A program made the translations under genes and the position numbers. A stretch of DNA of 64,000 nucleotides from Clostridia bacterium (GTDB lineage: Bacteria; Bacillota; Clostridia; RGIG6154), in assembly GCA_017626145.1 (NCBI GenBank), contig JAGAJK010000034.1, forward strand, positions 124,001 through 188,000. The letters run 5' to 3'. Numbering within the stretch: the first letter of the stretch is position 1; each line of letters opens with the position of its first letter. Below, piece after piece: positions 1 through 64,000 of this stretch. Under the pieces are notes generated by a model. That model had not been told where the DNA came from and did no database searches. It saw only the letters and a program-made list of their open reading frames with translations.

Positions 1-2
1 GA

Positions 3-281
3 AACGACCTTAAGCGTATTCCCGAAAGCCGTTTTATCGGTTCGGCACAGGCTCATATTTTAGTTCCTGTGGGAACAAAAGAGAATTCTGACCACGCAAA
101 AAAGGGCGAATCGGACTGGTGTTCAAAAGGTTTGTTTTTCAACAAAGAGGAATTACTTGATTACGCAAAAAAGGTAACCGACGCAGGCGGAGCTGTAACC
201 TTTGACATTTTTATTGACACGGATGCCTCTTTTGATAAAGAACAGATTGAAGCAATAAAATACGTAACAGCAAACCTTTAA
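3..281 (+). CDS. C-terminal part of an enzyme-like protein, start outside window
   Basis: The frame is open from base 3 to the stop at 279-281, so this is the last 92 codons of a gene that begins upstream. A GTG at 69 lies inside the frame but there is no reason to take it as a start. The fragment ends with a stretch of the pattern aliphatic-Lys-x-Val-x-x-x-Gly-Gly-x-Val-Thr-x-Asp-Ile followed by acidic residues. By memory this resembles the end of bacterial alpha-L-fucosidase-like TIM-barrel proteins, but too little is present to assign a family. It is followed by a promoter for the next gene, so it ends its transcription unit. Confidence 0.6.
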   Translation, partial: NDLKRIPESRFIGSAQAHILVPVGTKENSDHAKKGESDWCSKGLFFNKEELLDYAKKVTDAGGAVTFDIFIDTDASFDKEQIEAIKYVTANL

Positions 282-295
282 ATTCGGCATTTTCC

Positions 296-324
296 TTGAC
301 AATATATTTGCTGAATTGTATAAT
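296..324 (+). promoter_or_regulatory. Consensus sigma-A promoter
   Basis: TTGACA (296-301), 17-bp spacer, TATAAT (319-324). It sits 36 bp before the start of the DUF975-like gene. Confidence 0.75.
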
Positions 325-360
325 TAATATTAATTACTACATTAAAGAAAGGTAACAACA

Positions 361-1056
361 ATGAGAAATTATTTAAGAGAAGCACGTCTTGATTTAAAGG
401 GGCATTATCTGAATGCAATATGTGCATCAATGATATACTATGTTGTGGCTTTTGCCATTGTAAGAATTGTTATGGATATTCCTCTTGCCGTGTCCTACAA
501 ATATTTTATCGCCGTAGCTTTGATGGCGCTTATATTGATACCTGTTACAGCAGGATATATTGATTATTTTAAAAACAGAAAAAATTACAGCTTTCCGTCA
601 CCTAAGGTTCTGTTTCGCTTTCATGACGGCTACAGCTCGCTTTTGTTATGCGTTCTTTGTATAGGTATGGGTCTTGTTTTCGTATTTCTTGCGTTCTATA
701 TTGTAACGGTAATGGCTATGATTGCCGCACCCCCTCTTTCGAGAATTTATATACTCGGTGCTGCGGTGACGGTGTACATTGTTTTTGTTTTGTATGTTCT
801 CTGCCGTTTCTGGATGCTGTTTTACCTTGTGCTTGAAAAGGGCAAGAAGCCTTTTACATATTATTTAAAGGAATGCTTAAGACTTACAAAGGGAAAAACA
901 AAGGAGTATCTTAAATTCGTATTGCGGTTCTGGCGTCTGTTTCTTGTGTGCATTCTGCCTCTCGGACTTGGGCTTTTGGTGTTCTTCCCCATATTCGCAA
1001 CTGCAAAACAGTACTACTTTGCCGATATAATTTCAAAAGACGGCAAAAAATTTTAA
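361..1056 (+). CDS. DUF975-like integral membrane protein
   Basis: 231 residues with about five or six hydrophobic segments (near residues 20-40, 48-66, 92-118, 125-155, 190-215). The N-terminal Arg-Glu-Ala-Arg-x-x-Leu-Lys-Gly motif and the Tyr-Tyr-Phe-Ala-Asp near the C-terminus match the DUF975 family of clostridial membrane proteins, whose function is unknown. An RBS (AAAGAAAGG) lies just before the ATG and a consensus promoter lies upstream, so it is probably monocistronic. It has no link to the rpsO-pnp unit beyond adjacency. Confidence 0.75.
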   Translation: MRNYLREARLDLKGHYLNAICASMIYYVVAFAIVRIVMDIPLAVSYKYFIAVALMALILIPVTAGYIDYFKNRKNYSFPSPKVLFRFHDGYSSLLLCVLCIGMGLVFVFLAFYIVTVMAMIAAPPLSRIYILGAAVTVYIVFVLYVLCRFWMLFYLVLEKGKKPFTYYLKECLRLTKGKTKEYLKFVLRFWRLFLVCILPLGLGLLVFFPIFATAKQYYFADIISKDGKKF

Positions 1057-1064
1057 AAAAGGTA

Positions 1065-1093
1065 TTTACAAATCGAGAAAATTGTGTTATTAT
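1065..1093 (+). promoter_or_regulatory. rpsO promoter
   Basis: TTTACA (1065-1070), 17-bp spacer, TATTAT (1088-1093). It lies 86 bp before the rpsO ATG and leaves a leader of about 80 nt. Confidence 0.6.
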
Positions 1094-1099
1094 TAACAG

Positions 1100-1178
1100 T
1101 AACCGTCTGCCGGGTGACTGGAATCTCCAACCTGTGCTCAGTGGATTGGTGTAAATTTATTTAATCGGAGGAATTAAA
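1100..1178 (+). promoter_or_regulatory. rpsO 5' leader, candidate S15 autoregulatory RNA
   Basis: The untranslated leader carries a GC-richer stretch (1104-1152) with complementary pieces (CCAACC near 1128 and GGATTGG near 1143). Ribosomal protein S15 is known to bind its own leader in several bacterial groups, with different structures in each. The opening AACCGTCTG also begins the pnp leader at 1536. Structure and autoregulation are inferred. Confidence 0.35.
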
Positions 1179-1442
1179 ATGGATAAGGAAAAGAAACAGC
1201 AAATTATAGGTGATAACAAAATTCACGACACAGACACAGGCTCACCTGAAGTACAGATTGCAATTCTTACAGAAAGAATCAATCATCTTAACGAACATCT
1301 TAAGTTAAACAAGAAGGACTTCCACTCAAGAAGAGGTCTTCTTATGATGGTTGGTAAGAGAAGAGGTCTTCTCAACTATCTCCAGAAAAAGGACATCGAA
1401 AGATACAGAGCAATCGTTGCTAAGCTTGGTTTAAGAAAGTAA
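1179..1442 (+). CDS. rpsO: 30S ribosomal protein S15
   Basis: 87 residues, the usual S15 length (88-89). The protein shows the family core: Asp-Thr-Gly-Ser-Pro-Glu-Val-Gln at residues 18-25, the helix around His-Leu-Lys-x-x-Lys-Lys-Asp-x-His-Ser-Arg-Arg-Gly and the C-terminal Tyr-Leu-x-x-Lys-Asp-x-x-Arg-Tyr. S15 binds helices h20-h22 of 16S rRNA early in 30S assembly. RBS GGAGG is at 1167-1171. It is followed by its own terminator and then pnp, the common bacterial rpsO-pnp order. Confidence 0.98.
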
Positions 1443-1452
1443 TTTCGCGGGA

Positions 1453-1495
1453 GGTTACGGAGGATTTTCCCTCTGTAACCTTTCTTTGCTTTTTC
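1453..1495 (+). terminator. Rho-independent terminator after rpsO
   Basis: An 11-bp stem (GGTTACGGAGG at 1453-1463 with CCCTCTGTAACC at 1469-1480) is followed by a T-rich tract. It separates rpsO from pnp, possibly only partly. Confidence 0.85.
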
Positions 1496-1539
1496 TCCGA
1501 TATTTTAAAACGTCAGTAATAAAAAAATTATATAAAACC

Positions 1540-1577
1540 GTCTGTCAGGTGGCAGACAGCACAAACATGAGTTTGTG
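1540..1577 (+). promoter_or_regulatory. Two hairpins in the pnp leader
   Basis: Hairpin 1 pairs GTCTGTC (1540-1546) with GGCAGAC (1551-1557). Hairpin 2 pairs CACAAAC (1560-1566) with GTTTGTG (1571-1577), seven perfect pairs ending just before the RBS. In E. coli, pnp is autoregulated through a leader hairpin cut by RNase III. A similar role here is inference. Confidence 0.55.
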
Positions 1578-1592
1578 AGAAAGGAAAAGGTT

Positions 1593-3707
1593 ATGTTCAG
1601 AACATTTGAAACAACCTTATCAGGCAGAAAGTTAGTTATTGAGACCGGTAAAATGGCAGGTCTTGCAAACGGCGCTTGTCTGGTAAGATTCGGCGACACT
1701 GTTGTTCATGCTGCAGTCACAGCATCAGCAAAGCCGAGAGAGGGAGTAGATTTCTTCCCTTTAAGCATTGATTACGAAGAAAAGCTTTACTCAGTAGGTA
1801 AAATCCCCGGAGGCTTTACAAAGAGAGAAGGAAAGCCGACAGACTCGGCAATTCTCGCATCAAGATGTATTGACCGTCCTATGCGTCCTCTTTTCCCTAA
1901 GGATTTAAGAAACGATGTTTCTATCGTTACTACTGTTATGAGTGTTGATCAGGATAATTCACCTGAGGTTGCCGCTATGGTTGGTGCCGCAACAGCAGTT
2001 GCAATTTCCGACATTCCGTTCAACGGACCTGTTGCAAGTGTGTTTGTAGGCTTAGTTGACGGTGAAGTTATAATAAATCCAAATCTTGAACAGAGAGAAA
2101 AGAGTGACCTTGAGCTTACACTTTCAGGTACTCTTGACAAGGTAGTTATGATTGAAGCAGGTGCTAAGGAAGTACCTGAAGACGTTATGCTTGACGCAAT
2201 CTTAAAGGGTCATGAAGCAGTAAAGGACCTTTGCAGATTCATTCAGTCTATTGCCGATGAAATCGGTAAAAAGGAAAAAATTCAGTATACACCTATCGTG
2301 GTTGCTGATGATGTTTACGAAGCAACTAAGAACGCGGTTATCGAAAGAATCCGCTGGGCTCTTGATACTGATGATAAAAATGTTCGTGATGCACAGCTTG
2401 CTGTTGTAATTGAAGAAGCTCATGCGGCACTCGATGAACAGTTCGCAGAACGTGAAAGCGAAATTGACGATGCTATTTATAAATTACAGAAATACGTTGT
2501 AAGACGTTGGATTTTAGACGATGGAAAGCGTGTCGACGGAAGAGGTCTTAACGATATCCGTCCTTTAGCTGCTGAGGTTGGTCTCTTACCGAGAGTTCAC
2601 GGTTCGGGTATGTTCACACGTGGACAGACTCAGGTTTTAACTGTTGCAACACTTGGTTCTGTAAGTGAAAATCAGCTTCTTGACGGTATTGATACTGTTG
2701 AAAATAAAAGATACATTCACCACTACAACTTTCCTTCATACTCTGTTGGCGAAACAAAGCCTTCAAGAGGTCCCGGAAGAAGAGAAATCGGTCACGGTGC
2801 ACTTGCTGAAAGAGCTTTAGTTCCCGTTATCCCTTCAACAGACGAATTCCCTTATGCAATCCGTCTTGTTTCCGAGGTTCTTTCTTCAAACGGTTCAACA
2901 TCACAGGGAAGTATCTGCGGTTCAACTCTTGCTTTGATGGATGCAGGTGTTCCTATTAAAGAACCCGTTGCAGGTATTTCTGTAGGTCTTGTAACCGAAG
3001 GCGACAGATTTGTTACAATGCTTGATATTCAGGGTCTGGAAGACTTCTTCGGCGATATGGACTTTAAGGTTGGCGGTACTAAGAACGGTATCACAGCAAT
3101 TCAGGTTGATATCAAAATTGACGGTCTTACAACCGAAATCATTAAGGAAGCTTTCGAAAAGACAAAGAAAGCAAGAAACTATATCTTAGACGAAATTATG
3201 CTTAAGGCTATTCCTGAACCAAGAAAAGAGCTTTCAGCTTATGCTCCTAAGATTATTACTCTTAAGGTTCCTGTGGACAAGATTAAGGACGTTATCGGTT
3301 CAGGCGGTAAAACAATTCAGAAGATTATCGCAGATACAGGCGTTAAGATTGATATCGAGGACGATGGCAGCGTATATATTGCAACAACAGATGCCGAGGC
3401 TGCACAGAAAGCTAAGGAAACAATTGAAGGTATCGTAGCTGACCCTGAGGTTGGCACAATCTATAAGGGTAAGGTAACCAAGATTATGGACTTCGGTGCA
3501 TTCGTTGAGTTCCTCCCCGGCAGAGAAGGTCTTGTTCATATTTCAAAGCTCGACCATAAGAGAGTTGAAAAGGTAACAGACATCGTTTCAGAGGGCGACG
3601 AAATTATGGTTAAATTAACCGAAATCGATAAAATGGGCAGAATGAACCTTTCAAGAAAGGACGCACTCCCAAAGCCTGCTGCTGAAGAAGCAAAAACAGA
3701 AGAATAA
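1593..3707 (+). CDS. pnp: Polyribonucleotide nucleotidyltransferase (PNPase)
   Basis: 3'-5' phosphorolytic exoribonuclease that degrades mRNA to nucleoside diphosphates and can add tails. Two RNase PH domains (about residues 5-215 and 305-540) flank an alpha-helical linker. A KH domain (about 550-615, motif Val-Ile-Gly-Ser-Gly-Gly-Lys) and an S1 domain (about 617-690, Gly-Ala-Phe-Val-Glu-Phe) follow. The second core shows Gly-Ser-Thr-Ser-Gln-Gly-Ser, the phosphate-binding region. I chose the ATG at 1593 over a GTG at 1575 because AAAGGAAAAGG lies between them as the RBS and the protein then starts with the usual Met-Phe-x-x-Phe. 704 residues, normal length. Confidence 0.98.
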   Translation: MFRTFETTLSGRKLVIETGKMAGLANGACLVRFGDTVVHAAVTASAKPREGVDFFPLSIDYEEKLYSVGKIPGGFTKREGKPTDSAILASRCIDRPMRPLFPKDLRNDVSIVTTVMSVDQDNSPEVAAMVGAATAVAISDIPFNGPVASVFVGLVDGEVIINPNLEQREKSDLELTLSGTLDKVVMIEAGAKEVPEDVMLDAILKGHEAVKDLCRFIQSIADEIGKKEKIQYTPIVVADDVYEATKNAVIERIRWALDTDDKNVRDAQLAVVIEEAHAALDEQFAERESEIDDAIYKLQKYVVRRWILDDGKRVDGRGLNDIRPLAAEVGLLPRVHGSGMFTRGQTQVLTVATLGSVSENQLLDGIDTVENKRYIHHYNFPSYSVGETKPSRGPGRREIGHGALAERALVPVIPSTDEFPYAIRLVSEVLSSNGSTSQGSICGSTLALMDAGVPIKEPVAGISVGLVTEGDRFVTMLDIQGLEDFFGDMDFKVGGTKNGITAIQVDIKIDGLTTEIIKEAFEKTKKARNYILDEIMLKAIPEPRKELSAYAPKIITLKVPVDKIKDVIGSGGKTIQKIIADTGVKIDIEDDGSVYIATTDAEAAQKAKETIEGIVADPEVGTIYKGKVTKIMDFGAFVEFLPGREGLVHISKLDHKRVEKVTDIVSEGDEIMVKLTEIDKMGRMNLSRKDALPKPAAEEAKTEE

Positions 3708-3713
3708 TTAATT

Positions 3714-3750
3714 AAATCTGCGGAAGTTTCATACCTCCGCAGATTTTTCG
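3714..3750 (+). terminator. Terminator after pnp
   Basis: AAATCTGCGG (3715-3724) pairs with CCGCAGATTT (3737-3746) and is followed by T residues. Confidence 0.85.
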
Positions 3751-3760
3751 GACAAGTCGG

Positions 3761-3784
3761 GCAAGGGGACGGTTCTGTTGTCCT
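3761..3784 (+). repeat. Single REP-like half unit
   Basis: First copy of the motif GGGGACGGTTCTGTTGT that recurs through the island to 14846. It begins 11 bp after the pnp terminator and so marks the left edge of the accessory region. Confidence 0.8.
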
Positions 3785-3797
3785 TAGGAGATAATAT

Positions 3798-4271
3798 ATG
3801 AAAAGGAACATAATATGTGCGTGCAGTTGCTTAGGTATTATTTTTATCAGCAATATTTGTACATTTCATTTAACAAAAGAATTTTTGAAAGACCGTAGTA
3901 TACAGACACATACTATTGAGAGTAATGTTATTGGTATGGATGCAATTAGTATGTTGGATTATCCTCTTATTGATATCTATTTTGACAAAGAGTATTCATG
4001 GGATGTGTTAATACGACAAAATATGTATGCAGAGAATGAGGCGTATTATATTTTAGACGATAGAGAAATACTTGAAACAAACAAGGAATTATTAAAAGTT
4101 TTAACTTTTCCTTCAGGTAGAGGCACAACACCGAATGGCGAAATAAGTGTATATAAAAATAATCAGTTAATTAAGACAGTAGAATATTTTGAGTTAGATG
4201 TTGCATCTGAAGAATTCAAAAGGGAATTTACAAAAATAACCTCCAAAGATGTTCTTGAAAAATTTGAGTAA
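3798..4271 (+). CDS. Small secreted or membrane-anchored protein, unknown
   Basis: 157 residues. An N-terminal hydrophobic segment (about residues 5-25) suggests a signal anchor. The rest is an acidic globular domain with no motif I recognise. RBS TTAGGAG precedes the ATG directly after a REP-like half unit, and another half unit plus terminator follows. By position it belongs to the set of possible immunity or effector proteins in this island, but nothing in the sequence proves that. Confidence 0.65.
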   Translation: MKRNIICACSCLGIIFISNICTFHLTKEFLKDRSIQTHTIESNVIGMDAISMLDYPLIDIYFDKEYSWDVLIRQNMYAENEAYYILDDREILETNKELLKVLTFPSGRGTTPNGEISVYKNNQLIKTVEYFELDVASEEFKREFTKITSKDVLEKFE

Positions 4272-4275
4272 AAAA

Positions 4276-4304
4276 CAACACACGGGGACGGTTCTGTTGT
4301 GTTT
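4276..4304 (+). repeat. Single REP-like half unit
   Basis: CGGGGACGGTTCTGTTGTG variant, directly before the repeated terminator hairpin. Confidence 0.75.
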
Positions 4305-4310
4305 ATTGTA

Positions 4311-4337
4311 AGGAGCGGTGAGTGCCGCTCCTTTTTC
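4311..4337 (+). terminator. Repeated island terminator, copy 1
   Basis: AGGAGCGG (4311-4318) and CCGCTCCT (4325-4332) form the stem, followed by TTTTTC. The same hairpin recurs at 9153, 11536, 14266 and 14851. Confidence 0.85.
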
Positions 4338-4366
4338 TTGACAGAAGATAAAAATTAAATTATACT
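4338..4366 (+). promoter_or_regulatory. Repeated island promoter, copy 1
   Basis: TTGACA (4338-4343), 17-bp spacer, TATACT (4361-4366). It directly abuts the terminator hairpin. It could drive the SLH-protein gene at 4487. The same block precedes the three Rhs fragments. Confidence 0.65.
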
Positions 4367-4486
4367 GTAATAAAGTATAACAACACATCTCACAACAGAC
4401 CATCTTATAAGAATTCTATTACGGAAAATGGGTTAAGGATTGAAAATAAATTACCGGAAAGAATAATGTATGAATAGGAGAATAAA

Positions 4487-5878
4487 ATGAAGAAAACAGC
4501 AGGCTTAATAGTGTTAATCGTCATATTACTTTTCGGAACCGGTGTTTTGGCAAAAGAAAAGTTTATAATCGAAAGGGAAAGCGTCGAAAAATTTTCAATT
4601 ATTGCACAAACAACGTCGGGCTACGAAAATGAAATTCACACATATGAAACAACTAACAGTTTTGAAATTGATTATATTATTAATACGCTGAATTCTTTAA
4701 ATTATACCGAAAAAGAAAAACAACAGCTTTATTGGTACAGCAACCGAACAGCACAAACATACAGGATTTATGAACTGACAGTCACCTATAACGATGGTTC
4801 TAAATTAAAATTTCATATTGTAGATGAAGAAATATGGGATAAAAATAATTTACAGTATCGTTATGAACACTATGGTCACGGAAGTTGGTATGATTACAGA
4901 ATTTTCCTTATTTTAATACAGGGACTTAATGAAAAACAGATTAATTTAAAAAGCGGTATTTCCTTCGAACGCTCAGAGTGGAGTGGAAAATACATAAACG
5001 AAGCAATCGAAAGGGGTTTGCTTAGTCCTATACATCAAAATGACTATACTAAAAATATAACCCGACTCGAAGCTGTGCAACTGCTTTATGACTTATCTAA
5101 CGAATACCATAGAATCGCTTATGATAAACCGTTTAATGACATTGCCGACAAAGGTGTAGACGTATTTTATTTACTTGAAATCATTAATGGTAAAGAAAGT
5201 GGTAAATTTTATCCTTTTGAATTTCTCACAAGAGAGGAAATGGCAAAAATCGTTGGTAAGTATTTAGAGTATGAAGAAAGAGAAAATGGATTTCCAAATG
5301 CTGTTTTTGATTGCGAATTAAATTATGCCGATACTAATGAGATTTCCGATTGGGCGATTGACGGGGTAAAGGCTGTTACTGCAAACAACCTTATGCAAGG
5401 AAATGAAAAAGGTGAGTTTGAACCTCAAAAAACGATTACAAAAGAAGAATTTATAACAATGCTGCTTCGTCTCAGTAATTTAAAGGACAGCACCCAAAAC
5501 AAGCTTTTCGAAGATGTTTTCGGCTTTGAATTGCCTCAAAACTCCAAAATTGTTAATTATCATTATAGCGATGAAGATAAGGATTTATATTTGGCTGCAA
5601 AGGTTTTAATTCAGGAAGAAGATCTGGAAGATGTTCGAAAACTGTTGCAGGAAAATTTCAAAAATTCACCGTACTATCCTGAAGATATAACCCTTAAAAC
5701 AACCCCAATCTCCCCAAACAAAGTGGCATATTCGTGGTGGGTTTTGAAAAATTTAGAAGATTGTGACGGAATCTATCACGGAATAAAAGACGGAAAGTGG
5801 CTTAAATCTGTTGAAGAATGGGCGTTCATTCATAATGATCCATGGAATTTTTATTACCTTTACATAACACACGAATAA
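4487..5878 (+). CDS. Secreted protein with S-layer homology repeats
   Basis: 463 residues. Signal peptide at about 1-22 (hydrophobic run ending Val-Leu-Ala-Lys). An N-terminal domain (about 25-160) has no recognised fold. About three SLH-type repeats follow (about 165-345), with Thr-Arg-Leu-Glu-Ala-Val, Leu-Thr-Arg-Glu-Glu-Met-Ala-Lys and Ile-Thr-Lys-Glu-Glu-Phe as repeat signatures. SLH domains anchor proteins to pyruvylated cell-wall polymers. The tail (350-463) is unassigned and Trp/Tyr-rich near the end. RBS ATAGGAGAA. A RAYT-derived element follows 18 bp downstream. Confidence 0.8.
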   Translation: MKKTAGLIVLIVILLFGTGVLAKEKFIIERESVEKFSIIAQTTSGYENEIHTYETTNSFEIDYIINTLNSLNYTEKEKQQLYWYSNRTAQTYRIYELTVTYNDGSKLKFHIVDEEIWDKNNLQYRYEHYGHGSWYDYRIFLILIQGLNEKQINLKSGISFERSEWSGKYINEAIERGLLSPIHQNDYTKNITRLEAVQLLYDLSNEYHRIAYDKPFNDIADKGVDVFYLLEIINGKESGKFYPFEFLTREEMAKIVGKYLEYEERENGFPNAVFDCELNYADTNEISDWAIDGVKAVTANNLMQGNEKGEFEPQKTITKEEFITMLLRLSNLKDSTQNKLFEDVFGFELPQNSKIVNYHYSDEDKDLYLAAKVLIQEEDLEDVRKLLQENFKNSPYYPEDITLKTTPISPNKVAYSWWVLKNLEDCDGIYHGIKDGKWLKSVEEWAFIHNDPWNFYYLYITHE

Positions 5879-5895
5879 TCAACCAAGGAGCGTAC

Positions 5896-6128
5896 GGACA
5901 AAGGGACGGTTCTGTTGTCTTGGCAAATAAGATGATATATGCTATAATTTTGTTGAGGTGAAATGACATGCCGAGAATACCAGGACAAAAAAGCAGAAAA
6001 ACGAGATAAATATATAGGTAGGCTTTTAGAACGAGGATTATCAATAAGACAGATAAGCAGATTGACAGGGACGAGTAAAGGGATAGTTGAAAAAATCAGT
6101 AAAGGACAATAGAACCGTCCCTTTGTCC
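5896..6128 (+). mobile_element. RAYT deletion derivative, long form, copy 1
   Basis: Inverted ends (GGACAAAGGGACGGTTCTGT at 5896 and its complement ending 6128) enclose a TATAAT-like box (5943), an RBS (GAGGTGA) and ATG at 5968. The ATG opens a reading frame beginning Met-Pro-Arg-Ile-Pro-Gly-Gln-Lys-Ser-Arg, the start of REP-associated tyrosine transposases. After about ten codons the frame jumps to one encoding Gly-Leu-Ser-Ile-Arg-Gln-Ile-Ser-Arg-Leu-Thr-Gly-Thr-Ser-Lys-Gly, the helix-turn-helix-like end of the same protein family, with the stop inside the right end. The catalytic middle (His-x-His and Tyr) is deleted, so it cannot mobilise itself. Confidence 0.8.
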
Positions 6129-6148
6129 TTAAAACAAGGAGGATTCAG

Positions 6149-6670
6149 ATGAAAAAAATTATTTCTGTTGTTATTACGTTTATTTTGTGTATGCAGTTCA
6201 GCAATATAAGTGCAGAGGAGTATGAAAAAATGAATCAGGGAAGGATATATATAAATAATACTTTGGTCGAATCACCGGATACAGTGCTGTTTGATGAGGA
6301 TAGTTTTTTAATGCCGTTTAGAACAGTGCTCGAAGGAATAGGTGCAACGGTTGAGTGGGATGAAAAAACAGAAAACGTGACTTTTTATTATGACGGAAAC
6401 AAATATTCGTGTTATACCGAAATACGAGAACCATATTCGGGCATGGCATTGTATATAAAGTGTCCTATTAAAAAATTTGCTCCATTGAGCGGGTATTTGC
6501 AATTAAATCCAATGTCCGGTTCCGGATGGTGTTATATGATTAATGATAGAATATATTTAACCGAAGAAACCTTAACATGGTTTCTTAAAGACATAGATTG
6601 TGATTTGGAAATTGACGATATAAACCACGTCTTCAAAATAACTGCAAAGCAAACTAAACATACACCTTAA
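6149..6670 (+). CDS. Secreted protein with copper-amine-oxidase N-terminal-like domain
   Basis: 173 residues. Signal peptide at about 1-22 (ends Ile-Ser-Ala-Glu). A Cu_amine_oxidN1-type domain at about 28-85 shows Met-Pro-Phe-Arg-Thr-Val-Leu-Glu-x-x-Gly-Ala-x-Val-x-Trp-Asp, the hallmark of this clostridial cell-surface module. The module has no oxidase activity by itself. RBS AAGGAGG. The gene begins 21 bp after a RAYT derivative. The remaining C-terminal part is short and unassigned. Confidence 0.8.
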   Translation: MKKIISVVITFILCMQFSNISAEEYEKMNQGRIYINNTLVESPDTVLFDEDSFLMPFRTVLEGIGATVEWDEKTENVTFYYDGNKYSCYTEIREPYSGMALYIKCPIKKFAPLSGYLQLNPMSGSGWCYMINDRIYLTEETLTWFLKDIDCDLEIDDINHVFKITAKQTKHTP

Positions 6671-6728
6671 AATTGCATAAGTTTTAAATTTCTTTATTTC
6701 AATATTAAATGAATAGCAGGAGTATTAT

Positions 6729-7505
6729 ATGAAAAAATCATTAATTATATTGTTAATTATTGTATGCATAACAGCTACAACGGGAATGGCTAATGTTGAT
6801 TCACTAATTGCAAATTTCGTAGATTACAAATTAAAAATTAATGGAGCAGAAATTACTACAGACTTACCAATGGTTGATATTAACGGCAGAACATATGTGG
6901 AGCTTCGTTCTCTTTGTGATATTATGGGAAGTGAAATCAGTTGGAATGAAAGAACACAAACTATAAAAATCCAATCAGACTCTATTTATACCGAAACAGA
7001 AAACATATACTTTAGTTATTGTAACGAACGAAAAGAAAAGGGCGACATAGTTTTAACTGAAGAGACAGTCAAAAATATTGCAGATGCATGGTTTGTTCAA
7101 AAGTACGGTGAAAGTGCTGAAAGTATTACATTAAATGATTCTGATGATGAAAAATACTATATTGTATCGGGTTTTTTGAATGACCGGATAGAAGTAACAG
7201 CAAAATTAAGAAAAACAGATGCCAAACTTAAAGAACTCGAACTTATAGGAGATGGAGTACATATTCATACTGCTGAATGATACATCGATGCCGAAGAACA
7301 AACTGCTTGTAAAATAGGTCAGGCAGTATTGGAACAATTATACGATAAGGAGTATTTTGTTAAAAACCCGATTACAGCGGTAAATATAGATTATGATGCA
7401 AGGTATTACAACTTTTTTATGTGGGACACTACACCGGGAAGTTATACTATCGTAACGATAAGAAAAGATGACGGTAAAATTATAGAAATCGGATTTGATG
7501 AATAA
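6729..7505 (+). pseudogene. Copper-amine-oxidase-N domain plus YhhH-like immunity domain, split by in-frame TGA
   Basis: The first 183 codons (6729-7280) encode a signal peptide and a Cu_amine_oxidN-like domain (Leu-Arg-Ser-Leu-Cys-Asp-Ile-Met-Gly). A region that itself looks NTF2-like (about 110-180) follows. A TGA at 7278-7280 stops it, but the same frame stays open to the TAA at 7503. That part encodes Thr-Ala-Cys-Lys-Ile-Gly-Gln-Ala-Val-Leu-Glu and, near the end, Lys-Asp-Asp-Gly-Lys-Ile-Ile-Glu-Ile, the pattern of the YbbC/YhhH NTF2-fold immunity family (Imm-NTF2-2). E. coli yhhH sits at an rhs locus. A nonsense mutation, a sequencing error or two separate products are all possible. Confidence 0.6.
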
Positions 7506-7546
7506 TTTTGATGTTTCTTGCGATATTGAAAAAACAATGTTTCCGC

Positions 7547-7690
7547 GGACAAGGGGACGGTTCTATTGTCTTGATGAATAAGATGATATATGCTATAATT
7601 TTGTTGAGGTGAAATGACATGCCGAGAATACCAAGACAAAAAGCAGAAGCGGAATATATCATAAAGGACAATAGAACCGTCCCCTTGTCC
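7547..7690 (+). mobile_element. RAYT deletion derivative, short form, copy 1
   Basis: Inverted ends enclose the TATAAT-like box, RBS GAGGTGA, ATG (7619) and about 13 codons of the transposase start, and nothing else. This copy has one A fewer in the A-run, shifting the frame. A partial second right end (CCCCTTGTCC) is appended at 7694-7705. Confidence 0.8.
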
Positions 7691-7784
7691 TTGTCCCCTT
7701 GTCCTTTATCATTTTGAAGTAGAAAATATAGTTAACATTAATAGTAGAGGAAAAAGATTCGACAAATAATAAGGAATTGTTTTT

Positions 7785-8261
7785 ATGAAAAAGAAACTAT
7801 GTACAACATTGATTATTTTAGTGTCCGGTTTAATAATATCCGTTTTTGTATATAAGGTTTACCTTATACAAATTGATACTGAATATGCGGTTAATTTCTC
7901 TAAAGTTTTTCAAACCTATGATATAAACGTTGTTGATTCCTATTTTACTAAAGATACATGTATAATTTACAATGGTAAGCAAACGACATATGATAAGGTG
8001 AGAAATAACATAGTAATAGCTTGTAAAGAGAAAAAGTATGATTTTAGTGAAGGCAGTTCATACGGGTATGGGAACGATAAGTTTATAAATGGCGTTCAGG
8101 ATGTAGGAATCCGTTTATATGGCAATTTGTGCGGAGAAAAAACAGGAGAATGCAAAATAAAAATTAAATTAAGAAAAACAGGATTGTTTTCATTTGAAAT
8201 TGAATCTGTTGAAAGCAATGACGAAATTTTCGGATATATATTTTTAGGAGAACAATTATAA
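7785..8261 (+). CDS. Small membrane-anchored protein, unknown
   Basis: 158 residues. One N-terminal transmembrane segment (about 5-25) is followed by an extracytoplasmic domain. In it, Asp-Ile-Asn-Val-Val-Asp-Ser-Tyr-Phe and Val-Tyr-Asn-Gly-Lys resemble small NTF2-like (DUF4878-like) folds. I do not recognise a named family. It lies between two RAYT derivatives, with RBS TAAGGAA. Confidence 0.65.
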   Translation: MKKKLCTTLIILVSGLIISVFVYKVYLIQIDTEYAVNFSKVFQTYDINVVDSYFTKDTCIIYNGKQTTYDKVRNNIVIACKEKKYDFSEGSSYGYGNDKFINGVQDVGIRLYGNLCGEKTGECKIKIKLRKTGLFSFEIESVESNDEIFGYIFLGEQL

Positions 8262-8273
8262 AACGCCAAACGC

Positions 8274-8418
8274 GGACAAGGGGACGGTTCTGTTGTCTTG
8301 GCAAATAAGATGATATATGTTATAATTTTGTTGAGGTGAAATGACATGCCGAGAATACCAAGACAAAAAAGCAGAAGCGGAATATATCATAAAGGACGAT
8401 AGAACCGTCCCCTTGTCC
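8274..8418 (+). mobile_element. RAYT deletion derivative, short form, copy 2
   Basis: Same structure as the copy at 7547. The longer A-run restores the true transposase start, which reads Met-Pro-Arg-Ile-Pro-Arg-Gln-Lys-Ser-Arg-Ser-Gly-Ile-Tyr-His before running into the right end and a stop. This is the clearest view of the parental protein's start (ATG at 8346). Confidence 0.82.
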
Positions 8419-8634
8419 TTCGGATTTCTTATCCCTGAGGTTGATAGCTATATAAATTGGCAAAATCCAAACGATAGACGTGATGCTGAAAAGTTTGATA
8501 CACTACTTTATGATAATGTGCAGTATGAGCGACTATCATATGAAAGAAAAACCGATATTTTAGCAAGATATCCATTGTCTCAAAATAAAGAATATCAAGA
8601 AAATAAAAAAACGAAAAGAAATAGAGGTAGATAG
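8419..8634 (+). pseudogene. C-terminal gene fragment fused to the RAYT end
   Basis: The frame open across 8341-8634 enters from the RAYT element in an unrelated frame. The host part begins at about 8419 and encodes some 70 residues, Asn/Asp- and Tyr-rich with a Lys/Arg-rich tail. It stops 4 bp before the ATG of the next membrane protein. Its position, directly before a small membrane protein, matches the toxin-tip/immunity pairs seen further right, so it may be the remains of a toxin tip. No family is recognised. Confidence 0.4.
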
Positions 8635-8638
8635 AGAT

Positions 8639-9103
8639 ATGAAAAAGCACAAAGTGTTTATAGTGTTGGTGAGTATAGTTAGTTTAATTTTATGTTATTT
8701 TTGTATAGAATTTTTCTTTTTGAATCAGAGAATAATTATGTGCGAGAACAAAAAAGAATTATCAGAATATGAAGTTACTTTGGGATATTTAACAACAGAT
8801 GATGATATGTTTTATGATACATATATCTGGGGAGATAAGTTTAAGAAAACCTCGGAAAAAGTAATTTCGAGAATTAAGTTACAATATATAGTAAATCATA
8901 TGTTTGATAAAAATAAGGAAAACTATTATAATTCCTCTGGTGAAGAAATGGTAATTTGTAAAAATGTTTTTGTATATCACGATGAAGAATTAGGTATATT
9001 TATAATGAATTGTGTTGCTAATGACAAAGTGTGGAAAATAGTTGTAAATGCCAGCAATGGTGATGTAATTTACAAACATCCTGAGCATTATCTTACTCAA
9101 TAA
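8639..9103 (+). CDS. Small membrane-anchored protein, unknown
   Basis: 154 residues with one N-terminal transmembrane segment (about 7-28) and an extracytoplasmic domain. The domain ends in a PepSY- or NTF2-immunity-like strand pattern (Trp-Lys-Ile-Val-Val-Asn-Ala-Ser-Asn-Gly-Asp-Val). It follows a truncated reading frame by 4 bp and precedes a repeat-terminator block. An immunity role is possible by context only. Confidence 0.65.
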   Translation: MKKHKVFIVLVSIVSLILCYFCIEFFFLNQRIIMCENKKELSEYEVTLGYLTTDDDMFYDTYIWGDKFKKTSEKVISRIKLQYIVNHMFDKNKENYYNSSGEEMVICKNVFVYHDEELGIFIMNCVANDKVWKIVVNASNGDVIYKHPEHYLTQ

Positions 9104-9120
9104 ACACAATCGATACCAAA

Positions 9121-9146
9121 GACAAGGGGACGGTTCTGTTGTATTT
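9121..9146 (+). repeat. Single REP-like half unit
   Basis: GACAAGGGGACGGTTCTGTT copy, directly before the terminator-promoter-Rhs block. Confidence 0.8.
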
Positions 9147-9152
9147 GTTGCA

Positions 9153-9179
9153 AGGAGCGGAGCAATCCGCTCCTTTTTC
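9153..9179 (+). terminator. Repeated island terminator, copy 2
   Basis: AGGAGCGG / CCGCTCCT stem with a T-run, as at 4311. Confidence 0.85.
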
Positions 9180-9208
9180 TTGACAGAAGATAAAAATTAA
9201 ATTATACT
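9180..9208 (+). promoter_or_regulatory. Repeated island promoter, copy 2
   Basis: TTGACA (9180-9185), 17-bp spacer, TATACT (9203-9208), pointing into the Rhs fragment. Confidence 0.65.
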
Positions 9209-9226
9209 GTAAATGAAATATGCTGA

Positions 9227-9655
9227 AGGCATTACCTGCGTAACAGATTCTATAACCCACGCTTCGGTCGTTTCACCACCATCGACCCCATCAAAGACGG
9301 AATTAATTGGTACGCATATTGCAACAATAATCCAATAATGTTTATTGATCCGTCAGGATTTGAATACGGAAAATTAAGAGAATTTGTTTACAGTTATGCA
9401 AGTGCTTTTGGAAATGATGTAGAATTTACTTATGATGATAAATTCGTAATAGTTACTATAGGTGATTTTGAACGTGCGTTTTATAGGTCGCTTGCTAATG
9501 GTGAAATCATGTCAGAAGGCGCATATTTGGCAGAAAGAATAGAATTTAAAAAGCCCGGCTCGATTATAAGCTATGTTACATATACATTGTATGGTAAGGA
9601 TAAGAATGCGGATTATTATCAATATCATACCGGCGTAAAGATAAAATATTTTTAA
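9227..9655 (+). pseudogene. Orphan Rhs 3' fragment with C-terminal tip A
   Basis: The frame opens after a TGA at 9224 and reads Tyr-Leu-Arg-Asn-Arg-Phe-Tyr-Asn-Pro-Arg-Phe-Gly-Arg-Phe at 9233-9274. Trp-Tyr-Ala-Tyr-Cys-Asn-Asn-Asn-Pro and Ile-Asp-Pro-Ser-Gly follow at 9311-9352. This is the Rhs repeat-associated core that ends the shell of Rhs toxins. After Asp-Pro-Ser-Gly about 100 residues form a distinct tip of unknown fold. There is no proper start codon, only an ATG at 9338 inside the core, so it is a silent orphan tip unless internally initiated. A lipoprotein gene follows after 14 bp. Confidence 0.75.
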
Positions 9656-9669
9656 AATGGTGGAAAAGA

Positions 9670-10788
9670 ATGAAAAAAATTTGTATTATTCAATTTATGA
9701 TATTCTGTTTGTTTATTACAGGATGCTCAGATAAATCGCTTACCGACACATATGATGAAAATATGCAATTAGCCGGCAGTCATGCGGTATACATTGATGA
9801 AGATGGCACATTAAAAGGATTTGGTGACAGTTCACTTGGACAATTGGGGGATATATACGATGAGTATATTGAAAATGCGATATCTGTTACCAATGATGTA
9901 AAAAGTGTACATTCAAAAGGCTTTTCAACAGCAGTGATAAAAAACGATAATTCATTATGGATATGCGGATATAATCAAGAATCCCCTTTCGAAGATGATA
10001 CACATACAAAAACAATGACAACAAACACAAATGATTCAAAAATCAGAAAAAATTTTGTGAAAGTTTTAGAAAATGTAAAAACTGTCGACATAGGATATTG
10101 CCATACGGTTGCAATATTAACAGACGGAAGCTTGTATGCGTGGGGAAATAATGAATACGGTCAACTTGGCAACGGTAATAATGTAAGCTTAGATACACCT
10201 GTTAAAATAGGTGAAGATTTTACAGATGTAAGCGTTTCTTTTGCCTCAACCTATGCACTTAAAAAAGATGGAACATTGTGGTCGTGCGGCTTAAATGATA
10301 GCGGACAACTTGGTATCGGAAATATTGAAAACAGCAATGTGCTGATAAAAATAATGGATGATGTAAAAAGTGTATACGCAGATTTTTATACTTGTGCGGC
10401 TATAAAGAAAGATAATAGCCTATGGATTTGGGGAAGCAGTGACGGGGCTTCATGGAATGATGCTTCATATTCGGCTATTCCGGTTAAAAGAATGGAAAAT
10501 ATAGAAAAAATCAGTCTCGGACTTGCATTTAATGTTGTTAAGAAAACGGATGGTGGTATTTGGGGATGGGGAAACAATGTGTACGGTCAATTAATTCCGG
10601 ATTCTACAATGTTAATAATACCGGAACCTATCGCATTGTCTGGTGATATCCTGGATTTTGATTGTAATATTGATAGTGTTATGATAAAGAAAAATGATGG
10701 TACGATAGCGATACAAGGAAATTTTCAGCAAAATACAACTTTGCCCGAAAAAGAGTATATTCCCTATCTTTCGGTTTTAGAACAATAA
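9670..10788 (+). CDS. Lipoprotein with RCC1-type beta-propeller repeats
   Basis: 372 residues. A lipoprotein signal (Leu-Phe-Ile-Thr-Gly-Cys) predicts lipid attachment at Cys19. Repeats of Leu-x-x-Trp-Gly-x-Asn-x-x-Gly-Gln-Leu-Gly at about residues 30, 158, 210 and 300 give five to seven RCC1 blades. Bacterial RCC1-repeat proteins are usually surface binding proteins. It follows an orphan Rhs tip, where an immunity protein would be expected. Whether this protein plays that role is unknown. Confidence 0.85.
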   Translation: MKKICIIQFMIFCLFITGCSDKSLTDTYDENMQLAGSHAVYIDEDGTLKGFGDSSLGQLGDIYDEYIENAISVTNDVKSVHSKGFSTAVIKNDNSLWICGYNQESPFEDDTHTKTMTTNTNDSKIRKNFVKVLENVKTVDIGYCHTVAILTDGSLYAWGNNEYGQLGNGNNVSLDTPVKIGEDFTDVSVSFASTYALKKDGTLWSCGLNDSGQLGIGNIENSNVLIKIMDDVKSVYADFYTCAAIKKDNSLWIWGSSDGASWNDASYSAIPVKRMENIEKISLGLAFNVVKKTDGGIWGWGNNVYGQLIPDSTMLIIPEPIALSGDILDFDCNIDSVMIKKNDGTIAIQGNFQQNTTLPEKEYIPYLSVLEQ

Positions 10789-10813
10789 AACACAAGAACC
10801 GAATAAAAAAGCA

Positions 10814-10841
10814 AAACACAGGGGACAGTTCTGTTGTATTT
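10814..10841 (+). repeat. Single REP-like half unit
   Basis: CAGGGGACAGTTCTGTTGT variant between two genes, without the terminator hairpin. Confidence 0.75.
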
Positions 10842-10877
10842 GTGTGGTATAAAAATTATTAAATAAGGATGATTAAT

Positions 10878-11492
10878 ATGAGGTTTTCTATTTTGAAAAT
10901 ATGTTATTGTGTTTCTTTGATACTTTCTTCTATTAGCACATTTTCAATGTTGGCAAACTATTATCCTTACAGAGTTGAACAAACAAAGCATTTTTCAAAT
11001 CCGCTTCCAATTACACGTATAGATAAAGCTTATATATCAGACACCAATATTATTGTGACCCATAATGTTATATCAGGAATTGTTCAATTTTTTGATGATA
11101 ATGGTAATTTTCTTAACGGCATACATTTGGCAACAACCAGAGAAATCGGCAGCACACAAATCTCAATTATTGGAGAATGTGTTTATTTATGGGAGGACAG
11201 GTCTCAAAAGATTTATATATTTGAGAATTATACTTATATTGATCAAATAACAGATACGAACATTACAAGTAAAGAGGAATTTTTCAAACAATTTCCTGCA
11301 GATGATTTGGAATATGATTGTAAATTCAACTACAAAGGAAAGCTATCTATAACTTCGAGATTTACACAAAAAACAAAACACGTTATATTAAACACCAAAT
11401 TTGATAGTTATTCATACGTTGAATCTGTTATATGCGTAGTTTTGTTTGCAGTATTAGCGATGTTTTTGAGAAAGGCAAGTTGTAAACAGTGA
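10878..11492 (+). CDS. Membrane protein with N- and C-terminal helices, unknown
   Basis: 204 residues from the ATG at 10878, chosen over an ATT at 10869 because AAGGAT is well placed before it. One hydrophobic helix at each end (about 5-27 and 180-198) brackets an extracytoplasmic, beta-rich middle of about 150 residues with Asp-Asp-Asn-Gly-Asn. No family is recognised. It sits between repeat units and before an Rhs fragment. Confidence 0.65.
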   Translation: MRFSILKICYCVSLILSSISTFSMLANYYPYRVEQTKHFSNPLPITRIDKAYISDTNIIVTHNVISGIVQFFDDNGNFLNGIHLATTREIGSTQISIIGECVYLWEDRSQKIYIFENYTYIDQITDTNITSKEEFFKQFPADDLEYDCKFNYKGKLSITSRFTQKTKHVILNTKFDSYSYVESVICVVLFAVLAMFLRKASCKQ

Positions 11493-11502
11493 CAAAAACA
11501 GA

Positions 11503-11529
11503 ACACACGTGGACAGCTGTGTTGTATTT
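11503..11529 (+). repeat. Degenerate REP-like half unit
   Basis: ACGTGGACAGCTGTGTTGT variant before the third terminator-promoter block. Confidence 0.65.
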
Positions 11530-11535
11530 GTTGCA

Positions 11536-11562
11536 AGGAGCGGAGCATTCCGCTCCTTTTTC
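11536..11562 (+). terminator. Repeated island terminator, copy 3
   Basis: AGGAGCGG / CCGCTCCT stem with a T-run. Confidence 0.85.
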
Positions 11563-11591
11563 TTGACAGAAGATAAAAACTTGATTATACT
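11563..11591 (+). promoter_or_regulatory. Repeated island promoter, copy 3
   Basis: TTGACA (11563-11568), 17-bp spacer, TATACT (11586-11591). Confidence 0.65.
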
Positions 11592-11603
11592 GTAAATGAA
11601 ATA

Positions 11604-12036
11604 TGCCGAAGGCATTACCTGCGTAACAGATTCTATAACCCACACATCGGTCGTTTCACCACCGTCGACCCAATCAGAAGCGGTCATAATTGGTACGCAT
11701 ATTGCAGCAATAATCCATTAATGTTTGTTGACCCACTTGGGTTAAATGATTACATAGCTTTGAGCGATAATGCTGAAGCGTTAGGTGGTAGTGTTTATTG
11801 AAAAAGGGTCTGACAATTTAAGTTGTTCAGTTGCGGGTAGAGGTGTTAAACCCGGAGATGTAATTGGATTACAAAATGAAAAGCATAAAGGAACCATTTA
11901 TCATATGGTTATAGTTACTTCTGTTGATTCAAAAGGTAATGTGTGTTATGCTGCACATAGTAATTTCAGACAAAACTATCCGCTAAGCGAAGCGATAACC
12001 CAAAACAATATATACGTTTTAAGACTTAACTATTGA
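11604..12036 (+). pseudogene. Orphan Rhs 3' fragment with truncated Amidase_6-like tip
   Basis: Frame one carries the Rhs core (Tyr-Leu-Arg-Asn-Arg-Phe-Tyr-Asn-Pro-His-Ile-Gly-Arg-Phe, then Val-Asp-Pro-Leu-Gly) and stops at 11799-11801. A second frame (from about 11785 to 12036) encodes Pro-Gly-Asp-Val-Ile-Gly-Leu, Tyr-His-Met-Val-Ile-Val-Thr and Ala-His-Ser-Asn-Phe-Arg-Gln-Asn-Tyr-Pro-Leu. That is the second half of the Amidase_6 cysteine-amidase fold, with the His. The first half, with the catalytic Cys, is missing. An internal deletion with frameshift has thus destroyed a peptidoglycan-amidase-type toxin tip. A likely immunity gene follows. Confidence 0.75.
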
Positions 12037-12059
12037 TGACTTTAAGGGGGAATGGATAG

Positions 12060-12560
12060 ATGAAAAAACTTATAATTATCATATTAATTTTGTGTATCTT
12101 AGCGATTTTGTATATAAATCTGCTACCTGCTTATGTAGTTAATAATGTAACGGCAAAAATAACAGAAATTGAAATATCAAATAAGGGTGTATCAAAATCA
12201 GATTTTGATTATTATGGTGCTGATGCTGCTTTGATTAGTGATGACGTCTGTATGGTTAAAGTTAAGTTTTCCGTGAAAAACAGCACCCCATTTAGTTTTT
12301 ATTATGTTGATATAGTTTTTTCGGATATCGGGGTTGCCGATGATATTATAGTTGGCGATAGATTCTGTATTCATGGTTCTAATGGTTTTTTAAGTTTTGA
12401 CGGTGGGGAAACTGTAATAGAAGAGGCATCATTTTTGATGAAATCAGACAATGCAGAAGAAACAATTTCCAAACTTGAAAACGTAGAAATTTATTTGAAA
12501 CAACACTATAATTTTGGATATAACATTATTGCTAAATGCAATTTGAAAAAGTCCGAGTAA
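12060..12560 (+). CDS. Membrane-anchored protein, candidate immunity partner of the amidase tip
   Basis: 166 residues. One N-terminal transmembrane helix (about 3-24) is followed by a beta-rich extracytoplasmic domain with a charged Lys-Lys-Ser-Glu end. It begins 23 bp after the amidase tip with RBS AAGGGGG, the usual toxin-then-immunity order. A periplasm-side anchor would fit protection against a wall-cutting toxin. No named family is recognised. Confidence 0.65.
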   Translation: MKKLIIIILILCILAILYINLLPAYVVNNVTAKITEIEISNKGVSKSDFDYYGADAALISDDVCMVKVKFSVKNSTPFSFYYVDIVFSDIGVADDIIVGDRFCIHGSNGFLSFDGGETVIEEASFLMKSDNAEETISKLENVEIYLKQHYNFGYNIIAKCNLKKSE

Positions 12561-12561
12561 A

Positions 12562-12589
12562 AACATATGGGAAAGGTTCTGTTGTGTTT
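12562..12589 (+). repeat. Degenerate REP-like half unit
   Basis: GGGAAAGGTTCTGTTGTG variant. Confidence 0.6.
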
Positions 12590-12644
12590 GTTTATGCATC
12601 TGCTTTTAGGCTCACGGAAAATGCATTAAGATTGGAGCATGGAT

Positions 12645-13151
12645 ATGGTAAAAGAGTTAAGTATGAGACGAAAATTATTTAAAACAATAGTGGCAATAGT
12701 TTTACTTGTTTTTGTTTTGTGCAGTTGTAGTTCTGAAAAGGAAGAAATTACGGTTTCTCCTGTAAAAATTGAGATAGACGGAGCAATTTTTACAGCAGGT
12801 ATTCCTAAAATTTGTTTTGAAATTGAGTCCGGAAATATATTAAGTGTAAAAGTACAACAGGAACCATGCGTTACCGGAACAAAAAAACTTTCTTCAAAGG
12901 ATTGCGAAAAAATTAACGAGCTGATAGACGGAATTATATCCGATGGATGGAAAAATAATGATCGTTCTGTAGTTGATACAAGTGATGCATTGGTAGTATG
13001 CGCATATATCGAAGATGAAGTATATGTAAATCATTATGGTTCAAAAAAGCCTAATAATTTACAAAAACTGGCTTATAAATTAGTGAAAGAATCACCAATT
13101 CCTATAAAAATTCTCGAAGAGATTGCAGACAGATGTTATTATCAACAATAA
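12645..13151 (+). CDS. Small lipoprotein, unknown
   Basis: 168 residues from the ATG at 12645, which is placed 7 nt after TTGGAG. ATGs at 12639 and 12663 are also possible. A lipobox (Val-Leu-Cys-Ser-Cys) lies near the N-terminus. The mature domain is acidic, about 140 residues, with no recognised family. It is flanked on both sides by repeat elements. Confidence 0.65.
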   Translation: MVKELSMRRKLFKTIVAIVLLVFVLCSCSSEKEEITVSPVKIEIDGAIFTAGIPKICFEIESGNILSVKVQQEPCVTGTKKLSSKDCEKINELIDGIISDGWKNNDRSVVDTSDALVVCAYIEDEVYVNHYGSKKPNNLQKLAYKLVKESPIPIKILEEIADRCYYQQ

Positions 13152-13188
13152 ATGACAAAATACAAGGTTTGATTCTGCTATCTTACAC

Positions 13189-13421
13189 GGACAAGGGGAC
13201 GGTTCTGTTGTCTTGGCAAATAAGATGATATATGTTATAATTTTGTTGAGGTGAAATGACATGCCGAGAATACCAAGACAAAAAAGCAGAAAAGCGAGAT
13301 AAATATATAGGTAGGCTTTTAGAACGAGGATTATCAATAAGACAGATAAGCAGATTGACAGGGACGAGTAAAGGGATAGTTGAAAAAATTAGTAAAGGAC
13401 AATAGAACCGTCCCTTTGTCC
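13189..13421 (+). mobile_element. RAYT deletion derivative, long form, copy 2
   Basis: Nearly identical to the copy at 5896: same ends, promoter-like box, RBS, start codons (ATG at 13261), same internal deletion joining start to the Ile-Arg-Gln-Ile-Ser-Arg-Leu-Thr-Gly tail. The identical deletion junction in two places means the shortened form itself was copied. Confidence 0.8.
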
Positions 13422-13463
13422 TGGTCCCTTTGTCCTGCCCCTTTGTCCTGCCCCTTTGTCCTG
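13422..13463 (+). repeat. Tandem repeat of the element end
   Basis: About three 13-14-bp units of the type CCCCTTTGTCCTG, extending the right end of the preceding element. Confidence 0.8.
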
Positions 13464-13549
13464 AACTTAATTCACAATGGAGCATTTATAGGCACAGCAT
13501 ATTCAAAAATATTGACTAATAGATTTTAAGTTTATGGAGGTATGAAAAA

Positions 13550-14182
13550 ATGAAAAGAATATGTAAACTCAGCATAGTGATTTTTATTATTGTTTTGAGC
13601 CTTACGGGATGCGATGCACAAGAAAGAATTAAACCGGAAGAAAAGAATTTTTCAAATTTGGATGAGTTGCGCTTAGTATATGAACAGATGAAAAAGCTTG
13701 ATGAGATAGACGGTATTGATGAAGTTGTTGCGTATGTGGAGAATTTACCGATAACCCGAAGAAAAATTGAAGAAACAAGGTTATTTTTGAAGGAGGAAAC
13801 TATAAAAGGAGCGGTTGATTCATTAACTTGGGAATATGCTGCCAAAGCAGAAGCAGAACGCCTGAAAATATATCCGCCACAGAAAAAAATCGATGCGTAT
13901 TTTGAGCAAACCACACAACTTATAGAAACCAAAGCTATCGGTACTGAAACAATTTGTATGATTATGGATGTAATGGAAATCTCTATAGATGAATATCTTA
14001 AGAAAAACGAAGAAGTCATATACAATTTGTATCAAAGAGAAGAGCTTTGGAAACACATTAGCAAAGAAGATGGTTCGGAGGACAAAAATGCATATGATAC
14101 TTATTTCGATAGCCTGATGAAAAACGCAAAGGTAGAGTTTAAAGATAAACAGATTAAGGAAGCTTACGTTTCAGGAAAGTAA
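13550..14182 (+). CDS. Lipoprotein with SurA-N-like helical region
   Basis: 210 residues. Signal with lipobox Ser-Leu-Thr-Gly-Cys (Cys at about 20). The mature part is charged and mostly helical. The phrase Val-Ala-Tyr-Val-Glu-Asn-Leu-Pro-Ile-Thr-Arg-Arg-Lys-Ile-Glu recalls the SurA/PrsA N-terminal chaperone domain (a Val-Asn-Gly-x-Pro-Ile-Thr start). No PPIase domain is present. RBS TATGGAGG. A secreted chaperone-like role is a guess. Confidence 0.65.
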   Translation: MKRICKLSIVIFIIVLSLTGCDAQERIKPEEKNFSNLDELRLVYEQMKKLDEIDGIDEVVAYVENLPITRRKIEETRLFLKEETIKGAVDSLTWEYAAKAEAERLKIYPPQKKIDAYFEQTTQLIETKAIGTETICMIMDVMEISIDEYLKKNEEVIYNLYQREELWKHISKEDGSEDKNAYDTYFDSLMKNAKVEFKDKQIKEAYVSGK

Positions 14183-14190
14183 AAAGACTA

Positions 14191-14259
14191 ACACAAGAGG
14201 CGGTTCTGTTGTGTTGACAAATCAGGTAATAAACACAAGGAGACTGTTCTGTTGTGTTT
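14191..14259 (+). repeat. Two adjacent degenerate REP-like half units
   Basis: Half units at 14191-14216 (GAGGCGGTTCTGTTGTG) and 14233-14259 (GGAGACTGTTCTGTTGTG) in direct orientation, 42 bp apart. Confidence 0.7.
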
Positions 14260-14265
14260 ATTGTA

Positions 14266-14292
14266 AGGAGCGGTATTTACCGCTCCTTTTTC
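14266..14292 (+). terminator. Repeated island terminator, copy 4
   Basis: AGGAGCGG / CCGCTCCT stem with a T-run. Confidence 0.85.
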
Positions 14293-14321
14293 TTGACAGA
14301 AGATAAAAACTTGATTATACT
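14293..14321 (+). promoter_or_regulatory. Repeated island promoter, copy 4
   Basis: TTGACA (14293-14298), 17-bp spacer, TATACT (14316-14321). Confidence 0.65.
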
Positions 14322-14333
14322 GTAAATGAAATA

Positions 14334-14540
14334 TGCCGAAGGCATTACCTGCGTAATCGTTACTACAACCCACGAACAGGCAGATTCACTATTATAGACA
14401 CATATTGGAATGTGGACAATATGATTTGTTGTGATGAACAAAAAGCGGTTAAATATAAATCAATTAATAATCAAAAAGTTTACTATGATGCAAATGATAT
14501 TGAATTTGGTGAATTTTCTCCGACTATAACAGTTAAATAA
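14334..14540 (+). pseudogene. Orphan Rhs 3' fragment with short C-terminal tip
   Basis: The frame reads Tyr-Leu-Arg-Asn-Arg-Tyr-Tyr-Asn-Pro-Arg-Thr-Gly-Arg-Phe from 14346, the end of the Rhs shell. It departs from the usual core before Asp-Pro-x-Gly and continues with about 50 residues to a TAA at 14538. The tip is probably truncated. DNA identity with the other two copies runs from the repeat block up to about 14355. A three-helix membrane protein gene follows after 18 bp. Confidence 0.7.
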
Positions 14541-14558
14541 TATTTAGGAGGGACTTTT

Positions 14559-14810
14559 GTGAAAGTAAAAGGATTGAACGCTTCAAAAAAAGTAGTATAT
14601 ATATTAATCATTGTTTTGGGAATTATAGAATGGTTATTAGTAATAACAAAAGCGCATGGCGGAATCCATTTTTATGCGTTGTTTATAGCAGGACTTGAAC
14701 AAACGTTAATATCCTTTTTTAAAAAAAGCGCTTTCAGATGGTGTGCATTTTGGTTTGCATGTATGTATGGAATGTTAATAGTATATTGTGTAGTTTTTGG
14801 CACAAACTGA
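14559..14810 (+). CDS. Small integral membrane protein, candidate immunity protein
   Basis: 83 residues, GTG start 6 nt after TAGGAGGG. About three hydrophobic helices (about 12-27, 38-55, 62-80). It directly follows an orphan Rhs tip. Small multi-helix membrane proteins are frequent immunity partners of pore-forming tips, so that role is plausible, but no family is recognised. Confidence 0.65.
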   Translation: MKVKGLNASKKVVYILIIVLGIIEWLLVITKAHGGIHFYALFIAGLEQTLISFFKKSAFRWCAFWFACMYGMLIVYCVVFGTN

Positions 14811-14818
14811 TATTTCGT

Positions 14819-14845
14819 ACACAAGAGGCGATTTTGTTGTGTTTG
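14819..14845 (+). repeat. Degenerate REP-like half unit, last copy
   Basis: GAGGCGATTTTGTTGTG variant, right edge of the island. Confidence 0.65.
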
Positions 14846-14850
14846 CTGTA

Positions 14851-14877
14851 AGGAGCGGTATTTACCGCTCCTTTTTG
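14851..14877 (+). terminator. Repeated island terminator, copy 5
   Basis: AGGAGCGG / CCGCTCCT stem with TTTTTG. Here the repeated promoter block is absent, and the nagB upstream region begins. Confidence 0.85.
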
Positions 14878-14995
14878 ATTGCTGTAATTATATAATATAT
14901 AAAACATGATTCAGACCAAAAGTGAAAAATTTTCGTCCGATTGTGTAAATATCTTATTTTTCATATATGATAAAATGTAACTTGAGGTGATATAC

Positions 14996-15718
14996 GTGAA
15001 ATTTATAGTTTGCGACGATTATAATGAAATGTCAAAGGAAGCGGCGGCAATTGCGGCAGCTCAGATAAAAGAAAAATCAAATACGGTGCTTGGTCTTGCT
15101 ACAGGCTCAACACCTGTTGGAATGTATAAAGAATTAATTGAAATGAACAAAAAGGGTGAAATTTCATTTAAGGATGTTGTTACATATAATTTAGATGAAT
15201 ACTATCCCATAAGCCCTGAAAACAATCAGAGCTACAGATATTTTATGAACGAAAATCTGTTTAACCATATTGATATTGATATGGATAATACTCACGTTTT
15301 AAACGGACTTGCTGATGACCCTGAAAAGGAATGTGAAAGCTTTGACAAAGCTATTGAAGAAGCAGGCTTTGTTGACCTTCAGGTTTTAGGTATCGGCAGA
15401 AACGGACATATTGCATTTAACGAACCTGATTCAATCCTTTATGCAGGAACACACGTAACAGGTCTTACACAGAATACAATTGAAGCAAACTCAAGATTTT
15501 TTGATTCTGTTGACCAGGTTCCTACAAAGGCACTTACTATGGGAATCGGTTCTATCTTAAAGGCTGAAAAGATTATTATCTTAATCAGCGGCAAGGACAA
15601 AAAGGAAGCACTTAAAAAGTTAAAGGGTGAATTTATCGACCCACAGTGTCCTGCAACCATGTTAATGGCTCACAGAAATGTAACAGTAATCTGTGATAAA
15701 GAGGCATGGAATGACTAA
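14996..15718 (+). CDS. nagB: Glucosamine-6-phosphate deaminase
   Basis: Converts glucosamine-6-phosphate to fructose-6-phosphate and ammonia in the cytoplasm. 240 residues, normal length. Visible motifs are Leu-Ala-Thr-Gly-Ser-Thr-Pro (phosphate loop, about 34-41), Asn-Leu-Asp-Glu-Tyr-Tyr (catalytic Asp, about 68) and Gly-Ile-Gly-Arg-Asn-Gly-His-Ile-Ala-Phe-Asn-Glu-Pro (about 130-142, catalytic His). I chose GTG 14996, with GAGGTG 6 nt upstream, over GTG 14987, which lies inside the RBS. It stands alone, without nagA beside it. Confidence 0.96.
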   Translation: MKFIVCDDYNEMSKEAAAIAAAQIKEKSNTVLGLATGSTPVGMYKELIEMNKKGEISFKDVVTYNLDEYYPISPENNQSYRYFMNENLFNHIDIDMDNTHVLNGLADDPEKECESFDKAIEEAGFVDLQVLGIGRNGHIAFNEPDSILYAGTHVTGLTQNTIEANSRFFDSVDQVPTKALTMGIGSILKAEKIIILISGKDKKEALKKLKGEFIDPQCPATMLMAHRNVTVICDKEAWND

Positions 15719-15810
15719 GCTTTAGTATGCCTGTGGCATATTAAATACCGCAACGGCTAAGGTCGTTGTCAGTTTACCATTTTTTCATACTTATTTTTCT
15801 CTTTTTTTGA

Positions 15811-15852
15811 GAACCGGTATACCCCTTAGTGGATATACCGGATTTTTTTATA
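15811..15852 (+). terminator. Terminator downstream of nagB
   Basis: CCGGTATA (15815-15822) pairs with TATACCGG (15834-15841), followed by a T-run. Confidence 0.75.
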
Positions 15853-15943
15853 AATAATTGTATTGCGGTACCCGGCTTGATTTATATTAAGATTTATGAT
15901 ACAATAAAACGCGGAACAAGTACAGCTGAACAAAGGAAAAACC

Positions 15944-16825
15944 ATGAAACACAGAGCTTTTATATACATAATACTTGCAGGAATCCTATGGGGAACCTCC
16001 TGCCTTTTTGTAAATGCCTTAAAGCCGTATAATCTTACAAGTCTGCAGATGGTATGCATAAGAGGAAGCATATCTGCTGTTGCGATGTGTATATTTGTGT
16101 TTTTTTACGACAAAAGCATATTTAAGGTTAGCGGCAGGGATTTGCTTTTATATTTTTGCAGTGGGGCTGCAATGTATTTTACTGCCGCCTTTTATTATGC
16201 CGCAATTTTGAAATCCTCTGCATCAACGGCGGTAATACTTATGTATACTGCACCCGTTATGGTTATGGTTTATTCTGTGGCTTTTATGGGTGAAAAATTC
16301 AATCTGCCCAAGGGAATTTCCGTCTTTTTGATGATATCGGGCTGTGCTCTGGTATCAGGAATAGCAGGAGGGCTTAAAACAAGTATTTTAGGTGCTTTTC
16401 TGGGACTTATGTCAGGTGTAAGCTACAGCGCTTACAATGTTTTCACCAAAACACAGATGAATAAAAAGTGTAACCCTCTGGCAGCGACTTTGTACTGTTA
16501 TATTTTTATGGCAATTTGTTCTCTTATTCCCTGCAAGCCCTGGCAGATTGTAATGGTTGCGACAAATGCGCCGGTAACGCTTTTACCTATAATCGGCTGT
16601 GGAATCTGCACCTGCGTTTTGCCGTATTTTCTTTACACTCTTGCATTGGGTGTGCTTCCTGCAGGAACGGCAACTGCTTTAGGGGTAATGGAGCCTCTGT
16701 CTGCTACAATTTTCAGCGTTGTTTTTCTTGATGAAACCCTTAGTGTTTATTCAGTTTTTGGTATAGTACTTATAATGGTTGCAGTTTTTTTGCTGAGCAG
16801 AACTGCCAATGAGGAGGATGTATGA
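15944..16825 (+). CDS. EamA/DMT-family transporter
   Basis: 293 residues with about ten hydrophobic helices, organised as two EamA repeats of five. The signature Ala-Gly-Ile-Leu-Trp-Gly-Thr-Ser is at the start of repeat one, and the second repeat ends Val-Met-Glu-Pro-Leu-Ser-Ala-Thr. The family exports amino acids or other small metabolites, but the substrate cannot be told. It overlaps the next gene (stop TGA inside ATGTATGA), so the two are translationally coupled. Confidence 0.9.
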   Translation: MKHRAFIYIILAGILWGTSCLFVNALKPYNLTSLQMVCIRGSISAVAMCIFVFFYDKSIFKVSGRDLLLYFCSGAAMYFTAAFYYAAILKSSASTAVILMYTAPVMVMVYSVAFMGEKFNLPKGISVFLMISGCALVSGIAGGLKTSILGAFLGLMSGVSYSAYNVFTKTQMNKKCNPLAATLYCYIFMAICSLIPCKPWQIVMVATNAPVTLLPIIGCGICTCVLPYFLYTLALGVLPAGTATALGVMEPLSATIFSVVFLDETLSVYSVFGIVLIMVAVFLLSRTANEEDV

Positions 16826-17991
16826 AAAAGTATATCAGTTTATTTTTGTGTGTAGTATTTATATGTACAGCATTTGTATCTGTAAATGCGTTTGCTGTGG
16901 ATGAAAATAAACCTCTTACAAGACTTGAAGCGGTTAAAATGCTTTGTGAAATTTTCCCTTCAGGGGAAGGTGGAGAAATTTTTTCTGATACTGACGATGC
17001 CGATGTGGCATATTACAGAAAATTCGGTATTGTTCAGGGCAAGGGCGATAATACCTTTGACCCCGATTCACCCGTTAAAACAGAGGATTTTCTGTTAATG
17101 CTGAAAAGAGCTCTGGACGCAGCGTGTCCCGATTTGGTTTACGATAATCAGAAAATAATATGGCATTACGACCAGAATGTAATTTCAGGCTATGCAGAAA
17201 GTCAGATTGCCTTTCTTTCAAGTGTAGGTGTTTACAATAATTCAGGCTACCTTAATGCGGATAAAATTATATCTGTTGGAATGGCATCGTATTATGTTAA
17301 GCTTGCAAAATATGCAAAGAATTACGGTCTCAAAAGCGAGAACGGTAATCTCGGCAAAAAGCTTCCTCCGGTTCTGATGTACCACGTAATTGATTATCCG
17401 GTAGGCCCTTACGAGTATTTATTTGTTACTTCGGAGGATTTTGAAGCACAGATAAAGTATCTTTACGATAACGGATATACCTTCTTGTTTCCTGAGGAGC
17501 TGTCGGTGGCACATCTTGTAAAAAAGCCTGTTGTAATAACCTTTGATGACGGAAATGAACAAACCTACAGAAATGCATTTCCCATTCTTAAGAAATACAA
17601 GGCAAAGGCAACCTTGTATATGGTTGCTGATATGATTGATACATATGGCTACTGTACCTCATCCCAATTAAGGGAAATGAGCGACAGCGGAGTATTCCGT
17701 ATTAATTCACATACCTTAACACACCCATACCTTACGGATTTAACCTCCGAAGAGATTGAAAGAGAGTTTGCACAGGCAAATGATAAGATATACAGTATAA
17801 CCAGACGTGATGTAACATCGGTTGCGTTTCCTTACGGCTATTTTGATGAAAAGGTTTTACTGCAGGCAAAGCGTTACTACAAAACGGCATTTGGTGTAAA
17901 TAAATCTGCAAGAACGCCTATGCGTGTTCCTTCGCGTTACACAGTTGACGGAACACTTGATATGAGCTATTTTAAATCTATATTTGAATAA
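16822..17991 (+). CDS. Secreted polysaccharide deacetylase with SLH-like N-terminus
   Basis: 389 residues. Signal peptide at about 1-26, then SLH-like repeats (about 28-160: Thr-Arg-Leu-Glu-Ala-Val, Gly-Lys-Gly-Asp-Asn-Thr-Phe-Asp-Pro-Asp-Ser-Pro). The C-terminal domain is a carbohydrate esterase 4 NodB fold (about 185-385). It shows Val-Ile-Thr-Phe-Asp-Asp-Gly (catalytic Asp and metal Asp), Ser-His-Thr-x-x-His (metal histidines) and Ala-Phe-Pro-Tyr-Gly. It probably deacetylates peptidoglycan or another wall glycan. Overlaps the transporter gene; malic enzyme follows after 15 bp. Confidence 0.92.
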   Translation: MKKYISLFLCVVFICTAFVSVNAFAVDENKPLTRLEAVKMLCEIFPSGEGGEIFSDTDDADVAYYRKFGIVQGKGDNTFDPDSPVKTEDFLLMLKRALDAACPDLVYDNQKIIWHYDQNVISGYAESQIAFLSSVGVYNNSGYLNADKIISVGMASYYVKLAKYAKNYGLKSENGNLGKKLPPVLMYHVIDYPVGPYEYLFVTSEDFEAQIKYLYDNGYTFLFPEELSVAHLVKKPVVITFDDGNEQTYRNAFPILKKYKAKATLYMVADMIDTYGYCTSSQLREMSDSGVFRINSHTLTHPYLTDLTSEEIEREFAQANDKIYSITRRDVTSVAFPYGYFDEKVLLQAKRYYKTAFGVNKSARTPMRVPSRYTVDGTLDMSYFKSIFE

Positions 17992-18006
17992 GAAAGGACG
18001 AGTTTT

Positions 18007-19179
18007 ATGACAATAGGAGAAAAGGCATTGGCTAAGCACGAGGAATGGCAGGGTAAAATTGAGGTTGTTTCCCGTGTGAAGGTAGAAAATTCGGAGGACT
18101 TGTCGCTGGCGTACACTCCCGGTGTTGCTCAGCCCTGTCTTGAAATACAGAAGGACGTTAATAAATCCTATACTCTTACAAGAAGACATAATATGGTTGC
18201 AGTTGTAACTGACGGAACAGCAGTTTTAGGTCTTGGTGACATAGGGCCCGAAGCAGGTATGCCTGTTATGGAGGGCAAATGCGTGCTCTTTAAGGAATTT
18301 GCTGATGTTGATGCATTTCCTATATGCGTTAAGACAAAGGATGTAGACGAATTTGTTCAGACTGTTTACAATATTTCAGGAAGCTTTGGCGGTATTAACC
18401 TTGAAGATATTGCCGCACCACGTTGCTTTGAAATAGAAAGAAAATTGAAAGAAATATGCGATATTCCTGTTTTCCACGATGACCAGCACGGTACAGCTAT
18501 TGTAGTTGCCTCAGCTCTTATAAATGCATTAAAGGTTGCAGATAAAGAAATCGGAAAGGTTCGCGTGGTGATTAACGGTGCAGGAAGTGCAGGTACCGCA
18601 ATTGGTATTCATTTAATGAACCTGGGTGTGAAAAACCTTGTTATGTGCGACCGTTTTGGAATACTTGATGAAAACGATGACAGAATTACCGACTCACAAA
18701 AGGAAATGGCAAAAATAACCAACCCCGAAAACCTCAAAGGCTCTTTATCTGATGCATTAAAGGGTGCGGATGTGTTTATAGGTGTTTCTGCGCCGAATAT
18801 TGTTTCGGAAGAAATGGTTAAGTCCATGAACGAAAAAGCTATTGTATTTCCTATGGCAAACCCTGTTCCTGAAATTATGCCCGACCTTGCAAAAAACGCA
18901 GGTGCATTTATTGTTGGTACAGGACGTTCTGATTTTGAGAATCAGATTAATAATGTGCTGGCTTTCCCCGGAATTTTCAAAGGTGCTTTATCCGTTCGTG
19001 CTTCAAGTATAAACGATGAAATGAAAATGGCGGCATCGATTGCTATTGCAAATCTGATAGACCCTTCAGAGCTGAGTCCGTCATACATAATTCCAAAGGC
19101 TTTCGATACGAGAGTTGGCAAAGCCGTTGCCGATGCCGTAGCAAAAGCGGCAAAAGAAAGCGGCGTCGCAAGAATATAA
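18007..19179 (+). CDS. NAD(P)-dependent malic enzyme
   Basis: Oxidative decarboxylation of malate to pyruvate. 390 residues, the short bacterial form without a phosphotransacetylase tail. Motifs: Tyr-Thr-Pro-Gly-Val-Ala near residue 37, [13 protein letters not shown], Asp-Asp-Gln-His-Gly-Thr-Ala (metal site) and Gly-Ala-Gly-Ser-Ala-Gly (nucleotide site). RBS AAAGGACGAG. It is probably cotranscribed with the two genes before it, though the functions are unrelated. Confidence 0.95.
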
Positions 19180-19218
19180 AAGCCTCGAATACAATAAATT
19201 TAAAATTTCAAAAAAATC

Positions 19219-19247
19219 TTGACAAATTATTTGTATTGTGGTAAAAT
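19219..19247 (+). promoter_or_regulatory. Promoter of the T-box operon
   Basis: TTGACA (19219-19224), 17-bp spacer, TAAAAT (19242-19247). Confidence 0.75.
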
Positions 19248-19261
19248 ACTTTCAAAATAAA

Positions 19262-19530
19262 CGCTAAGATGCGGAATAGTACGTAAGAATTTTCGCTTTG
19301 AGAGAAATGCCGGGTGGTGCGAGGCATAGCGAGGGACTTTCGGAACTCACCGCGGAGCGGCTGCCGTGAAAATCACAGTAGGGGCAGACGGGAACTCCCG
19401 TAACAGAGTTAAGATGTGTTAGCATCTAAAGGGCATCCTTTTGGGTGAAGAAGAGTGGTACCGCGGAAACAAAATGAATTTTAACGTTTTCGTCTCTTTG
19501 AATCGACATTGAGACGGAAGCGTTTTTTTG
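19262..19530 (+). promoter_or_regulatory. T-box riboswitch, specifier probably CUC (Leu)
   Basis: The leader carries the T-box core AGAGTGGTACCGCGG (19453-19467), the AGTA element of the specifier loop (19278-19281), a GAGAGA motif and an ACGGG/CCCGT stem. A strong terminator follows, AACGTTTTCGTCTC (19482-19495) with GAGACGGAAGCGTT (19511-19524) and a T-run. Pairing GCGG (19271) with CCGC (19350) as the stem I base places CTC (19346-19348), followed by A, at the specifier position. That reads leucine and fits a LeuA-like gene downstream. The T-box is certain; the specifier is inferred from hand folding. Confidence 0.92.
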
Positions 19531-19571
19531 TCGGTTGAATATATATGTTTTATTTGAAAGGGGTTCTACCA

Positions 19572-20960
19572 ATGAACAAAATTAATGTATCGGACATTAC
19601 CTTAAAAAAGCTTTCACAGGATCGCAGTGTTGCACTTCTGTTCCGTGAAAAGACAGCAATAGCTGCCTGTGCCGATTTAATAGGAGCAGATGCAGTTGAG
19701 CTTGCACCGGTTAAAAATTTACGTGAAGATACTATTATATGCAAAACAATTGCACAGAAAATCAAAAACGCAGTTCTTGCAATTCCTGCAGGCTTCGAAA
19801 CCGAAGATGTTGAAAATGCGTGGGAATGTATTAAAGAAGCTGCAAAACCACGTCTTCAGATTGAGCTTCCTACTTCAACCGTACAGATGGAATACACATA
19901 CCACGTTAAATCTGACAAGATGGTTGCAAAAATCGGGGAGCTTACAAAAAAAGCAAAAGAGCTTTGCTCTGACGTTGAATTTGTTGCACTTGACGCAACA
20001 CGTGCCGATATTGACTTTTTGATTGCCGCTGCAAAGGAAGCTGAGGCAAACGGTGCAGGCATTATCACACTTTGTGATGATGCAGGTGTATCACTTCCCG
20101 AAGAAATCGGTGAAATGGTAGCTAAAATCAAGGCTGAGGTTAAGGCAGATGTTTATATTCAGGCATCCGAACGTATCAGTATGGGTGTTGCATCTGTTGT
20201 TGCTGCAATAAAGGCAGGTGCAGACGGTGTTAAGTGTGCAATGGCAGGAAAGGATGCAGTTTTAACAGGCGAGCTTTCCGATGCGATTTGTGCATGCTCT
20301 GCGCAGCTTGGCATTGAAACAAATCTTGATAATACAAAAATACACGCAAGCATTGATGATATGCTTGCAAGCATTAATCACGAAGAATATGAAAACGACA
20401 GCGTTGTAAGCGAAAAGAAAAAAATTCTTCTTGATGCGGATGCAACAATCGCTCAGGTTGCACAGGCGGCACAGCTTCTTGGCTACGACCTTTCCGATTC
20501 CGACTGCGGAAATGTGCACAAGGCACTTATCGGTATATGTGAAAAGAAGGGTGCTGTTGGGGCAAAAGAATTTGAAGCTTTGATTGCAAGCTCTGCAATG
20601 CAGGCACCTTCTACTTATCATCTTGAAAGCTATACAACAAACAGCAGTAATGTAACAGGCTCAATGTCACAGGTTACATTAAAATGCAACGGTGAAATAA
20701 TATGTGGTGTAAGCACAGGTGACGGTTCTGTTGACTCGGCATTCCGTGCAATTGAACAGTGCATAGGCTACCACTACGAGCTTGACGATTTCCAGGTTCA
20801 GTCTGTAACAGAGGGTAAAGAAGCTTTAGGCTCTGCGTTGGTAAAGCTTCGCAATAACGGAAAGCTTTATTCGGGCAATGGCATTTCAACAGACATTGTT
20901 GCCGCAAGCATAAGAGCATATATAAACGCACTTAATAAAATCGTATCTGAGGAGGAATAA
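19572..20960 (+). CDS. LeuA-like protein lacking synthase catalytic motifs
   Basis: 462 residues from ATG 19572 (AAAGGGG upstream). Overall layout matches alpha-isopropylmalate synthase: TIM-barrel core (about 1-260), helical linker, and a LeuA dimer regulatory domain (about 350-460, Ser-Thr-Gly-Asp-Gly-Ser-Val-Asp-Ser-Ala-Phe-Arg-Ala-Ile). The catalytic signatures are gone. The usual Thr-Leu-Arg-Asp-Gly reads Thr-Leu-Lys-Lys-Leu, and the His-x-His-Asn metal site reads Gln-Ala-Ser-Glu. It is unlikely to make isopropylmalate and may be a regulatory or repurposed paralogue. Cotranscribed with the acyl-CoA synthetase fusion 2 bp downstream, under the T-box. Confidence 0.8.
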   Translation: MNKINVSDITLKKLSQDRSVALLFREKTAIAACADLIGADAVELAPVKNLREDTIICKTIAQKIKNAVLAIPAGFETEDVENAWECIKEAAKPRLQIELPTSTVQMEYTYHVKSDKMVAKIGELTKKAKELCSDVEFVALDATRADIDFLIAAAKEAEANGAGIITLCDDAGVSLPEEIGEMVAKIKAEVKADVYIQASERISMGVASVVAAIKAGADGVKCAMAGKDAVLTGELSDAICACSAQLGIETNLDNTKIHASIDDMLASINHEEYENDSVVSEKKKILLDADATIAQVAQAAQLLGYDLSDSDCGNVHKALIGICEKKGAVGAKEFEALIASSAMQAPSTYHLESYTTNSSNVTGSMSQVTLKCNGEIICGVSTGDGSVDSAFRAIEQCIGYHYELDDFQVQSVTEGKEALGSALVKLRNNGKLYSGNGISTDIVAASIRAYINALNKIVSEEE

Positions 20961-20962
20961 GG

Positions 20963-23422
20963 ATGAAAATTGTATTTTCAACAAAAAATGTAAACAGAGC
21001 ATCCTTCCTCGATCTTTGCCGTTATGCGTACGATTACGGTTTCTCCGGCTTTGAAATCTACGATGCAGTAAAGGAAAGATTGCAGCATCATGACAGTATT
21101 CTCCGCCGTGACCGTATTGCAGATGCCAAAAGAAAGCTGGTAAACAGAAATATTTCTGTTTCCGCACTTCGTATGCCTTACCCTGTTGAAAGCGATGAAA
21201 CAACAGCTGAGCTTGTTGTAAAGTATGTTGATATGGCATCAGCTTCGGGTGTTGCCAACGTTATTGTCCGTGTTGAAAAGGAAACCTCATTTGAGGTTCT
21301 CGGCGAAAAGCTTTTTGATGCGGTAAAACGTGCTGAAATGGCAGATGTTGCAATTTTGTTTGAAACTGTAGGATATCTGGCAAATACCGAAAAGGTTATT
21401 GAAATAATTAACTTTTTCTCATCCTCGGCAATCGGTGCTTCGTGGAATGTAAGAGGAACGTATTTTGCTGCAGGAGAAACCTCGGAGGCTACAATAAAAA
21501 CTCTGGGTGCATATATTAAATATGTACGTCTTGGCGATATGAAGGACTCAAAAACCGTTTTAATCGGTGAGGGTGAATTGGATGTTGAAAAGTTAATAGG
21601 TGCACTTTCGTCATTGAACTTTGACGGATTTATCTGTGCGGCGTGGAACGAAGATATTAACGATGCGGATATAGTTTTAACTCATTTTGCGAACTATATT
21701 TCTTCACTTAAGCGTGAAAAGAAAAGCTACGACCGTGCTTATTACAACAGAGCGAAAACAGGTACATTTGTATGGAAAAAGTACGATGTTATTGAAGCAA
21801 CCTTTTCTGATGTTTTAGACACAATGGCAGAAACTTATCCTGACCAGTATGCCTTTAAATATCCGACTCTTGACTATACAAGAACCTATGAACAGTTCCG
21901 CCGTGATGTTGATGAATGTGCGGCAGCACTTATTTCTCTTGGTGTAAAGGCAGGAGACCACGTTGCGGTATGGGCAACAAACGTTCCCGAATGGTTTATA
22001 ACCTTCTGGGCAACTACTAAAATCGGTGCTGTTCTTGTTACAGTTAATACTGCGTACAAAATTCACGAAATTGAATATCTTTTAAAGCAGTCGGACACTC
22101 ATACTCTTGTTATGATTGAATATTGCAAGGATATAAATTATAAAGAAATTATTCAGGAGCTTTGCCCTGAGCTTGAAAATCTTGAACCGGGCAAGTCACT
22201 TTATTCAAAGAACTTACCGTTCCTGAGAAACGTTGTAACAGCAGGCTTTTCAATGAATGGCTGTCTTACATGGGAACAGATGCTTTCACGTTCTTCACTT
22301 GTTCCACGTGAAGAGGTAAGAAGACGTGCGTCATTGGTAAAGCCTGACGATGTGTGCAATATGCAGTATACATCGGGTACAACAGGCTTCCCTAAAGGTG
22401 TTATGCTTACTCACCGCAACATTGTAAATAACGGTAAGACAATCGGTGACAGAATGGATTTATCAACGGCAGACAGAATGATGATTCAGGTTCCTATGTT
22501 CCATTGCTTCGGTATGGTGCTTTCTATGACGTCTATGATGACTCACGGCGGAACACTTTGCCCTATACCGTATTTCTCACCTAAGTCCTCACTTGCCTGC
22601 GTAAATGACGAGCATATAACCTGCTTTAACGGTGTTCCTACAATGTTTATAGCAATGTTCAATCACCCTAATTTTGCAAAAACAGACTTCTCTTATATGA
22701 GAACGGGCATAATGGCAGGTGCAAACTGTCCTGCAGATTTAATGCGCCGTGCGGCTGATGAAATGAATATGCGTGAAATTATCTCCGTTTACGGACAGAC
22801 TGAGGCATCACCGGGCTGTACTATGGGCGAGGTTAATGAGGATATTGACCACAGAGTTGAAACGGTTGGAAGTCCGTTCCCCGGTGTTGAATGTAAGGTT
22901 ATAGACCCTGAAACAGGTGAAGAACTCCCCGACGGTGAAAGCGGTGAATTCGTGGCTCGTGGCTTTAACATAATGAAGGGCTACTACAAAATGCCCGAAG
23001 CAACAGCTCAGGCAATTGATGCCGACGGATGGCTCCATTCAGGTGATATATGCTGCAGAACTCCCGACGGCTATTATAAGGTAACGGGCAGACTTAAGGA
23101 TATGATTATCCGAGGCGGTGAGAATCTGTATCCACGTGAAATTGAAGAATTTTATCTTACCAATCCTAAGGTTCGTGACGTTCAGGTTGTTGGTGTTCCC
23201 GACGAAAGATACGGCGAGGAATGCTGCGCGTGGATTATTCTCCACAAGGGTGAAACAGCTGATGAAAACGAAATGAAGGAATTCGGTAATGCATCAATTG
23301 CACGTCACAAGGTTCCAAGATATTTCCTTTTTGTTGATGAATTTCCAATGAATGCGGCAGGTAAAATTTTAAAATATAAAATGCGTGACCGGTCAGCAGA
23401 AATTTTAGGTTTAAAGAAATAA
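20963..23422 (+). CDS. Fusion of sugar-isomerase-like TIM barrel and acyl-CoA synthetase
   Basis: 819 residues. N-terminal part (about 1-255) is an AP-endonuclease-2/xylose-isomerase-like TIM barrel. The rest (about 270-815) is an AMP-dependent acyl-CoA ligase with Tyr-Thr-Ser-Gly-Thr-Thr-Gly-Phe-Pro-Lys-Gly (ATP loop, about 471-481), Tyr-Gly-Gln-Thr-Glu, Trp-Leu-His-Ser-Gly-Asp (hinge region) and the C-terminal catalytic Lys in Asn-Ala-Ala-Gly-Lys-Ile. The ligase looks intact; its substrate is unknown. Starts 2 bp after the LeuA-like stop, with RBS GAGGAGGAATAAGG. Such a fusion suggests coupled handling of one acid substrate. Confidence 0.85.
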   Translation: MKIVFSTKNVNRASFLDLCRYAYDYGFSGFEIYDAVKERLQHHDSILRRDRIADAKRKLVNRNISVSALRMPYPVESDETTAELVVKYVDMASASGVANVIVRVEKETSFEVLGEKLFDAVKRAEMADVAILFETVGYLANTEKVIEIINFFSSSAIGASWNVRGTYFAAGETSEATIKTLGAYIKYVRLGDMKDSKTVLIGEGELDVEKLIGALSSLNFDGFICAAWNEDINDADIVLTHFANYISSLKREKKSYDRAYYNRAKTGTFVWKKYDVIEATFSDVLDTMAETYPDQYAFKYPTLDYTRTYEQFRRDVDECAAALISLGVKAGDHVAVWATNVPEWFITFWATTKIGAVLVTVNTAYKIHEIEYLLKQSDTHTLVMIEYCKDINYKEIIQELCPELENLEPGKSLYSKNLPFLRNVVTAGFSMNGCLTWEQMLSRSSLVPREEVRRRASLVKPDDVCNMQYTSGTTGFPKGVMLTHRNIVNNGKTIGDRMDLSTADRMMIQVPMFHCFGMVLSMTSMMTHGGTLCPIPYFSPKSSLACVNDEHITCFNGVPTMFIAMFNHPNFAKTDFSYMRTGIMAGANCPADLMRRAADEMNMREIISVYGQTEASPGCTMGEVNEDIDHRVETVGSPFPGVECKVIDPETGEELPDGESGEFVARGFNIMKGYYKMPEATAQAIDADGWLHSGDICCRTPDGYYKVTGRLKDMIIRGGENLYPREIEEFYLTNPKVRDVQVVGVPDERYGEECCAWIILHKGETADENEMKEFGNASIARHKVPRYFLFVDEFPMNAAGKILKYKMRDRSAEILGLKK

Positions 23423-23439
23423 ACAGACGTAATTTAAGC

Positions 23440-23478
23440 TCCTTTGTATCCGATATATCGGTTTCAAAGGAGTTTTTT
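23440..23478 (+). terminator. Terminator after the T-box operon
   Basis: AGCTCCTTTG (23440-23449) pairs with CAAAGGAGTT (23465-23474), followed by T residues. Confidence 0.85.
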
Positions 23479-23532
23479 GTATAAAATATTATAATTTATG
23501 CATAAAAATACACAAATATTTGTTTAAGGTAC

Positions 23533-23561
23533 TTGACAAAAGCAGGAAAATCGGGTATAAT
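23533..23561 (+). promoter_or_regulatory. arg operon promoter
   Basis: TTGACA (23533-23538), 17-bp spacer, TATAAT (23556-23561). Confidence 0.8.
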
Positions 23562-23577
23562 AACCTTTATTATGGGA

Positions 23578-23600
23578 GCATATTTGTCGAATAAATATGC
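23578..23600 (+). promoter_or_regulatory. Possible ArgR operator
   Basis: The inverted repeat GCATATTT-N7-AAATATGC lies just downstream of the -10 box. ArgR/AhrC boxes are AT-rich palindromes with TGAAT/ATTCA-type halves, and this site is only a loose match. Confidence 0.4.
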
Positions 23601-23638
23601 AAAAACGTTGAAAAATTATTAATTTTGGAGGCGAGGGT

Positions 23639-24562
23639 ATGGCAAAGGTATTTATAGACGGCAGTGCAGGCACTACGGGTCTCAGAATTTACGACAGGCT
23701 CAGCGAGCGGAAAGATGTTGATTTAATCATTCTTCCCGATGAAATCAGAAAGGATTTAACTGCCAGACGTGACGCAATTAATAATGCAGATATTGTATTT
23801 TTATGCCTTCCCGATGCGGCGGCAATTGAGGCAGTAAGTTTTCTTGAAAATGACAAAACTGTTATAATAGATACCTCGACAGCTCACAGAACACTTGATA
23901 ACTGGACTTACGGTTTTCCGGAGCTTACGGGGGCAAGAGAAAAAATCAAAAATTCAAAGCTCATTGCAAACCCCGGCTGTCACGCAAGCGGTTTTGTAGC
24001 TTTGGTTGCACCCTTAGTTGAAAAAGGTATAATTTCTCAAAGTGCTTGTCTTACAAGCTTTTCAATAACAGGCTACTCAGGCGGCGGCAAAAAGATGATT
24101 GCCGAATACGAGGACGAAAACAAAGATAATCTTTTAAATGCACCACGTCAGTATGCACTTGGCCAGTCACACAAGCATTTAAAGGAAATGGTTAAAATCT
24201 GCGGTCTTGATAATGCACCTTGTTTTTCACCCATTGTTTCAAATTTTTACAGCGGTATGGAGGTAACTGTTCCGTTGTTTACAAAGGATTTAAAAGGCAA
24301 CTTACAGGATATTAAAGAAATTTACAAAAATATGTATAATTCAAAAATCATCCATTTTGATGAGGAGGCAGATAACGACGGGCTTTTATCTGCAATGGCT
24401 TATTCAAAAAGAGACGATATGGGAATATCGGTTTTCGGCAATGAGGACAGAATAATACTTACTGCAAGATTTGATAATTTAGGAAAGGGCGCCTCAGGCT
24501 CGGCGATACAGAATATGAATATTGTCATGGGTGTTGACGAGACTACAGGTTTGGAGGTATAA
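23639..24562 (+). CDS. argC: N-acetyl-gamma-glutamyl-phosphate reductase, short type
   Basis: NADPH-dependent reduction of N-acetylglutamyl phosphate in arginine synthesis. 307 residues, the short type-2 form. Gly-Ser-Ala-Gly-Thr-Thr-Gly-Leu-Arg (nucleotide site, residues 8-16) and Asn-Pro-Gly-Cys-His-Ala (catalytic Cys, about 116) are visible. RBS TTTGGAGGCGAGGG. First gene of argCJBDF; argJ follows 2 bp later. Confidence 0.95.
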   Translation: MAKVFIDGSAGTTGLRIYDRLSERKDVDLIILPDEIRKDLTARRDAINNADIVFLCLPDAAAIEAVSFLENDKTVIIDTSTAHRTLDNWTYGFPELTGAREKIKNSKLIANPGCHASGFVALVAPLVEKGIISQSACLTSFSITGYSGGGKKMIAEYEDENKDNLLNAPRQYALGQSHKHLKEMVKICGLDNAPCFSPIVSNFYSGMEVTVPLFTKDLKGNLQDIKEIYKNMYNSKIIHFDEEADNDGLLSAMAYSKRDDMGISVFGNEDRIILTARFDNLGKGASGSAIQNMNIVMGVDETTGLEV

Positions 24563-24564
24563 AA

Positions 24565-25782
24565 ATGGTTAAAATAATAAATGGCGGTGTTTGTGCCGCA
24601 AATGGGTTTAAGGCTAACGGTGTTCATTGCGGAATACGTAAGAACCGTACAAAAAAGGATTTAGCTCTTATTTACAGCGAAACAAAAGCGGCTACGGCGG
24701 CAGTTTATACAAGAAATCTTGTTAAGGGTGCACCTCTTACCGTTACAAAAAAGAATATTTCGGACGGCTACGCTCAGGCGGTTATCTGCAACAGCGGTAA
24801 CGCAAATACCTGTAACTCAAACGGTATTGAAATTGCAGAGAATATGTGTAAGCTTGTAGGAAATGAGCTTAACATTTCACCGTCGGATGTTGTTGTTGCA
24901 TCAACAGGTGTTATCGGTCAGAAGCTTGATATTACTCCTATTGCAAATTCAATTGGTGAGCTTGCAAAGGGCTTAAGCACAGAGGGCGGTAAGGCAGCGT
25001 CTGAAGCTATTATGACAACAGATGTGGTTGAAAAGGAAATTGCTGTTGAATTTGTTCTTGACGGCAAGGTTTGTCATATGGGCGGTATCGCAAAGGGAAG
25101 CGGTATGATTCACCCTAATATGGCAACAATGCTTGTTTTCATAACAACAGATGTATCAATTGCTCCTGCAATGCTTCAGAAAGCACTTTTAAGCGATATT
25201 GATGCAACCTTTAATATGCTCAGCATCGATGGTGATACATCAACAAACGATATGGTAACTGTCCTTGCAAACGGAATGGCAGGAAACTGTGAAATCGATT
25301 GCGACTGTGACGATTTCAAGGTATTTATGGAAGCTCTTAATACTGTTTGCATCCACCTTTGCAGAACTATTGCAGGTGACGGCGAGGGTGCAACAAAATT
25401 ACTTGAATGTAAAGTAACAGGTGCTAAAAGTCTTTCAGTTGCGAGAGTGGTTGCGAAAAGTGTGATTTGTTCATCACTTTTGAAGGCGGCTATGTTTGGT
25501 GCAGATGCCAACTGGGGCAGAGTTTTATGTGCAATCGGCTACAGCGGAGCTGATGTTGATGTAACTAAAATCGATGTTGCATTTTCATCATCAAAGGGTG
25601 TAATTGAGGTATGTAAAAACGGTTCGGGTGTTGATTTCTCTGAAGAGAAGGCAAAGGAAATCCTTCTTGAAAAGGAAATAGAAATTATAGTTTCATTAAA
25701 TGAAGGTACATTTGATGCAACAGCCTGGGGCTGTGACCTTACATACGATTACGTGAAAATCAACGGCGACTACAGAACATGA
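24565..25782 (+). CDS. argJ: Bifunctional ornithine acetyltransferase / N-acetylglutamate synthase
   Basis: Recycles the acetyl group between N-acetylornithine and glutamate. 405 residues. The self-cleavage region Gly-Ser-Gly-Met-Ile-His-Pro-Asn-Met-Ala-Thr-Met-Leu is intact (about 172-184), with the Thr nucleophile that starts the beta chain. Whether it is mono- or bifunctional cannot be read from sequence, but no argA/argE is present here. The palindromic repeats between this gene and argB interrupt the operon. Confidence 0.95.
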   Translation: MVKIINGGVCAANGFKANGVHCGIRKNRTKKDLALIYSETKAATAAVYTRNLVKGAPLTVTKKNISDGYAQAVICNSGNANTCNSNGIEIAENMCKLVGNELNISPSDVVVASTGVIGQKLDITPIANSIGELAKGLSTEGGKAASEAIMTTDVVEKEIAVEFVLDGKVCHMGGIAKGSGMIHPNMATMLVFITTDVSIAPAMLQKALLSDIDATFNMLSIDGDTSTNDMVTVLANGMAGNCEIDCDCDDFKVFMEALNTVCIHLCRTIAGDGEGATKLLECKVTGAKSLSVARVVAKSVICSSLLKAAMFGADANWGRVLCAIGYSGADVDVTKIDVAFSSSKGVIEVCKNGSGVDFSEEKAKEILLEKEIEIIVSLNEGTFDATAWGCDLTYDYVKINGDYRT

Positions 25783-25791
25783 TTACTACGC

Positions 25792-26028
25792 CATCGGAAA
25801 GCGTAGTGTGCTTTCCGCTAATGGCGTGTACGCGAGGGATGTCCAAGAAAGCGAGCGTGGGCGAAGCTTGATTGGGAACAGCCTACCGCGTGTGACAAAC
25901 AGCACAAACTAGCATCATCGGAAAGCGTAGTGTGCTTTCCGCTAACGCCCTGAGCGTAGCGAAGAAGTGCCCTTGGGGTATGGCGTGTGACAAACAGCAC
26001 AAACTAGCATCATCGGAAAGCGTAGTGT
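25792..26028 (+). repeat. Palindromic and direct repeats between argJ and argB
   Basis: A 29-bp unit that folds as CGGAAAGC-N7-GCTTTCCG occurs at 25792-25820 and 25916-25944, with a truncated third copy at 26011. A 46-bp perfect direct repeat, starting GCGTGTGACAAACAGCACAA, is at 25888-25933 and 25983-26028. No coding frame makes sense. It could act as an mRNA-stability or attenuation element inside the operon, or be a REP-like insertion. Confidence 0.85.
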
Positions 26029-26053
26029 CAGTTGTTTAAGAGAGAGGTTTTAT

Positions 26054-26917
26054 ATGGGAAATCAGATTTCAAACTTACAGAGAGCGGAAGTGCTTACTCA
26101 GGCACTCCCTTATATAAGAAGATACAACGGAAAAGTAGTAGTTGTTAAATACGGCGGTAATGCCATGATTAACGACAGCTTAAAGCAACAGGTTATGGAG
26201 GATATCGTTCTTTTATGGCTTATTGGTGTTAAGGTTGTACTTGTTCATGGCGGCGGCCCTGAAATCAGCGAGCTTATGGCAAAGCTGGGTAAAGAGCCTG
26301 AATTTGTTGACGGCTTAAGAGTTACCGACAAGGAAACAATTGATATTGTTCAGATGGTTCTTGCAGGTAAGGTTAACAAAACACTTGTTAATCTTCTTGA
26401 AACCAAAGGCGGTAAGGCTATGGGTATTTCGGGTATGGACGGCAGACTTATTGAAGCTGAAATAAAGGACGAAAGACTTGGTTACGTCGGCAAGGTAACA
26501 AAGGTTAACATTGACCCTGTTGTGGACTTGCTTGAAAAGGGTTATATCCCCGTTATTTCTACAATCGGTTGCGATAAAGAGGGTAACGCCTACAACATTA
26601 ACGGCGATACTGCGGCGGCTTACATTGCAGGTGCTTTGGGTGCGGAAAGACTGTTTATGATGACGGATATTGCCGGCGTACTCCGTGATAAGGATGACCC
26701 GTCAACACTTATTCCTGAAATTACTGTTGCCCAGGCGGCTGAGCTTCGCAAGCAGGGAATTATTTCAGGCGGTATGATACCTAAGGTTGACTGCTGTGTT
26801 GAGGCAATCGCAAAGGGTGTTTCAAACGTTGTTATTATGGACGGACGTGTTCCTCATTCCATACTTATGGAAACCTTAACCGATGAGGGTGCGGGTACTA
26901 TGGTTAAACTGTCTTAG
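26054..26917 (+). CDS. argB: Acetylglutamate kinase
   Basis: Phosphorylates N-acetylglutamate. 287 residues. Amino-acid kinase fold with Val-Lys-Tyr-Gly-Gly-Asn-Ala (about 32-38), His-Gly-Gly-Gly-Pro-Glu-Ile (about 68-74) and Asn-Ile-Asn-Gly-Asp-Thr-Ala-Ala. The N-terminal helix (about 1-20) is of the type found in arginine-inhibited hexameric enzymes. RBS AGAGAGG 5-7 nt upstream. Confidence 0.96.
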   Translation: MGNQISNLQRAEVLTQALPYIRRYNGKVVVVKYGGNAMINDSLKQQVMEDIVLLWLIGVKVVLVHGGGPEISELMAKLGKEPEFVDGLRVTDKETIDIVQMVLAGKVNKTLVNLLETKGGKAMGISGMDGRLIEAEIKDERLGYVGKVTKVNIDPVVDLLEKGYIPVISTIGCDKEGNAYNINGDTAAAYIAGALGAERLFMMTDIAGVLRDKDDPSTLIPEITVAQAAELRKQGIISGGMIPKVDCCVEAIAKGVSNVVIMDGRVPHSILMETLTDEGAGTMVKLS

Positions 26918-27002
26918 CAGAAAACTGCAGGACTTCGCCTTACTTAAACGGCATATTTAATTATTCAGAATTAAAGATAAAACAGTAAAAGAGTTGAAAG
27001 TA

Positions 27003-28175
27003 ATGAATATAAAAGAAACAGACAAAAAATATGTAGCTAATACCTACAATCGTTTCGATTTGCAGATTACATCCGGAAAAGGCAGTATTGTAAAGGACGA
27101 AACGGGAAAAGAATATATTGATATGGGTTCAGGTATCGGTGTTACCGCATTCGGACTTTGTGACGATGAATGGATTAAGGCGGTAACAGAGCAAATTAAT
27201 ACCGTTCAGCATATGTCAAATCTTTATTATACGGAGCCTTGTGCACGTCTCGCACAGATGCTTTGCGGAAAGACAGGTCTAAAAAAGGTATTCTTCTCCA
27301 ATTCGGGTGCGGAAGCAAACGAATGTGCAATAAAGGTTGCGAGAAAATACGGTGCAGAAAAGAAGGGTTCGGAGTATTCGACAATAGTTACTCTTGAAAA
27401 CAGCTTCCACGGCAGAACTCTTACAACATTAGCGGCAACAGGTCAGGAGCATTACCACGAATTATTTCAGCCTTTGACAGGCGGTTTTGTTCATACTCCT
27501 GCAAATGATCTTGAAGCACTTAAAAGGGTTGTTTCGGAGAATAAGGTTTGCGGAATAATGGTTGAGTGTGTTCAGGGCGAAGGCGGTGTTATCCCTCTTG
27601 AAAAGGACTTTTTAGAGGGTGTTTATCAGCTTTGTCAGAAGGAAGATATCCTTCTTATGATTGACGAGGTTCAGACAGGTAACGGCAGAACAGGAAAATT
27701 ATACGCATATATGAATTATGACGTAAAGCCTGATATCGTTTCAACTGCAAAGGGTATCGGCGGAGGTCTTCCTTTAGGTGCGGCTTTACTTGGCGAAAAG
27801 GTAGAATCCGTTTTAGGCTTTGGTGACCACGGCTCAACCTACGGTGGAAATCCCGTTTGCTGTGCAGGTGCTTTAAGCGTTATTTCTCGTCTTGACGATG
27901 AATTTTTGGCGTCAGTTAAAGCAAAAAGCGAATATATCTTTAACGAATTAAAGGATGCCGAGGGCGTTGAGGCGGTCAGCGGTATGGGTTTAATGGTTGG
28001 TATAAAGACCAAAAGAGCGGCAGGAGATATTGTAAAGGAATGTATAAATAAAGGTGTTCTTTGCCTTACAGCGAAAGATAAGGTTCGACTTCTTCCTGCA
28101 CTTAATATTGATTTTGAAGTTCTCAAAAAAGCAATTGCAATAATTAAGGATTGTTGCAAGGGAAAGGAATGTTAA
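27003..28175 (+). CDS. argD: Acetylornithine aminotransferase
   Basis: PLP-dependent class III transaminase. 390 residues from ATG 27003 (GAAAG just upstream); TTG at 26994 is less likely. Asn-Ser-Gly-Ala-Glu-Ala-Asn-Glu (phosphate loop), Asp-Glu-Val-Gln-Thr-Gly and the PLP lysine in Ser-Thr-Ala-Lys-Gly-Ile-Gly-Gly-Gly are present. Fourth gene of the arg operon; argF starts 2 bp after its stop. Confidence 0.94.
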
Positions 28176-28177
28176 AT

Positions 28178-29173
28178 ATGAAAAACCGCAGTTTTTTAAA
28201 GCTTCTTGATTTTACTCCTGAGGAAATTGATTCTCTTATAACACTTGCTATGCAGTTTAAGGCAAAGAAAAAAGCAGGCATTCCTCACAGACTTTGCGAG
28301 GGAAAGAATATAGCTCTTGTGTTTGAAAAAACAAGCACAAGAACAAGATGTGCTTTTGAAGTAGCAGGTGCTGACCTTGGTATGCACCCTGTATACCTTG
28401 ACCCGTCAGGTTCGCAGATTGGTAAAAAGGAAAGCATTGCAGATACAGCAAGAGTATTGGGCAGAATGTTTGACGGTATTGAATACCGTGGCTTCGGTCA
28501 GGAAATTGTTGAGGATCTGGCAAAATACGCCGGCGTTCCCGTTTGGAACGGTCTTACAAACGAATTCCATCCTACACAGATTCTTGCCGACTTTATGACG
28601 ATTAAAGAACATTTCGGCGACCTTAAGGGAAGAAAGCTTGTTTATATGGGTGATGCCCGTTACAATATGGGTAATTCCTTAATGGTTGGCTGTGCGAAGA
28701 TGGGAATGCACTTTGTTGCCTGCACCAATGAAAAATATTATCCCGACAGCGAGCTGGTTGCACAGTGTCGTAAAATAGCAAAGGAAACAGGTGCAGTTAT
28801 TGAATTTTCTGATGATGCTATCTATGCAACACAAAAGGCAGACGTTATTTATACCGACGTTTGGGTTTCTATGGGTGAACCCGATGAGGTATGGAAGGAA
28901 AGAATCGCAGACCTTACACCTTACAGAGTTACAAAAGCGGTTATGGACAATGCGGGTCCACAGTGCCGTTTTATGCATTGTCTGCCGGCGTTCCACGACC
29001 TTAACACAACAACAGGTAAGCTTATTTACGATAAGTTTGGCATTGACTGTATGGAAGTAACCGACGAGGTTTTCGAAAGCGAACAGTCAATAGTTTTCGA
29101 TGAAGCGGAAAACCGTATGCACACAATAAAGGCTGTAATGGCAGCAACATTGGCAGGAGCAAAGCCTGAATAA
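28178..29173 (+). CDS. argF: Ornithine carbamoyltransferase
   Basis: Makes citrulline from ornithine and carbamoyl phosphate. 331 residues from ATG 28178 (AAAGGAA upstream). Ser-Thr-Arg-Thr-Arg (carbamoyl-phosphate site, about 55-59), [11 protein letters not shown] and His-Cys-Leu-Pro-Ala-Phe (catalytic Cys, about 271) are all present. Last gene of the operon, with a terminator directly after. Confidence 0.96.
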
Positions 29174-29187
29174 GAATTGACGATACA

Positions 29188-29225
29188 TTTCTCCGGGTCG
29201 GGTATAAACCAACCCGGAGATTTTG
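29188..29225 (+). terminator. Terminator of the arg operon
   Basis: TCTCCGGGT pairs with ACCCGGAGA across a 13-nt loop, followed by TTTTGT. Confidence 0.85.
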
Positions 29226-29303
29226 TCTTAACCGTGAAAGCTTTTTAAGCTGCAGAGACTTCTGTAAATTTTATCAAACTACCTGTTTTTGCAGTTTTAA
29301 GCC

Positions 29304-29332
29304 TTGACAACAGAACAAAAATATGGTATCAT
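29304..29332 (+). promoter_or_regulatory. tRNA-Leu promoter
   Basis: TTGACA (29304-29309), 17-bp spacer, TATCAT-type -10, about 20 bp before the tRNA. Confidence 0.65.
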
Positions 29333-29352
29333 AACTCTGTTAAACTTAATAT

Positions 29353-29439
29353 GCCGGTGTGTTGGAATTGGTAGACGAGACGGACTCAAAATCCGTTGTC
29401 AGCGATGGCGTGTGGGTTCGAGTCCCACCACCGGCACCA
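29353..29439 (+). tRNA. tRNA-Leu (anticodon CAA)
   Basis: Acceptor arm GCCGGTG (29353-29359) with CACCGGC (29429-29435), discriminator A and encoded CCA (29437-29439). The anticodon stem ACGGA/TCCGT encloses CTCAAAA, anticodon CAA. A long variable arm (class II) and the T-loop TTCGAGT are present. Its 3' 18 bp recur at 31213-31230. Confidence 0.95.
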
Positions 29440-29483
29440 AAAAGAAACGACAATTTTCGACAGAAAGTTGTCGTTTCTTTTTG
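29440..29483 (+). terminator. Terminator after tRNA-Leu
   Basis: AAAAAGAAACGACAA pairs with TTGTCGTTTCTTTTT; perfect stem and T-run, directly after the CCA. Confidence 0.85.
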
Positions 29484-29642
29484 TACTCTTATCTATTCAC
29501 TCTTCTCTCTTCATTTTTCTCTAAAAATTGTCGTTTCCAGATAAGAGATAAAAGAGAATAGAGAAGAGAAAAGGTAGTTTTGCTCTGCAAAACATTGAAT
29601 TGTATATGGATTTATGATATACTATGTATGAGGTGAAAACAC

Positions 29643-29987
29643 ATGGAAAGTCCACTTTTAAATAAATCATTAGAATTTGCCACACAAATTGTTTTATTTT
29701 ATGAAGAATATGCAAAGTCTAAAAGGGATACGACTATTGCAAAACAACTGCTGCGTAGTGCAACGAGTGTCGGTGCAAATATCAATGAAGCAATTTATGG
29801 AAACAGCAAACCAGATTTTATTGCTAAACTACATATTTCATTGAAAGAAGTAAGCGAAAGTATATATTGGCTTACACTTTTAAGAAATACAAAATTATTT
29901 GAATATGATTACGATAATCCCATTAGTCTTGCGGAAGAAATTAAGAGAATGCTTATTTCGTCAATAAATACAGCGAAGAAAAAATAG
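29643..29987 (+). CDS. Four-helix-bundle protein (23S rRNA intervening-sequence type)
   Basis: 114 residues, all-helical. The stretch Gln-Leu-Leu-Arg-Ser-Ala-Thr-Ser-Val-Gly-Ala-Asn-Ile-Asn-Glu-Ala is the signature of the S23/four-helix-bundle family first found in 23S rRNA intervening sequences. Its function is unknown. RBS GAGGTGAAA. It lies in the segment bounded by the two tRNA-Leu 3' ends. Confidence 0.9.
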   Translation: MESPLLNKSLEFATQIVLFYEEYAKSKRDTTIAKQLLRSATSVGANINEAIYGNSKPDFIAKLHISLKEVSESIYWLTLLRNTKLFEYDYDNPISLAEEIKRMLISSINTAKKK

Positions 29988-30075
29988 TAAATAATTCCGA
30001 CAGAACATAGCATTAAATGTGGGGAATATGATAATAAAATCTGGTATAATATTCTCTGAAAGGTGGGAATGATAT

Positions 30076-30990
30076 ATGGATTGGATAAACGGACTTCAAA
30101 AAGCCATTGAATATATCGAAGAACATTTAACCGATAATATAAGCTACGATGAAATTGCAAAACAAAGTTTTTCTTCAACATTTCATTTTCAGAGAGTGTT
30201 TAGTATTCTTTGTGGATACACCCTTGGTGAATATATCAGAAACCGACGATTAAGCTTGGCAGGAAAAGAACTGCTATTGGGTAATCAAAAAATTATCGAT
30301 ATAGCCTTGAAATATGGTTATGACAACCCCGACAGTTTTTCAAGAGCTTTTTTAAAATTTCATGGTGTTAATCCGTCCCAAGTTAAGGGCAAAAATGCGT
30401 CTTTAAAATCCTTTCTGCCGTTAAAACTTAAACTTTCATTGGAGGGTGGAGATAGTATGGATTATAGAGTTGAAGAGAAGGATTGCACGGTATTAGTTGG
30501 ATATAAACAAAGGTTTTGTGGTGTACCGTTTGGAAAACAACGTGCAGAACAAGAAGAAAAAATGTTTACCACAACACGTGCAAAGCAATGGTTGTTAAGA
30601 GGAGCATCGTCAGATTACTATACTGATTACTGCATAATTAATAATATTGATGATAGTGGCTATGATTTTTATATTGCTAATGAGCTAAATGAGTGGACAA
30701 GAGAAAATCTTTATAATAAAGAAGTAACCGGCGTAGATTTTATGTCGGAAATGGGATTCGAGGAAATAATAATTCCTAAACAAAAATATGTAGTGTTTGA
30801 AACAAAACATTGTTGTCATCCAATTGAAGAATATATAAATATTCGACAGGATTTAGTCGCTGATTGGATGCCTTTGTCAGGATATCAGTTTGCGAATAGT
30901 CCTGAACTTGCGTTACTTCACTGGCGACCGATAGCAGATAAAAGTAATAGGTTTGTAGAAATATGGATACCAATTGAAAATGCAAATTAA
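30076..30990 (+). CDS. AraC-family regulator with GyrI-like effector domain
   Basis: 304 residues. The N-terminal AraC DNA-binding domain (about 8-105, two helix-turn-helix motifs, Gly-Tyr-Asp-Asn-Pro-Asp-Ser-Phe-Ser-Arg-Ala-Phe) is joined to a GyrI/Rob-type small-molecule-binding domain (about 130-300). These regulators often sense drugs or toxins. RBS AAAGGTGG. No obvious target gene is beside it. Confidence 0.92.
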   Translation: MDWINGLQKAIEYIEEHLTDNISYDEIAKQSFSSTFHFQRVFSILCGYTLGEYIRNRRLSLAGKELLLGNQKIIDIALKYGYDNPDSFSRAFLKFHGVNPSQVKGKNASLKSFLPLKLKLSLEGGDSMDYRVEEKDCTVLVGYKQRFCGVPFGKQRAEQEEKMFTTTRAKQWLLRGASSDYYTDYCIINNIDDSGYDFYIANELNEWTRENLYNKEVTGVDFMSEMGFEEIIIPKQKYVVFETKHCCHPIEEYINIRQDLVADWMPLSGYQFANSPELALLHWRPIADKSNRFVEIWIPIENAN

Positions 30991-31021
30991 GTTTTAAAAT
31001 ATCTCTATGGTTCTGCTTTTC

Positions 31022-31061
31022 CAAAACAAAAGACTTCGCAAAGCGAGGTCTTTTGTTTTGG
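31022..31061 (+). terminator. Terminator after the AraC-GyrI gene
   Basis: CCAAAACAAAAGAC pairs with GTCTTTTGTTTTGG. Confidence 0.85.
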
Positions 31062-31073
31062 TATAAAAAAGTA

Positions 31074-31230
31074 AGGGACTCGAACCCTGTGAGGGCTGAA
31101 AACGTAAAGAAAAAGTTGCCTGAGGCAAGTTTTTTAGTTTTCAGGTGCGCAGTCGGGTACCGAAATGCGAAGCATTTGGGTCGACAAGCAGGCAAGACGC
31201 CTTGGCGGCTGTGTCCCACCACCGGCACCA
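31074..31230 (+). other. tRNA-derived remnant with 3' end of tRNA-Leu
   Basis: The block contains an inverted T-arm-like piece (GGGACTCGAACCC, 31076-31088), several small hairpins (TTGCCT/AGGCAA; AAATGC/GCATTT) and ends with GTCCCACCACCGGCACCA (31213-31230), identical to the last 18 bp of tRNA-Leu. It is not an intact tRNA. Read as the right attachment-type boundary of a small insertion into tRNA-Leu. Confidence 0.6.
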
Positions 31231-31233
31231 CAT

Positions 31234-31278
31234 AAGACTGACTATTTTAATAGAATAGTTAGTCTTATTTTTTATTCT
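31234..31278 (+). terminator. Terminator after the tRNA-Leu remnant
   Basis: ATAAGACTGACTATT pairs with AATAGTTAGTCTTAT, followed by a T-run. It may be the original tRNA-Leu terminator. Confidence 0.8.
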
Positions 31279-31402
31279 TTGAAAACGTAGTAATGATGCG
31301 ATTTTCAAGGATTTTTTCTTTTTGCGGACTTGTTAGAAAAAACTAAAATACTTATATAAAAATACTATTTCACGGAATTTTTTTAGATTTAAAAAACATA
31401 AA

Positions 31403-31471
31403 CGTTGAATTTTTAGGTAAACGTTGCATTTATGGGTATTCGTTGAATTATTGTATAAAACGTTGAATTTA
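31403..31471 (+). repeat. Four iteron-like direct repeats
   Basis: CGTTGAATT-type units begin at 31403, 31422, 31441 and 31461, a spacing of 19, 19 and 20 bp. The second unit is CGTTGCATT. They lie upstream of the restriction-modification promoter. The rest of 31280-31513 shows no gene. Confidence 0.8.
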
Positions 31472-31513
31472 TGTCACAAAAATTAAAATAATTAGAGGAA
31501 GCAAAATTAAACC

Positions 31514-31542
31514 TTGACATTATCAATCATTTGTTTTATAAT
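31514..31542 (+). promoter_or_regulatory. Promoter for HTH-methyltransferase pair
   Basis: TTGACA (31514-31519), 17-bp spacer, TATAAT (31537-31542). Confidence 0.75.
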
Positions 31543-31574
31543 ATCAATTAATGATGATATATAGGGGGATTAAA

Positions 31575-31787
31575 ATGACGACATCAGAACAAATAAGAGT
31601 GTTATGTGTAAGAACTGGCATAAGTTTATCTGAACTTGCAAGAAGAATAAATCAAACACCTCAAAACTTCAATTCAAAGCTGAAGCGCAATACTGTTACG
31701 CAAGATGAACTAAATCAAATTGCTAAAGCATTGAATGTTACATATGAACAGTATTTTGTATTATCTAATGGCGAACAAGTGAGATGA
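31575..31787 (+). CDS. Cro/C1-type HTH regulator
   Basis: 70 residues from ATG 31575 (AGGGGG upstream). A single XRE helix-turn-helix (Gly-Ile-Ser-Leu-Ser-Glu-Leu-Ala-Arg-Arg-Ile-Asn-Gln-Thr) fills the protein. It overlaps the ATG at 31784 and precedes the methyltransferase, the usual place for a controller of restriction-modification expression. Confidence 0.88.
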   Translation: MTTSEQIRVLCVRTGISLSELARRINQTPQNFNSKLKRNTVTQDELNQIAKALNVTYEQYFVLSNGEQVR

Positions 31788-31801
31788 GAAAGGACTTTAT
31801 T

Positions 31802-33076
31802 ATGACTGAACATAAAATAATATTTGGTGATAGTCGTTCATTAAATCAAATCAAAGATAAATCGGTGCAGTTAATAATAACTTCTCCACCATATTGGCAA
31901 TTGAAGGATTATGGTACAGAGGAACAAATTGGATTTAATGACAGCTACGAAGAATACATAAATAATTTAAATTTAGTATGGAAAGAATGTTATCGAGTTC
32001 TCTCTGATGGTTGCAGGCTATGTATTAACATAGGAGATCAATTTGCTCGTTCTGTATATTATGGTAGATACAAAGTGATACCCATTCGCACGGAAATTAT
32101 TAGATTTTGCGAATCGTTAGGCATGGATTATATGGGCGCAATTATTTGGCAAAAAACTACTACAATGAATACATCAGGTGGCGGAGCTATCATGGGTAGT
32201 TTTCCGCATCCTCGAAATGGTATTTTAAAGATGGATTATGAGTTTATATTACTTTTCAAAAAACTTGGTAATGCACCAAAACCAAGTCCGCAGCAAAAAA
32301 TCGATTCGAAAATGACCAAAGAAGAATGGAGTCAATATTTCTCCTCACATTGGAATTTTAATGGAGTAAAACAACTGGGGCATATCGCTATGTTTCCGGA
32401 AGAATTACCGAAAAGGTTAATTAAAATGTTTTCTTTTGCCGGAGAAACAGTTCTTGATCCTTTTGTAGGTAGTGGTACGACATCATTGGCAGCAAAACAT
32501 TTAGGTAGAAATTCTATAGGATATGAGATCAACAAAGATTTTGCTCCTATTATTAAAGAAAAACTTTGCGACGATCAAATAAGTCTTTACGATGAATCTC
32601 AAGTATTTTTTGCTGAAGATAAAGAAGGTATAAAACACACATTTGAAGATTTGCCATATATATTTCGAGACCCACATAAAATGGATAAAAAAATTGATGT
32701 CAAAAAACTACAATTTGGTTCTAAAATTGATGATAAAGAGCAAAAACGAGAAGAACTTTTTACAGTAAAAAATGTATTGAACGCAAATACTATAGAGCTC
32801 AATAACGGAATTATAGTAAAACTATTAGGTATAAAACCCATATCACAATTTGAAGATAAGGCTATAGAGTTTTTAAAAGAAAAATTTAGAAAAAGAAAAA
32901 TTTTCCTGAAATATGATTCTATAAAATACGATAGTGAAAACAACTTGCTGTGCTATATTTATCTTGATAATAAAACATTCATAAACAATCACCTGGTTAG
33001 AACTGGGTATGTAGATGTTGATACCTTATTTGACTATACGTTCCAAAAGAAATTTTTAAATTCACTTCCTAACTAA
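31802..33076 (+). CDS. Beta-class DNA methyltransferase with SNase-like C-terminal domain
   Basis: 424 residues from ATG 31802 (GAAAGGAC upstream; an ATG at 31784 overlaps the previous stop). Catalytic motif Thr-Ser-Pro-Pro-Tyr-Trp (about 27-32) comes before the AdoMet motif Asp-Pro-Phe-Val-Gly-Ser-Gly-Thr-Thr, the beta order. Ser-Pro-Pro-Tyr favours N4-cytosine methylation. From about residue 310 the tail looks like the staphylococcal-nuclease fold (Leu-Leu-Gly-Ile-Lys, Leu-Val-Arg-Thr-Gly-Tyr-Val). The matching endonuclease converges from the other strand. The tail's activity is unknown. Confidence 0.88.
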   Translation: MTEHKIIFGDSRSLNQIKDKSVQLIITSPPYWQLKDYGTEEQIGFNDSYEEYINNLNLVWKECYRVLSDGCRLCINIGDQFARSVYYGRYKVIPIRTEIIRFCESLGMDYMGAIIWQKTTTMNTSGGGAIMGSFPHPRNGILKMDYEFILLFKKLGNAPKPSPQQKIDSKMTKEEWSQYFSSHWNFNGVKQLGHIAMFPEELPKRLIKMFSFAGETVLDPFVGSGTTSLAAKHLGRNSIGYEINKDFAPIIKEKLCDDQISLYDESQVFFAEDKEGIKHTFEDLPYIFRDPHKMDKKIDVKKLQFGSKIDDKEQKREELFTVKNVLNANTIELNNGIIVKLLGIKPISQFEDKAIEFLKEKFRKRKIFLKYDSIKYDSENNLLCYIYLDNKTFINNHLVRTGYVDVDTLFDYTFQKKFLNSLPN

Positions 33077-33079
33077 AGA

Positions 33080-33108
33080 GCGGGCGGAGGTCTTTACCTC
33101 CGCCCTTA
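33080..33108. terminator. Bidirectional terminator between methyltransferase and endonuclease
   Basis: GGGCGGAGGT (33082-33091) and ACCTCCGCCC (33096-33105) form a 10-bp stem between two convergent genes. Confidence 0.85.
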
Positions 33109-33111
33109 TTA

Positions 33112-33702
33112 TTAATCTTCAACTTCAATTGTAAGACCAGTTTTTTTCTTGGTGTAATATATCATTTTAACATTGATAGATTCTGACAAGCGGTTCATTG
33201 TTCTATATGTATCGGGTTTTACTGAATATGCCACATTGCCGACATACCCATCAATGCCCTGTGATTCCTCTTCCGGCGTAGCTAATCGATAATCTTCGCC
33301 AAGTTTTTGTGCAAGTTTAGAGAGAATCGCTTCTTGAACATATAATCCGTTGTATGTTTTTGTTATAACTAAATCTTCTACCCATTTTCGAACTAACGGC
33401 TTGTTAATAAGTTTTATTGCTTCTTTTAGGTTTTCAACTTGAACGAAAATTTTATCGGTAGCTGTTTCGATTGCATCAGGATGTCTCTCAAAATACCATT
33501 TTCGCCAACCTTGCATCGAAACATTATCGTCTTCGCTTTCGTATTCTGGAAAAAGATCAGAAAGTTGACCAACAACCTTTGGGCGAGTTCCTTGGGCATT
33601 TTGGTTTGCCCAATTAATCAACTGAGAAGTATACTTGGGAAAATCTGGTGTTTCGCTACCATTTAATACAACCAATTCATCATTTTTAATACTAAATTTC
33701 AT
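33112..33702 (-). CDS. Type II restriction endonuclease, MjaI-like
   Basis: 196 residues. The phrases Gln-Gly-Trp-Arg-Lys-Trp-Tyr-x-x-x-x-Pro-Asp-Ala-Ile, Trp-Val-Glu-Asp-Leu-Val-Ile-x-Lys-Thr-Tyr-Asn-Gly-Leu and Gly-Ile-Asp-Gly-x-x-Gly-x-x-x-x-Ser-Val-Lys-Pro match what I remember of the MjaI family, which cuts CTAG. The last phrase holds the Asp and Lys expected of a PD-(D/E)xK site. Its pairing with an N4-type methyltransferase supports this. CTAG specificity is inferred from family only. Confidence 0.75.
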   Translation of the reverse strand: MKFSIKNDELVVLNGSETPDFPKYTSQLINWANQNAQGTRPKVVGQLSDLFPEYESEDDNVSMQGWRKWYFERHPDAIETATDKIFVQVENLKEAIKLINKPLVRKWVEDLVITKTYNGLYVQEAILSKLAQKLGEDYRLATPEEESQGIDGYVGNVAYSVKPDTYRTMNRLSESINVKMIYYTKKKTGLTIEVED

Positions 33703-34016
33703 TATTTTATCCCCCTATAGTTTTTTGTAATAATTCTCTTTCTTTCCTCAATACCAGCACTCCGTGAATCAAGGTTAGCCATATACTCATCATATTCTTG
33801 TTGATTCGAAATAAGATAATACCCTCTATTATTAGCAGCCAAAGGCAAATCATAATTTTTTGCACAATTAAGAATCAGTGCTCTTGTTTGTGCGTGTGTA
33901 TCATCTTCAACTATCCCTATAATGTTTGCAATTTCTAATGATGTAATAGGATTTCTTTTACCATAATGTTGGAGAAGAATATCTTTAATTTGATTAGCAT
34001 CATCATTCCTCCACAA
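33702..34016 (-). CDS. Winged-helix-like protein of the restriction-modification cassette
   Basis: About 105 residues if started at TTG 34016. The start is uncertain because no good RBS is visible, and the frame is open further upstream (ATG around 34046). Residues of the form Thr-Ser-Leu-Glu-Ile-Ala-Asn-Ile-Ile-Gly suggest a winged helix. The tail Ile-Glu-Glu-Arg-Lys-Arg-Ile-Ile-x-x-Asn-Tyr is coiled. Genes like this often accompany restriction operons. It overlaps the HTH gene upstream, and its stop touches the endonuclease start. Confidence 0.7.
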   Translation of the reverse strand: MWRNDDANQIKDILLQHYGKRNPITSLEIANIIGIVEDDTHAQTRALILNCAKNYDLPLAANNRGYYLISNQQEYDEYMANLDSRSAGIEERKRIITKNYRGIK

Positions 34017-34212
34017 ATAATTTATATGTTTCAATTTCAAGTGCATCAGCAATTCTTTGAATGTTTTCAAGAGAAATGCTTCTGCGATAGCACTCAATAG
34101 CACTAATGTAAGTACGATGCATACAGCATTTGTCTGCAAATGCTTCTTGAGAAAGACCTAAAGATGTTCGATATTTTTTTAGGTTGCTTCCGAAAACTTT
34201 TACAATATCCAT
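34003..34212 (-). CDS. Cro/C1-type HTH controller protein
   Basis: 69 residues from ATG 34212, with GGAGGA 8 nt upstream. An XRE domain fills it (Gly-Leu-Ser-Gln-Glu-Ala-Phe-Ala-Asp-Lys-Cys-x-x-His-Arg-Thr-Tyr-Ile-Ser-x-Ile-Glu), like C proteins of restriction systems. First gene of the minus-strand operon with the winged-helix protein and the endonuclease. A palindromic site lies upstream. Confidence 0.88.
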   Translation of the reverse strand: MDIVKVFGSNLKKYRTSLGLSQEAFADKCCMHRTYISAIECYRRSISLENIQRIADALEIETYKLFVEE

Positions 34213-34266
34213 TTTCACGCTCCTCCTACTATAAACATTATAGTCTTTTGAATACAATTAGTCTAC

Positions 34267-34296
34267 ATACAATAAGTATCGCATTGTATCTACAAT
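34267..34296 (-). promoter_or_regulatory. Candidate controller-protein operator
   Basis: ATACAAT-N9-ATTGTAT (34267-34289) overlaps a second palindrome ATTGTA-TC-TACAAT (34283-34296). Both lie just upstream of a promoter reading TAGACT-17-TATAAT on the minus strand (about 34264 to 34236), matching C-box arrangements. Confidence 0.6.
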
Positions 34297-34304
34297 ATAG
34301 TGAT

Positions 34305-34370
34305 CGTTGAATTTGCACCCCCTGACAGCAAAATGCACCTACTCAACCCTGTTTGCACCCCCTTGGTATA
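34305..34370. repeat. CGTTGAATT copy and TGCACC-type short repeats
   Basis: CGTTGAATT at 34305 matches the iteron-like units at the left side of the restriction cassette. It is followed by three TGCACC-containing repeats (34314, 34330, 34351). Possibly the end of a former mobile element; 34371-34517 shows nothing else. Confidence 0.5.
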
Positions 34371-34517
34371 AAAAAGCATTTCGTAAAACAACAGGGAGTT
34401 TTTAGTTTTTGGTTGAAAAAAGCTAAAAGTTATGTTATTATTAAATAGCAGAACATAGCACGAGATATGGCAACGAAGTTCTAAGAAAAATTACAGAAAA
34501 GGCAGGTCTTTTATAAT

Positions 34518-35177
34518 ATGAAAATACTTTTTCAGGGCGATTCTGTTACCGACTGCGGTCGTGACAGAGCGGAGAAAACACCAAATAAGGGATTGGGAAG
34601 CGGATATGTTAATTTAATTGCAGCAAGACTTCTTTGTGATAATCCTACCTGGGAAATAACCAACCGTGGAATCGGCGGAAACCGTATAGGGGATATGTAC
34701 GCACGTTGGATTGAAGATACTCTTAATATTGATTTTGACATTTTAAGTGTTATGAACGGAATTAACGATGTAGGTTTTTCACTTCGTATGGGTATGGGTG
34801 CAACAGCTGAAGAATATGAATTTATGTATGAGCATATGCTTTCTCAGGTTAAGGAGAAAAAGCCTGAAAGTAAGCTTGTAATGTTAGAGCCTTTTATTGT
34901 AAAATTTGATTTTAAAACCGTAAATCCCGACGGTGGTTCAGGTGACATTTTTGAAAAGTGGGATATATGGGAAAAGAATATGAGAGAGCGTGGAATGGTT
35001 TCTAAAAAGCTTGCCAAAAAGTTTGGTGCAGTTTTTGTTCCGCTTTTTGATGATTTCAATGCCTTTGCTGAAAAGGACGGAGCGAAATACTGGTCTCTTG
35101 ACGGTATTCATCCAAGCCTTGCAGGTCACGAATATATCGCACGCAAATGGCTTGATTATTGCTCTGATATATTATAA
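34518..35177 (+). CDS. SGNH/GDSL-family hydrolase
   Basis: 219 residues, no signal peptide, so cytoplasmic. Block I Gly-Asp-Ser-Val-Thr-Asp (Ser near residue 8), block III Gly-Ile-Asn-Asp and the C-terminal Asp-Gly-Ile-His-Pro (catalytic Asp and His) are visible. The family removes acetyl groups from sugars or hydrolyses lipids. Length matches acetylxylan or rhamnogalacturonan esterase-type members. Confidence 0.92.
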   Translation: MKILFQGDSVTDCGRDRAEKTPNKGLGSGYVNLIAARLLCDNPTWEITNRGIGGNRIGDMYARWIEDTLNIDFDILSVMNGINDVGFSLRMGMGATAEEYEFMYEHMLSQVKEKKPESKLVMLEPFIVKFDFKTVNPDGGSGDIFEKWDIWEKNMRERGMVSKKLAKKFGAVFVPLFDDFNAFAEKDGAKYWSLDGIHPSLAGHEYIARKWLDYCSDIL

Positions 35178-35182
35178 AAACT

Positions 35183-35275
35183 CAAGGGCGGACGCAAAAT
35201 GCAAAATTTTGCGTCCACCCTAAAGGAGCTGCAGCAAAACGGGTTTCGTTTTGCTACAGCTCCATTTTATTATTT
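35183..35275. terminator. Two convergent terminator hairpins
   Basis: GGACGCAAAAT/ATTTTGCGTCC (35189-35216) and GGAGCTGCAGCAAAAC/GTTTTGCTACAGCTCC (35225-35263). They end the SGNH gene from the left and fbp from the right. Confidence 0.85.
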
Positions 35276-37252
35276 TCTTCGTTCCTTGATACTGCCCGAC
35301 TCGTAGTTTTCCAAAAGTAACTTAAGGTCGTTGATTTTTTCGCTTATTCGTTTTCCGGTATCAGTATCTTTTACTCTGATTTTGTCGGTAGCGTGCTCAA
35401 AAATTACAGTGTCGGAAATAATGTCGGCATTGTTTTTTATTGCATTTTGTACTCCTTTAAACGGCTCGTGAGCTGAAATACGCATACCGTCTGCGTTATA
35501 TATCAGAGTATAGCCTGCAATGCCTGTTGAGGGCTGATATGCACGGCAGAAACCGCCGTCAATTAAAATAAGCTTTCCGTTTGCTTTTATGGGAGTTTCT
35601 CCCTTCTTGCTTTTTACCGGTATATGACCGTTAATGATGTGAGAATGCTCTTCCTCAAGAGAAAATTCCTGAAGTATTTTTTCTACTGTTTCGGCATTGT
35701 TCCAGCAGTCGTAATATGCGTTTTTAGGCTCTTCCCAGGTGCTTTCGTCGGCAATTAAAAGTCTTTCAAAGGTTGCAATTTTTTCACGGGCACAGAGAGG
35801 TGAGTTTTTTCCGCACCATAAAAACCACAAAAAGTCCTTACCGTAGGCACGGGCGATGCTTCCCTCTTTTGCAAAATAGCCCTGTCTTGCCGCTTTATCG
35901 CAAAAATCCATAAAAGCTTTACCGCTTTTATTCTGTGCGAGCGGGAACTTCATAAAGCTTCCGTCTTTGTTTAAAGGAATGCAACCGTGAAACAGCAGAT
36001 TTTCGTTAAAGATTGTATAAATTTCCCCCTTCTCGTAAAGGAAACGAATGTGTGACTGCAGCTTTTCCGAGCGCATAAATGAGTTCTTAAGGTATTGTAC
36101 CACCTCTGCTTCCTGTTCTGTCAGGGAATAGGGGTCATTTTTATCTACAGTAGGGAATGCTGTATCCTTAAGAGGGTAAATCTTGTTGTCTAAAGCTACA
36201 GTTCCTTTTTCCGTATCTATTTTATCAAGAAGCAGACGGCTCTCCATATCAAAGTCGGGATTTCTCAGTATTATCTGTCCTTCAAGCTTAAAGAGTATTA
36301 CACTTATAGCCTTATGCATCCGTGCAATCTGTAAATCGTCGTCCTTAAGAATTACATCGCCGTCAAAATCAGCCTTGGGAGTGTAGTTTGAAACGTCACA
36401 ATCTGAATATGTTTCATTGGCGAAAAGCAAAAGGGGGCGAAGAGATATGCCGTAGCCTACCTCTATAACGTCCAGATTTTTGTAAGTAACGCAATTGTTT
36501 AAAACAGTTGCTATGCACACCTCCGAGCCTGATGCGGCACCCATCCACAAGGCATCGTGGTTTCCCCACTGAATGTCGATGGAGCGTTCTTTGGTAAGCT
36601 GTTCAATTATAATATCGGCACGTGGTCCTCTGTCGAAAATATCGCCTACAATATGCAAGTGGTCGATAACCATACTTTTTATTGCTGAGCATACGGCAAT
36701 AATAAATTCTTCCGCTGAATCAAGAGAGATAATTGTGCTGATTATATTTTCATAATACTGGCCTTTGTTGGTTTTGTCGTAATCGTTATTAAGAAGCTCG
36801 TCTATTATATAGTCAAAGCCTTTAGCAGTAGACAAAAGATGCTTACGAACCTTTGAACGTGTATATTTACTGCTTACAAAACGACAGATTTCCAGAAGGC
36901 GTAAAAGGGTTATGTTGTACCAGTCAGTTAAATCAATCTGTTCTCTGCGCAGGGTGTCAAGCTTTTCCTCCGGATAGTAAATAAGAGTTGCAAGCTCGCT
37001 GCGTTGGGAAGTGGTTAAGGTTCTTGAAAAAAGTGCATCTATTTTATGCCTTACAACTCCCGATGCATTACGCCTGATATGTGAAAAAGCCTCGTGCTCA
37101 CCGTGAAGGTCACTCATAAAATGCTCTGTGCCTTTGGGAAGGTTTAATATAGCATTCAGATTAATAATTTCGCTGAGAACCTCGCTTTTGTTCGGATAAG
37201 ATTTTGAAAGCTCAAGTAAATACTTATAATTTGTCTGATTTTCTTTGTACAA
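35270..37252 (-). CDS. fbp: Fructose-1,6-bisphosphatase, class III
   Basis: 660 residues, the expected length for the Firmicute class III enzyme. Metallophosphatase motifs Asp-Leu-His-Gly-Glu-His (about 44-49), Gly-Asp-Ile-Phe-Asp-Arg-Gly-Pro, Trp-Gly-Asn-His-Asp-Ala and, near the end, Ile-Asn-Gly-His-Ile-Pro-Val are all present. Gluconeogenic enzyme of the cytoplasm. Upstream (37253-37320) is a short gap. Confidence 0.96.
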   Translation of the reverse strand: MYKENQTNYKYLLELSKSYPNKSEVLSEIINLNAILNLPKGTEHFMSDLHGEHEAFSHIRRNASGVVRHKIDALFSRTLTTSQRSELATLIYYPEEKLDTLRREQIDLTDWYNITLLRLLEICRFVSSKYTRSKVRKHLLSTAKGFDYIIDELLNNDYDKTNKGQYYENIISTIISLDSAEEFIIAVCSAIKSMVIDHLHIVGDIFDRGPRADIIIEQLTKERSIDIQWGNHDALWMGAASGSEVCIATVLNNCVTYKNLDVIEVGYGISLRPLLLFANETYSDCDVSNYTPKADFDGDVILKDDDLQIARMHKAISVILFKLEGQIILRNPDFDMESRLLLDKIDTEKGTVALDNKIYPLKDTAFPTVDKNDPYSLTEQEAEVVQYLKNSFMRSEKLQSHIRFLYEKGEIYTIFNENLLFHGCIPLNKDGSFMKFPLAQNKSGKAFMDFCDKAARQGYFAKEGSIARAYGKDFLWFLWCGKNSPLCAREKIATFERLLIADESTWEEPKNAYYDCWNNAETVEKILQEFSLEEEHSHIINGHIPVKSKKGETPIKANGKLILIDGGFCRAYQPSTGIAGYTLIYNADGMRISAHEPFKGVQNAIKNNADIISDTVIFEHATDKIRVKDTDTGKRISEKINDLKLLLENYESGSIKERRK

Positions 37253-37320
37253 GACAGAATACCTCCGGTTATAATATAAAAAATCAAAACTGTCTTACCG
37301 TGGTAATGTAAGACAGAATG

Positions 37321-37791
37321 TTACGATATTAACGGAACCGATATATGAAATACATATGTAATTAAAAACACAATTATTCCTGCGGTTAATACTCCCAGTA
37401 AGATAGCGGGGAATGCTTTTTTTAGACGCATATCCATCATTGCGGCAATAAGAGCGCCTGTCCAGCCGCCTGTTCCGGGAAGGGGGATTGCAACAAATAT
37501 GAAAAGGCCCCAGAATTTATATTTTTCAACAGTTTCCTTTTTTGCTTCTGCACGTTCCTCAAGCTTTGTGATTATACAGTCAAGCTTTGGAAAATGACGT
37601 CTGAGCCACGCAAAAACCCTTTTTGTAAAGAGAATAAGAAATGGTAAAGGAACAAGATTTCCAATTACCGATATTATAAGTGCCGCTACAGGGTGAAGTC
37701 CCATTCCTACGCCTATAGGAAGAGCGCCTCTTAACTCTATAACGGGCACCATAGATATTAAAAAAGTTAAAAATGCTTCCTTAATTAACAT
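37321..37791 (-). CDS. Small multidrug-export-type membrane protein (COG2426)
   Basis: 156 residues with four or five hydrophobic helices. Ile-Glu-Leu-Arg-Gly-Ala-Leu-Pro-Ile-Gly at about 18-27 and Pro-Leu-Pro-Gly-Thr-Gly-Gly-Trp-Thr-Gly at about 103-112 are signatures of the Sm_multidrug_ex family (PF06695). The name is historical and real substrates are unproven. Confidence 0.88.
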   Translation of the reverse strand: MLIKEAFLTFLISMVPVIELRGALPIGVGMGLHPVAALIISVIGNLVPLPFLILFTKRVFAWLRRHFPKLDCIITKLEERAEAKKETVEKYKFWGLFIFVAIPLPGTGGWTGALIAAMMDMRLKKAFPAILLGVLTAGIIVFLITYVFHISVPLIS

Positions 37792-37856
37792 ATTACATAC
37801 CTTTCCTGCAAAAGTTTACCTTATAATTGTATCATAAAATAAAAGAATGTCAATAA

Positions 37857-37890
37857 AAATAGGCGTAAAATATAAATTTTACACCTATTC
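37857..37890 (-). terminator. Hairpin after the glycoside-hydrolase operon
   Basis: AATAGGCGTAAAAT and ATTTTACACCTATT pair, with one mismatch. Confidence 0.6.
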
Positions 37891-38157
37891 AGACTGTCGA
37901 AAAAGTCGTTCTACCGCAAGCGAATTAATTATATAAAGTTGTTCTGATTTGTAACCTAAAGCATCAAATGGGAAACAGATGTTTTTTACAGTCCTTGTTA
38001 GGGAATAGGAAAAAATGTTGCAGAACGGATTATTGCCGTACCATCGTACTGCCTGCAATCCGTTCGCCAAAATATAACTTCCTTTTTCTTTGTCTGACAG
38101 ACCGTCGAAAAAGTCGTTATGCCACACGTTGCTGAATATTTCACATCGCTGCTGCAT
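37885..38157 (-). CDS. Small protein coupled to the glycoside hydrolase, unknown
   Basis: 90 residues. Its ATG overlaps the stop of the upstream gene (TAATG), so translation is likely coupled. It is rich in aromatic residues and has no recognised domain. Alternatively it is the former C-terminal part of the hydrolase, split by a frameshift. A short repeated DNA piece (GTCGAAAAAGTCGTT at about 37897 and 38104) lies at its two ends. Confidence 0.5.
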   Translation of the reverse strand: MQQRCEIFSNVWHNDFFDGLSDKEKGSYILANGLQAVRWYGNNPFCNIFSYSLTRTVKNICFPFDALGYKSEQLYIINSLAVERLFRQSE

Positions 38158-39602
38158 TATACTATATCTACTATACGGCGTTTTGATACCTTTTCCATAA
38201 TCTCCTCATACGGCTCGTCGCAGCTCCACAGCATCTGTGCGCAGAAAGCGACGGGGAACCAGTGACCTCCTGCAAACTGACCTGCCATACCGATGGTTAC
38301 ATCTCTTCTGGAGCTTTGATAAATATGTTTTGTAAGGTTGTAGGTATAGATACCGTTTTTGTACCATTGTGCCTGAATTGAACGCCATAACGGCTTCATA
38401 ACCTCTCTGTCGTGCTCAACGATTCTTGTACCTGCACGTCCTAAAATAAAGGGTCCGCATTGATGAACGAAATTATCACCTCTCCAGTCAAGGAGTGAGA
38501 GACCTTTATAGAGCATTGAAACGCCGCCGTTTTTGCGAAGTGATATCATTTGGTCGGTAAATTTTTCAACCCTTGCGATTTCTTCCTCTGTTCCCGGTTC
38601 AAGGGAATTTGAGAACGGACAGGTTGCACCGCAATCCTCCCACATAATTTCAACTCTCGGGTCAACCTTTGCAATATATTCCATATGGTCCTTTACACTT
38701 GTTGCGTGAAGACCGAACTGAATGTAAAGATTAGGATGCTTTTTTAAAATTCTGTCTGCGGTTTTATTAACGAAATCAACTACAACATCGGCAATAAGTC
38801 TGTCTCCGATTTTATCTTCGGTAAGCTCCGTAAAGGACTGAAAATAAATTCCGTCTGCATTTGTGTCTGCGTATTCTTTTTCATATTTTTCAATTACACT
38901 TTCGCTGAGCTTATCAAGGGCGTTAAGGTCAATGGTATCGCACTTTCTGCTCCAGCCCCAGGCAAAGCCCCAGATAACCTCGATACCATATTCGTGAGCG
39001 TAATCTACAACCTCTTTTGCATTAATCGGAAGAAAGTCGTTCCACATTATAAGCTGATTAAGTCTCATTCTTGCCATATTCTGAATATAGTCTTTATAGT
39101 CATTTATAGGGTTGCCCCATGTAAAAACGGCTCTTCTGTCGGTTTTTGGTGCGGAAGCACTGTAGTAATCAGGGAGCTTTTGGTCAAATGCCTCATCAAT
39201 AAATCTCAGACTGCCCGATTCAGGAGCGGCTTTAACGGGAAAATCGTCGGCAAATTCAATTGCACCGTAAAAAACCTCACGCGGTGCTTTTGCGGTAATT
39301 AAAACAAGCTTAAGGTCGTTGTTTTCAGGGTTATCCATAACCTTTAAAACATATCCGTTGTAAGGAATTTCATCTTCGCTGATATATTTTTTTATGGTTT
39401 CGCTGTTTTCGTAGACACCTATAACTACCGCATTGGTATCAAATGAGGTTGTTGTTTCCTTTTCGCAGGCTAAAACGTGTATGGTGTATCTGCCTTTATC
39501 TCTTAGTATATAACCGCCCAGCTCTTCGGAAATCAAGTCAATTGCTTTCTTTTCCAAGCCGTCGTAATTGTTGTAAATAATTTTCCAGCTTCTTTTATTC
39601 AT
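38157..39602 (-). CDS. Putative TIM-barrel glycoside hydrolase
   Basis: 481 residues from the ATG at 39602 (GGTGGCGG upstream). An N-terminal alpha/beta domain (about 1-135) resembles the small domain before GH20/GH67-type barrels. The barrel region carries Trp-Gly-Asn-Pro, Trp-Gly-Phe-Ala-Trp-Gly-Trp, Asp-Gly-Ile-Tyr-Phe-Gln-Ser-Phe-Thr-Glu-Leu-Thr-Glu and Met-Trp-Glu-Asp-Cys-Gly, with Glu/Asp in candidate catalytic places. No signal peptide, so an intracellular oligosaccharide-cleaving enzyme. The exact family is not identified. Divergent from an AraC regulator. Confidence 0.7.
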   Translation of the reverse strand: MNKRSWKIIYNNYDGLEKKAIDLISEELGGYILRDKGRYTIHVLACEKETTTSFDTNAVVIGVYENSETIKKYISEDEIPYNGYVLKVMDNPENNDLKLVLITAKAPREVFYGAIEFADDFPVKAAPESGSLRFIDEAFDQKLPDYYSASAPKTDRRAVFTWGNPINDYKDYIQNMARMRLNQLIMWNDFLPINAKEVVDYAHEYGIEVIWGFAWGWSRKCDTIDLNALDKLSESVIEKYEKEYADTNADGIYFQSFTELTEDKIGDRLIADVVVDFVNKTADRILKKHPNLYIQFGLHATSVKDHMEYIAKVDPRVEIMWEDCGATCPFSNSLEPGTEEEIARVEKFTDQMISLRKNGGVSMLYKGLSLLDWRGDNFVHQCGPFILGRAGTRIVEHDREVMKPLWRSIQAQWYKNGIYTYNLTKHIYQSSRRDVTIGMAGQFAGGHWFPVAFCAQMLWSCDEPYEEIMEKVSKRRIVDIV

Positions 39603-39661
39603 AATATCCGCCACCTTGACAAATTGTATTTTTGTAATATAATTATATCATACAAGTGTGT

Positions 39662-39683
39662 GGTAAAATATCAATATTTTACC
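39662..39683. promoter_or_regulatory. Palindromic site between hydrolase and AraC gene
   Basis: GGTAAAATAT-CA-ATATTTTACC, perfect 10-bp arms, in the divergent intergenic region. Related half sites occur before the PocR-AraC locus at 63420-63517. The left arm could also be an extended -10 box. Confidence 0.5.
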
Positions 39684-39708
39684 TTAAATTATAACTGGAG
39701 TGAACAAA

Positions 39709-40563
39709 GTGTTTAAGGATGAATTTAAACTTCGTTACAAAACCATTCCTTTTGCCACATTTTCACGTAATCATTTGAAAAAGGAAACCAATGAGGATGT
39801 AACAAGTCTTTCACACAGACACCGGGAGGTTGAGCTGCTGGCGATTACCGGTGGCAGAGCAAGATTTTATATTAATGCTGAGGTTTGCGACGTTGAAGAT
39901 GGTGATGTTGTTATAATTTCGCCTTACCTGATGCATAATGCAACAATTTTTGCAAACGAGGATTTTAAGCATTACTGTCTTTGCTTCGATTTGTCAATTA
40001 TACCTGACGATGAGCTAAGATATAATCTTGAAAAGGGTATAGTTAAAATAAGGAATGTTGTAAAAGCAGATTCAAATGCTTCGGATATGCTGAAAAATTG
40101 CATTGTAAATGCATTTAATGCCCATAAAGAAGGGCTTAAGGGTTGGGAGCTTAAGGTAAAAGGAAATATGGCTTTGTTTTTTGGCTTGCTTGCGGAGAAC
40201 GGCTTTATACAAAAGACCGTAAAAAATGAAGGCGTAAACGATATTTGCTGTGGTATTATAGACTATATTGAAAAAAATTACGCCAACAGCATTACATCTA
40301 CCGATGCCGCAAAGGCATTTTATGTAAGTGACAGCTATTTTTGCAGAATTTTCAAAAAGAATTTCGGGTACTGCTTTCAGAATTACATTTGTATGTACCG
40401 TGTGGAAAAAGCAAAAATTCTGTTAAGAACCACGACTTTACCTGTTTCGGCAATTTCAATGCAAACAGGCTTCAACAGCTTCAGTTATTTTGGTAAAATG
40501 TTTAAAGAGTATATCGGTGTTTCGCCGTCTGAATACAGAAAGAAAAAGGATTTAATAGGATGA
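39709..40563 (+). CDS. AraC-family regulator with cupin sensor domain
   Basis: 284 residues from GTG 39709 (CTGGAG upstream). The cupin-like N-terminus (about 30-110: Ser-His-Arg-His-Arg-Glu-Val-Glu-Leu-Leu, Ile-Ser-Pro-Tyr-Leu-Met-His) is followed by an AraC DNA-binding domain (about 180-280, ending Pro-Ser-Glu-Tyr-Arg-Lys). Likely controls the divergent glycoside hydrolase. Overlaps the HAD gene by 4 bp (ATGA). Confidence 0.92.
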   Translation: MFKDEFKLRYKTIPFATFSRNHLKKETNEDVTSLSHRHREVELLAITGGRARFYINAEVCDVEDGDVVIISPYLMHNATIFANEDFKHYCLCFDLSIIPDDELRYNLEKGIVKIRNVVKADSNASDMLKNCIVNAFNAHKEGLKGWELKVKGNMALFFGLLAENGFIQKTVKNEGVNDICCGIIDYIEKNYANSITSTDAAKAFYVSDSYFCRIFKKNFGYCFQNYICMYRVEKAKILLRTTTLPVSAISMQTGFNSFSYFGKMFKEYIGVSPSEYRKKKDLIG

Positions 40564-41273
40564 AAACAAAGGCAATTATTTTTGATAAGGACGGAACTTT
40601 GATTGATTTTGATGCGTTCTGGGTGACAATTTCGGAATATGCAGTAAAGGAAATGTTTGAAATATTAAACTGCAAGGATGTTCCTGTTAATGAAGCACTT
40701 GAGGCAATGGGTGTAAAGGATGGCGTTACCTCCATAAACGGTGTGCTTTGCTATGGTACATATAAAATGATGGCTGAAAAAATTTACGGTGTTCTCACAA
40801 AACACGGCTACACCAAAAGCTTTGAAGAGGTAGAAGAGCTTACTCTGAAAACTCATAAAAATCATAGCGATAAAGGTGTGGTTAAAGGAACCTGTCCTGA
40901 TATAAAAGGCTTTTTCAAAGGCTTAAAGGAAAGGGGAATAATTCTTGCGGTTGTAACTACAGATGTTTTAAGTGTAACAAAGCATTGTCTTTCGGCGCTG
41001 GGAATTGAAGAATACTTTGATGAGATTTATACCGATGACGGCATAGTTCCTGCAAAGCCGGCTCCTGATGCTGCGTTTGATTTGTGCAGAAAATACAGCC
41101 TGAAGCCGTCGGAGGTGGTTATGGTGGGAGATACCGTAACCGATATAAATTTTGCCAAAAATGCAGATATTGATGTTATATGCGTGGCAAAGAGTGAGGA
41201 AAACCGACAGCTTCTGCTGAAGGAAACCTCTACCGTTTTACCCGATATATCGTATATAAGCTTAAATGAATAA
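40560..41273 (+). CDS. HAD-family phosphatase
   Basis: 237 residues. Asp-Lys-Asp-Gly-Thr-Leu (motif I, nucleophile Asp near 10), Val-Thr-Thr-Asp (motif II) and Val-Gly-Asp-Thr-Val-Thr-Asp (motif IV), with a helical cap as in phosphoglycolate/beta-phosphoglucomutase-type enzymes. A sugar phosphate is a likely substrate. Coupled to the AraC gene. Confidence 0.92.
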   Translation: MKTKAIIFDKDGTLIDFDAFWVTISEYAVKEMFEILNCKDVPVNEALEAMGVKDGVTSINGVLCYGTYKMMAEKIYGVLTKHGYTKSFEEVEELTLKTHKNHSDKGVVKGTCPDIKGFFKGLKERGIILAVVTTDVLSVTKHCLSALGIEEYFDEIYTDDGIVPAKPAPDAAFDLCRKYSLKPSEVVMVGDTVTDINFAKNADIDVICVAKSEENRQLLLKETSTVLPDISYISLNE

Positions 41274-41283
41274 ATAAAAATGA

Positions 41284-41337
41284 GGGTGGATGGATTACAT
41301 CCGCCCTGTTTTTAGGGACGATGTGGGCATCGTCCCC
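41284..41337 (+). terminator. Terminator hairpins after the HAD gene
   Basis: GGGTGGATG/CATCCGCCC (41284-41307, then TTTTT) and GGGACGATG/CATCGTCCC (41316-41337). Confidence 0.75.
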
Positions 41338-41360
41338 TACAATGTGAACTTTTTGGATAG

Positions 41361-41645
41361 TTACTCAATTTCAAACAGATAATTTGTCAATTTGACTTCT
41401 GTAAGTAAATTAATAGTAATATTAAAATGTTTACAAATCTCAAAAAGAATATCAGTTTTTATTTCTTCAGGCAATATTCCTCTTTCCATTATTTCCACGG
41501 TAAGCATTGTTGTATTCAGGATTGTTGACATTTGTTTTACAGAGAGACCATGTTTTATTCTTAACCATTTTACATTGTGGGTAAATATATCGATATACTC
41601 TTCTTTTTTTATTTGTCTCTGTATTAGATAAGTAGTGATATGCAT
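41361..41645 (-). CDS. Small HTH-domain protein
   Basis: 94 residues with a Cro/C1-like helix-turn-helix (about 23-80: Val-Lys-Trp-Leu-Arg-Ile-Lys-His-Gly-Leu-Ser-Val-Lys-Gln-Met). Probably a transcription regulator. Its partner gene is not obvious. RBS AAAGGTC. Confidence 0.75.
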   Translation of the reverse strand: MHITTYLIQRQIKKEEYIDIFTHNVKWLRIKHGLSVKQMSTILNTTMLTVEIMERGILPEEIKTDILFEICKHFNITINLLTEVKLTNYLFEIE

Positions 41646-41686
41646 AAATGACCTTTTTATTCATTTTCGTGAATACCCAATGAAAA

Positions 41687-41717
41687 GGAGCAAGGCATAT
41701 TTCAACCTTGCTCCTGT
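41687..41717. terminator. Hairpin between small accessory genes
   Basis: GGAGCAAGG and CCTTGCTCC pair across 10 nt. Confidence 0.6.
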
Positions 41718-41754
41718 GCAGATATTTAGTTCAACAAATTGGAATTTGACAACA

Positions 41755-42249
41755 TCAAAGCAGCTTGATTTCGTTGGCAATCATAGCCACGGTCTTTTCG
41801 TTGGTGTCAATTTTAATCGTGTTGAGTGTGTCATACATCGGTATTCTTGTTATACTTCTTTCGATTATATCCTCAACTCGAATACCGCTCTCCACATCCT
41901 TTATTAATCTCTTGCGTAAATTGGCTTCGTCAACAATAAGCGAAATACATTTCACATCGCAGCTTTGTGTATCCAGTTTTTCTACGATGGAATCAATGAT
42001 AGACTGTTGGTGCATTACCCAACAGAAAATTACATTTTCATAAGCAGAGCAATGTAAAAAGTTGTTGAGCAAGTAACAAATATTATCCATCACCATAGAT
42101 TTGGTTTCATCGGTTACTTGGAACGGATTGGAATCCCAGCACCAGTCACCATCAAGAAGCACACTATTTGATAAATTTATTTTAAGTTGCTGACAGACGG
42201 CGGTTTTTCCAACACCCATTGTTCCACCGACTATATATAAGTTTTTCAT
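41755..42249 (-). CDS. P-loop kinase-like NTPase
   Basis: 164 residues. Walker A Gly-Gly-Thr-Met-Gly-Val-Gly-Lys-Thr-Ala at the start and Asp-Gly-Asp-Trp-Cys-Trp near residue 33. Resembles AAA_33-type nucleotide or antibiotic kinases (chloramphenicol-phosphotransferase-like). Substrate unknown. RBS AGGTGAATAT. Confidence 0.85.
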   Translation of the reverse strand: MKNLYIVGGTMGVGKTAVCQQLKINLSNSVLLDGDWCWDSNPFQVTDETKSMVMDNICYLLNNFLHCSAYENVIFCWVMHQQSIIDSIVEKLDTQSCDVKCISLIVDEANLRKRLIKDVESGIRVEDIIERSITRIPMYDTLNTIKIDTNEKTVAMIANEIKLL

Positions 42250-42543
42250 ATATTCACCTACAAATTCATATTTGTTTAACTGTTTTATTGCCTATATAGA
42301 CAGAAAATTAGCAAAAAGTTCTATTTCCTGTCTATATTATAGCATAATTTTTCTCATTTGTCACGATACAGAGATAAAATCAACAAAATTGTTAACTTAA
42401 CATATCATTGAGAGATTGCAAGAAAGCACTAACAATTCTATTTATGCATAATTATATTTAAAATTGTATATTTTTGTTTACCAATACTCATGTAGGACAG
42501 AGACTTTTATTTTAAAATCCTTTCAACTTTAATAAAGTAACAT

Positions 42544-42564
42544 ATTGTAACAAAATGTTACAAT
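42544..42564. promoter_or_regulatory. Perfect palindromic operator
   Basis: ATTGTAACA-AAA-TGTTACAAT ends 1-2 bp before the first possible start of the HTH gene. Most likely the binding site of that repressor (autoregulation). Confidence 0.7.
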
Positions 42565-42583
42565 AATGTCAAGAGGTGATATA

Positions 42584-42787
42584 TTGAAAGGGTTAAAGCA
42601 AATCAGAAAAGAGAGGAAATTGACACAGCTTAAGGTTGCAATGAATTTAAATATTTCACGTGAGGCTCTTTCACACTATGTGAACGGCAAGCGTGAACCG
42701 AGCATAGAATTGCTTGTTAAAATGTCTCGGTATTTTAACGTTTCTATTGATTTTCTTATCAACGGAAAGGAGTTTGAAAAATTCTGA
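42584..42787 (+). CDS. Cro/C1-type HTH repressor
   Basis: 67 residues from TTG 42584, with AGAGGTG 6 nt upstream. An ATG at 42566 is in frame but lacks an RBS. Full XRE domain (Arg-Lys-Leu-Thr-Gln-Leu-Lys-Val-Ala-Met-Asn-Leu-Asn-Ile-Ser-Arg-Glu-Ala-Leu-Ser-His). A palindromic operator precedes it. Confidence 0.9.
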   Translation: MKGLKQIRKERKLTQLKVAMNLNISREALSHYVNGKREPSIELLVKMSRYFNVSIDFLINGKEFEKF

Positions 42788-42808
42788 CAGGCATAGTATA
42801 TAAAATCA

Positions 42809-42853
42809 AAGGGGGAAGTAAAAAAATCATTGATTTTTTTACTTCCCCTTAAG
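42809..42853 (+). terminator. Strong terminator after HTH repressor
   Basis: GGGGAAGTAAAAAAATCA and TGATTTTTTTACTTCCCC form an almost uninterrupted long stem. Confidence 0.85.
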
Positions 42854-42860
42854 TTTTTAA

Positions 42861-42889
42861 TAGACAATTTGAAAATTTTATGCTATACT
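42861..42889 (+). promoter_or_regulatory. Promoter of the structured leader
   Basis: TAGACA (42861-42866), 17-bp spacer, TATACT (42884-42889), 7 bp before the first helix. Confidence 0.65.
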
Positions 42890-42895
42890 AAAACT

Positions 42896-43041
42896 GCTAC
42901 GTATCTTAATATTCCCAAACACAGCTTTGCGTTAGGTAAAAACGCAGGCTTAGATTGTCATATCTGTGTTTGGTGTGAGATGCGTAGCAGCACATATCGA
43001 AGCTGCGTTTTTCATGCGTGGCTTCGGTCACGCATTTTTTA
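42896..43041 (+). ncRNA. Structured leader RNA with terminator, candidate riboswitch or attenuator
   Basis: P1: GCTACGTATCT (42896-42906) with AGATGCGTAGC (42978-42988). P2: CCAAACACAG (42915-42924) with CTGTGTTTGG (42964-42973). P3: TGCGTT/AACGCA (42928-42933 and 42941-42946). A GCAGC/GCTGC stem (42987-43006) shares bases with P1. Terminator ATGCGTG-N8-CACGCAT plus T-run (43014-43041). The RBS of the next gene begins only 7 bp later. I do not recognise it as any riboswitch class I know well. Confidence 0.6.
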
Positions 43042-43061
43042 TATTTTAGGAGGTTTTTACT

Positions 43062-43568
43062 ATGAACGAAAAAGTCCGCGAGTTCCTTGAGATGTGTAAA
43101 GAAGAGGAAATAAGGAGAAAATCGGAAACAGACAAAGTAACGAATGAGGAAAAAAACAAGCTACTTATTGATTTAGGTTTGTACGAAGAGGTGCCTTCTC
43201 CAAACGGTAAGTACAGCAAGGAATACCCGAATTTTATCGGATGTGATGAAAACGGCACTCCTATGTATTGCAAGTATGTTCCCGTTGATGTTACTGATGA
43301 GGAGTTTGAAAAAATAAAAAAATGTGCAAGCACACTTAGTTCGAATATAACTGAAGATGAAACAGAATCATATAAAAACGGTGTTGCGACAACATTGACA
43401 GTTATTGCTTGGGTGACATACATAGTTGGATTTATTGCAGGGCTATTACTTTGTGATGAAGTAGTGGCTTTGGGAATAGCAGAAATTGCAGCAACATTTA
43501 TAAGCGGAACTACTTTTCTTGGTTTTGCTGAAATCATTAAATTATTACAGGCTATTAAAAATAAATAA
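43062..43568 (+). CDS. Membrane protein of unknown function behind the structured leader
   Basis: 168 residues. The charged cytoplasmic N-terminal half (about 1-105) contains Leu-Leu-Ile-Asp-Leu-Gly-Leu-Tyr-Glu-Glu and Val-Pro-Val-Asp-Val-Thr-Asp-Glu-Glu-Phe-Glu. Similar phrases are common in small, unnamed proteins of gut Clostridia. Two hydrophobic helices follow (about 107-130 and 133-155). RBS AGGAGG (43048-43053) follows the terminator of the leader RNA, so expression probably needs read-through. Confidence 0.75.
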   Translation: MNEKVREFLEMCKEEEIRRKSETDKVTNEEKNKLLIDLGLYEEVPSPNGKYSKEYPNFIGCDENGTPMYCKYVPVDVTDEEFEKIKKCASTLSSNITEDETESYKNGVATTLTVIAWVTYIVGFIAGLLLCDEVVALGIAEIAATFISGTTFLGFAEIIKLLQAIKNK

Positions 43569-43576
43569 TACGGAAT

Positions 43577-43612
43577 ACAAAAGCTTCTCCAAATGGAGAA
43601 GCTTTTGTTATA
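43577..43612. terminator. Bidirectional terminator
   Basis: AAAAGCTTCTCC and GGAGAAGCTTTT pair across AAAT, between two convergent genes. Confidence 0.85.
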
Positions 43613-43617
43613 TGTTA

Positions 43618-45297
43618 CTACATATTTAAATCAACAGGTGATTCGCCCTCAAAGGGAATTTCGCCGTAGATTGTTTCTGCAAGGGCTTTCATCATTTCTG
43701 CGCTGACGCTGTAGGTGTTGATAAATGCATCTGCACCCTGCATTATAAAGTGGTGCATATATGGGTAGCCGAAGGAAACGCCGATTGTTTTTTCCTTACC
43801 GCTGGTAAATGCGTGTAAGTAAGTTTTGAGTTCATCACCGAAAAGTGAGGGTGGGCCCATAGGCTCGTGAGGGCCTACATATGTTGCATAAATTATAAGG
43901 TCATTCTTTTCCGAAATTTCAGCTAAAGCTTCGTTGTTTACAAGTCTTCTCTGAATGGTAACCTGTGCACCTCGGTCTTCGAATTCCTTTTTAAGAGGCT
44001 GGAGTTTATCGATAAAGTAATCAGCGTGAGTCGAAACGATTATTGTTACATTTTTAACCTTGTCTTTGCTAAAGGGCAGGATGTTTTCTCTGTCACGGAT
44101 AAGGGTTACTGCCTTTCTTGCAACCTTCATATTTACTTCACGGGTTTTGGGTGCTTCAATATCGGAAGTGCTCTTAACAAGTCTGTATCCATCGTCAAAA
44201 AGACCTAACTTTTCTTTCATATCAAGAACTCTTCTGCAGCCGTCATTTATTCGATCGATTGAAATTCTGCCGTCTAAAACAGCCTGCTTTATTATTTCGC
44301 CTGTGTTTGGCTGAACGCCTAAAATAACGTCGTTACCTGCGTTTACTATTTCAACGATTAAGTCTTCATAAGGCATAAGTGTGTAAAGTGACGCCATCTG
44401 TATTCCGTCGGTAATTACAACGCCATCAAAGCCCATTTCGTTCTTTAAAAGGTCTGTTATAACCTTTTTGGAAATTGTAGACGGTCTTATTCTTCCGTTT
44501 ACAACAGAGTTGTCAACTGCAGGGAAGCCCCTATGACTTATCATAATTGAATATATACCACCGTCAATCATCCTCTGGAACACGCTTCCTGCTTCTTTTT
44601 GCCATTCTTCCTTTGAAATATCAAGTGAGTGAGAGCAGAAATGAGAATCAATAAAGCCTATTTTTTCGTGGGCAGGGCCTGCACCGCCGGGGAAATGCTT
44701 TGCTGTTGCCGCTACGCCCTCACTTTGCATACCTCTTGCGTGAGCAAGTGCAAGACGAACCTGCTTGTCGGTATCGTGAGGTGAATATGAACGGATAACG
44801 CTGTGTGTATATTTACCGCAAAGGTCAACAACGGGAGTCCATCTCCAGTTAACACCTGCGCACCTTAGTTCACGAGCAATTGCCGCACCCATTTCGTAAA
44901 CTAATTCTTCATCATTTGTAGCACCCATTGCAAGCGGAGGGCAGGTTGTTGTTAAATCCCAGAAAAGCGGACCTGCGCCCGATGCCTCTGCATCAAGACA
45001 AGTAAGTGCGGGAATTTCATAGCAATCTGATTCTCGTTGCAAAAATGCACCGTATTCAGAAGATTTATCAACTTCACCGTGTGAAAATTCTGCCATATCG
45101 GTTCCGCGGCTTGCGGTTCCCGTCTGTGCCCAGAGTGAACCGTATTTTTCTTTCCTAAGAACATCTTCTCTCTCTTCCCAGGTTCTGAAAATGTTATGGT
45201 CAATCTCAGTTTTTCTGCAGATATCCCACTGATATCCAAGTAAAAGCTGACCTATTTTCTGTTCGAGGGTAAGTTCTGAGAGTAATGGTTTTTTCAT
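43618..45297 (-). CDS. Glycoside hydrolase family 3 enzyme
   Basis: 559 residues, no signal peptide. GH3 barrel with Ala-Lys-His-Phe-Pro-Gly-Gly (about 198-204), Met-Ile-Ser-His-Arg-Gly and the nucleophile region Val-Val-Ile-Thr-Asp-Gly-Ile-Gln-Met. A second alpha/beta domain (about 390-550) follows. No fibronectin-type or PA14 domain. Activity is beta-glucosidase or N-acetylhexosaminidase type and cannot be narrowed. Single gene with its own upstream region. Confidence 0.92.
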   Translation of the reverse strand: MKKPLLSELTLEQKIGQLLLGYQWDICRKTEIDHNIFRTWEEREDVLRKEKYGSLWAQTGTASRGTDMAEFSHGEVDKSSEYGAFLQRESDCYEIPALTCLDAEASGAGPLFWDLTTTCPPLAMGATNDEELVYEMGAAIARELRCAGVNWRWTPVVDLCGKYTHSVIRSYSPHDTDKQVRLALAHARGMQSEGVAATAKHFPGGAGPAHEKIGFIDSHFCSHSLDISKEEWQKEAGSVFQRMIDGGIYSIMISHRGFPAVDNSVVNGRIRPSTISKKVITDLLKNEMGFDGVVITDGIQMASLYTLMPYEDLIVEIVNAGNDVILGVQPNTGEIIKQAVLDGRISIDRINDGCRRVLDMKEKLGLFDDGYRLVKSTSDIEAPKTREVNMKVARKAVTLIRDRENILPFSKDKVKNVTIIVSTHADYFIDKLQPLKKEFEDRGAQVTIQRRLVNNEALAEISEKNDLIIYATYVGPHEPMGPPSLFGDELKTYLHAFTSGKEKTIGVSFGYPYMHHFIMQGADAFINTYSVSAEMMKALAETIYGEIPFEGESPVDLNM

Positions 45298-45540
45298 TAT
45301 TCTATCCCCTTTCGGACATACTTTAATTTACTATATTATAGTATTATTTCAAGGTTTGTCAATGGGTTTCTTTAATTAATATATGCACTTTTTCACAGTG
45401 ATCGCACATTGATAAAGCTTATTTCAGGTGTTGTACTGCAATCGGTTGCAAAAAAGCTTAATATGTCTGTATCTGTAGTGCTTAAGCTTGTTATGAAAAG
45501 CAATCTGAATTAAAAATTTATTTTGGTATTATATAAAAAA
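45298..45540. other. Non-coding gap with a short gene remnant
   Basis: 243 bp without a full gene. Around 45427-45513 a frame of about 29 codons (ending Ser-Asn-Leu-Asn, stop at 45511) reads like the end of a small helix-turn-helix protein. No start or RBS. Confidence 0.35.
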
Positions 45541-45580
45541 CGAGGTCGTTGCTTCACTTAATTGAGGCAACGACCTTTGT
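45541..45580 (-). terminator. htpG terminator
   Basis: On the minus strand AGGTCGTTGCCTC pairs with GAAGCAACGACCT and is followed by CGTTTTTT. Confidence 0.85.
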
Positions 45581-45586
45581 CAGTTT

Positions 45587-47461
45587 TTACAGTAATTCAC
45601 AAATACTTTCGGTAAATGCAACCGCATCGTCAACAGGTAACCCTTCAATTAAAAGTGCGCTGTTATAAAGAACGGATGCATACTTTTTAAGCTTATCCTG
45701 ATTGGTTTCAAACATTTCTTTCATTGTTGCATAAATCTTATGGTCGGTATTGATTTCAAGAACCTTCTGTGCGGAAATTTTGTTGTCATTTCCGGGCATT
45801 GAATTTAATACCTTTTCCATTTCAATTGTGATTTCACCCTCTGTTGAAAGGCATACGGGGTGAGTTTTAAGTCTCTTTGATGCTTTTACCGAAACAACCT
45901 TTCCGTCAAGTGCTTCTTTAACGAAATCAAAGATTTTTGTATCTTCCTCTTTAACTTCCTTTTCTTCTGTTTCAAAACCAAGGTCGCTGTCGCTTATGGA
46001 TTTGAATTCCTTTTCAGCGTAGGTCATAAGCATACGGATTGCAAATTCGTCAACCTCGTCTGTCATATAAAGGATTTCGTAGCCCTTGTCAAGAACCTGT
46101 TCAGCCTGAGGAAGCTTTGAGATTTTTTCTGCACTTTCACCCGATGCAAAGTAAATGTATTTCTGGTCTTCCTTCATTCTTTCAACATATTCTTTTAATG
46201 TTGTAAGCTTTGTTTCATATGATGAAACGAACATAATAAGATCCTGAAGCAATTCTTTGTCCTTGCCGAAGTTGTTATAAATGCCGAACTTTAACTGCTT
46301 TGCAAAGGAATTATAAAATTCTTCATAATTTTCACGGTCATTCTTCTGCATTGCAAGAAGCTCGCTCTGAATCTTCTTTTCAAGACGGGAAGCTATGATC
46401 TTAAGCTGTCTGTCGTGCTGAAGAATTTCACGGGAAATATTTAAAGATAAGTCTGCAGAATCAACAAGACCCTTAACGAAGCTAAAGCAGTCGGGAACCA
46501 AATCTGCACATTTTTCCATTATCATAACGCCGTTTGAGTATAATTCAAGACCCTTTTCGTATTCCTTTGTGTAATAATCGTAAGGTGCTTTTTTAGGAAT
46601 GTATAAAAGTGCTGTGTAGCTTGCCGCACCGTCTGCACTTGTTCTTATAACCTTTGCAGGGTCCTGCCAGTCACGGAACTTGTCCTTGTAATATGTGTTG
46701 TATTCTTCGTCAGTAACTTCGCTTTTGTTCTTTCTCCAGATTGGAACCATAGAGTTTAAAACTTCATCTTCCATAACTGTTTCTGTTTTAGGCTCTTCAC
46801 CTTCGGGTGCGTCCTTTGTTACTGTTTTTGTGCAAAGCATTTTGATAGGATATTTAATGTAATCGGAATACTTTTTAACAAGATGCTTTAAGGTATACTC
46901 TTCTAAATATTCGCTGTATTTATCGTCATCGGTATCAGCCTTTATATAAAGGGTGATAACTGTTCCCGTATCCTTTTTGTCGCAGGGGTTTATGGTGTAG
47001 CCGTCGCTGCCTGAGGATTCCCATATAAATGCCTCGTCGCTGTTATGAGCTTTTGATTCAACTGTAATTCTGTCCGCAACCATAAACGCAGAATAAAAAC
47101 CGACACCGAACTGACCTATTATATCAACATCGTCCTTTTTCTCATTTTCGGTTTTAAAGGCAAGTGAGCCGCTTTTTGCGATAGTACCTAAATTAGTCTC
47201 AAGCTCTTCCTTTGTCATACCGATACCTGTATCGGTAATAACTAATTTACGGGCAAATTTATCAGAAGCAAGTCTTATATAAAAGTTTTCTCTGTCGAAC
47301 TTTATGTTTTCATCCGAAAGTGAAAGATAATAGTATTTATCAATTGCGTCTGACGCATTTGAAATAAGCTCACGAATGAAAATTTCCTTATGTGTGTAAA
47401 TTGAGTTAATCATCATATCCATAAGTCTTTTTGACTCGGATTTGAACTGCTTTTTAGCCAT
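45587..47461 (-). CDS. htpG: Chaperone HtpG (Hsp90)
   Basis: 624 residues, normal length. GHKL ATPase motifs Glu-Leu-Ile-Ser-Asn-Ala-Ser-Asp-Ala (about 33-41), Asp-Thr-Gly-Ile-Gly-Met and Gly-Gln-Phe-Gly-Val-Gly-Phe-Tyr-Ser, then middle and dimerisation domains. The gene is preceded by a perfect CIRCE operator, so heat-shock control by HrcA is expected. RBS GGAGGAAA. Confidence 0.97.
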
Positions 47462-47474
47462 AGTATTTCCTCCT

Positions 47475-47501
47475 TTAGCACTCGACGTCTTAGAGTGCTA
47501 A
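47475..47501. promoter_or_regulatory. CIRCE operator (HrcA site) of htpG
   Basis: TTAGCACTC-N9-GAGTGCTAA, an exact match to the CIRCE consensus, 14 bp before the htpG start. Confidence 0.95.
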
Positions 47502-47541
47502 CTGTATTTTACCACTTTTTTCTGTTTTGTCAATAGATAAC

Positions 47542-47570
47542 TTGTAAATTTCACAAATTTATGTTATACT
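47542..47570 (+). promoter_or_regulatory. trpS promoter
   Basis: TTGTAA (47542-47547), 17-bp spacer, TATACT (47565-47570), 30 bp before trpS. No T-box. Confidence 0.65.
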
Positions 47571-47599
47571 GTTTCTATATGTGAAAGGAAGTAGACAAA

Positions 47600-48580
47600 A
47601 TGAAAAAAAGAATTTTCAGCGGAATCCAGCCTTCGGGTATGCTTACTATAGGAAACTATCTGGGAGCAATCAAAAACTGGACGAAGCTTGTTGACGAATA
47701 CGAGTGTATTTTCTCGGTTGTGGATTTGCACGCAATAACTGTACGTCAGGACCCTAAGGAATTAAATGAAAGATGTATATCTCTTCTTGCTCAGTACATC
47801 GCCTGCGGTCTTGACCCTGAAAAGTGCATTATGTTTATGCAGTCACACGTGCCTGCTCATACTCAGCTTTCATGGGTGCTTAATTGCTATACATATATGG
47901 GTGAGTTATCGAGAATGACACAGTTTAAGGATAAATCGGAAAGACATGCAGATAATATAAACGCAGGTCTGTTTACTTATCCTGTTTTAATGGCATCGGA
48001 TATCCTTTTGTATAATGCAGACCTTGTTCCCGTAGGTCACGACCAGATGCAACACCTTGAGCTTACCCGTGATGTTGCGGAAAGATTCAACGGCATCTAT
48101 GGCGATACCTTTATTGTTCCTGATGCATACATCGGCAAGACGGGAGCAAGAGTAATGGATTTGTCAGACCCTACAAAGAAAATGTCAAAATCTGTTCCTA
48201 ACGGTATGGTTGCACTTTTGGAAGAGCCTGCTTCAATTATGAAGAAATTTAAAAGAGCCGTTACCGATTCAATGGGTTATGTTAAGTTTGAAGAGGGAAG
48301 AGACGGTATTAATAATCTTCTTTCCATTTACTGTGCAACTACTTCAAAAACAATAGAGGAAGCAGAAAAGGAATTTGAAGGTAAAGGCTACGGCGACTTT
48401 AAAAAAGCAATTGCCGAAGCAGTAATTGCCGAGCTTGAACCTATTCAGGCAAAGCATAAAGAGCTTATGGACAATAAGGATTATCTTGAAAGCATTTATA
48501 AAAATGGTGCACAGAAGGCAAATGAAATTGCTCAGGGCACACTTAAGACAGTATACGAAAAGGTTGGCTTTATTGTCTGA
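47600..48580 (+). CDS. trpS: Tryptophanyl-tRNA synthetase
   Basis: 326 residues, standard bacterial length. Gly-Ile-Gln-Pro-Ser-Gly-Met-Leu-Thr-Ile-Gly-Asn (HIGH-equivalent, residues 7-18), Gly-His-Asp-Gln-x-Gln-His and Lys-Met-Ser-Lys-Ser (about 197-201). RBS GAAAGGAAG. Ends 17 bp before the wecA-like gene, so the three genes to 50788 probably form an operon. Confidence 0.97.
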   Translation: MKKRIFSGIQPSGMLTIGNYLGAIKNWTKLVDEYECIFSVVDLHAITVRQDPKELNERCISLLAQYIACGLDPEKCIMFMQSHVPAHTQLSWVLNCYTYMGELSRMTQFKDKSERHADNINAGLFTYPVLMASDILLYNADLVPVGHDQMQHLELTRDVAERFNGIYGDTFIVPDAYIGKTGARVMDLSDPTKKMSKSVPNGMVALLEEPASIMKKFKRAVTDSMGYVKFEEGRDGINNLLSIYCATTSKTIEEAEKEFEGKGYGDFKKAIAEAVIAELEPIQAKHKELMDNKDYLESIYKNGAQKANEIAQGTLKTVYEKVGFIV

Positions 48581-48597
48581 TTTTCCGGAGGACTTAA

Positions 48598-49629
48598 ATG
48601 AACGATATGATAAAAATTGTTCTTGCATTTTTTGTGGCACTCGGCATTGCGTTTGCTTCAACACCGCTTGCAAAGCTGACCGCAGAAAAAATTGGGGCTA
48701 TAGATGTTCCCAGAGATGCAAGACGTATGCATAAAACACCTATTCCCCGTCTCGGTGGAATTGCTATATATTTCGGTTTTGTGGCATCGTTTTTATTTTT
48801 CGGAGTGCTTACACCCGAAATGCTGGGAATTCTTGCCGGTTCCGTTATAATAGTAATTTTAGGTATTCTTGATGACCGCAAGCCTATAAAGGCATCCGTT
48901 AAATTTTTAGTTCAGCTTGTTGCGGCAACAGTAGTTGCCTTAAGCGGCGTGAAAATCGAGGTTTTTACAAACCCTCTCCTTTTCTCGTCTCAGGAATATC
49001 TTATTTTGGGAAGCCTTTCGATTCCGGTAACGGTTTTGTGGATTGCCGCTGTTACAAATGCAGTTAATTTAATTGACGGTCTTGACGGTCTTGCGGCAGG
49101 CGTTGCTTCAATTTCGTCGGTTTGTCTGCTGGTTATTGCACTTATGTTCAGCGAAACGAATATTGCTGTGTTTACAGCGTGCATTGCAGGTGCGTGTATT
49201 GGATTTTTACCGTACAACCTTAATCCTGCAAAAATATTTATGGGCGATTCGGGAGCACTGTTTTTAGGCTTCGTGCTTGCCTGTATTTCCATTGAAGGTG
49301 TGTTTAAGGCGTATGCTGTAATTTCCTTTGCAGTTCCGCTTTTGGTGCTTGCACTTCCTATTTTTGACACAACTATAGCAATACTTCGCAGAATCAAGAA
49401 TAAAAAACCTATTATGCAGCCGGACAGAGGACATCTTCATCACAGACTTATTGATATGGGTTTTAACCAGAAGCAGGCGGTTCTTATTTTATATTTAATC
49501 GCAGGACTTCTTGGATTAAGCGCAATTGTTCTTACAAGATTCGGTATGCTTATGGCACTTGGATTGCTCTTGATAGCAGTAGCTGTTATAATTATTACTG
49601 TGATAATCAGAAAATGTAAAGGTAAATAG
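48598..49629 (+). CDS. Undecaprenyl-phosphate GlcNAc-1-phosphate transferase (WecA/TagO type)
   Basis: 343 residues, about ten or eleven membrane helices. Asp-Asp-Arg-Lys (about 95), Asn-Leu-Ile-Asp-Gly-Leu-Asp-Gly-Leu (about 158), Gly-Asp-Ser-Gly-Ala-Leu and Asp-Arg-Gly-His-Leu-His-His-Arg-Leu are the conserved loops. Starts wall-polymer or polysaccharide synthesis on the lipid carrier. Followed 19 bp later by the UDP-GlcNAc epimerase, a common pairing. Confidence 0.94.
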   Translation: MNDMIKIVLAFFVALGIAFASTPLAKLTAEKIGAIDVPRDARRMHKTPIPRLGGIAIYFGFVASFLFFGVLTPEMLGILAGSVIIVILGILDDRKPIKASVKFLVQLVAATVVALSGVKIEVFTNPLLFSSQEYLILGSLSIPVTVLWIAAVTNAVNLIDGLDGLAAGVASISSVCLLVIALMFSETNIAVFTACIAGACIGFLPYNLNPAKIFMGDSGALFLGFVLACISIEGVFKAYAVISFAVPLLVLALPIFDTTIAILRRIKNKKPIMQPDRGHLHHRLIDMGFNQKQAVLILYLIAGLLGLSAIVLTRFGMLMALGLLLIAVAVIIITVIIRKCKGK

Positions 49630-49648
49630 AGAAAGGATTCGATGAAAA

Positions 49649-50788
49649 ATGGTTAAGGTAATGACAATTTTCGGAACAAGACCCGAAGCAATAAAGATGG
49701 CACCGTTGGTAAAAGAGCTTGAAAAAACAGAAGGCGTAAAGTCGGTTGTAGCGGTAACCGCTCAGCACAGACAAATGCTTGACCAGGTGCTTGAAATATT
49801 TGATATCAAGCCTGATTATGACCTCAACATTATGAAGGACAGACAGACCTTAACAGGCATTATAACCAATGCTCTTACAGGTCTTGATGAAGTAATCAAA
49901 AACGAAAAGCCTGATATTGTTTTAGTTCACGGCGATACCTCAACAACCTTTGTCGGTGCTCTGGCGGCATTTTACAATATGGCTAAGGTCGGTCATGTAG
50001 AAGCAGGACTTCGTACATACGATAAATACTCTCCGTTCCCTGAAGAAATGAACCGTCAGCTTACAGGCAGAATGACAGATATGCATTTTTCTCCAACAGT
50101 TAAGAACAGAGAAAACCTTATTAAAGAAAATATTGATATTAACGACATCTATATAACAGGTAACACCGTTATTGATGCTCTTAAGACAACAGTAAAGGCT
50201 GACTACAAATTCCAGGATGAAACCTTAAAGGCTCTTGATTTTGACAACAAGAGAGTAATTTTAGTTACCGCTCACAGACGTGAAAATTTAGGTAAGCCAT
50301 TAGAGGATATCTGCGGTGCAATAAGATATATTGCAGAGAATTATGCTGATGTGGAAATCGTTTATCCCGTTCACCTTAATCCTGCGGTTAAAGAGGTTGC
50401 AGACCGTGTTTTAGGTGAGCTTAACAACGTTCACTTAATTGAACCTTTGGATGTTCAGGAATTGCACAACTTAATGGACAGATGCTATATGGTTATGACC
50501 GACTCAGGCGGAATTCAGGAAGAAGCACCTGCTCTCGGTAAGCCTGTTTTAGTTCTTCGCACCGAAACAGAAAGACCTGAAGCTGTTGAAGCAGGAACAG
50601 TTAAGCTTGCCGGTATTAAAAAGGACGTTATAATCGAGCTTGCTACAGACCTGCTTGATAATAAGGATTCTTACGAAAAAATGGCAAAGGCAGCTAACCC
50701 TTACGGTGACGGTAATGCATCAAAGCGTATCGTTGATGCAATCCTTTATAAGTTCGCAGGTAAGGAAAGACCCGCAGACTTCTGCTGA
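49649..50788 (+). CDS. wecB: UDP-N-acetylglucosamine 2-epimerase
   Basis: 379 residues. Gly-Thr-Arg-Pro-Glu-Ala-Ile-Lys-Met-Ala-Pro (about 9-19), His-Gly-Asp-Thr-Ser-Thr-Thr, Gly-His-Val-Glu-Ala-Gly-Leu-Arg-Thr and Thr-Asp-Ser-Gly-Gly-Ile-Gln-Glu-Glu. Gives UDP-ManNAc for wall glycans. Also called mnaA in Firmicutes. RBS AGAAAGG. Confidence 0.96.
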   Translation: MVKVMTIFGTRPEAIKMAPLVKELEKTEGVKSVVAVTAQHRQMLDQVLEIFDIKPDYDLNIMKDRQTLTGIITNALTGLDEVIKNEKPDIVLVHGDTSTTFVGALAAFYNMAKVGHVEAGLRTYDKYSPFPEEMNRQLTGRMTDMHFSPTVKNRENLIKENIDINDIYITGNTVIDALKTTVKADYKFQDETLKALDFDNKRVILVTAHRRENLGKPLEDICGAIRYIAENYADVEIVYPVHLNPAVKEVADRVLGELNNVHLIEPLDVQELHNLMDRCYMVMTDSGGIQEEAPALGKPVLVLRTETERPEAVEAGTVKLAGIKKDVIIELATDLLDNKDSYEKMAKAANPYGDGNASKRIVDAILYKFAGKERPADFC

Positions 50789-50929
50789 ATTTAGGAATGT
50801 AAAAAAAGTCCGGAGCGCATAAAGCATAAGAGTGATATTATTTATATTTAGAATAAGAATAGTTCTATGTTACGCAATTTTAAACGTAGGAAAAAATTCG
50901 CATTTAGCGAATTTTAAGGATTTAATAAT

Positions 50930-51040
50930 GCTTTATGCTTTGAACGAACCTCACCTAACTCGGCGTATACATATACGCCTTCGGGCTACGGGTAGCAGGT
51001 TAACATCTGCTACCTTCGGTTCGTTCAATCCGAACTCTTT
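50930..51040 (+). other. Foldable intergenic element before tRNA-Arg
   Basis: An outer helix GAACGAACC (50942-50950) with GGTTCGTTC (51018-51026) encloses two perfect hairpins, GGCGTATA-CA-TATACGCC (50962-50979) and GGTAGCAG-N8-CTGCTACC (50990-51013). The rest of 50789-51072 shows no gene. Confidence 0.55.
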
Positions 51041-51072
51041 TTCCTATTCCTGTGAGAACGAGTTTAATATAT

Positions 51073-51149
51073 GCATCCGTAGCTCACTTGGATAGAGCGC
51101 AGGACTCCGACTCCTGAGGCAGATGGTTCGACTCCATTCGGATGCGCCA
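51073..51149 (+). tRNA. tRNA-Arg (anticodon CCG)
   Basis: Acceptor GCATCCG (51073-51079) pairs with CGGATGC (51139-51145), discriminator G, encoded CCA. Anticodon stem CAGGA/TCCTG with loop CTCCGAC, anticodon CCG. T-loop TTCGACT. Confidence 0.95.
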
Positions 51150-51153
51150 GAAA

Positions 51154-51188
51154 AAGAGACATTTTTCGTTTTCGAAAAATGTCTCTTC
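51154..51188 (+). terminator. Terminator after tRNA-Arg
   Basis: AGAGACATTTTTCG pairs with CGAAAAATGTCTCT. From 51190 to 51394 nothing else is recognised. Confidence 0.8.
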
Positions 51189-51394
51189 GAGTTTGAGCGT
51201 AGCGAAAACATATCGAATTTACAAAGTAAATATATCAAGTAAACGGAGTTTGCATATCGACTAAAATATATGTCATCTGAACCATTCAGCTTTGTTTAGT
51301 ATCTGATAAAGGAAAATAACGCCGCAGGCAGTTCGTTGAGGCAGACGAGATGCGAGGCAAATCTGTTTTGCGGAAGAAATCGCCTTTTTTGTTG

Positions 51395-51423
51395 TTTACA
51401 TTAGTGAAAATTTGTGGTAAAAT
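51395..51423 (+). promoter_or_regulatory. Promoter of the ClC transporter gene
   Basis: TTTACA (51395-51400), 17-bp spacer, TAAAAT (51418-51423). Confidence 0.6.
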
Positions 51424-51455
51424 ATCTCGGATACTTAAGAAAAAGAGGAATTAAA

Positions 51456-52691
51456 GTGACGGATTTTAAGAATACTAAAAAATATACTTTTGTTTTTATA
51501 AAATGGATAATAATTGCACTTGTTGTAGGTGCGGTTGGCGGAGCTGTGGGAAGTCTTTTTCATCTGTGTGTTGATTTTGTAACGGAAGTAAGAGTAAAAA
51601 ATGACTTTATTATATATTTTCTGCCTATTGCAGGGCTTGTTGTTGCAGGGATGTACAAGCTTACAAAATCCTGCGACGGGGTTGACACAAACTGTGTAAT
51701 CGAAGCGGTACAGACCGAAAGAGAGGTGCCCTTTAAAATGGCACCTTTGATTTTTGGCAGCACCGTTATAACCCATCTTTTCGGCGGTTCTGCAGGAAGA
51801 GAGGGAGCGGCTTTGCAGCTTGGGGGAAGTATAGGCTATAACATAGGTAAAATATTCAGGCTTACCAAAAGAGAATTGCATTTAATTGTTATGCTTGGTA
51901 TGAGTGCGGTGTTTACCGCTCTTTTTGGCACACCCGTTACCGCAGTATTTTTCTCTATGGAAGTAATTAATGTAGGTATTGTTCATTATACGGCATTGAT
52001 TCCTGCTTTTGTTGCGGTTGTAACCGCAAAACTGATTGCATCAGGCTTTGGTATTTCGCCTGTTGCGTTCAATATAAGTTCATTCCCTGGCTTTTCCTTT
52101 GATTTACTGTGGAAAACGGTAGTTATAGCATTTTTTTGTGCGTTAGTGGGAATACTTTTTTGTTTCACCCTTGAAAAGACGGAGCATCTTGTAAAAAAGC
52201 TTATGCCCAACATTTTTGTTCGCGGCTTTGCAGGCGGTGCCCTTATTGTTCTTTTAACTGTGTTAGTCGGCAATAATGACTATAACGGAGCAGGTATGGA
52301 TATAATTGAAAATGCAATTTCAGGGCAGACTGTTCCCTGGGCGTTTATCTTAAAAATAATTTTTACGGCAATTACCGTTGCCTGTGGCTTTAAAGGCGGT
52401 GAAATCGTTCCTGCGTTCTTTATAGGTTCAACCTTTGGGTGTACAATTGCTCCGCTTTTAGGACTTGATGCGTCTTTTGGTGCAGTTCTCGGCTTTGTGT
52501 GTCTGTTCTGCTCAGCGGTAAATTGTCCCGTTGCCTCTCTTATGCTTGCCCTGGAGGTTTTCGGTTCAAAGGGAATTCTGATTTTTGCGGTTGCCGTCGC
52601 GGTAAGCTACGTTGCATCAGGTAATTTCAGCCTTTATAAAAGTCAGAAAATTTCCTATTCCAAAATAGAAAATAAATTTTTAAATGAATAA
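51456..52691 (+). CDS. ClC-family anion transporter, CLC-F-like
   Basis: 411 residues from GTG 51456 (AAAGAGGAA upstream), about ten or more membrane helices. The loop Gly-Gly-Ser-Ala-Gly-Arg-Glu-Gly-Ala-Ala-Leu-Gln-Leu-Gly-Gly replaces the classical Gly-Lys-Glu-Gly-Pro, and the usual Gly-Ser-Gly-Ile-Pro is absent. Phe-Lys-Gly-Gly-Glu-Ile-Val-Pro-Ala is the third loop. The Gly-Arg-Glu-Gly form before a Gln is what I recall of fluoride/proton antiporters (CLC-F). No fluoride riboswitch was recognised upstream. Confidence 0.85.
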   Translation: MTDFKNTKKYTFVFIKWIIIALVVGAVGGAVGSLFHLCVDFVTEVRVKNDFIIYFLPIAGLVVAGMYKLTKSCDGVDTNCVIEAVQTEREVPFKMAPLIFGSTVITHLFGGSAGREGAALQLGGSIGYNIGKIFRLTKRELHLIVMLGMSAVFTALFGTPVTAVFFSMEVINVGIVHYTALIPAFVAVVTAKLIASGFGISPVAFNISSFPGFSFDLLWKTVVIAFFCALVGILFCFTLEKTEHLVKKLMPNIFVRGFAGGALIVLLTVLVGNNDYNGAGMDIIENAISGQTVPWAFILKIIFTAITVACGFKGGEIVPAFFIGSTFGCTIAPLLGLDASFGAVLGFVCLFCSAVNCPVASLMLALEVFGSKGILIFAVAVAVSYVASGNFSLYKSQKISYSKIENKFLNE

Positions 52692-52740
52692 AAATCACCT
52701 CCCACAACTTTTGGCATACAATAGTACGGGAGGTGAATTT

Positions 52741-53154
52741 ATGTCAAATTTTGGCTGTGGATGTAACAGAAATCTTTGTGTAACTCTTGCAATTTTTGCA
52801 AGTATTATTATCGGTTTTGTTACTGCCATTTTAACAATAACCGCAACAATTGCCGTAACTCCCGCATTTTTGTGGGTAACGGGCGGAATTGCAGTTGTGT
52901 TCCTTGCATTGCTTTTGGGTGTATCTCCTGCACTATCTAAGGCAGGCAGACGAAATTGCATTTGTAATGTGCTATATACGTTTTTAACAGGCGTTTTAGG
53001 AACAATTTTAACTTCCGTTGTGCTGTTAGCGGTTACCTTTGCGGCAACAAGTGTTGTGGGTGCAATTATTACGGGAGCATTGCTTCTGTTTTTCTCACTT
53101 CTTATAATCAGCACAACCTGTCTGATTAAATGCATAATTGACTGTGATGACTGA
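52741..53154 (+). CDS. Four-helix membrane protein, unknown
   Basis: 137 residues from ATG 52741 (GGGAGGTG upstream). Begins with a Cys-rich piece (Gly-Cys-Gly-Cys-Asn-Arg-Asn-Leu-Cys), then four hydrophobic helices, and a Cys pair near the end. No family recognised. Short gap after the ClC gene. Confidence 0.75.
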   Translation: MSNFGCGCNRNLCVTLAIFASIIIGFVTAILTITATIAVTPAFLWVTGGIAVVFLALLLGVSPALSKAGRRNCICNVLYTFLTGVLGTILTSVVLLAVTFAATSVVGAIITGALLLFFSLLIISTTCLIKCIIDCDD

Positions 53155-53165
53155 TTTTTATAACG

Positions 53166-53220
53166 GGGCGGATTTTGCCGAGTGTTCTAAAGGACACTCG
53201 GCAAAATCCGCCCTTTTTTA
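53166..53220 (+). terminator. Long perfect terminator
   Basis: GGCGGATTTTGCCGAGTGT pairs with ACACTCGGCAAAATCCGCC over 19 bp, then CTTTTTT. Confidence 0.9.
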
Positions 53221-53293
53221 TTTGGAAAACCGCTTGATTTTTTCATTTTTGTATGCTATCATTAGCGTAACTTTTATAGAGTGGGGTGAAAAA

Positions 53294-54193
53294 ATGAGAG
53301 ATTATTTTATTGGTTTTATGGACGAGTTCGGGTATCCTGATGAAGCTAAAGCTGTGTTGCTTAAGACATACGATGCGATGCGAGGTAACAAAGCTATGGC
53401 AAACGTCCTTGATACCGCATTTTTTGAATATACAGAAAACACCATTGACTGGGATAAAACTGCCGAAACAGTATCAAATGTTGCAAAAGAAATGGATTTA
53501 AACGATGACACTGTAATCATGGTTTATTTATTGTGTATGACAAAGCATACCCGTATTCTTTACCAAGAGAAAAATTTACCATATTCTTTGTTTAAAGATA
53601 CTTTTAAAGATTTTAATTACAAGTTAAGGGAATGTCACGACAGAACCGGGGCATGGGGTGTTTGTTGCTACAGAGCCTGGTTTACCTGGTTTTTCACCCT
53701 TGAACGTTTTGCTCTTGGAAGATTGCAGTATGAAATAAAGCCCTTCAGAGGAAGAGAACCGTATACAAAGCACGGTGTAACATTAATTCCCGAAGAAACT
53801 CCCTGTCTTAACTTTCATATTCCTTCAAGCGGACCTTTGACACCGGAATCGGTAGAGGACTCATTTGCCCGTGCTTATGAATTTTACAAAGATATGCATA
53901 TATCAGGATATATTCCAATAATGACACAGTCGTGGCTTTTGTTTCCCGAGCATCTTAATATGCTGTCGGAAAAATCAAATATTGTACAGTTTATAAAAAG
54001 GTTTGATCTTCTTTTTACCGATAATTTCGATGGTTACGGTGTTCCTTTTACGACTATTTATAACCGTACATTTAACGGTGATATAGATTCATATTCACCT
54101 GATAACAGTTTAAAAAGGGGCTATATTGAGCTTGTAAAACAAAACAAGCCCTGCGGAACCACCTGTGGCGTTACACTTTATAAACCTGAATAA
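53294..54193 (+). CDS. Acyltransferase-domain protein (DUF5596-like)
   Basis: 299 residues from ATG 53294 (GTGGGGTG upstream). The layout (helical N-terminal part, then Leu-Asn-Phe-His-Ile-Pro-Ser-Ser-Gly-Pro-Leu-Thr and a domain with Gln-Ser-Trp-Leu-Leu-Phe-Pro) matches the GNAT-like acyltransferase family common in Clostridia. Substrate unknown. Cytoplasmic. Confidence 0.75.
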   Translation: MRDYFIGFMDEFGYPDEAKAVLLKTYDAMRGNKAMANVLDTAFFEYTENTIDWDKTAETVSNVAKEMDLNDDTVIMVYLLCMTKHTRILYQEKNLPYSLFKDTFKDFNYKLRECHDRTGAWGVCCYRAWFTWFFTLERFALGRLQYEIKPFRGREPYTKHGVTLIPEETPCLNFHIPSSGPLTPESVEDSFARAYEFYKDMHISGYIPIMTQSWLLFPEHLNMLSEKSNIVQFIKRFDLLFTDNFDGYGVPFTTIYNRTFNGDIDSYSPDNSLKRGYIELVKQNKPCGTTCGVTLYKPE

Positions 54194-54199
54194 AACTAA

Positions 54200-54226
54200 A
54201 TCCCGATGCGAATTTGCATCGGGAAA
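54200..54226. terminator. Bidirectional terminator
   Basis: CCCGATGC and GCATCGGG pair between convergent genes. Confidence 0.75.
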
Positions 54227-54228
54227 AT

Positions 54229-54987
54229 TTATATGATTATCTTTATTCCTGCTTCTTTGAAGTCGGAAATTGTTTTTTCGTCTAAAGATGAGTTTGTTAC
54301 TATGCAGTCGGCAACATTTATATCCGAGATTTTCACAAATGCCGAGTGGTGGAACTTGGTGTAGTCAGCGGCAACAATGCATTTATCGGACTGCTCAAGC
54401 ATAATTCTGTCGATTTCCGCTTCCTTGTCATAATATGTAGTAAAGCCGCCCGATATATCGATTCCGTCCACCGAAAGAATAAATTTGTCGGCGTGGTAGT
54501 TTTTAAGCTGACTTACCGCATCGGGACCGAAAGAAAACTGATATTTGGTGTTAAGTGACCCTCCGATTAAAACAACGTTGTAGTTTGGATTTCCCGAAGC
54601 TTCAAGAGCGATAGCGATGGAATTTGTTACAATGCTAAGGTTATAATCTGCCGGGAATTTACGGAAGGTAAAAAGCGTGGTTGTGCCCGAATTAAGCATA
54701 ATAGTGTCGTTTGGCTCAATCATTGCGGCAACTTTGGCGGCAATACTTGCCTTTGCCCATTGATTTGTTTCAAGTCTTTGAGTCATATTCATACTGTAAT
54801 AAGGCTTGTAAGAGCTTATCGCACCGCCGTGAACACGGGAAAGAAGACCCTTTTTCTCCATATCCGCCAGGTAGCTTCGGATAGTTACCTCCGAGACGTT
54901 GAATTTCTTACTTAATTCGTTTACTCTTACCGAACCTTTCGATTTCAAAAGGTCAAGTATCTCCTGTTTTCTTTTTTCGGTTGGCAT
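54229..54987 (-). CDS. DeoR/GlpR-family repressor
   Basis: 252 residues from ATG 54987 (AAGAGGGA upstream). The N-terminal DeoR helix-turn-helix (Arg-Val-Asn-Glu-Leu-Ser-Lys-Lys-Phe-Asn-Val-Ser-Glu-Val-Thr-Ile-Arg) and a sugar-phosphate-binding DeoRC domain (Leu-Asn-Ser-Gly-Thr-Thr-Thr) are clear. Divergent from the carbohydrate operon at 55175, which it most likely controls by sensing a phosphorylated intermediate. Confidence 0.94.
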   Translation of the reverse strand: MPTEKRKQEILDLLKSKGSVRVNELSKKFNVSEVTIRSYLADMEKKGLLSRVHGGAISSYKPYYSMNMTQRLETNQWAKASIAAKVAAMIEPNDTIMLNSGTTTLFTFRKFPADYNLSIVTNSIAIALEASGNPNYNVVLIGGSLNTKYQFSFGPDAVSQLKNYHADKFILSVDGIDISGGFTTYYDKEAEIDRIMLEQSDKCIVAADYTKFHHSAFVKISDINVADCIVTNSSLDEKTISDFKEAGIKIII

Positions 54988-55107
54988 ATTATCCCTCTTT
55001 TCCACTATATTATAGCATTTATGGCAGAAACGGTCAAGAGAATATTACAGAAAAACTTTCGATTTTCTTTCGTGTAACAAAAAAACGAAAATCAAACGCA
55101 GAATTTA

Positions 55108-55138
55108 ATTGACACGTGTATACTTTTGAGGTAAAATT
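55108..55138 (+). promoter_or_regulatory. Candidate promoter of the carbohydrate operon
   Basis: TTGACA (about 55109-55114) and TAAAAT (about 55132-55137) upstream of the first gene. Confidence 0.55.
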
Positions 55139-55174
55139 TTATTATGAAAAGCTATTGAAAAGAGAGGGATAAAT

Positions 55175-56665
55175 ATGGGTAAATTAATGGTAGGTTGGTC
55201 GGAGGTAAGCATTACTCCCGATAATAAAAGAATTTCACTTGCAGGTCAGTTTGCGGAAAGAATTTCCGAATATGTTGAAACTCCGGTAACGGTAACAGCC
55301 CTGGCTGTTGAGTCTGACGGAGAATCACTTATTATGTGTTCTTGTGATTTGGTAAGCATCGGAAAAGCACTTGTCAAGGATGTAAGAGATATTGTTGCAA
55401 AAGAGTGCCCTGAAATTGATACTGATAAGATTATTATCAGCGCAACACATACACACACATCTTTTGTTTACAACCGTAAGGAAAGTCAAACTATGGGTTC
55501 AACAAAGGAAATACTTAACAGATTCCTTCCTGAAGAAAAGCAGTATGTTCCAAAGGCAGTTTTAAAGGGTGACGATGTTATGACACCCGCCCAGGCTGCA
55601 GATTTTCTCGCAGAGCGTATTGCAAAGGCAGTTCTTGATGCGTGGAACAGCAGAAAAGCAGGTAAGTACGCTCAAGGCTTCGGAAGAGCGGCAATCGGTA
55701 TGAACAGACGAGTTTGCTATAGCGACGGATCGGCAAAAATGTGGGGCGATGTAAATACCGCAACCTTTACCGAGCTTGAAGGCGGTAACGATTCAGGTAT
55801 TGAAATGCTCTTCTTCTATGACGAAAATGAAAAAATTACAGGTGCGGCTATTAATGTATGCTGTCCTTCACAGATAGTTGAACACAGACATTTCATTTCT
55901 TCCGACTACTGGGGCAAGGTTAAAATATTGCTTCGTGAACAGTATGGCGAAGATTTCTTCGTTTTAGCTCTCGGTGGTCCCGGCGGAGACCAGTGCCCAA
56001 GAGATTTAATTAGATGGGTTAACGGTGAAACTCCCGTTGATGACCCTAATATTGAAAGACCCGATTATATAGAAAGAATTGCAGATCCCTCAATGTTTGA
56101 TATAAAGGGTACCTGGAAAGCAGGAAAACGAATTGCCCGTGAGGTTATTGATGCAATTGAAGAAGTGACAGCAACCTACGATGAAGCCCTTTTAAAGCAT
56201 AATAAGTATATTATTGACCTGCCACTAAGACGTGTTACACCAAATGAATACGAGATGGCAGTTGAAGCAATGGAAAAGTTTGCATCTAAAGTTACAGACC
56301 ACGTTAACTTCGTAGATAACGCAAAAATGCACGTTCATGCGGGAACAATTCTACGTTATGAGAGACAGCATAAACAAAATATTGTTCCTTATGAGATACA
56401 TATAGCAAGACTTGGCAATATGGCAATTGCAACAAATCCCTTTGAGCTTTTCCTTGATTTTGGAAATCAGATAAGAGCAAGAAGCAGAGCAAAGCAAACA
56501 ATTTTAGTTCAACTTGCCTGCGACAGCGGTTCATATCTTCCTACTGCAAAGGCTGAAAAAGGCGGACACTACAGCGCTTACGTTACAAGCGGAAAGGTAG
56601 GTCACGAGGGTGGAGATATGCTTGTAAGAAAATCTGTTGAAGAAATTAACAAGATGTTTGAATAA
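55175..56665 (+). CDS. Neutral/alkaline ceramidase-like hydrolase
   Basis: 496 residues, no signal peptide. Begins Val-Gly-Trp-Ser-Glu-Val-Ser-Ile-Thr-Pro. The Zn-ligand-type motif Ser-Ala-Thr-His-Thr-His-Thr-Ser (about 89-96) and Leu-Gly-Gly-Pro-Gly-Gly-Asp-Gln match the neutral ceramidase N-terminal fold. In gut Firmicutes cytoplasmic members sit in sugar operons and probably act on a carbohydrate amide or ester, not ceramide. First gene of the operon under DeoR control. Confidence 0.85.
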   Translation: MGKLMVGWSEVSITPDNKRISLAGQFAERISEYVETPVTVTALAVESDGESLIMCSCDLVSIGKALVKDVRDIVAKECPEIDTDKIIISATHTHTSFVYNRKESQTMGSTKEILNRFLPEEKQYVPKAVLKGDDVMTPAQAADFLAERIAKAVLDAWNSRKAGKYAQGFGRAAIGMNRRVCYSDGSAKMWGDVNTATFTELEGGNDSGIEMLFFYDENEKITGAAINVCCPSQIVEHRHFISSDYWGKVKILLREQYGEDFFVLALGGPGGDQCPRDLIRWVNGETPVDDPNIERPDYIERIADPSMFDIKGTWKAGKRIAREVIDAIEEVTATYDEALLKHNKYIIDLPLRRVTPNEYEMAVEAMEKFASKVTDHVNFVDNAKMHVHAGTILRYERQHKQNIVPYEIHIARLGNMAIATNPFELFLDFGNQIRARSRAKQTILVQLACDSGSYLPTAKAEKGGHYSAYVTSGKVGHEGGDMLVRKSVEEINKMFE

Positions 56666-56680
56666 AAAGGAGAAAAATAA

Positions 56681-57382
56681 ATGTATAAAGGACTTAATAT
56701 AAGACCGCCGTATTTTGAGATAGGACCGAAGGCGTATATTTACGGCGAAGAAATGTTAAAGCTTGCAAAGGTTATCGATAAAACTGCAATGAAGTACGAC
56801 CTTGATGTTATTGTCACACCTCAGTACACCGACATCAAGCTTCTGGCAGATAACACAGAAAGAATTTTCGTGTTTGCCCAGCATATGGATTATCTGCCTG
56901 TGGGAAGAGGCTTAGGTTCTGTTCTTCCCGAAGCTGTTAAGGCGGCAGGGGCAAAGGGTGTTATGCTTAACCACGCAGAAAAGCCTTTAACAATGGAGGA
57001 AATTGAAAAAACAATTAAAAGAGCAGATGAAGTAGGTCTGGGTACAATCGTTTGTGCCGATACAGTTGAGGATATTAAAGCTATTGCCAAAATGTCACCT
57101 AACTTAATTGTTGCAGAGCCTACCGAATTAATAGGAACAGGCAAAACAAGTGACAGCAACTACGTTATTGAAACCATCGAAACCGTAAGGGAGATAAATC
57201 CTGAAATTATGGTGCTTCAGGGTGCAGGTATTTCAAACGGTCAGGATGTATATAACACGATTAAATTAGGCGCTCAGGCAACAGGCTCAACAAGCGGTAT
57301 TTTAAAAGCGGACGACCCTTATGCAATGGTTGAAGAAATGCTTTACAACTTAAGAAAAGCCTGGGACGAATTACATAAGTAA
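56681..57382 (+). CDS. Triosephosphate isomerase-type TIM-barrel paralogue
   Basis: 233 residues, shorter than housekeeping TpiA. Pro-Gln-Tyr-Thr-Asp, Ala-Gln-His-Met-Asp and the catalytic-Glu-like region Val-Ala-Glu-Pro-Thr-Glu-Leu-Ile-Gly-Thr-Gly match the TIM family. Ser-Asn-Gly-Gln-Asp near the end corresponds to the phosphate loop. Its presence in a sugar operon suggests the isomerisation of triose or another short sugar phosphate. Confidence 0.85.
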   Translation: MYKGLNIRPPYFEIGPKAYIYGEEMLKLAKVIDKTAMKYDLDVIVTPQYTDIKLLADNTERIFVFAQHMDYLPVGRGLGSVLPEAVKAAGAKGVMLNHAEKPLTMEEIEKTIKRADEVGLGTIVCADTVEDIKAIAKMSPNLIVAEPTELIGTGKTSDSNYVIETIETVREINPEIMVLQGAGISNGQDVYNTIKLGAQATGSTSGILKADDPYAMVEEMLYNLRKAWDELHK

Positions 57383-57392
57383 GGTGAGGCAA

Positions 57393-57992
57393 ATGAAAAA
57401 AGAAGCACTTGAAATGGCAAAAAACGTTTACGCAATCGAAAGCGAATGTATTGCAAAAATGTTTGAGCATTTTGATGAAGAGGCATACACAAAGGCAGTT
57501 GAGCTTTTGAAAAATGCTCCAAGAATAGGGGCAACGGGCTGCGGTCACAGCGGAATTATATGTCAGCATTTTGCACATTTAATGTGTTGTATTGAACGTC
57601 CTGCAAGATTTATATCTCCTGCAGAAGCAGTTCATGGTGCAACGGGTTATCTTAAGAAAGGTGATGTTTTGGTTTTCGCTTCCCGTGGCGGCAAAACAAA
57701 GGAACTATTGCCTATTCTCGATATATGTAAAAAGAAAGGTATAAGCACGATTGCAATTACCGAAAACACAAAATCACCTCTTGCGCAAGATGCGGATGTG
57801 GTTTTAAAACAGTATGTAAACCGTGAAACGGATAAATACAACTGTCAGGGTACAACCTCTTCAACATCCCTTGCGGTAATTTTCCACGTGCTGCAGACAG
57901 CGCTGATTGAAGAAACAGATTTTAAAAATGAACAGTTTGCCGTAGTGCATCCCGGCGGTGCAGTAGGCGAAAGGCTGAATAATACAAAATAA
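57393..57992 (+). CDS. SIS-domain sugar-phosphate isomerase
   Basis: 199 residues from ATG 57393 (AAGGTGAGG upstream). One SIS domain with Gly-Cys-Gly-His-Ser-Gly and Ser-Arg-Gly-Gly-Lys-Thr in place of the usual Ser-x-Ser-Gly-Glu-Thr. Related to the KdsD/GutQ arabinose-5-phosphate isomerases but lacking the CBS pair. Likely aldose-ketose isomerase in this operon. Confidence 0.85.
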   Translation: MKKEALEMAKNVYAIESECIAKMFEHFDEEAYTKAVELLKNAPRIGATGCGHSGIICQHFAHLMCCIERPARFISPAEAVHGATGYLKKGDVLVFASRGGKTKELLPILDICKKKGISTIAITENTKSPLAQDADVVLKQYVNRETDKYNCQGTTSSTSLAVIFHVLQTALIEETDFKNEQFAVVHPGGAVGERLNNTK

Positions 57993-58058
57993 AAAGTCAA
58001 TTAGCACATTCAAAGGTGTGCTTGATAAATAAAATATTTTTTAACGGAGGAATAAATT

Positions 58059-58679
58059 ATGGAATTTAAAGTAGTTCAGAAGGAATTAGAGCTTCAGTCA
58101 AGAGGTTGGATTCCGACATTTCACGACATTTCAAAGGAAGTAAAGGAAATTGTAGAAGCATCGGGTATTAAGAACGGTACAGTTGCAATAGTTTCTCATC
58201 ATACAACCTGTTCTGTTATGGTTCAGGAATGCTCACACGATATCGATTCATTCGATCTTGAATTCTTACAGCACGACCTTCTCGATATTATGAGAAAGAT
58301 GATTCCTGATTTTGCGGAAGAACATCAGTACCGTCATCCCGGTCCTGTTCACGCTCAGTACGGAAGATATGTAAATGAACCGGGCGATTACTCAAGTATG
58401 AACACAGACGGTCACTTAAGAAGCTGTTTCTTCGGCAGAAGCGAAACAATGACAATTAAAGACGGTGTTGTGGACGGCGGTCAGTTTGCTCACGTTTACT
58501 TTATAGACTGGGATCACGTTATTGCAAGAAGAAGACAGGTTAACATTACAGTTATGGGAACAACAGAGGCAGTTGAAGACAGAAAATTCAACGACGGTAA
58601 CGTTATTGATACACGTCATAAGTTTACTGATGAAGAAAAGGCGTACGATATACACTATGACCTTCAGCAAAAGAGATAA
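58059..58679 (+). CDS. YjbQ/UPF0047-family protein
   Basis: 206 residues, longer than the usual 130-140. His-His-Thr-Thr-Cys-Ser-Val-Met-Val-Gln-Glu near residue 47 and His-Leu-Arg-Ser in the middle are the family's conserved metal-site region. A YjbQ protein in a sugar operon is unusual. Family members have weak thiamine-phosphate-synthase activity in vitro. RBS CGGAGGAA. Confidence 0.85.
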   Translation: MEFKVVQKELELQSRGWIPTFHDISKEVKEIVEASGIKNGTVAIVSHHTTCSVMVQECSHDIDSFDLEFLQHDLLDIMRKMIPDFAEEHQYRHPGPVHAQYGRYVNEPGDYSSMNTDGHLRSCFFGRSETMTIKDGVVDGGQFAHVYFIDWDHVIARRRQVNITVMGTTEAVEDRKFNDGNVIDTRHKFTDEEKAYDIHYDLQQKR

Positions 58680-58767
58680 TGATTGGAATGTAAAAAGGGA
58701 ATAATAAAACAGTATCAATAATGTGAATTATTCAGATTTGAAAATTCTTTGAAAGGAGCCCCAAAGC

Positions 58768-60177
58768 TTGAATTTACTTGGTCTTGATTACGGAACTACT
58801 TCCGTCAAAGGTGCTTTGTTTGATGAAAAATTAAATCAGATTACGCAAATGACAGAGGATTATACATTAAAAACCAAAGGCGACAGGGTTGAATTTGAGG
58901 CGGAAAAGTACTGGGAAATATTAAACAAGGTATTAAACTCGGTAAGCAGAGAAAACAAAATTGATGCTCTGGCAATAGACACCCAATGTGAAACCCTTAT
59001 TTTAACCGATGAAAACGCTAATCCCGTTCGTGATGCAATAGTGTGGCTTGATAACCGTGCAACAGAGGAAGCGGAGGAAATTGAAGCACATTTCGGCAGA
59101 AGAAAGGTGTACGAAGTAACAGGACAGCCTGAGATTACCGCAACCTGGCCTGCCTGCAAGCTTTTATGGGTTAAAAAGAACGAACCGCAGGTCTGGGCAA
59201 AAACCAAAATGGTATTTATGCTTGAAGATTATCTTCTTTTTAAGCTTACGGGTAAGTTCGTAACACAGCGCTCCTTGCAGTCATCAACCATTTACTTCGA
59301 CATTAAAAACAGATGCTGGTGGAAGGAAATGCTGGATTTTGTAGGCATAAAAGAGGATATGCTTCCACAGCTTCTGGGGAGCGGAGCTTATGTTGGCGAC
59401 TATAAGGGAATTAAGGTTGTTACTTCAGCAATTGACCAGATTGCGGGTGCAATAGGTGCAGGTGTTGTTGAAAAGGGTATTGTAAGCGAAATGACGGGAA
59501 CAACTATGGCAATTTTTCTGCCAACCGACACCGTTCCCGAATACGACGAAAAAAGCATAGTGCCCTGTCATTATAATTATGATGACGGCTACTGTCTGCT
59601 TTCCTGGAGCCCCACTGCGGGAATGGCTTTAAAATGGTTTAAAAACGCATTTTTTAAAGATAAAAGCTTTGCCGAGCTTGACGAGATGGCAAAAAAAGTG
59701 CCTGTAGGAAGCGATGGAGTTACATTCCTTCCTTACCTTTGTGGTTCAACTATGCCTAAATACAATCCCGATGCAAGAGGAAGCTTTACAGGTCTTACCC
59801 CTGAGCACACAAGTGGGCATTTTGTACGCAGTATAATGGAAGCAATTGCCTGCGTTTTAAAGAGTAATCTTGATTACCTTAATGTTCCCGTAAAGGAAAT
59901 ACGTGCAATGGGCGGCGGTGCAACAAGTCCGTTATGGTGCGAAATTAAAGCAAATATGACCAATAAAACCCTTGTAACTCTCAAAAATAAGGAAACGGCG
60001 TGTCTTGGCTCTGCAATTCTGGCAGGTGTGGGAAGCGGATGCTTTAATTCTGTTAAGGATGCCTGCAAAATGATAGAAACCGACAAGGTTTACACGCCCA
60101 CGGGTGACGATTACACAGAAACTTACGCAAGATATGAAGAATACGATAATATTCTTAACATAAGAAAGGAGATGTAA
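58768..60177 (+). CDS. FGGY-family carbohydrate kinase
   Basis: 469 residues, TTG start after AAAGGAG. Leu-Asp-Tyr-Gly-Thr-Thr-Ser-Val-Lys (ATP loop, start), Asp-Thr-Gln-Cys-Glu-Thr, and Met-Gly-Gly-Gly-Ala-Thr-Ser-Pro-Leu-Trp (C-terminal signature). Xylulokinase-like. Phosphorylates the operon's sugar or polyol, probably a ketose. Confidence 0.93.
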   Translation: MNLLGLDYGTTSVKGALFDEKLNQITQMTEDYTLKTKGDRVEFEAEKYWEILNKVLNSVSRENKIDALAIDTQCETLILTDENANPVRDAIVWLDNRATEEAEEIEAHFGRRKVYEVTGQPEITATWPACKLLWVKKNEPQVWAKTKMVFMLEDYLLFKLTGKFVTQRSLQSSTIYFDIKNRCWWKEMLDFVGIKEDMLPQLLGSGAYVGDYKGIKVVTSAIDQIAGAIGAGVVEKGIVSEMTGTTMAIFLPTDTVPEYDEKSIVPCHYNYDDGYCLLSWSPTAGMALKWFKNAFFKDKSFAELDEMAKKVPVGSDGVTFLPYLCGSTMPKYNPDARGSFTGLTPEHTSGHFVRSIMEAIACVLKSNLDYLNVPVKEIRAMGGGATSPLWCEIKANMTNKTLVTLKNKETACLGSAILAGVGSGCFNSVKDACKMIETDKVYTPTGDDYTETYARYEEYDNILNIRKEM

Positions 60178-60180
60178 TAT

Positions 60181-61530
60181 ATGATTAAAGCAGCATTTGT
60201 AGGATTTGGTGAAGTTAATACACCAATCGATATTATTATAAAAAAATGCTCCGATGCAGAAGAATCCCTTAAAAAAGAAGGAATGGACTTAATAAGTGTT
60301 TACCCCGTAACAGACGATTACGAGGAAAAGGATATAAAAAAGGCAGTAGATGCTTTAAAGGGCAAGGATTTTGACGTTCTTGTTGTTTGTATTGCAGGCT
60401 GGATTCCCACACACGCAGTTGTTAAGGTAACAGAGCATTTCCGTCATAAGCCAATGATTTTATGGGGTCTTTGCGGATGGATGGAAGAGGGTCGTCTTGT
60501 TACTACAGCCGACCAGGCAGGTACAACAGCTATAAGAAAAACCTTCTACGATTTAGGATACACCTTTAAGTATGTTTACGATATTATAGGACTTCCTTCA
60601 AAAACAGACAAGGTTTACAAGTATGCAAAGGCAGCTTATGCCGCATCAAAGCTTCGCCACGCAAGAAGCGGTATGGCAGGCTACCGTGATATGAATCTTT
60701 ACGGAACACAGGTTGACGGGCCCTCATTAAAGAGAGAAATCGGTCCCGAAATTGAAACCTTTGAAATGCTTGAGATTCAGCAGAGGTATGAAAAAATTAC
60801 AGATGAACAGAAGCAGGCTGTTATTGACAAATGTATGTCAAAATGGAATTTTGTAAAGCCTGCAAATCCCGTTAGTATGAAAATGGCGGCAGGATATTAT
60901 TTAGCTGTTAAGGAAATTTGTGACGAAAGAGGCTATGATGCAATTTCCTTAAAGGACGTTGACGGTATGAAAAAGCTTATAGGCTTTCCACCTGCACCTA
61001 TATTTATGCTTCTTGCGGATTGTGAAGGACTTTGCACAATCCCTGAAAATGACTCGCTGGGTAACATAACACAGCTTATGGTTAAGTATTTAACAGGTCA
61101 GTGTGCCTTCTACCTTGAATTCTATGAATTCTTTACAGACAGAGTTTTAGCAGGTGTTCCCGACTATGTTCCTGCGGAAGTTGTTGACGGTGATGTTACT
61201 GTTATACCTGCGGCATTTGGTGAACTGAACGAAGGTATTTTAAATGTAAGCAAGGTTAAAACAGGCATTGTTACGATGTGCCGTCTTACCTACGATGACG
61301 GTATGTATTATATGCATATGGTTAAAGGTGAGGGTGTTACTCCGAGAAAATGGGAAGAAGCAGGCTGGACACAGCCGGCACCTCAGCTTCCGGGTCTTGA
61401 AATTTTGCTTGATGACGTGGAAAGCTTTGCGCAGAACGTAATGTGTCAGCACTACATTATTTCCTACGGCGACAATACAGAATTAATTGAAAACCTTTGC
61501 GACATTTTAGGTATTCAGGTAATAAAATAA
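60181..61530 (+). CDS. L-fucose/L-arabinose isomerase-like protein
   Basis: 449 residues. Begins with a Rossmann-like half (Val-Gly-Phe-Gly-Glu-Val-Asn) and contains Asp-Cys-Glu-Gly and Gly-Asp-Gly-like metal-site segments in the second half (Leu-Leu-Ala-Asp-Cys-Glu-Gly-Leu-Cys, Tyr-Leu-Glu-Phe-Tyr-Glu-Phe). Resembles the unspecified fucose-isomerase-like family of sugar operons. 3 bp after the kinase gene, so the pair likely acts in sequence. Confidence 0.85.
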   Translation: MIKAAFVGFGEVNTPIDIIIKKCSDAEESLKKEGMDLISVYPVTDDYEEKDIKKAVDALKGKDFDVLVVCIAGWIPTHAVVKVTEHFRHKPMILWGLCGWMEEGRLVTTADQAGTTAIRKTFYDLGYTFKYVYDIIGLPSKTDKVYKYAKAAYAASKLRHARSGMAGYRDMNLYGTQVDGPSLKREIGPEIETFEMLEIQQRYEKITDEQKQAVIDKCMSKWNFVKPANPVSMKMAAGYYLAVKEICDERGYDAISLKDVDGMKKLIGFPPAPIFMLLADCEGLCTIPENDSLGNITQLMVKYLTGQCAFYLEFYEFFTDRVLAGVPDYVPAEVVDGDVTVIPAAFGELNEGILNVSKVKTGIVTMCRLTYDDGMYYMHMVKGEGVTPRKWEEAGWTQPAPQLPGLEILLDDVESFAQNVMCQHYIISYGDNTELIENLCDILGIQVIK

Positions 61531-61543
61531 GAGGTGAGAATAA

Positions 61544-62218
61544 ATGTTATATATTTTAGACACAGCGGATTTAAATGCAATTAAGCATTGTAACGAGTTT
61601 TATCCTCTTGCAGGTGTTACAACAAATCCGTCAATTATTGCAAAACAGAACACGGATTTCTGGAAGCTCGTTAAGGATATAAGAGCAATCATAGGTGAAG
61701 ATAAGATGCTCCATATTCAGACCACACAGAAAACAGCCGACAAGATAGTAGAAGAAGCAAAGCTTCTTAAAAAGGAATTAAAGGGCGAATTTTATGTTAA
61801 AATTCCTATCGGCGAAGAAGGCTTGAAAGCAACAATGGAGCTTAAAAAGCTGGGGGTTGGTGTAACAATGACAGCAATTTTTACTCCCGGTCAGGCACTT
61901 ATGTCAGCTATGGCAGGTGCAAGCTTTGTTGCTCCTTACGTTAACAGACTTGACAATATCTTAGGTGACGGAACAGAGGTTGTTGCAGAAATCGTAAATC
62001 AGCTTGAATTATATGCATCTGACTGCAAGGTGCTTGCGGCAAGCTTCAAAAATGCCGAACAGGTACATAAATGTGCCTCTGCAGGATGTCACAGCGTAAC
62101 CGTAACGGATGACATTTTAAAAACACTCATTTCCCATCCTATGACAGATGCCGCAATTAACGGCTTCGACAAGGACTGGGCAGGAGTGTATGGCGACAAA
62201 ACCATCCTTGATTTCTGA
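61544..62218 (+). CDS. Transaldolase-family aldolase (fructose-6-phosphate-aldolase type)
   Basis: 224 residues, the short FSA/TalC form. Val-Thr-Thr-Asn-Pro-Ser-Ile (about 26-32), Lys in Tyr-Val-Lys-Ile-Pro (Schiff-base Lys, about 86) and Thr-Ala-Ile-Phe-Thr-Pro-Gly-Gln-Ala are visible. Cleaves a ketose phosphate to two C3 fragments or transfers dihydroxyacetone. Last gene of the operon. Confidence 0.9.
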   Translation: MLYILDTADLNAIKHCNEFYPLAGVTTNPSIIAKQNTDFWKLVKDIRAIIGEDKMLHIQTTQKTADKIVEEAKLLKKELKGEFYVKIPIGEEGLKATMELKKLGVGVTMTAIFTPGQALMSAMAGASFVAPYVNRLDNILGDGTEVVAEIVNQLELYASDCKVLAASFKNAEQVHKCASAGCHSVTVTDDILKTLISHPMTDAAINGFDKDWAGVYGDKTILDF

Positions 62219-62246
62219 TATTGTCATAAGATAATTTTAAATTTTT

Positions 62247-62557
62247 AAAAATGTGCGAAACTAACGCCACAGCCAGATAAGGAAGTATTGTCCTGAAAAT
62301 CACCTTTTGTTGAATTTCTGCGTTAAAAAATGTCCATATCCGTCAGATTATGTCCATTTTTTACCTTGAACTTCATAAAAAAATTCAATTTCAGGATGCA
62401 AAGCAGTTTTGAATATCAGATTTTTATATTTAGACAAAGAACAAAAAGCCCGTAATACTGATGTATTACGGGCTTTTTTGATGTAGTATAAATTAAAAAT
62501 ATGGCTTCAAAACCAAAACTGCCTTATCTGGCTGTGGCGAATGTTTCGCACATTTTT
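62247..62557. mobile_element. Foldback (MITE-like) element
   Basis: Inverted ends of about 39 bp at 62247-62286 and 62519-62557 share TGTGCGAAAC and CGCCACAGCCAGATAAGG with few mismatches, enclosing about 230 bp. No gene inside. It contains a terminator (62446-62479) and an AAAAAATGTCCAT/ATGTCCATTTTTT pair (62326-62361). The right end overlaps the stop of the PocR-AraC gene. No target duplication was identified. Confidence 0.65.
62446..62479 (+). terminator. Terminator inside the foldback element
   Basis: AAGCCCGTAATAC pairs with GTATTACGGGCTT, then TTTT. May end the upstream sugar operon. Confidence 0.8.
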
Positions 62558-63366
62558 TATTTGTAAGTTTTGCGGAATTCTGAAGGAGACAGACCCGTAT
62601 GTTTTTTGAATGCACGGCAAAAGTGGGGGTAGCTTGTAAAGCCTGACTTTGCTGCGGCTTCATTTATTGATATGCTTTTATCGGGAATAAGCTTTTTTGC
62701 TTTTTCGATACGTTTTGTAAGTATATAGCTGTTTGGTGTTGCTGAAAAATGCTCGTCAAAAAGCTTGTATAAGGTGTTTTTTGAAATATGAAATTTTTTA
62801 CAGATATGTTCTATTTTAAGCTCCAGGCTAAGATTATCTTTTATATAATCGTCTATTTCGTTTATTATATCGCTGTATTCGATGATAATTGCATCATCTA
62901 AAAGTATATCGGGGAGCAGATTTTTAAGACTTTCTATTTGCTCGTCGGTAAAAAAGGGGCGTTTTTTGTATAACTCTATTGCTTTTTCATCGGTAATTCC
63001 GTAAGGAATTTCAGGGGAAGAAGCACAGCGCAGACAGCCGAAAAGAAGGTACCCTGTTGTAACTCCGTTTTTTACTACGGGAAAGGTTGCATCGTACAGG
63101 CCTGCGTGGCAGATATGGGATTTATAGTTCTCATAATTTAAGATTTTTTTGTCACATTCATAGCAGTTTTTCTGCATATTTAACTTACGTTGAATATATC
63201 TGCAAAAAGCAGAGTCCGTAACAGCTTTTACACCTGATTCGAAAAGATTTATTGAGTTAAAAGAACCAATCGGTACAAATGAAATGGGAATATTTGTAAG
63301 CACCGAAAGGTTGTAAAGAGTATTTTTAAGCTTTTCGATATTATATTTAATCTTCAAAAAAATCAC
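62557..63366 (-). CDS. AraC-family regulator with PocR-type sensor
   Basis: 269 residues. The N-terminal PocR ligand-binding domain (about 15-130) has the Cys set Phe-Cys-Arg-Tyr-Ile, Cys-Tyr-Glu-Cys-Asp, Cys-His-Ala-Gly-Leu-Tyr-Asp. It is followed by an AraC DNA-binding domain (about 170-265, Lys-Ser-Gly-Phe-x-Ser-Tyr-Pro-His-Phe-Cys-Arg-Ala-Phe-Lys). Such regulators sense small sugars or diols. Divergent from the partial gene at 63537. Confidence 0.92.
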   Translation of the reverse strand: MIFLKIKYNIEKLKNTLYNLSVLTNIPISFVPIGSFNSINLFESGVKAVTDSAFCRYIQRKLNMQKNCYECDKKILNYENYKSHICHAGLYDATFPVVKNGVTTGYLLFGCLRCASSPEIPYGITDEKAIELYKKRPFFTDEQIESLKNLLPDILLDDAIIIEYSDIINEIDDYIKDNLSLELKIEHICKKFHISKNTLYKLFDEHFSATPNSYILTKRIEKAKKLIPDKSISINEAAAKSGFTSYPHFCRAFKKHTGLSPSEFRKTYK

Positions 63367-63419
63367 TCCTTTCCAATAAGTCTACCATAAAAGAAAGCTT
63401 TTTGCAATTAAAAAATGAT

Positions 63420-63517
63420 ATATTTTACCTCGGTGGGAAAATAAGTCAATATTTAGGTAAAATACGATATTGAGTAAATTTGTTACGTATGCTAATATAA
63501 ACTTAAGATATTTTACC
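63420..63517. promoter_or_regulatory. Three ATATTTTACC-type half sites between divergent genes
   Basis: ATATTTTACC at 63420-63429 and 63508-63517, and its near complement GGTAAAATAC at 63456-63465. The same 10-mer makes the perfect palindrome at 39662 next to the other AraC gene. Candidate AraC-type operators. Confidence 0.45.
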
Positions 63518-63536
63518 TGTGAAAGGATTTGATGTT

Positions 63537-64000
63537 ATGAAAACGGTAATACCTGTAAAGAATACTGAACTAAAGATAAACGGTGTTTATGAATACATAA
63601 AAAGAGTTAAGGAATGTAATTGTAGTGAGGTTGTAATTTCCATTGATTCAGAAATAAGCTTTGAAAATATGGAAAGAGAGGCTAAGGAGCTTAAAGATAT
63701 TCTTGCCATGTTTGAGGAAGAGGGAATAAATACCTCGGTATGGATTCACCCAACTCTTGACCTTGTTCCATTTAAGGAGCATACTCCGTTAACACCGCTT
63801 AAGGATGCACCTGTAAAAGGAAAATGCTGTCCTTTGGACGATGAATATTGCAGCGATGTAAAACGTTATGTTGAGCTTATTGCAAAAAATACAAAAACCA
63901 AAAAGATAGTTTTAGAAGACGATTTCAGAATGCAGTTCACATCTCTTTCTGCTACCTGTTTTTGCGATAATCATATGAAGCTTTACAGCGAAATTATAGG
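63537..64000 (+). CDS. Start of an unknown, possibly glycoside-hydrolase-like protein
   Basis: The first 154 codons; the gene runs off the window. ATG 63537 follows GAAAGGA (63522-63528). It contains Trp-Ile-His-Pro-Thr-Leu (about 81-86) and Leu-Glu-Asp-Asp-Phe-Arg-Met-Gln near residue 126, then Cys-Phe-Cys-Asp-Asn-His. The Glu/Asp-Asp-Phe-Arg strand end followed by a Cys-Phe-Cys piece recalls unnamed clostridial TIM-barrel hydrolases. No signal peptide. Probably controlled by the divergent PocR-AraC protein. Confidence 0.6.
   Translation, partial: MKTVIPVKNTELKINGVYEYIKRVKECNCSEVVISIDSEISFENMEREAKELKDILAMFEEEGINTSVWIHPTLDLVPFKEHTPLTPLKDAPVKGKCCPLDDEYCSDVKRYVELIAKNTKTKKIVLEDDFRMQFTSLSATCFCDNHMKLYSEII

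Follow-up and report, generated by a model that had tools for sequence, protein, structure and literature searches.

What is the structured RNA that precedes an unnamed membrane-protein gene in a Clostridia bacterium, and by what means might it control that gene? The RNA occupies positions 42894–43041 of the window, the whole 64,000-nucleotide stretch of contig JAGAJK010000034.1 that was analysed. An earlier note, made from the letters of the DNA alone, took it for a new cis-regulatory leader in which an aptamer is joined to an expression platform. The structure was compared with its relatives in other genomes, with known RNA families, and with the genes that lie behind the related copies.

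Elements of the leader

The structured leader is real. The minimum free energy (MFE) of 42880–43062 is −63.8 kcal/mol, against −41.6 ± 3.7 kcal/mol for 200 dinucleotide shuffles (z = −6.0; 0/200 as good). In the MFE fold a closing helix, P1, joins 42894–42908 to 42976–42990 in 15 pairs, G-U pairs included; it leads through an internal loop, J1/2 (42909–42914), with a conserved AAUAUU-like sequence to a perfect 10-bp helix, P2 (42915–42924 with 42964–42973), and an inner hairpin, P3, around 42930–42942. The terminator (43014–43021 with 43028–43035, its U-tract reaching 43040) is followed by a ribosome-binding site (RBS), AGGAGG, at 43048–43053, and by the ATG at 43062 of the controlled gene (43062–43568), which encodes 168 amino acids with two hydrophobic stretches near the C-terminus. 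P1, P2, P3, the terminator and the RBS all lie where the earlier note had placed them, and all of these features are on the forward (+) strand.

Upstream of P1 is a sigma-70-type promoter (42861–42889, +), from whose position the transcript is predicted to start at about 42896, in the base of the 5′ strand of P1. It had been described as a consensus promoter; the promoter is present and its −10 hexamer is TATACT (42884–42889), but the −35 hexamer is TAGACA (42861–42866) and the spacing is 17 nt. The gene directly upstream of the leader, at 42566–42787 (+), encodes a 73-aa XRE-type HTH regulator (HTH_3) and has a strong terminator-like hairpin of its own at about 42812–42846.

Extent of the family and known RNA classes

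Divergent relatives of the leader were misaligned by MAFFT, and the starting covariance model, R1, was therefore built from the window copy and one trimmed relative, L011; the P1 sequences of these two are almost wholly different, yet P1 is paired in both. R1 matches at E ≤ 0.1, and mostly far below that value, in 89 of 391 Clostridia genomes (about a quarter), many of the sampled genomes being draft assemblies; owing to the strict filters of the large searches, this figure is a minimum. More than 150 places are found among the matches listed, with at least seven in the richest genome and some in tandem. A second model, R2, was unspecific at first look, and the search of 388 genomes drawn from across the phylum was repeated with R1: a match at E ≤ 0.001 was seen in the window's own genome only, which argues that the family is restricted to parts of the class and that R1 is specific. 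A loose first pattern scan had returned 44 contigs, which were judged to be chance matches and were not used.

Four copies are present in the window's genome. Every one of them runs straight into an RBS, and the gene behind it differs from copy to copy. Besides the window copy, one (L164; G000:C70:33298-33467) precedes a 'CCFFGHRKIEE' protein that is SLOG/DUF1273-like by eye, one (L165; G000:C90:87691-87882) a small putative lipoprotein, and one (L166; G000:C32:209597-209783) a putative secreted protein. Three-copy tandem arrays are present at L140 (G275:C138) and L100 (G341:C59), with a promoter and a terminator in every unit.

The anatomy of 104 distinct copies was analysed. A −10 hexamer of the form TANNNT stands upstream of P1 in 103 of them; 99 of these 103 boxes are 6 or 7 nt before P1, and 89 of the 99 also have a −35-like hexamer. 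Nearly every copy thus has its own promoter, the units of tandem arrays included, and the placement of the −10 box indicates that the transcript should start at P1. A copy forms a self-contained unit, about 160 nt long without its promoter. Conserved unpaired bases occur at several places: AAUAUU follows P1, with AAUA falling within nucleotides 10–22 in 78 of 96 members; the loop of P3 contains UGGUAAAA; the junction that follows P3 is rich in U; and AACA comes after the 3′ strand of P1 (P1′).

The whole window was scanned with Rfam 15 (4227 families). No match at gathering scores covers the window RNA, and a permissive scan gave weak, scattered, chance-like matches there; the matches elsewhere in the 64 kb are a T-box (RF00230; 19257–19500, +, 122.9 bits) and two tRNAs. 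Copies in about 40 further loci are overlapped by no Rfam match at gathering thresholds, and permissive scans of them were at chance level. On this evidence the leader belongs to a large RNA family that is absent from Rfam 15. A match to Gut-1 (RF01706) does lie about 250 nt upstream of one copy, at L111:3492-3563 (−), in sequence that resembles a MITE repeat.

These scans bear on whether the RNA might be a diverged form of a known riboswitch, T-box or type III antitoxin, all of which have in common with it a structured RNA, a terminator and an RBS. That is very unlikely in view of the Rfam results, and the gene downstream is neither recognisably ToxN-like nor an amino-acid gene. The T-box is, as here, a clostridial leader that chooses between antiterminator and terminator, but the genes behind the present family are diverse and unrelated to amino-acid supply, and the one T-box found in the window is that at 19257–19500, with no RF00230 match at the leader. 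The type III antitoxin RNA (ToxI) resembles the family in its own promoter, structured RNA, terminator, RBS and gene; the family differs in that no tandem short repeats were seen within the unit and that its genes fall into 28 unrelated protein clusters, none of them recognised as ToxN-like. The window protein in particular has no Pfam or PHROG match, and so no ToxN/TenpN/CptN-type nuclease assignment.

Comparable candidates from comparative genomics are the structured RNAs proposed from the human microbiome (PMC8040213) and the GC-IGR motif sets (PMC8632094, PMC11109978), in the main texts of which no matching motif was found. The literature search found no description of the family in main texts, and an unnamed entry in a supplementary list may exist. 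One further GC-IGR set of comparable candidates has reportedly been compiled.

The earlier note had named a match to a known class, or a lack of covariation among homologues, as grounds for giving up its reading. No known class matched the window RNA or the related loci scanned, and covariation is present in P1, P2, the terminator and the relay pairings described below; the leader stands as a new cis-regulatory candidate with covariation support, its own promoter, a terminator just before the RBS and no counterpart in Rfam.

Covariation and a five-segment relay

The search model contained P1, P2, P3 and the terminator, so that counts for these elements lean towards the model by which the members were found. 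With that reading, P1 shows changes on both sides at 12 of 12 pairs, with 98.6% of cells paired, and RNAalifold on 41 members predicted 30 pairs, 27 of them with compensatory changes, P2 and the terminator being among these. Two further pairings, A:B and 3:4 below, were absent from the model. When the columns of P1 and of the A:B pseudoknot are counted together, 91.4% are paired against 76.1% in shuffles (0/500 as good) and 33–52% in slid controls, and the covariation score is 0.444 against 0.166 in shuffles.

Five segments of the RNA are involved in these pairings. Segment 1 is the 5′ strand of P3 (CUUUGCGUU, 42925–42933). Segment 2, or A (42938–42951), takes in the 3′ strand of P3 together with the nucleotides that follow, and reads AAAAACGCAGGCUU in the window and AAAAAUGCAUGCUC in many other members. 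Segment 3, or B (42998–43012), lies downstream of P1′, and reads CGAAGCUGCGUUUUU in the window and GGAGCUAUGCAUUUUU in many other members; it is complementary to A and also to the 5′ arm of the terminator, which is segment 4 (43014–43021). Segment 5 is the 3′ arm with its U-tract (43028–43040). Compared across the family, these segments form two mutually exclusive sets of pairings, 1:2 with 3:4 against 2:3 with 4:5, of which 2:3 is predicted to be a long-range pseudoknot and 3:4 is a conserved antiterminator that excludes the intrinsic terminator 4:5. In the window copy segment 3 has an energy of −16.1 with segment 2 and −17.8 with segment 4.

Each member's own partners were compared with partners swapped in from other members. 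The A:B duplex energy is −16.2 for own partners and −11.2 for swapped ones (z = −16.8), and own pairing is likewise better for B with the terminator arm (z = −12.3) and for the 5′ strand of P3 with A (z = −14.3). Shuffles and swaps model ancestry incompletely, a concern that is lessened by dissimilar representatives and by control pairings: among 23 representatives less than 72% identical, the three z values are −8.2, −5.9 and −8.7, respectively (0/5000 permutations as good), whereas control pairings outside the relay give −0.8 to −1.1. In 92 of 100 members each of the four relay pairings is stronger than −7 kcal/mol, a value that composition-matched shuffles pass in 9–22% of cases for the three duplexes tested.

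Two other arrangements were considered and set aside. The stem competing with P1 that the earlier note had proposed is not conserved and finds no support as the switch; it can form in the window (GCUGCG with CGUAGC, −10.2 kcal/mol), but in that sequence alone, and across 100 members the pairing of B with P1′ is no better for own (−4.53) than for swapped partners (−4.65). P3 and the UUUUU of segment 3 might instead have joined in a U-A-U triple helix, but this is disfavoured as well: each of the two strands runs antiparallel to the A-tract, and their variation is concerted, as in Watson-Crick partners, so that strand exchange is the preferred explanation. Linkers of about 7 to 12 nt each have to carry the pseudoknot across P1 and P2; the fit is tight, and these helices may have to open in part.

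Comparison of members establishes the family with its promoters, P1, P2, the terminator and every relay pairing; from these we infer that the RNA controls read-through, in which direction, and in response to a signal. We consider it probable that the window RNA acts in cis as a transcription attenuator, whose P1-P2-P3 core senses a signal and whose relay decides on termination. The promoter would start the RNA at P1; P1, P2 and P3 would fold first, with segment 1 paired to segment 2. Were P3 kept closed, segment 3 would bind the 5′ arm of the terminator (3:4) and polymerase would read into the gene; were segment 2 to pair with segment 3 instead, the 5′ arm would be free, the terminator 4:5 would form, and transcription would stop before the RBS. 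The choice would be set by a signal on the core, for which a small signalling molecule or a metabolite is the likeliest candidate, and this signal may favour either read-through or termination. In the window copy, with the pseudoknot excluded, the nested fold that holds the antiterminator is favoured over the one with the terminator by 5.4 kcal/mol, and termination therefore seems to need the pseudoknot to take segment 3 away.

Of the proposed aptamer and platform, the platform is thus conserved, but as a five-segment relay with a long-range pseudoknot, and a ligand-binding aptamer in the core is plausible. If the RNA is a riboswitch, AAUAUU, GGUAAAAA and the U-rich junction are the candidate ligand-responsive positions.

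In riboswitches that attenuate transcription (c-di-GMP-I/II, guanidine-IV, preQ1), a structured core comes first, and an antiterminator and a terminator that exclude each other lie between it and the RBS. The family shares this order, and the diversity of its genes resembles that generally known for second-messenger classes; it differs in its five-segment relay, in the pseudoknot from an inner-hairpin strand to the antiterminator strand, in having no Rfam match, in the promoter at P1 of nearly every copy, and in its gene-less copies. Ribosome-mediated attenuators of the trp type have similar chained and overlapping alternative pairings that end in a terminator, but four segments rather than five; the family has a core with a pseudoknot and conserved loops, and no leader peptide stood out as conserved among its members.

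Downstream genes and gene-less copies

The earlier note had the leader control the gene of a two-helix membrane protein. It does precede that gene; the RNA is not tied to it, as most homologues of the protein are without the leader and most copies stand before unrelated genes. Homologues L003, L004, L007, L014, L015, L018 and L019 have ordinary upstream regions from which the leader is absent, and a recognisably similar leader was found only at L011 and L006/L017, and in part at L009. The window protein belongs to no known family by Pfam or PHROG; its homologues L003, L014, L015, L016, L018 and L019 form an unnamed Clostridia family with FLGFAEIIKLL at the end, in which the leader is mostly absent.

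An open reading frame starts within 45 nt of the match end in 58 of the 104 copies, behind an RBS on the same strand, as it does in the window and in four of four copies in its genome. By BLAST, 57 downstream proteins fall into 28 clusters, the largest of which are BspA-type LRR proteins (12), small cysteine-rich MIIDxTGI proteins (7), small MNIKVELLKNY proteins (5) and MENYKSFYH proteins (4), with many singletons. Pfam assignments for 47 of the 57 include LRR_5 (11), Cu_amine_oxidN1 (2), and SLH, GDSL, CHAP, dockerin and TerB (1 each). The cysteine-rich protein, MIIDITGIELIPGNxGKDCPGNGxxxNECCCDECNYxCC, recurs behind the RNA (7/57), as at L077, L085, L105, L107, L113 and L117. No one ligand can be read from the downstream genes; their diversity is unlike that of a one-pathway riboswitch, suggesting a second messenger or another general signal.

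Such targets, and the many copies per genome, would suit the regulon of a protein as well as a second messenger. An RNA-binding antitermination protein on the P1-P2-P3 core could then set the relay in place of a small molecule, a reading that we regard as possible though clearly not the favoured one: no regulator gene is seen consistently beside the copies, and no Rfam family of protein-binding leaders matches.

About a fifth of copies are without an adjacent gene: a convergent gene is nearby in about 21 of the 104, and no gene was found for 3. Ten copies precede another copy. All four relay pairings are retained in 95% of the 19 gene-less copies that were examined, which in this respect match the leaders, so that a role in trans and gene loss are both candidates for them. 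L111 has an intact RBS but lacks a start codon nearby, which suggests that its gene was lost.

A free-standing sRNA family acting in trans, for example through A and B strands on other copies, with the downstream genes in part passengers of read-through, would account for these copies and for the promoter at P1 of nearly every one, tandem units included. We think it unlikely, since the 58 copies directly before an RBS and reading frame leave little room for a second promoter and the convergence of the relay on the 5′ arm of the terminator is a signature of attenuation in cis.

Multiple copies, some in tandem, with diverse flanking genes could also mark a mobile or selfish MITE-like repeat with hairpins that act as DNA. 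This is hardly credible: even tandem neighbours are only 63–86% identical (67% for random pairs), the RNA relay is preserved by compensatory changes, and more than half of the copies point the same way with respect to the RBS that follows them. An origin from phages was rejected as well; blastn against phage and plasmid records gave no match, and viral contigs yielded neither exact family patterns nor a relative of the protein.

Cis attenuation is thus the reading that we carry forward. In kind the RNA would be a transcription-attenuating leader; what sets it apart within that kind is the fused promoter, the five-segment pseudoknot relay, the tandem units and the gene-less copies. For a family that has gone undescribed and has no Rfam entry, presence in roughly a quarter of the sampled Clostridia genomes, at several copies each, is a wide spread, and the predictions that follow from the relay are precise enough to be tested in a single in vitro transcription experiment. 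More speculatively, and with considerable doubt on our part, the unit might be a self-contained sensor of a common signal that Clostridia place before unrelated surface- and small-protein genes and also keep in free-standing copies, the latter acting in trans on the leaders through A and B strands to form a network. Several of the carrier bacteria come from gut and rumen samples. The targets (BspA-type LRR, S-layer, dockerin, CHAP, GDSL and small cysteine-rich proteins) suggest that the cell surface is controlled by a common signal, and the identity of the ligand could therefore reveal a signalling route in these bacteria.
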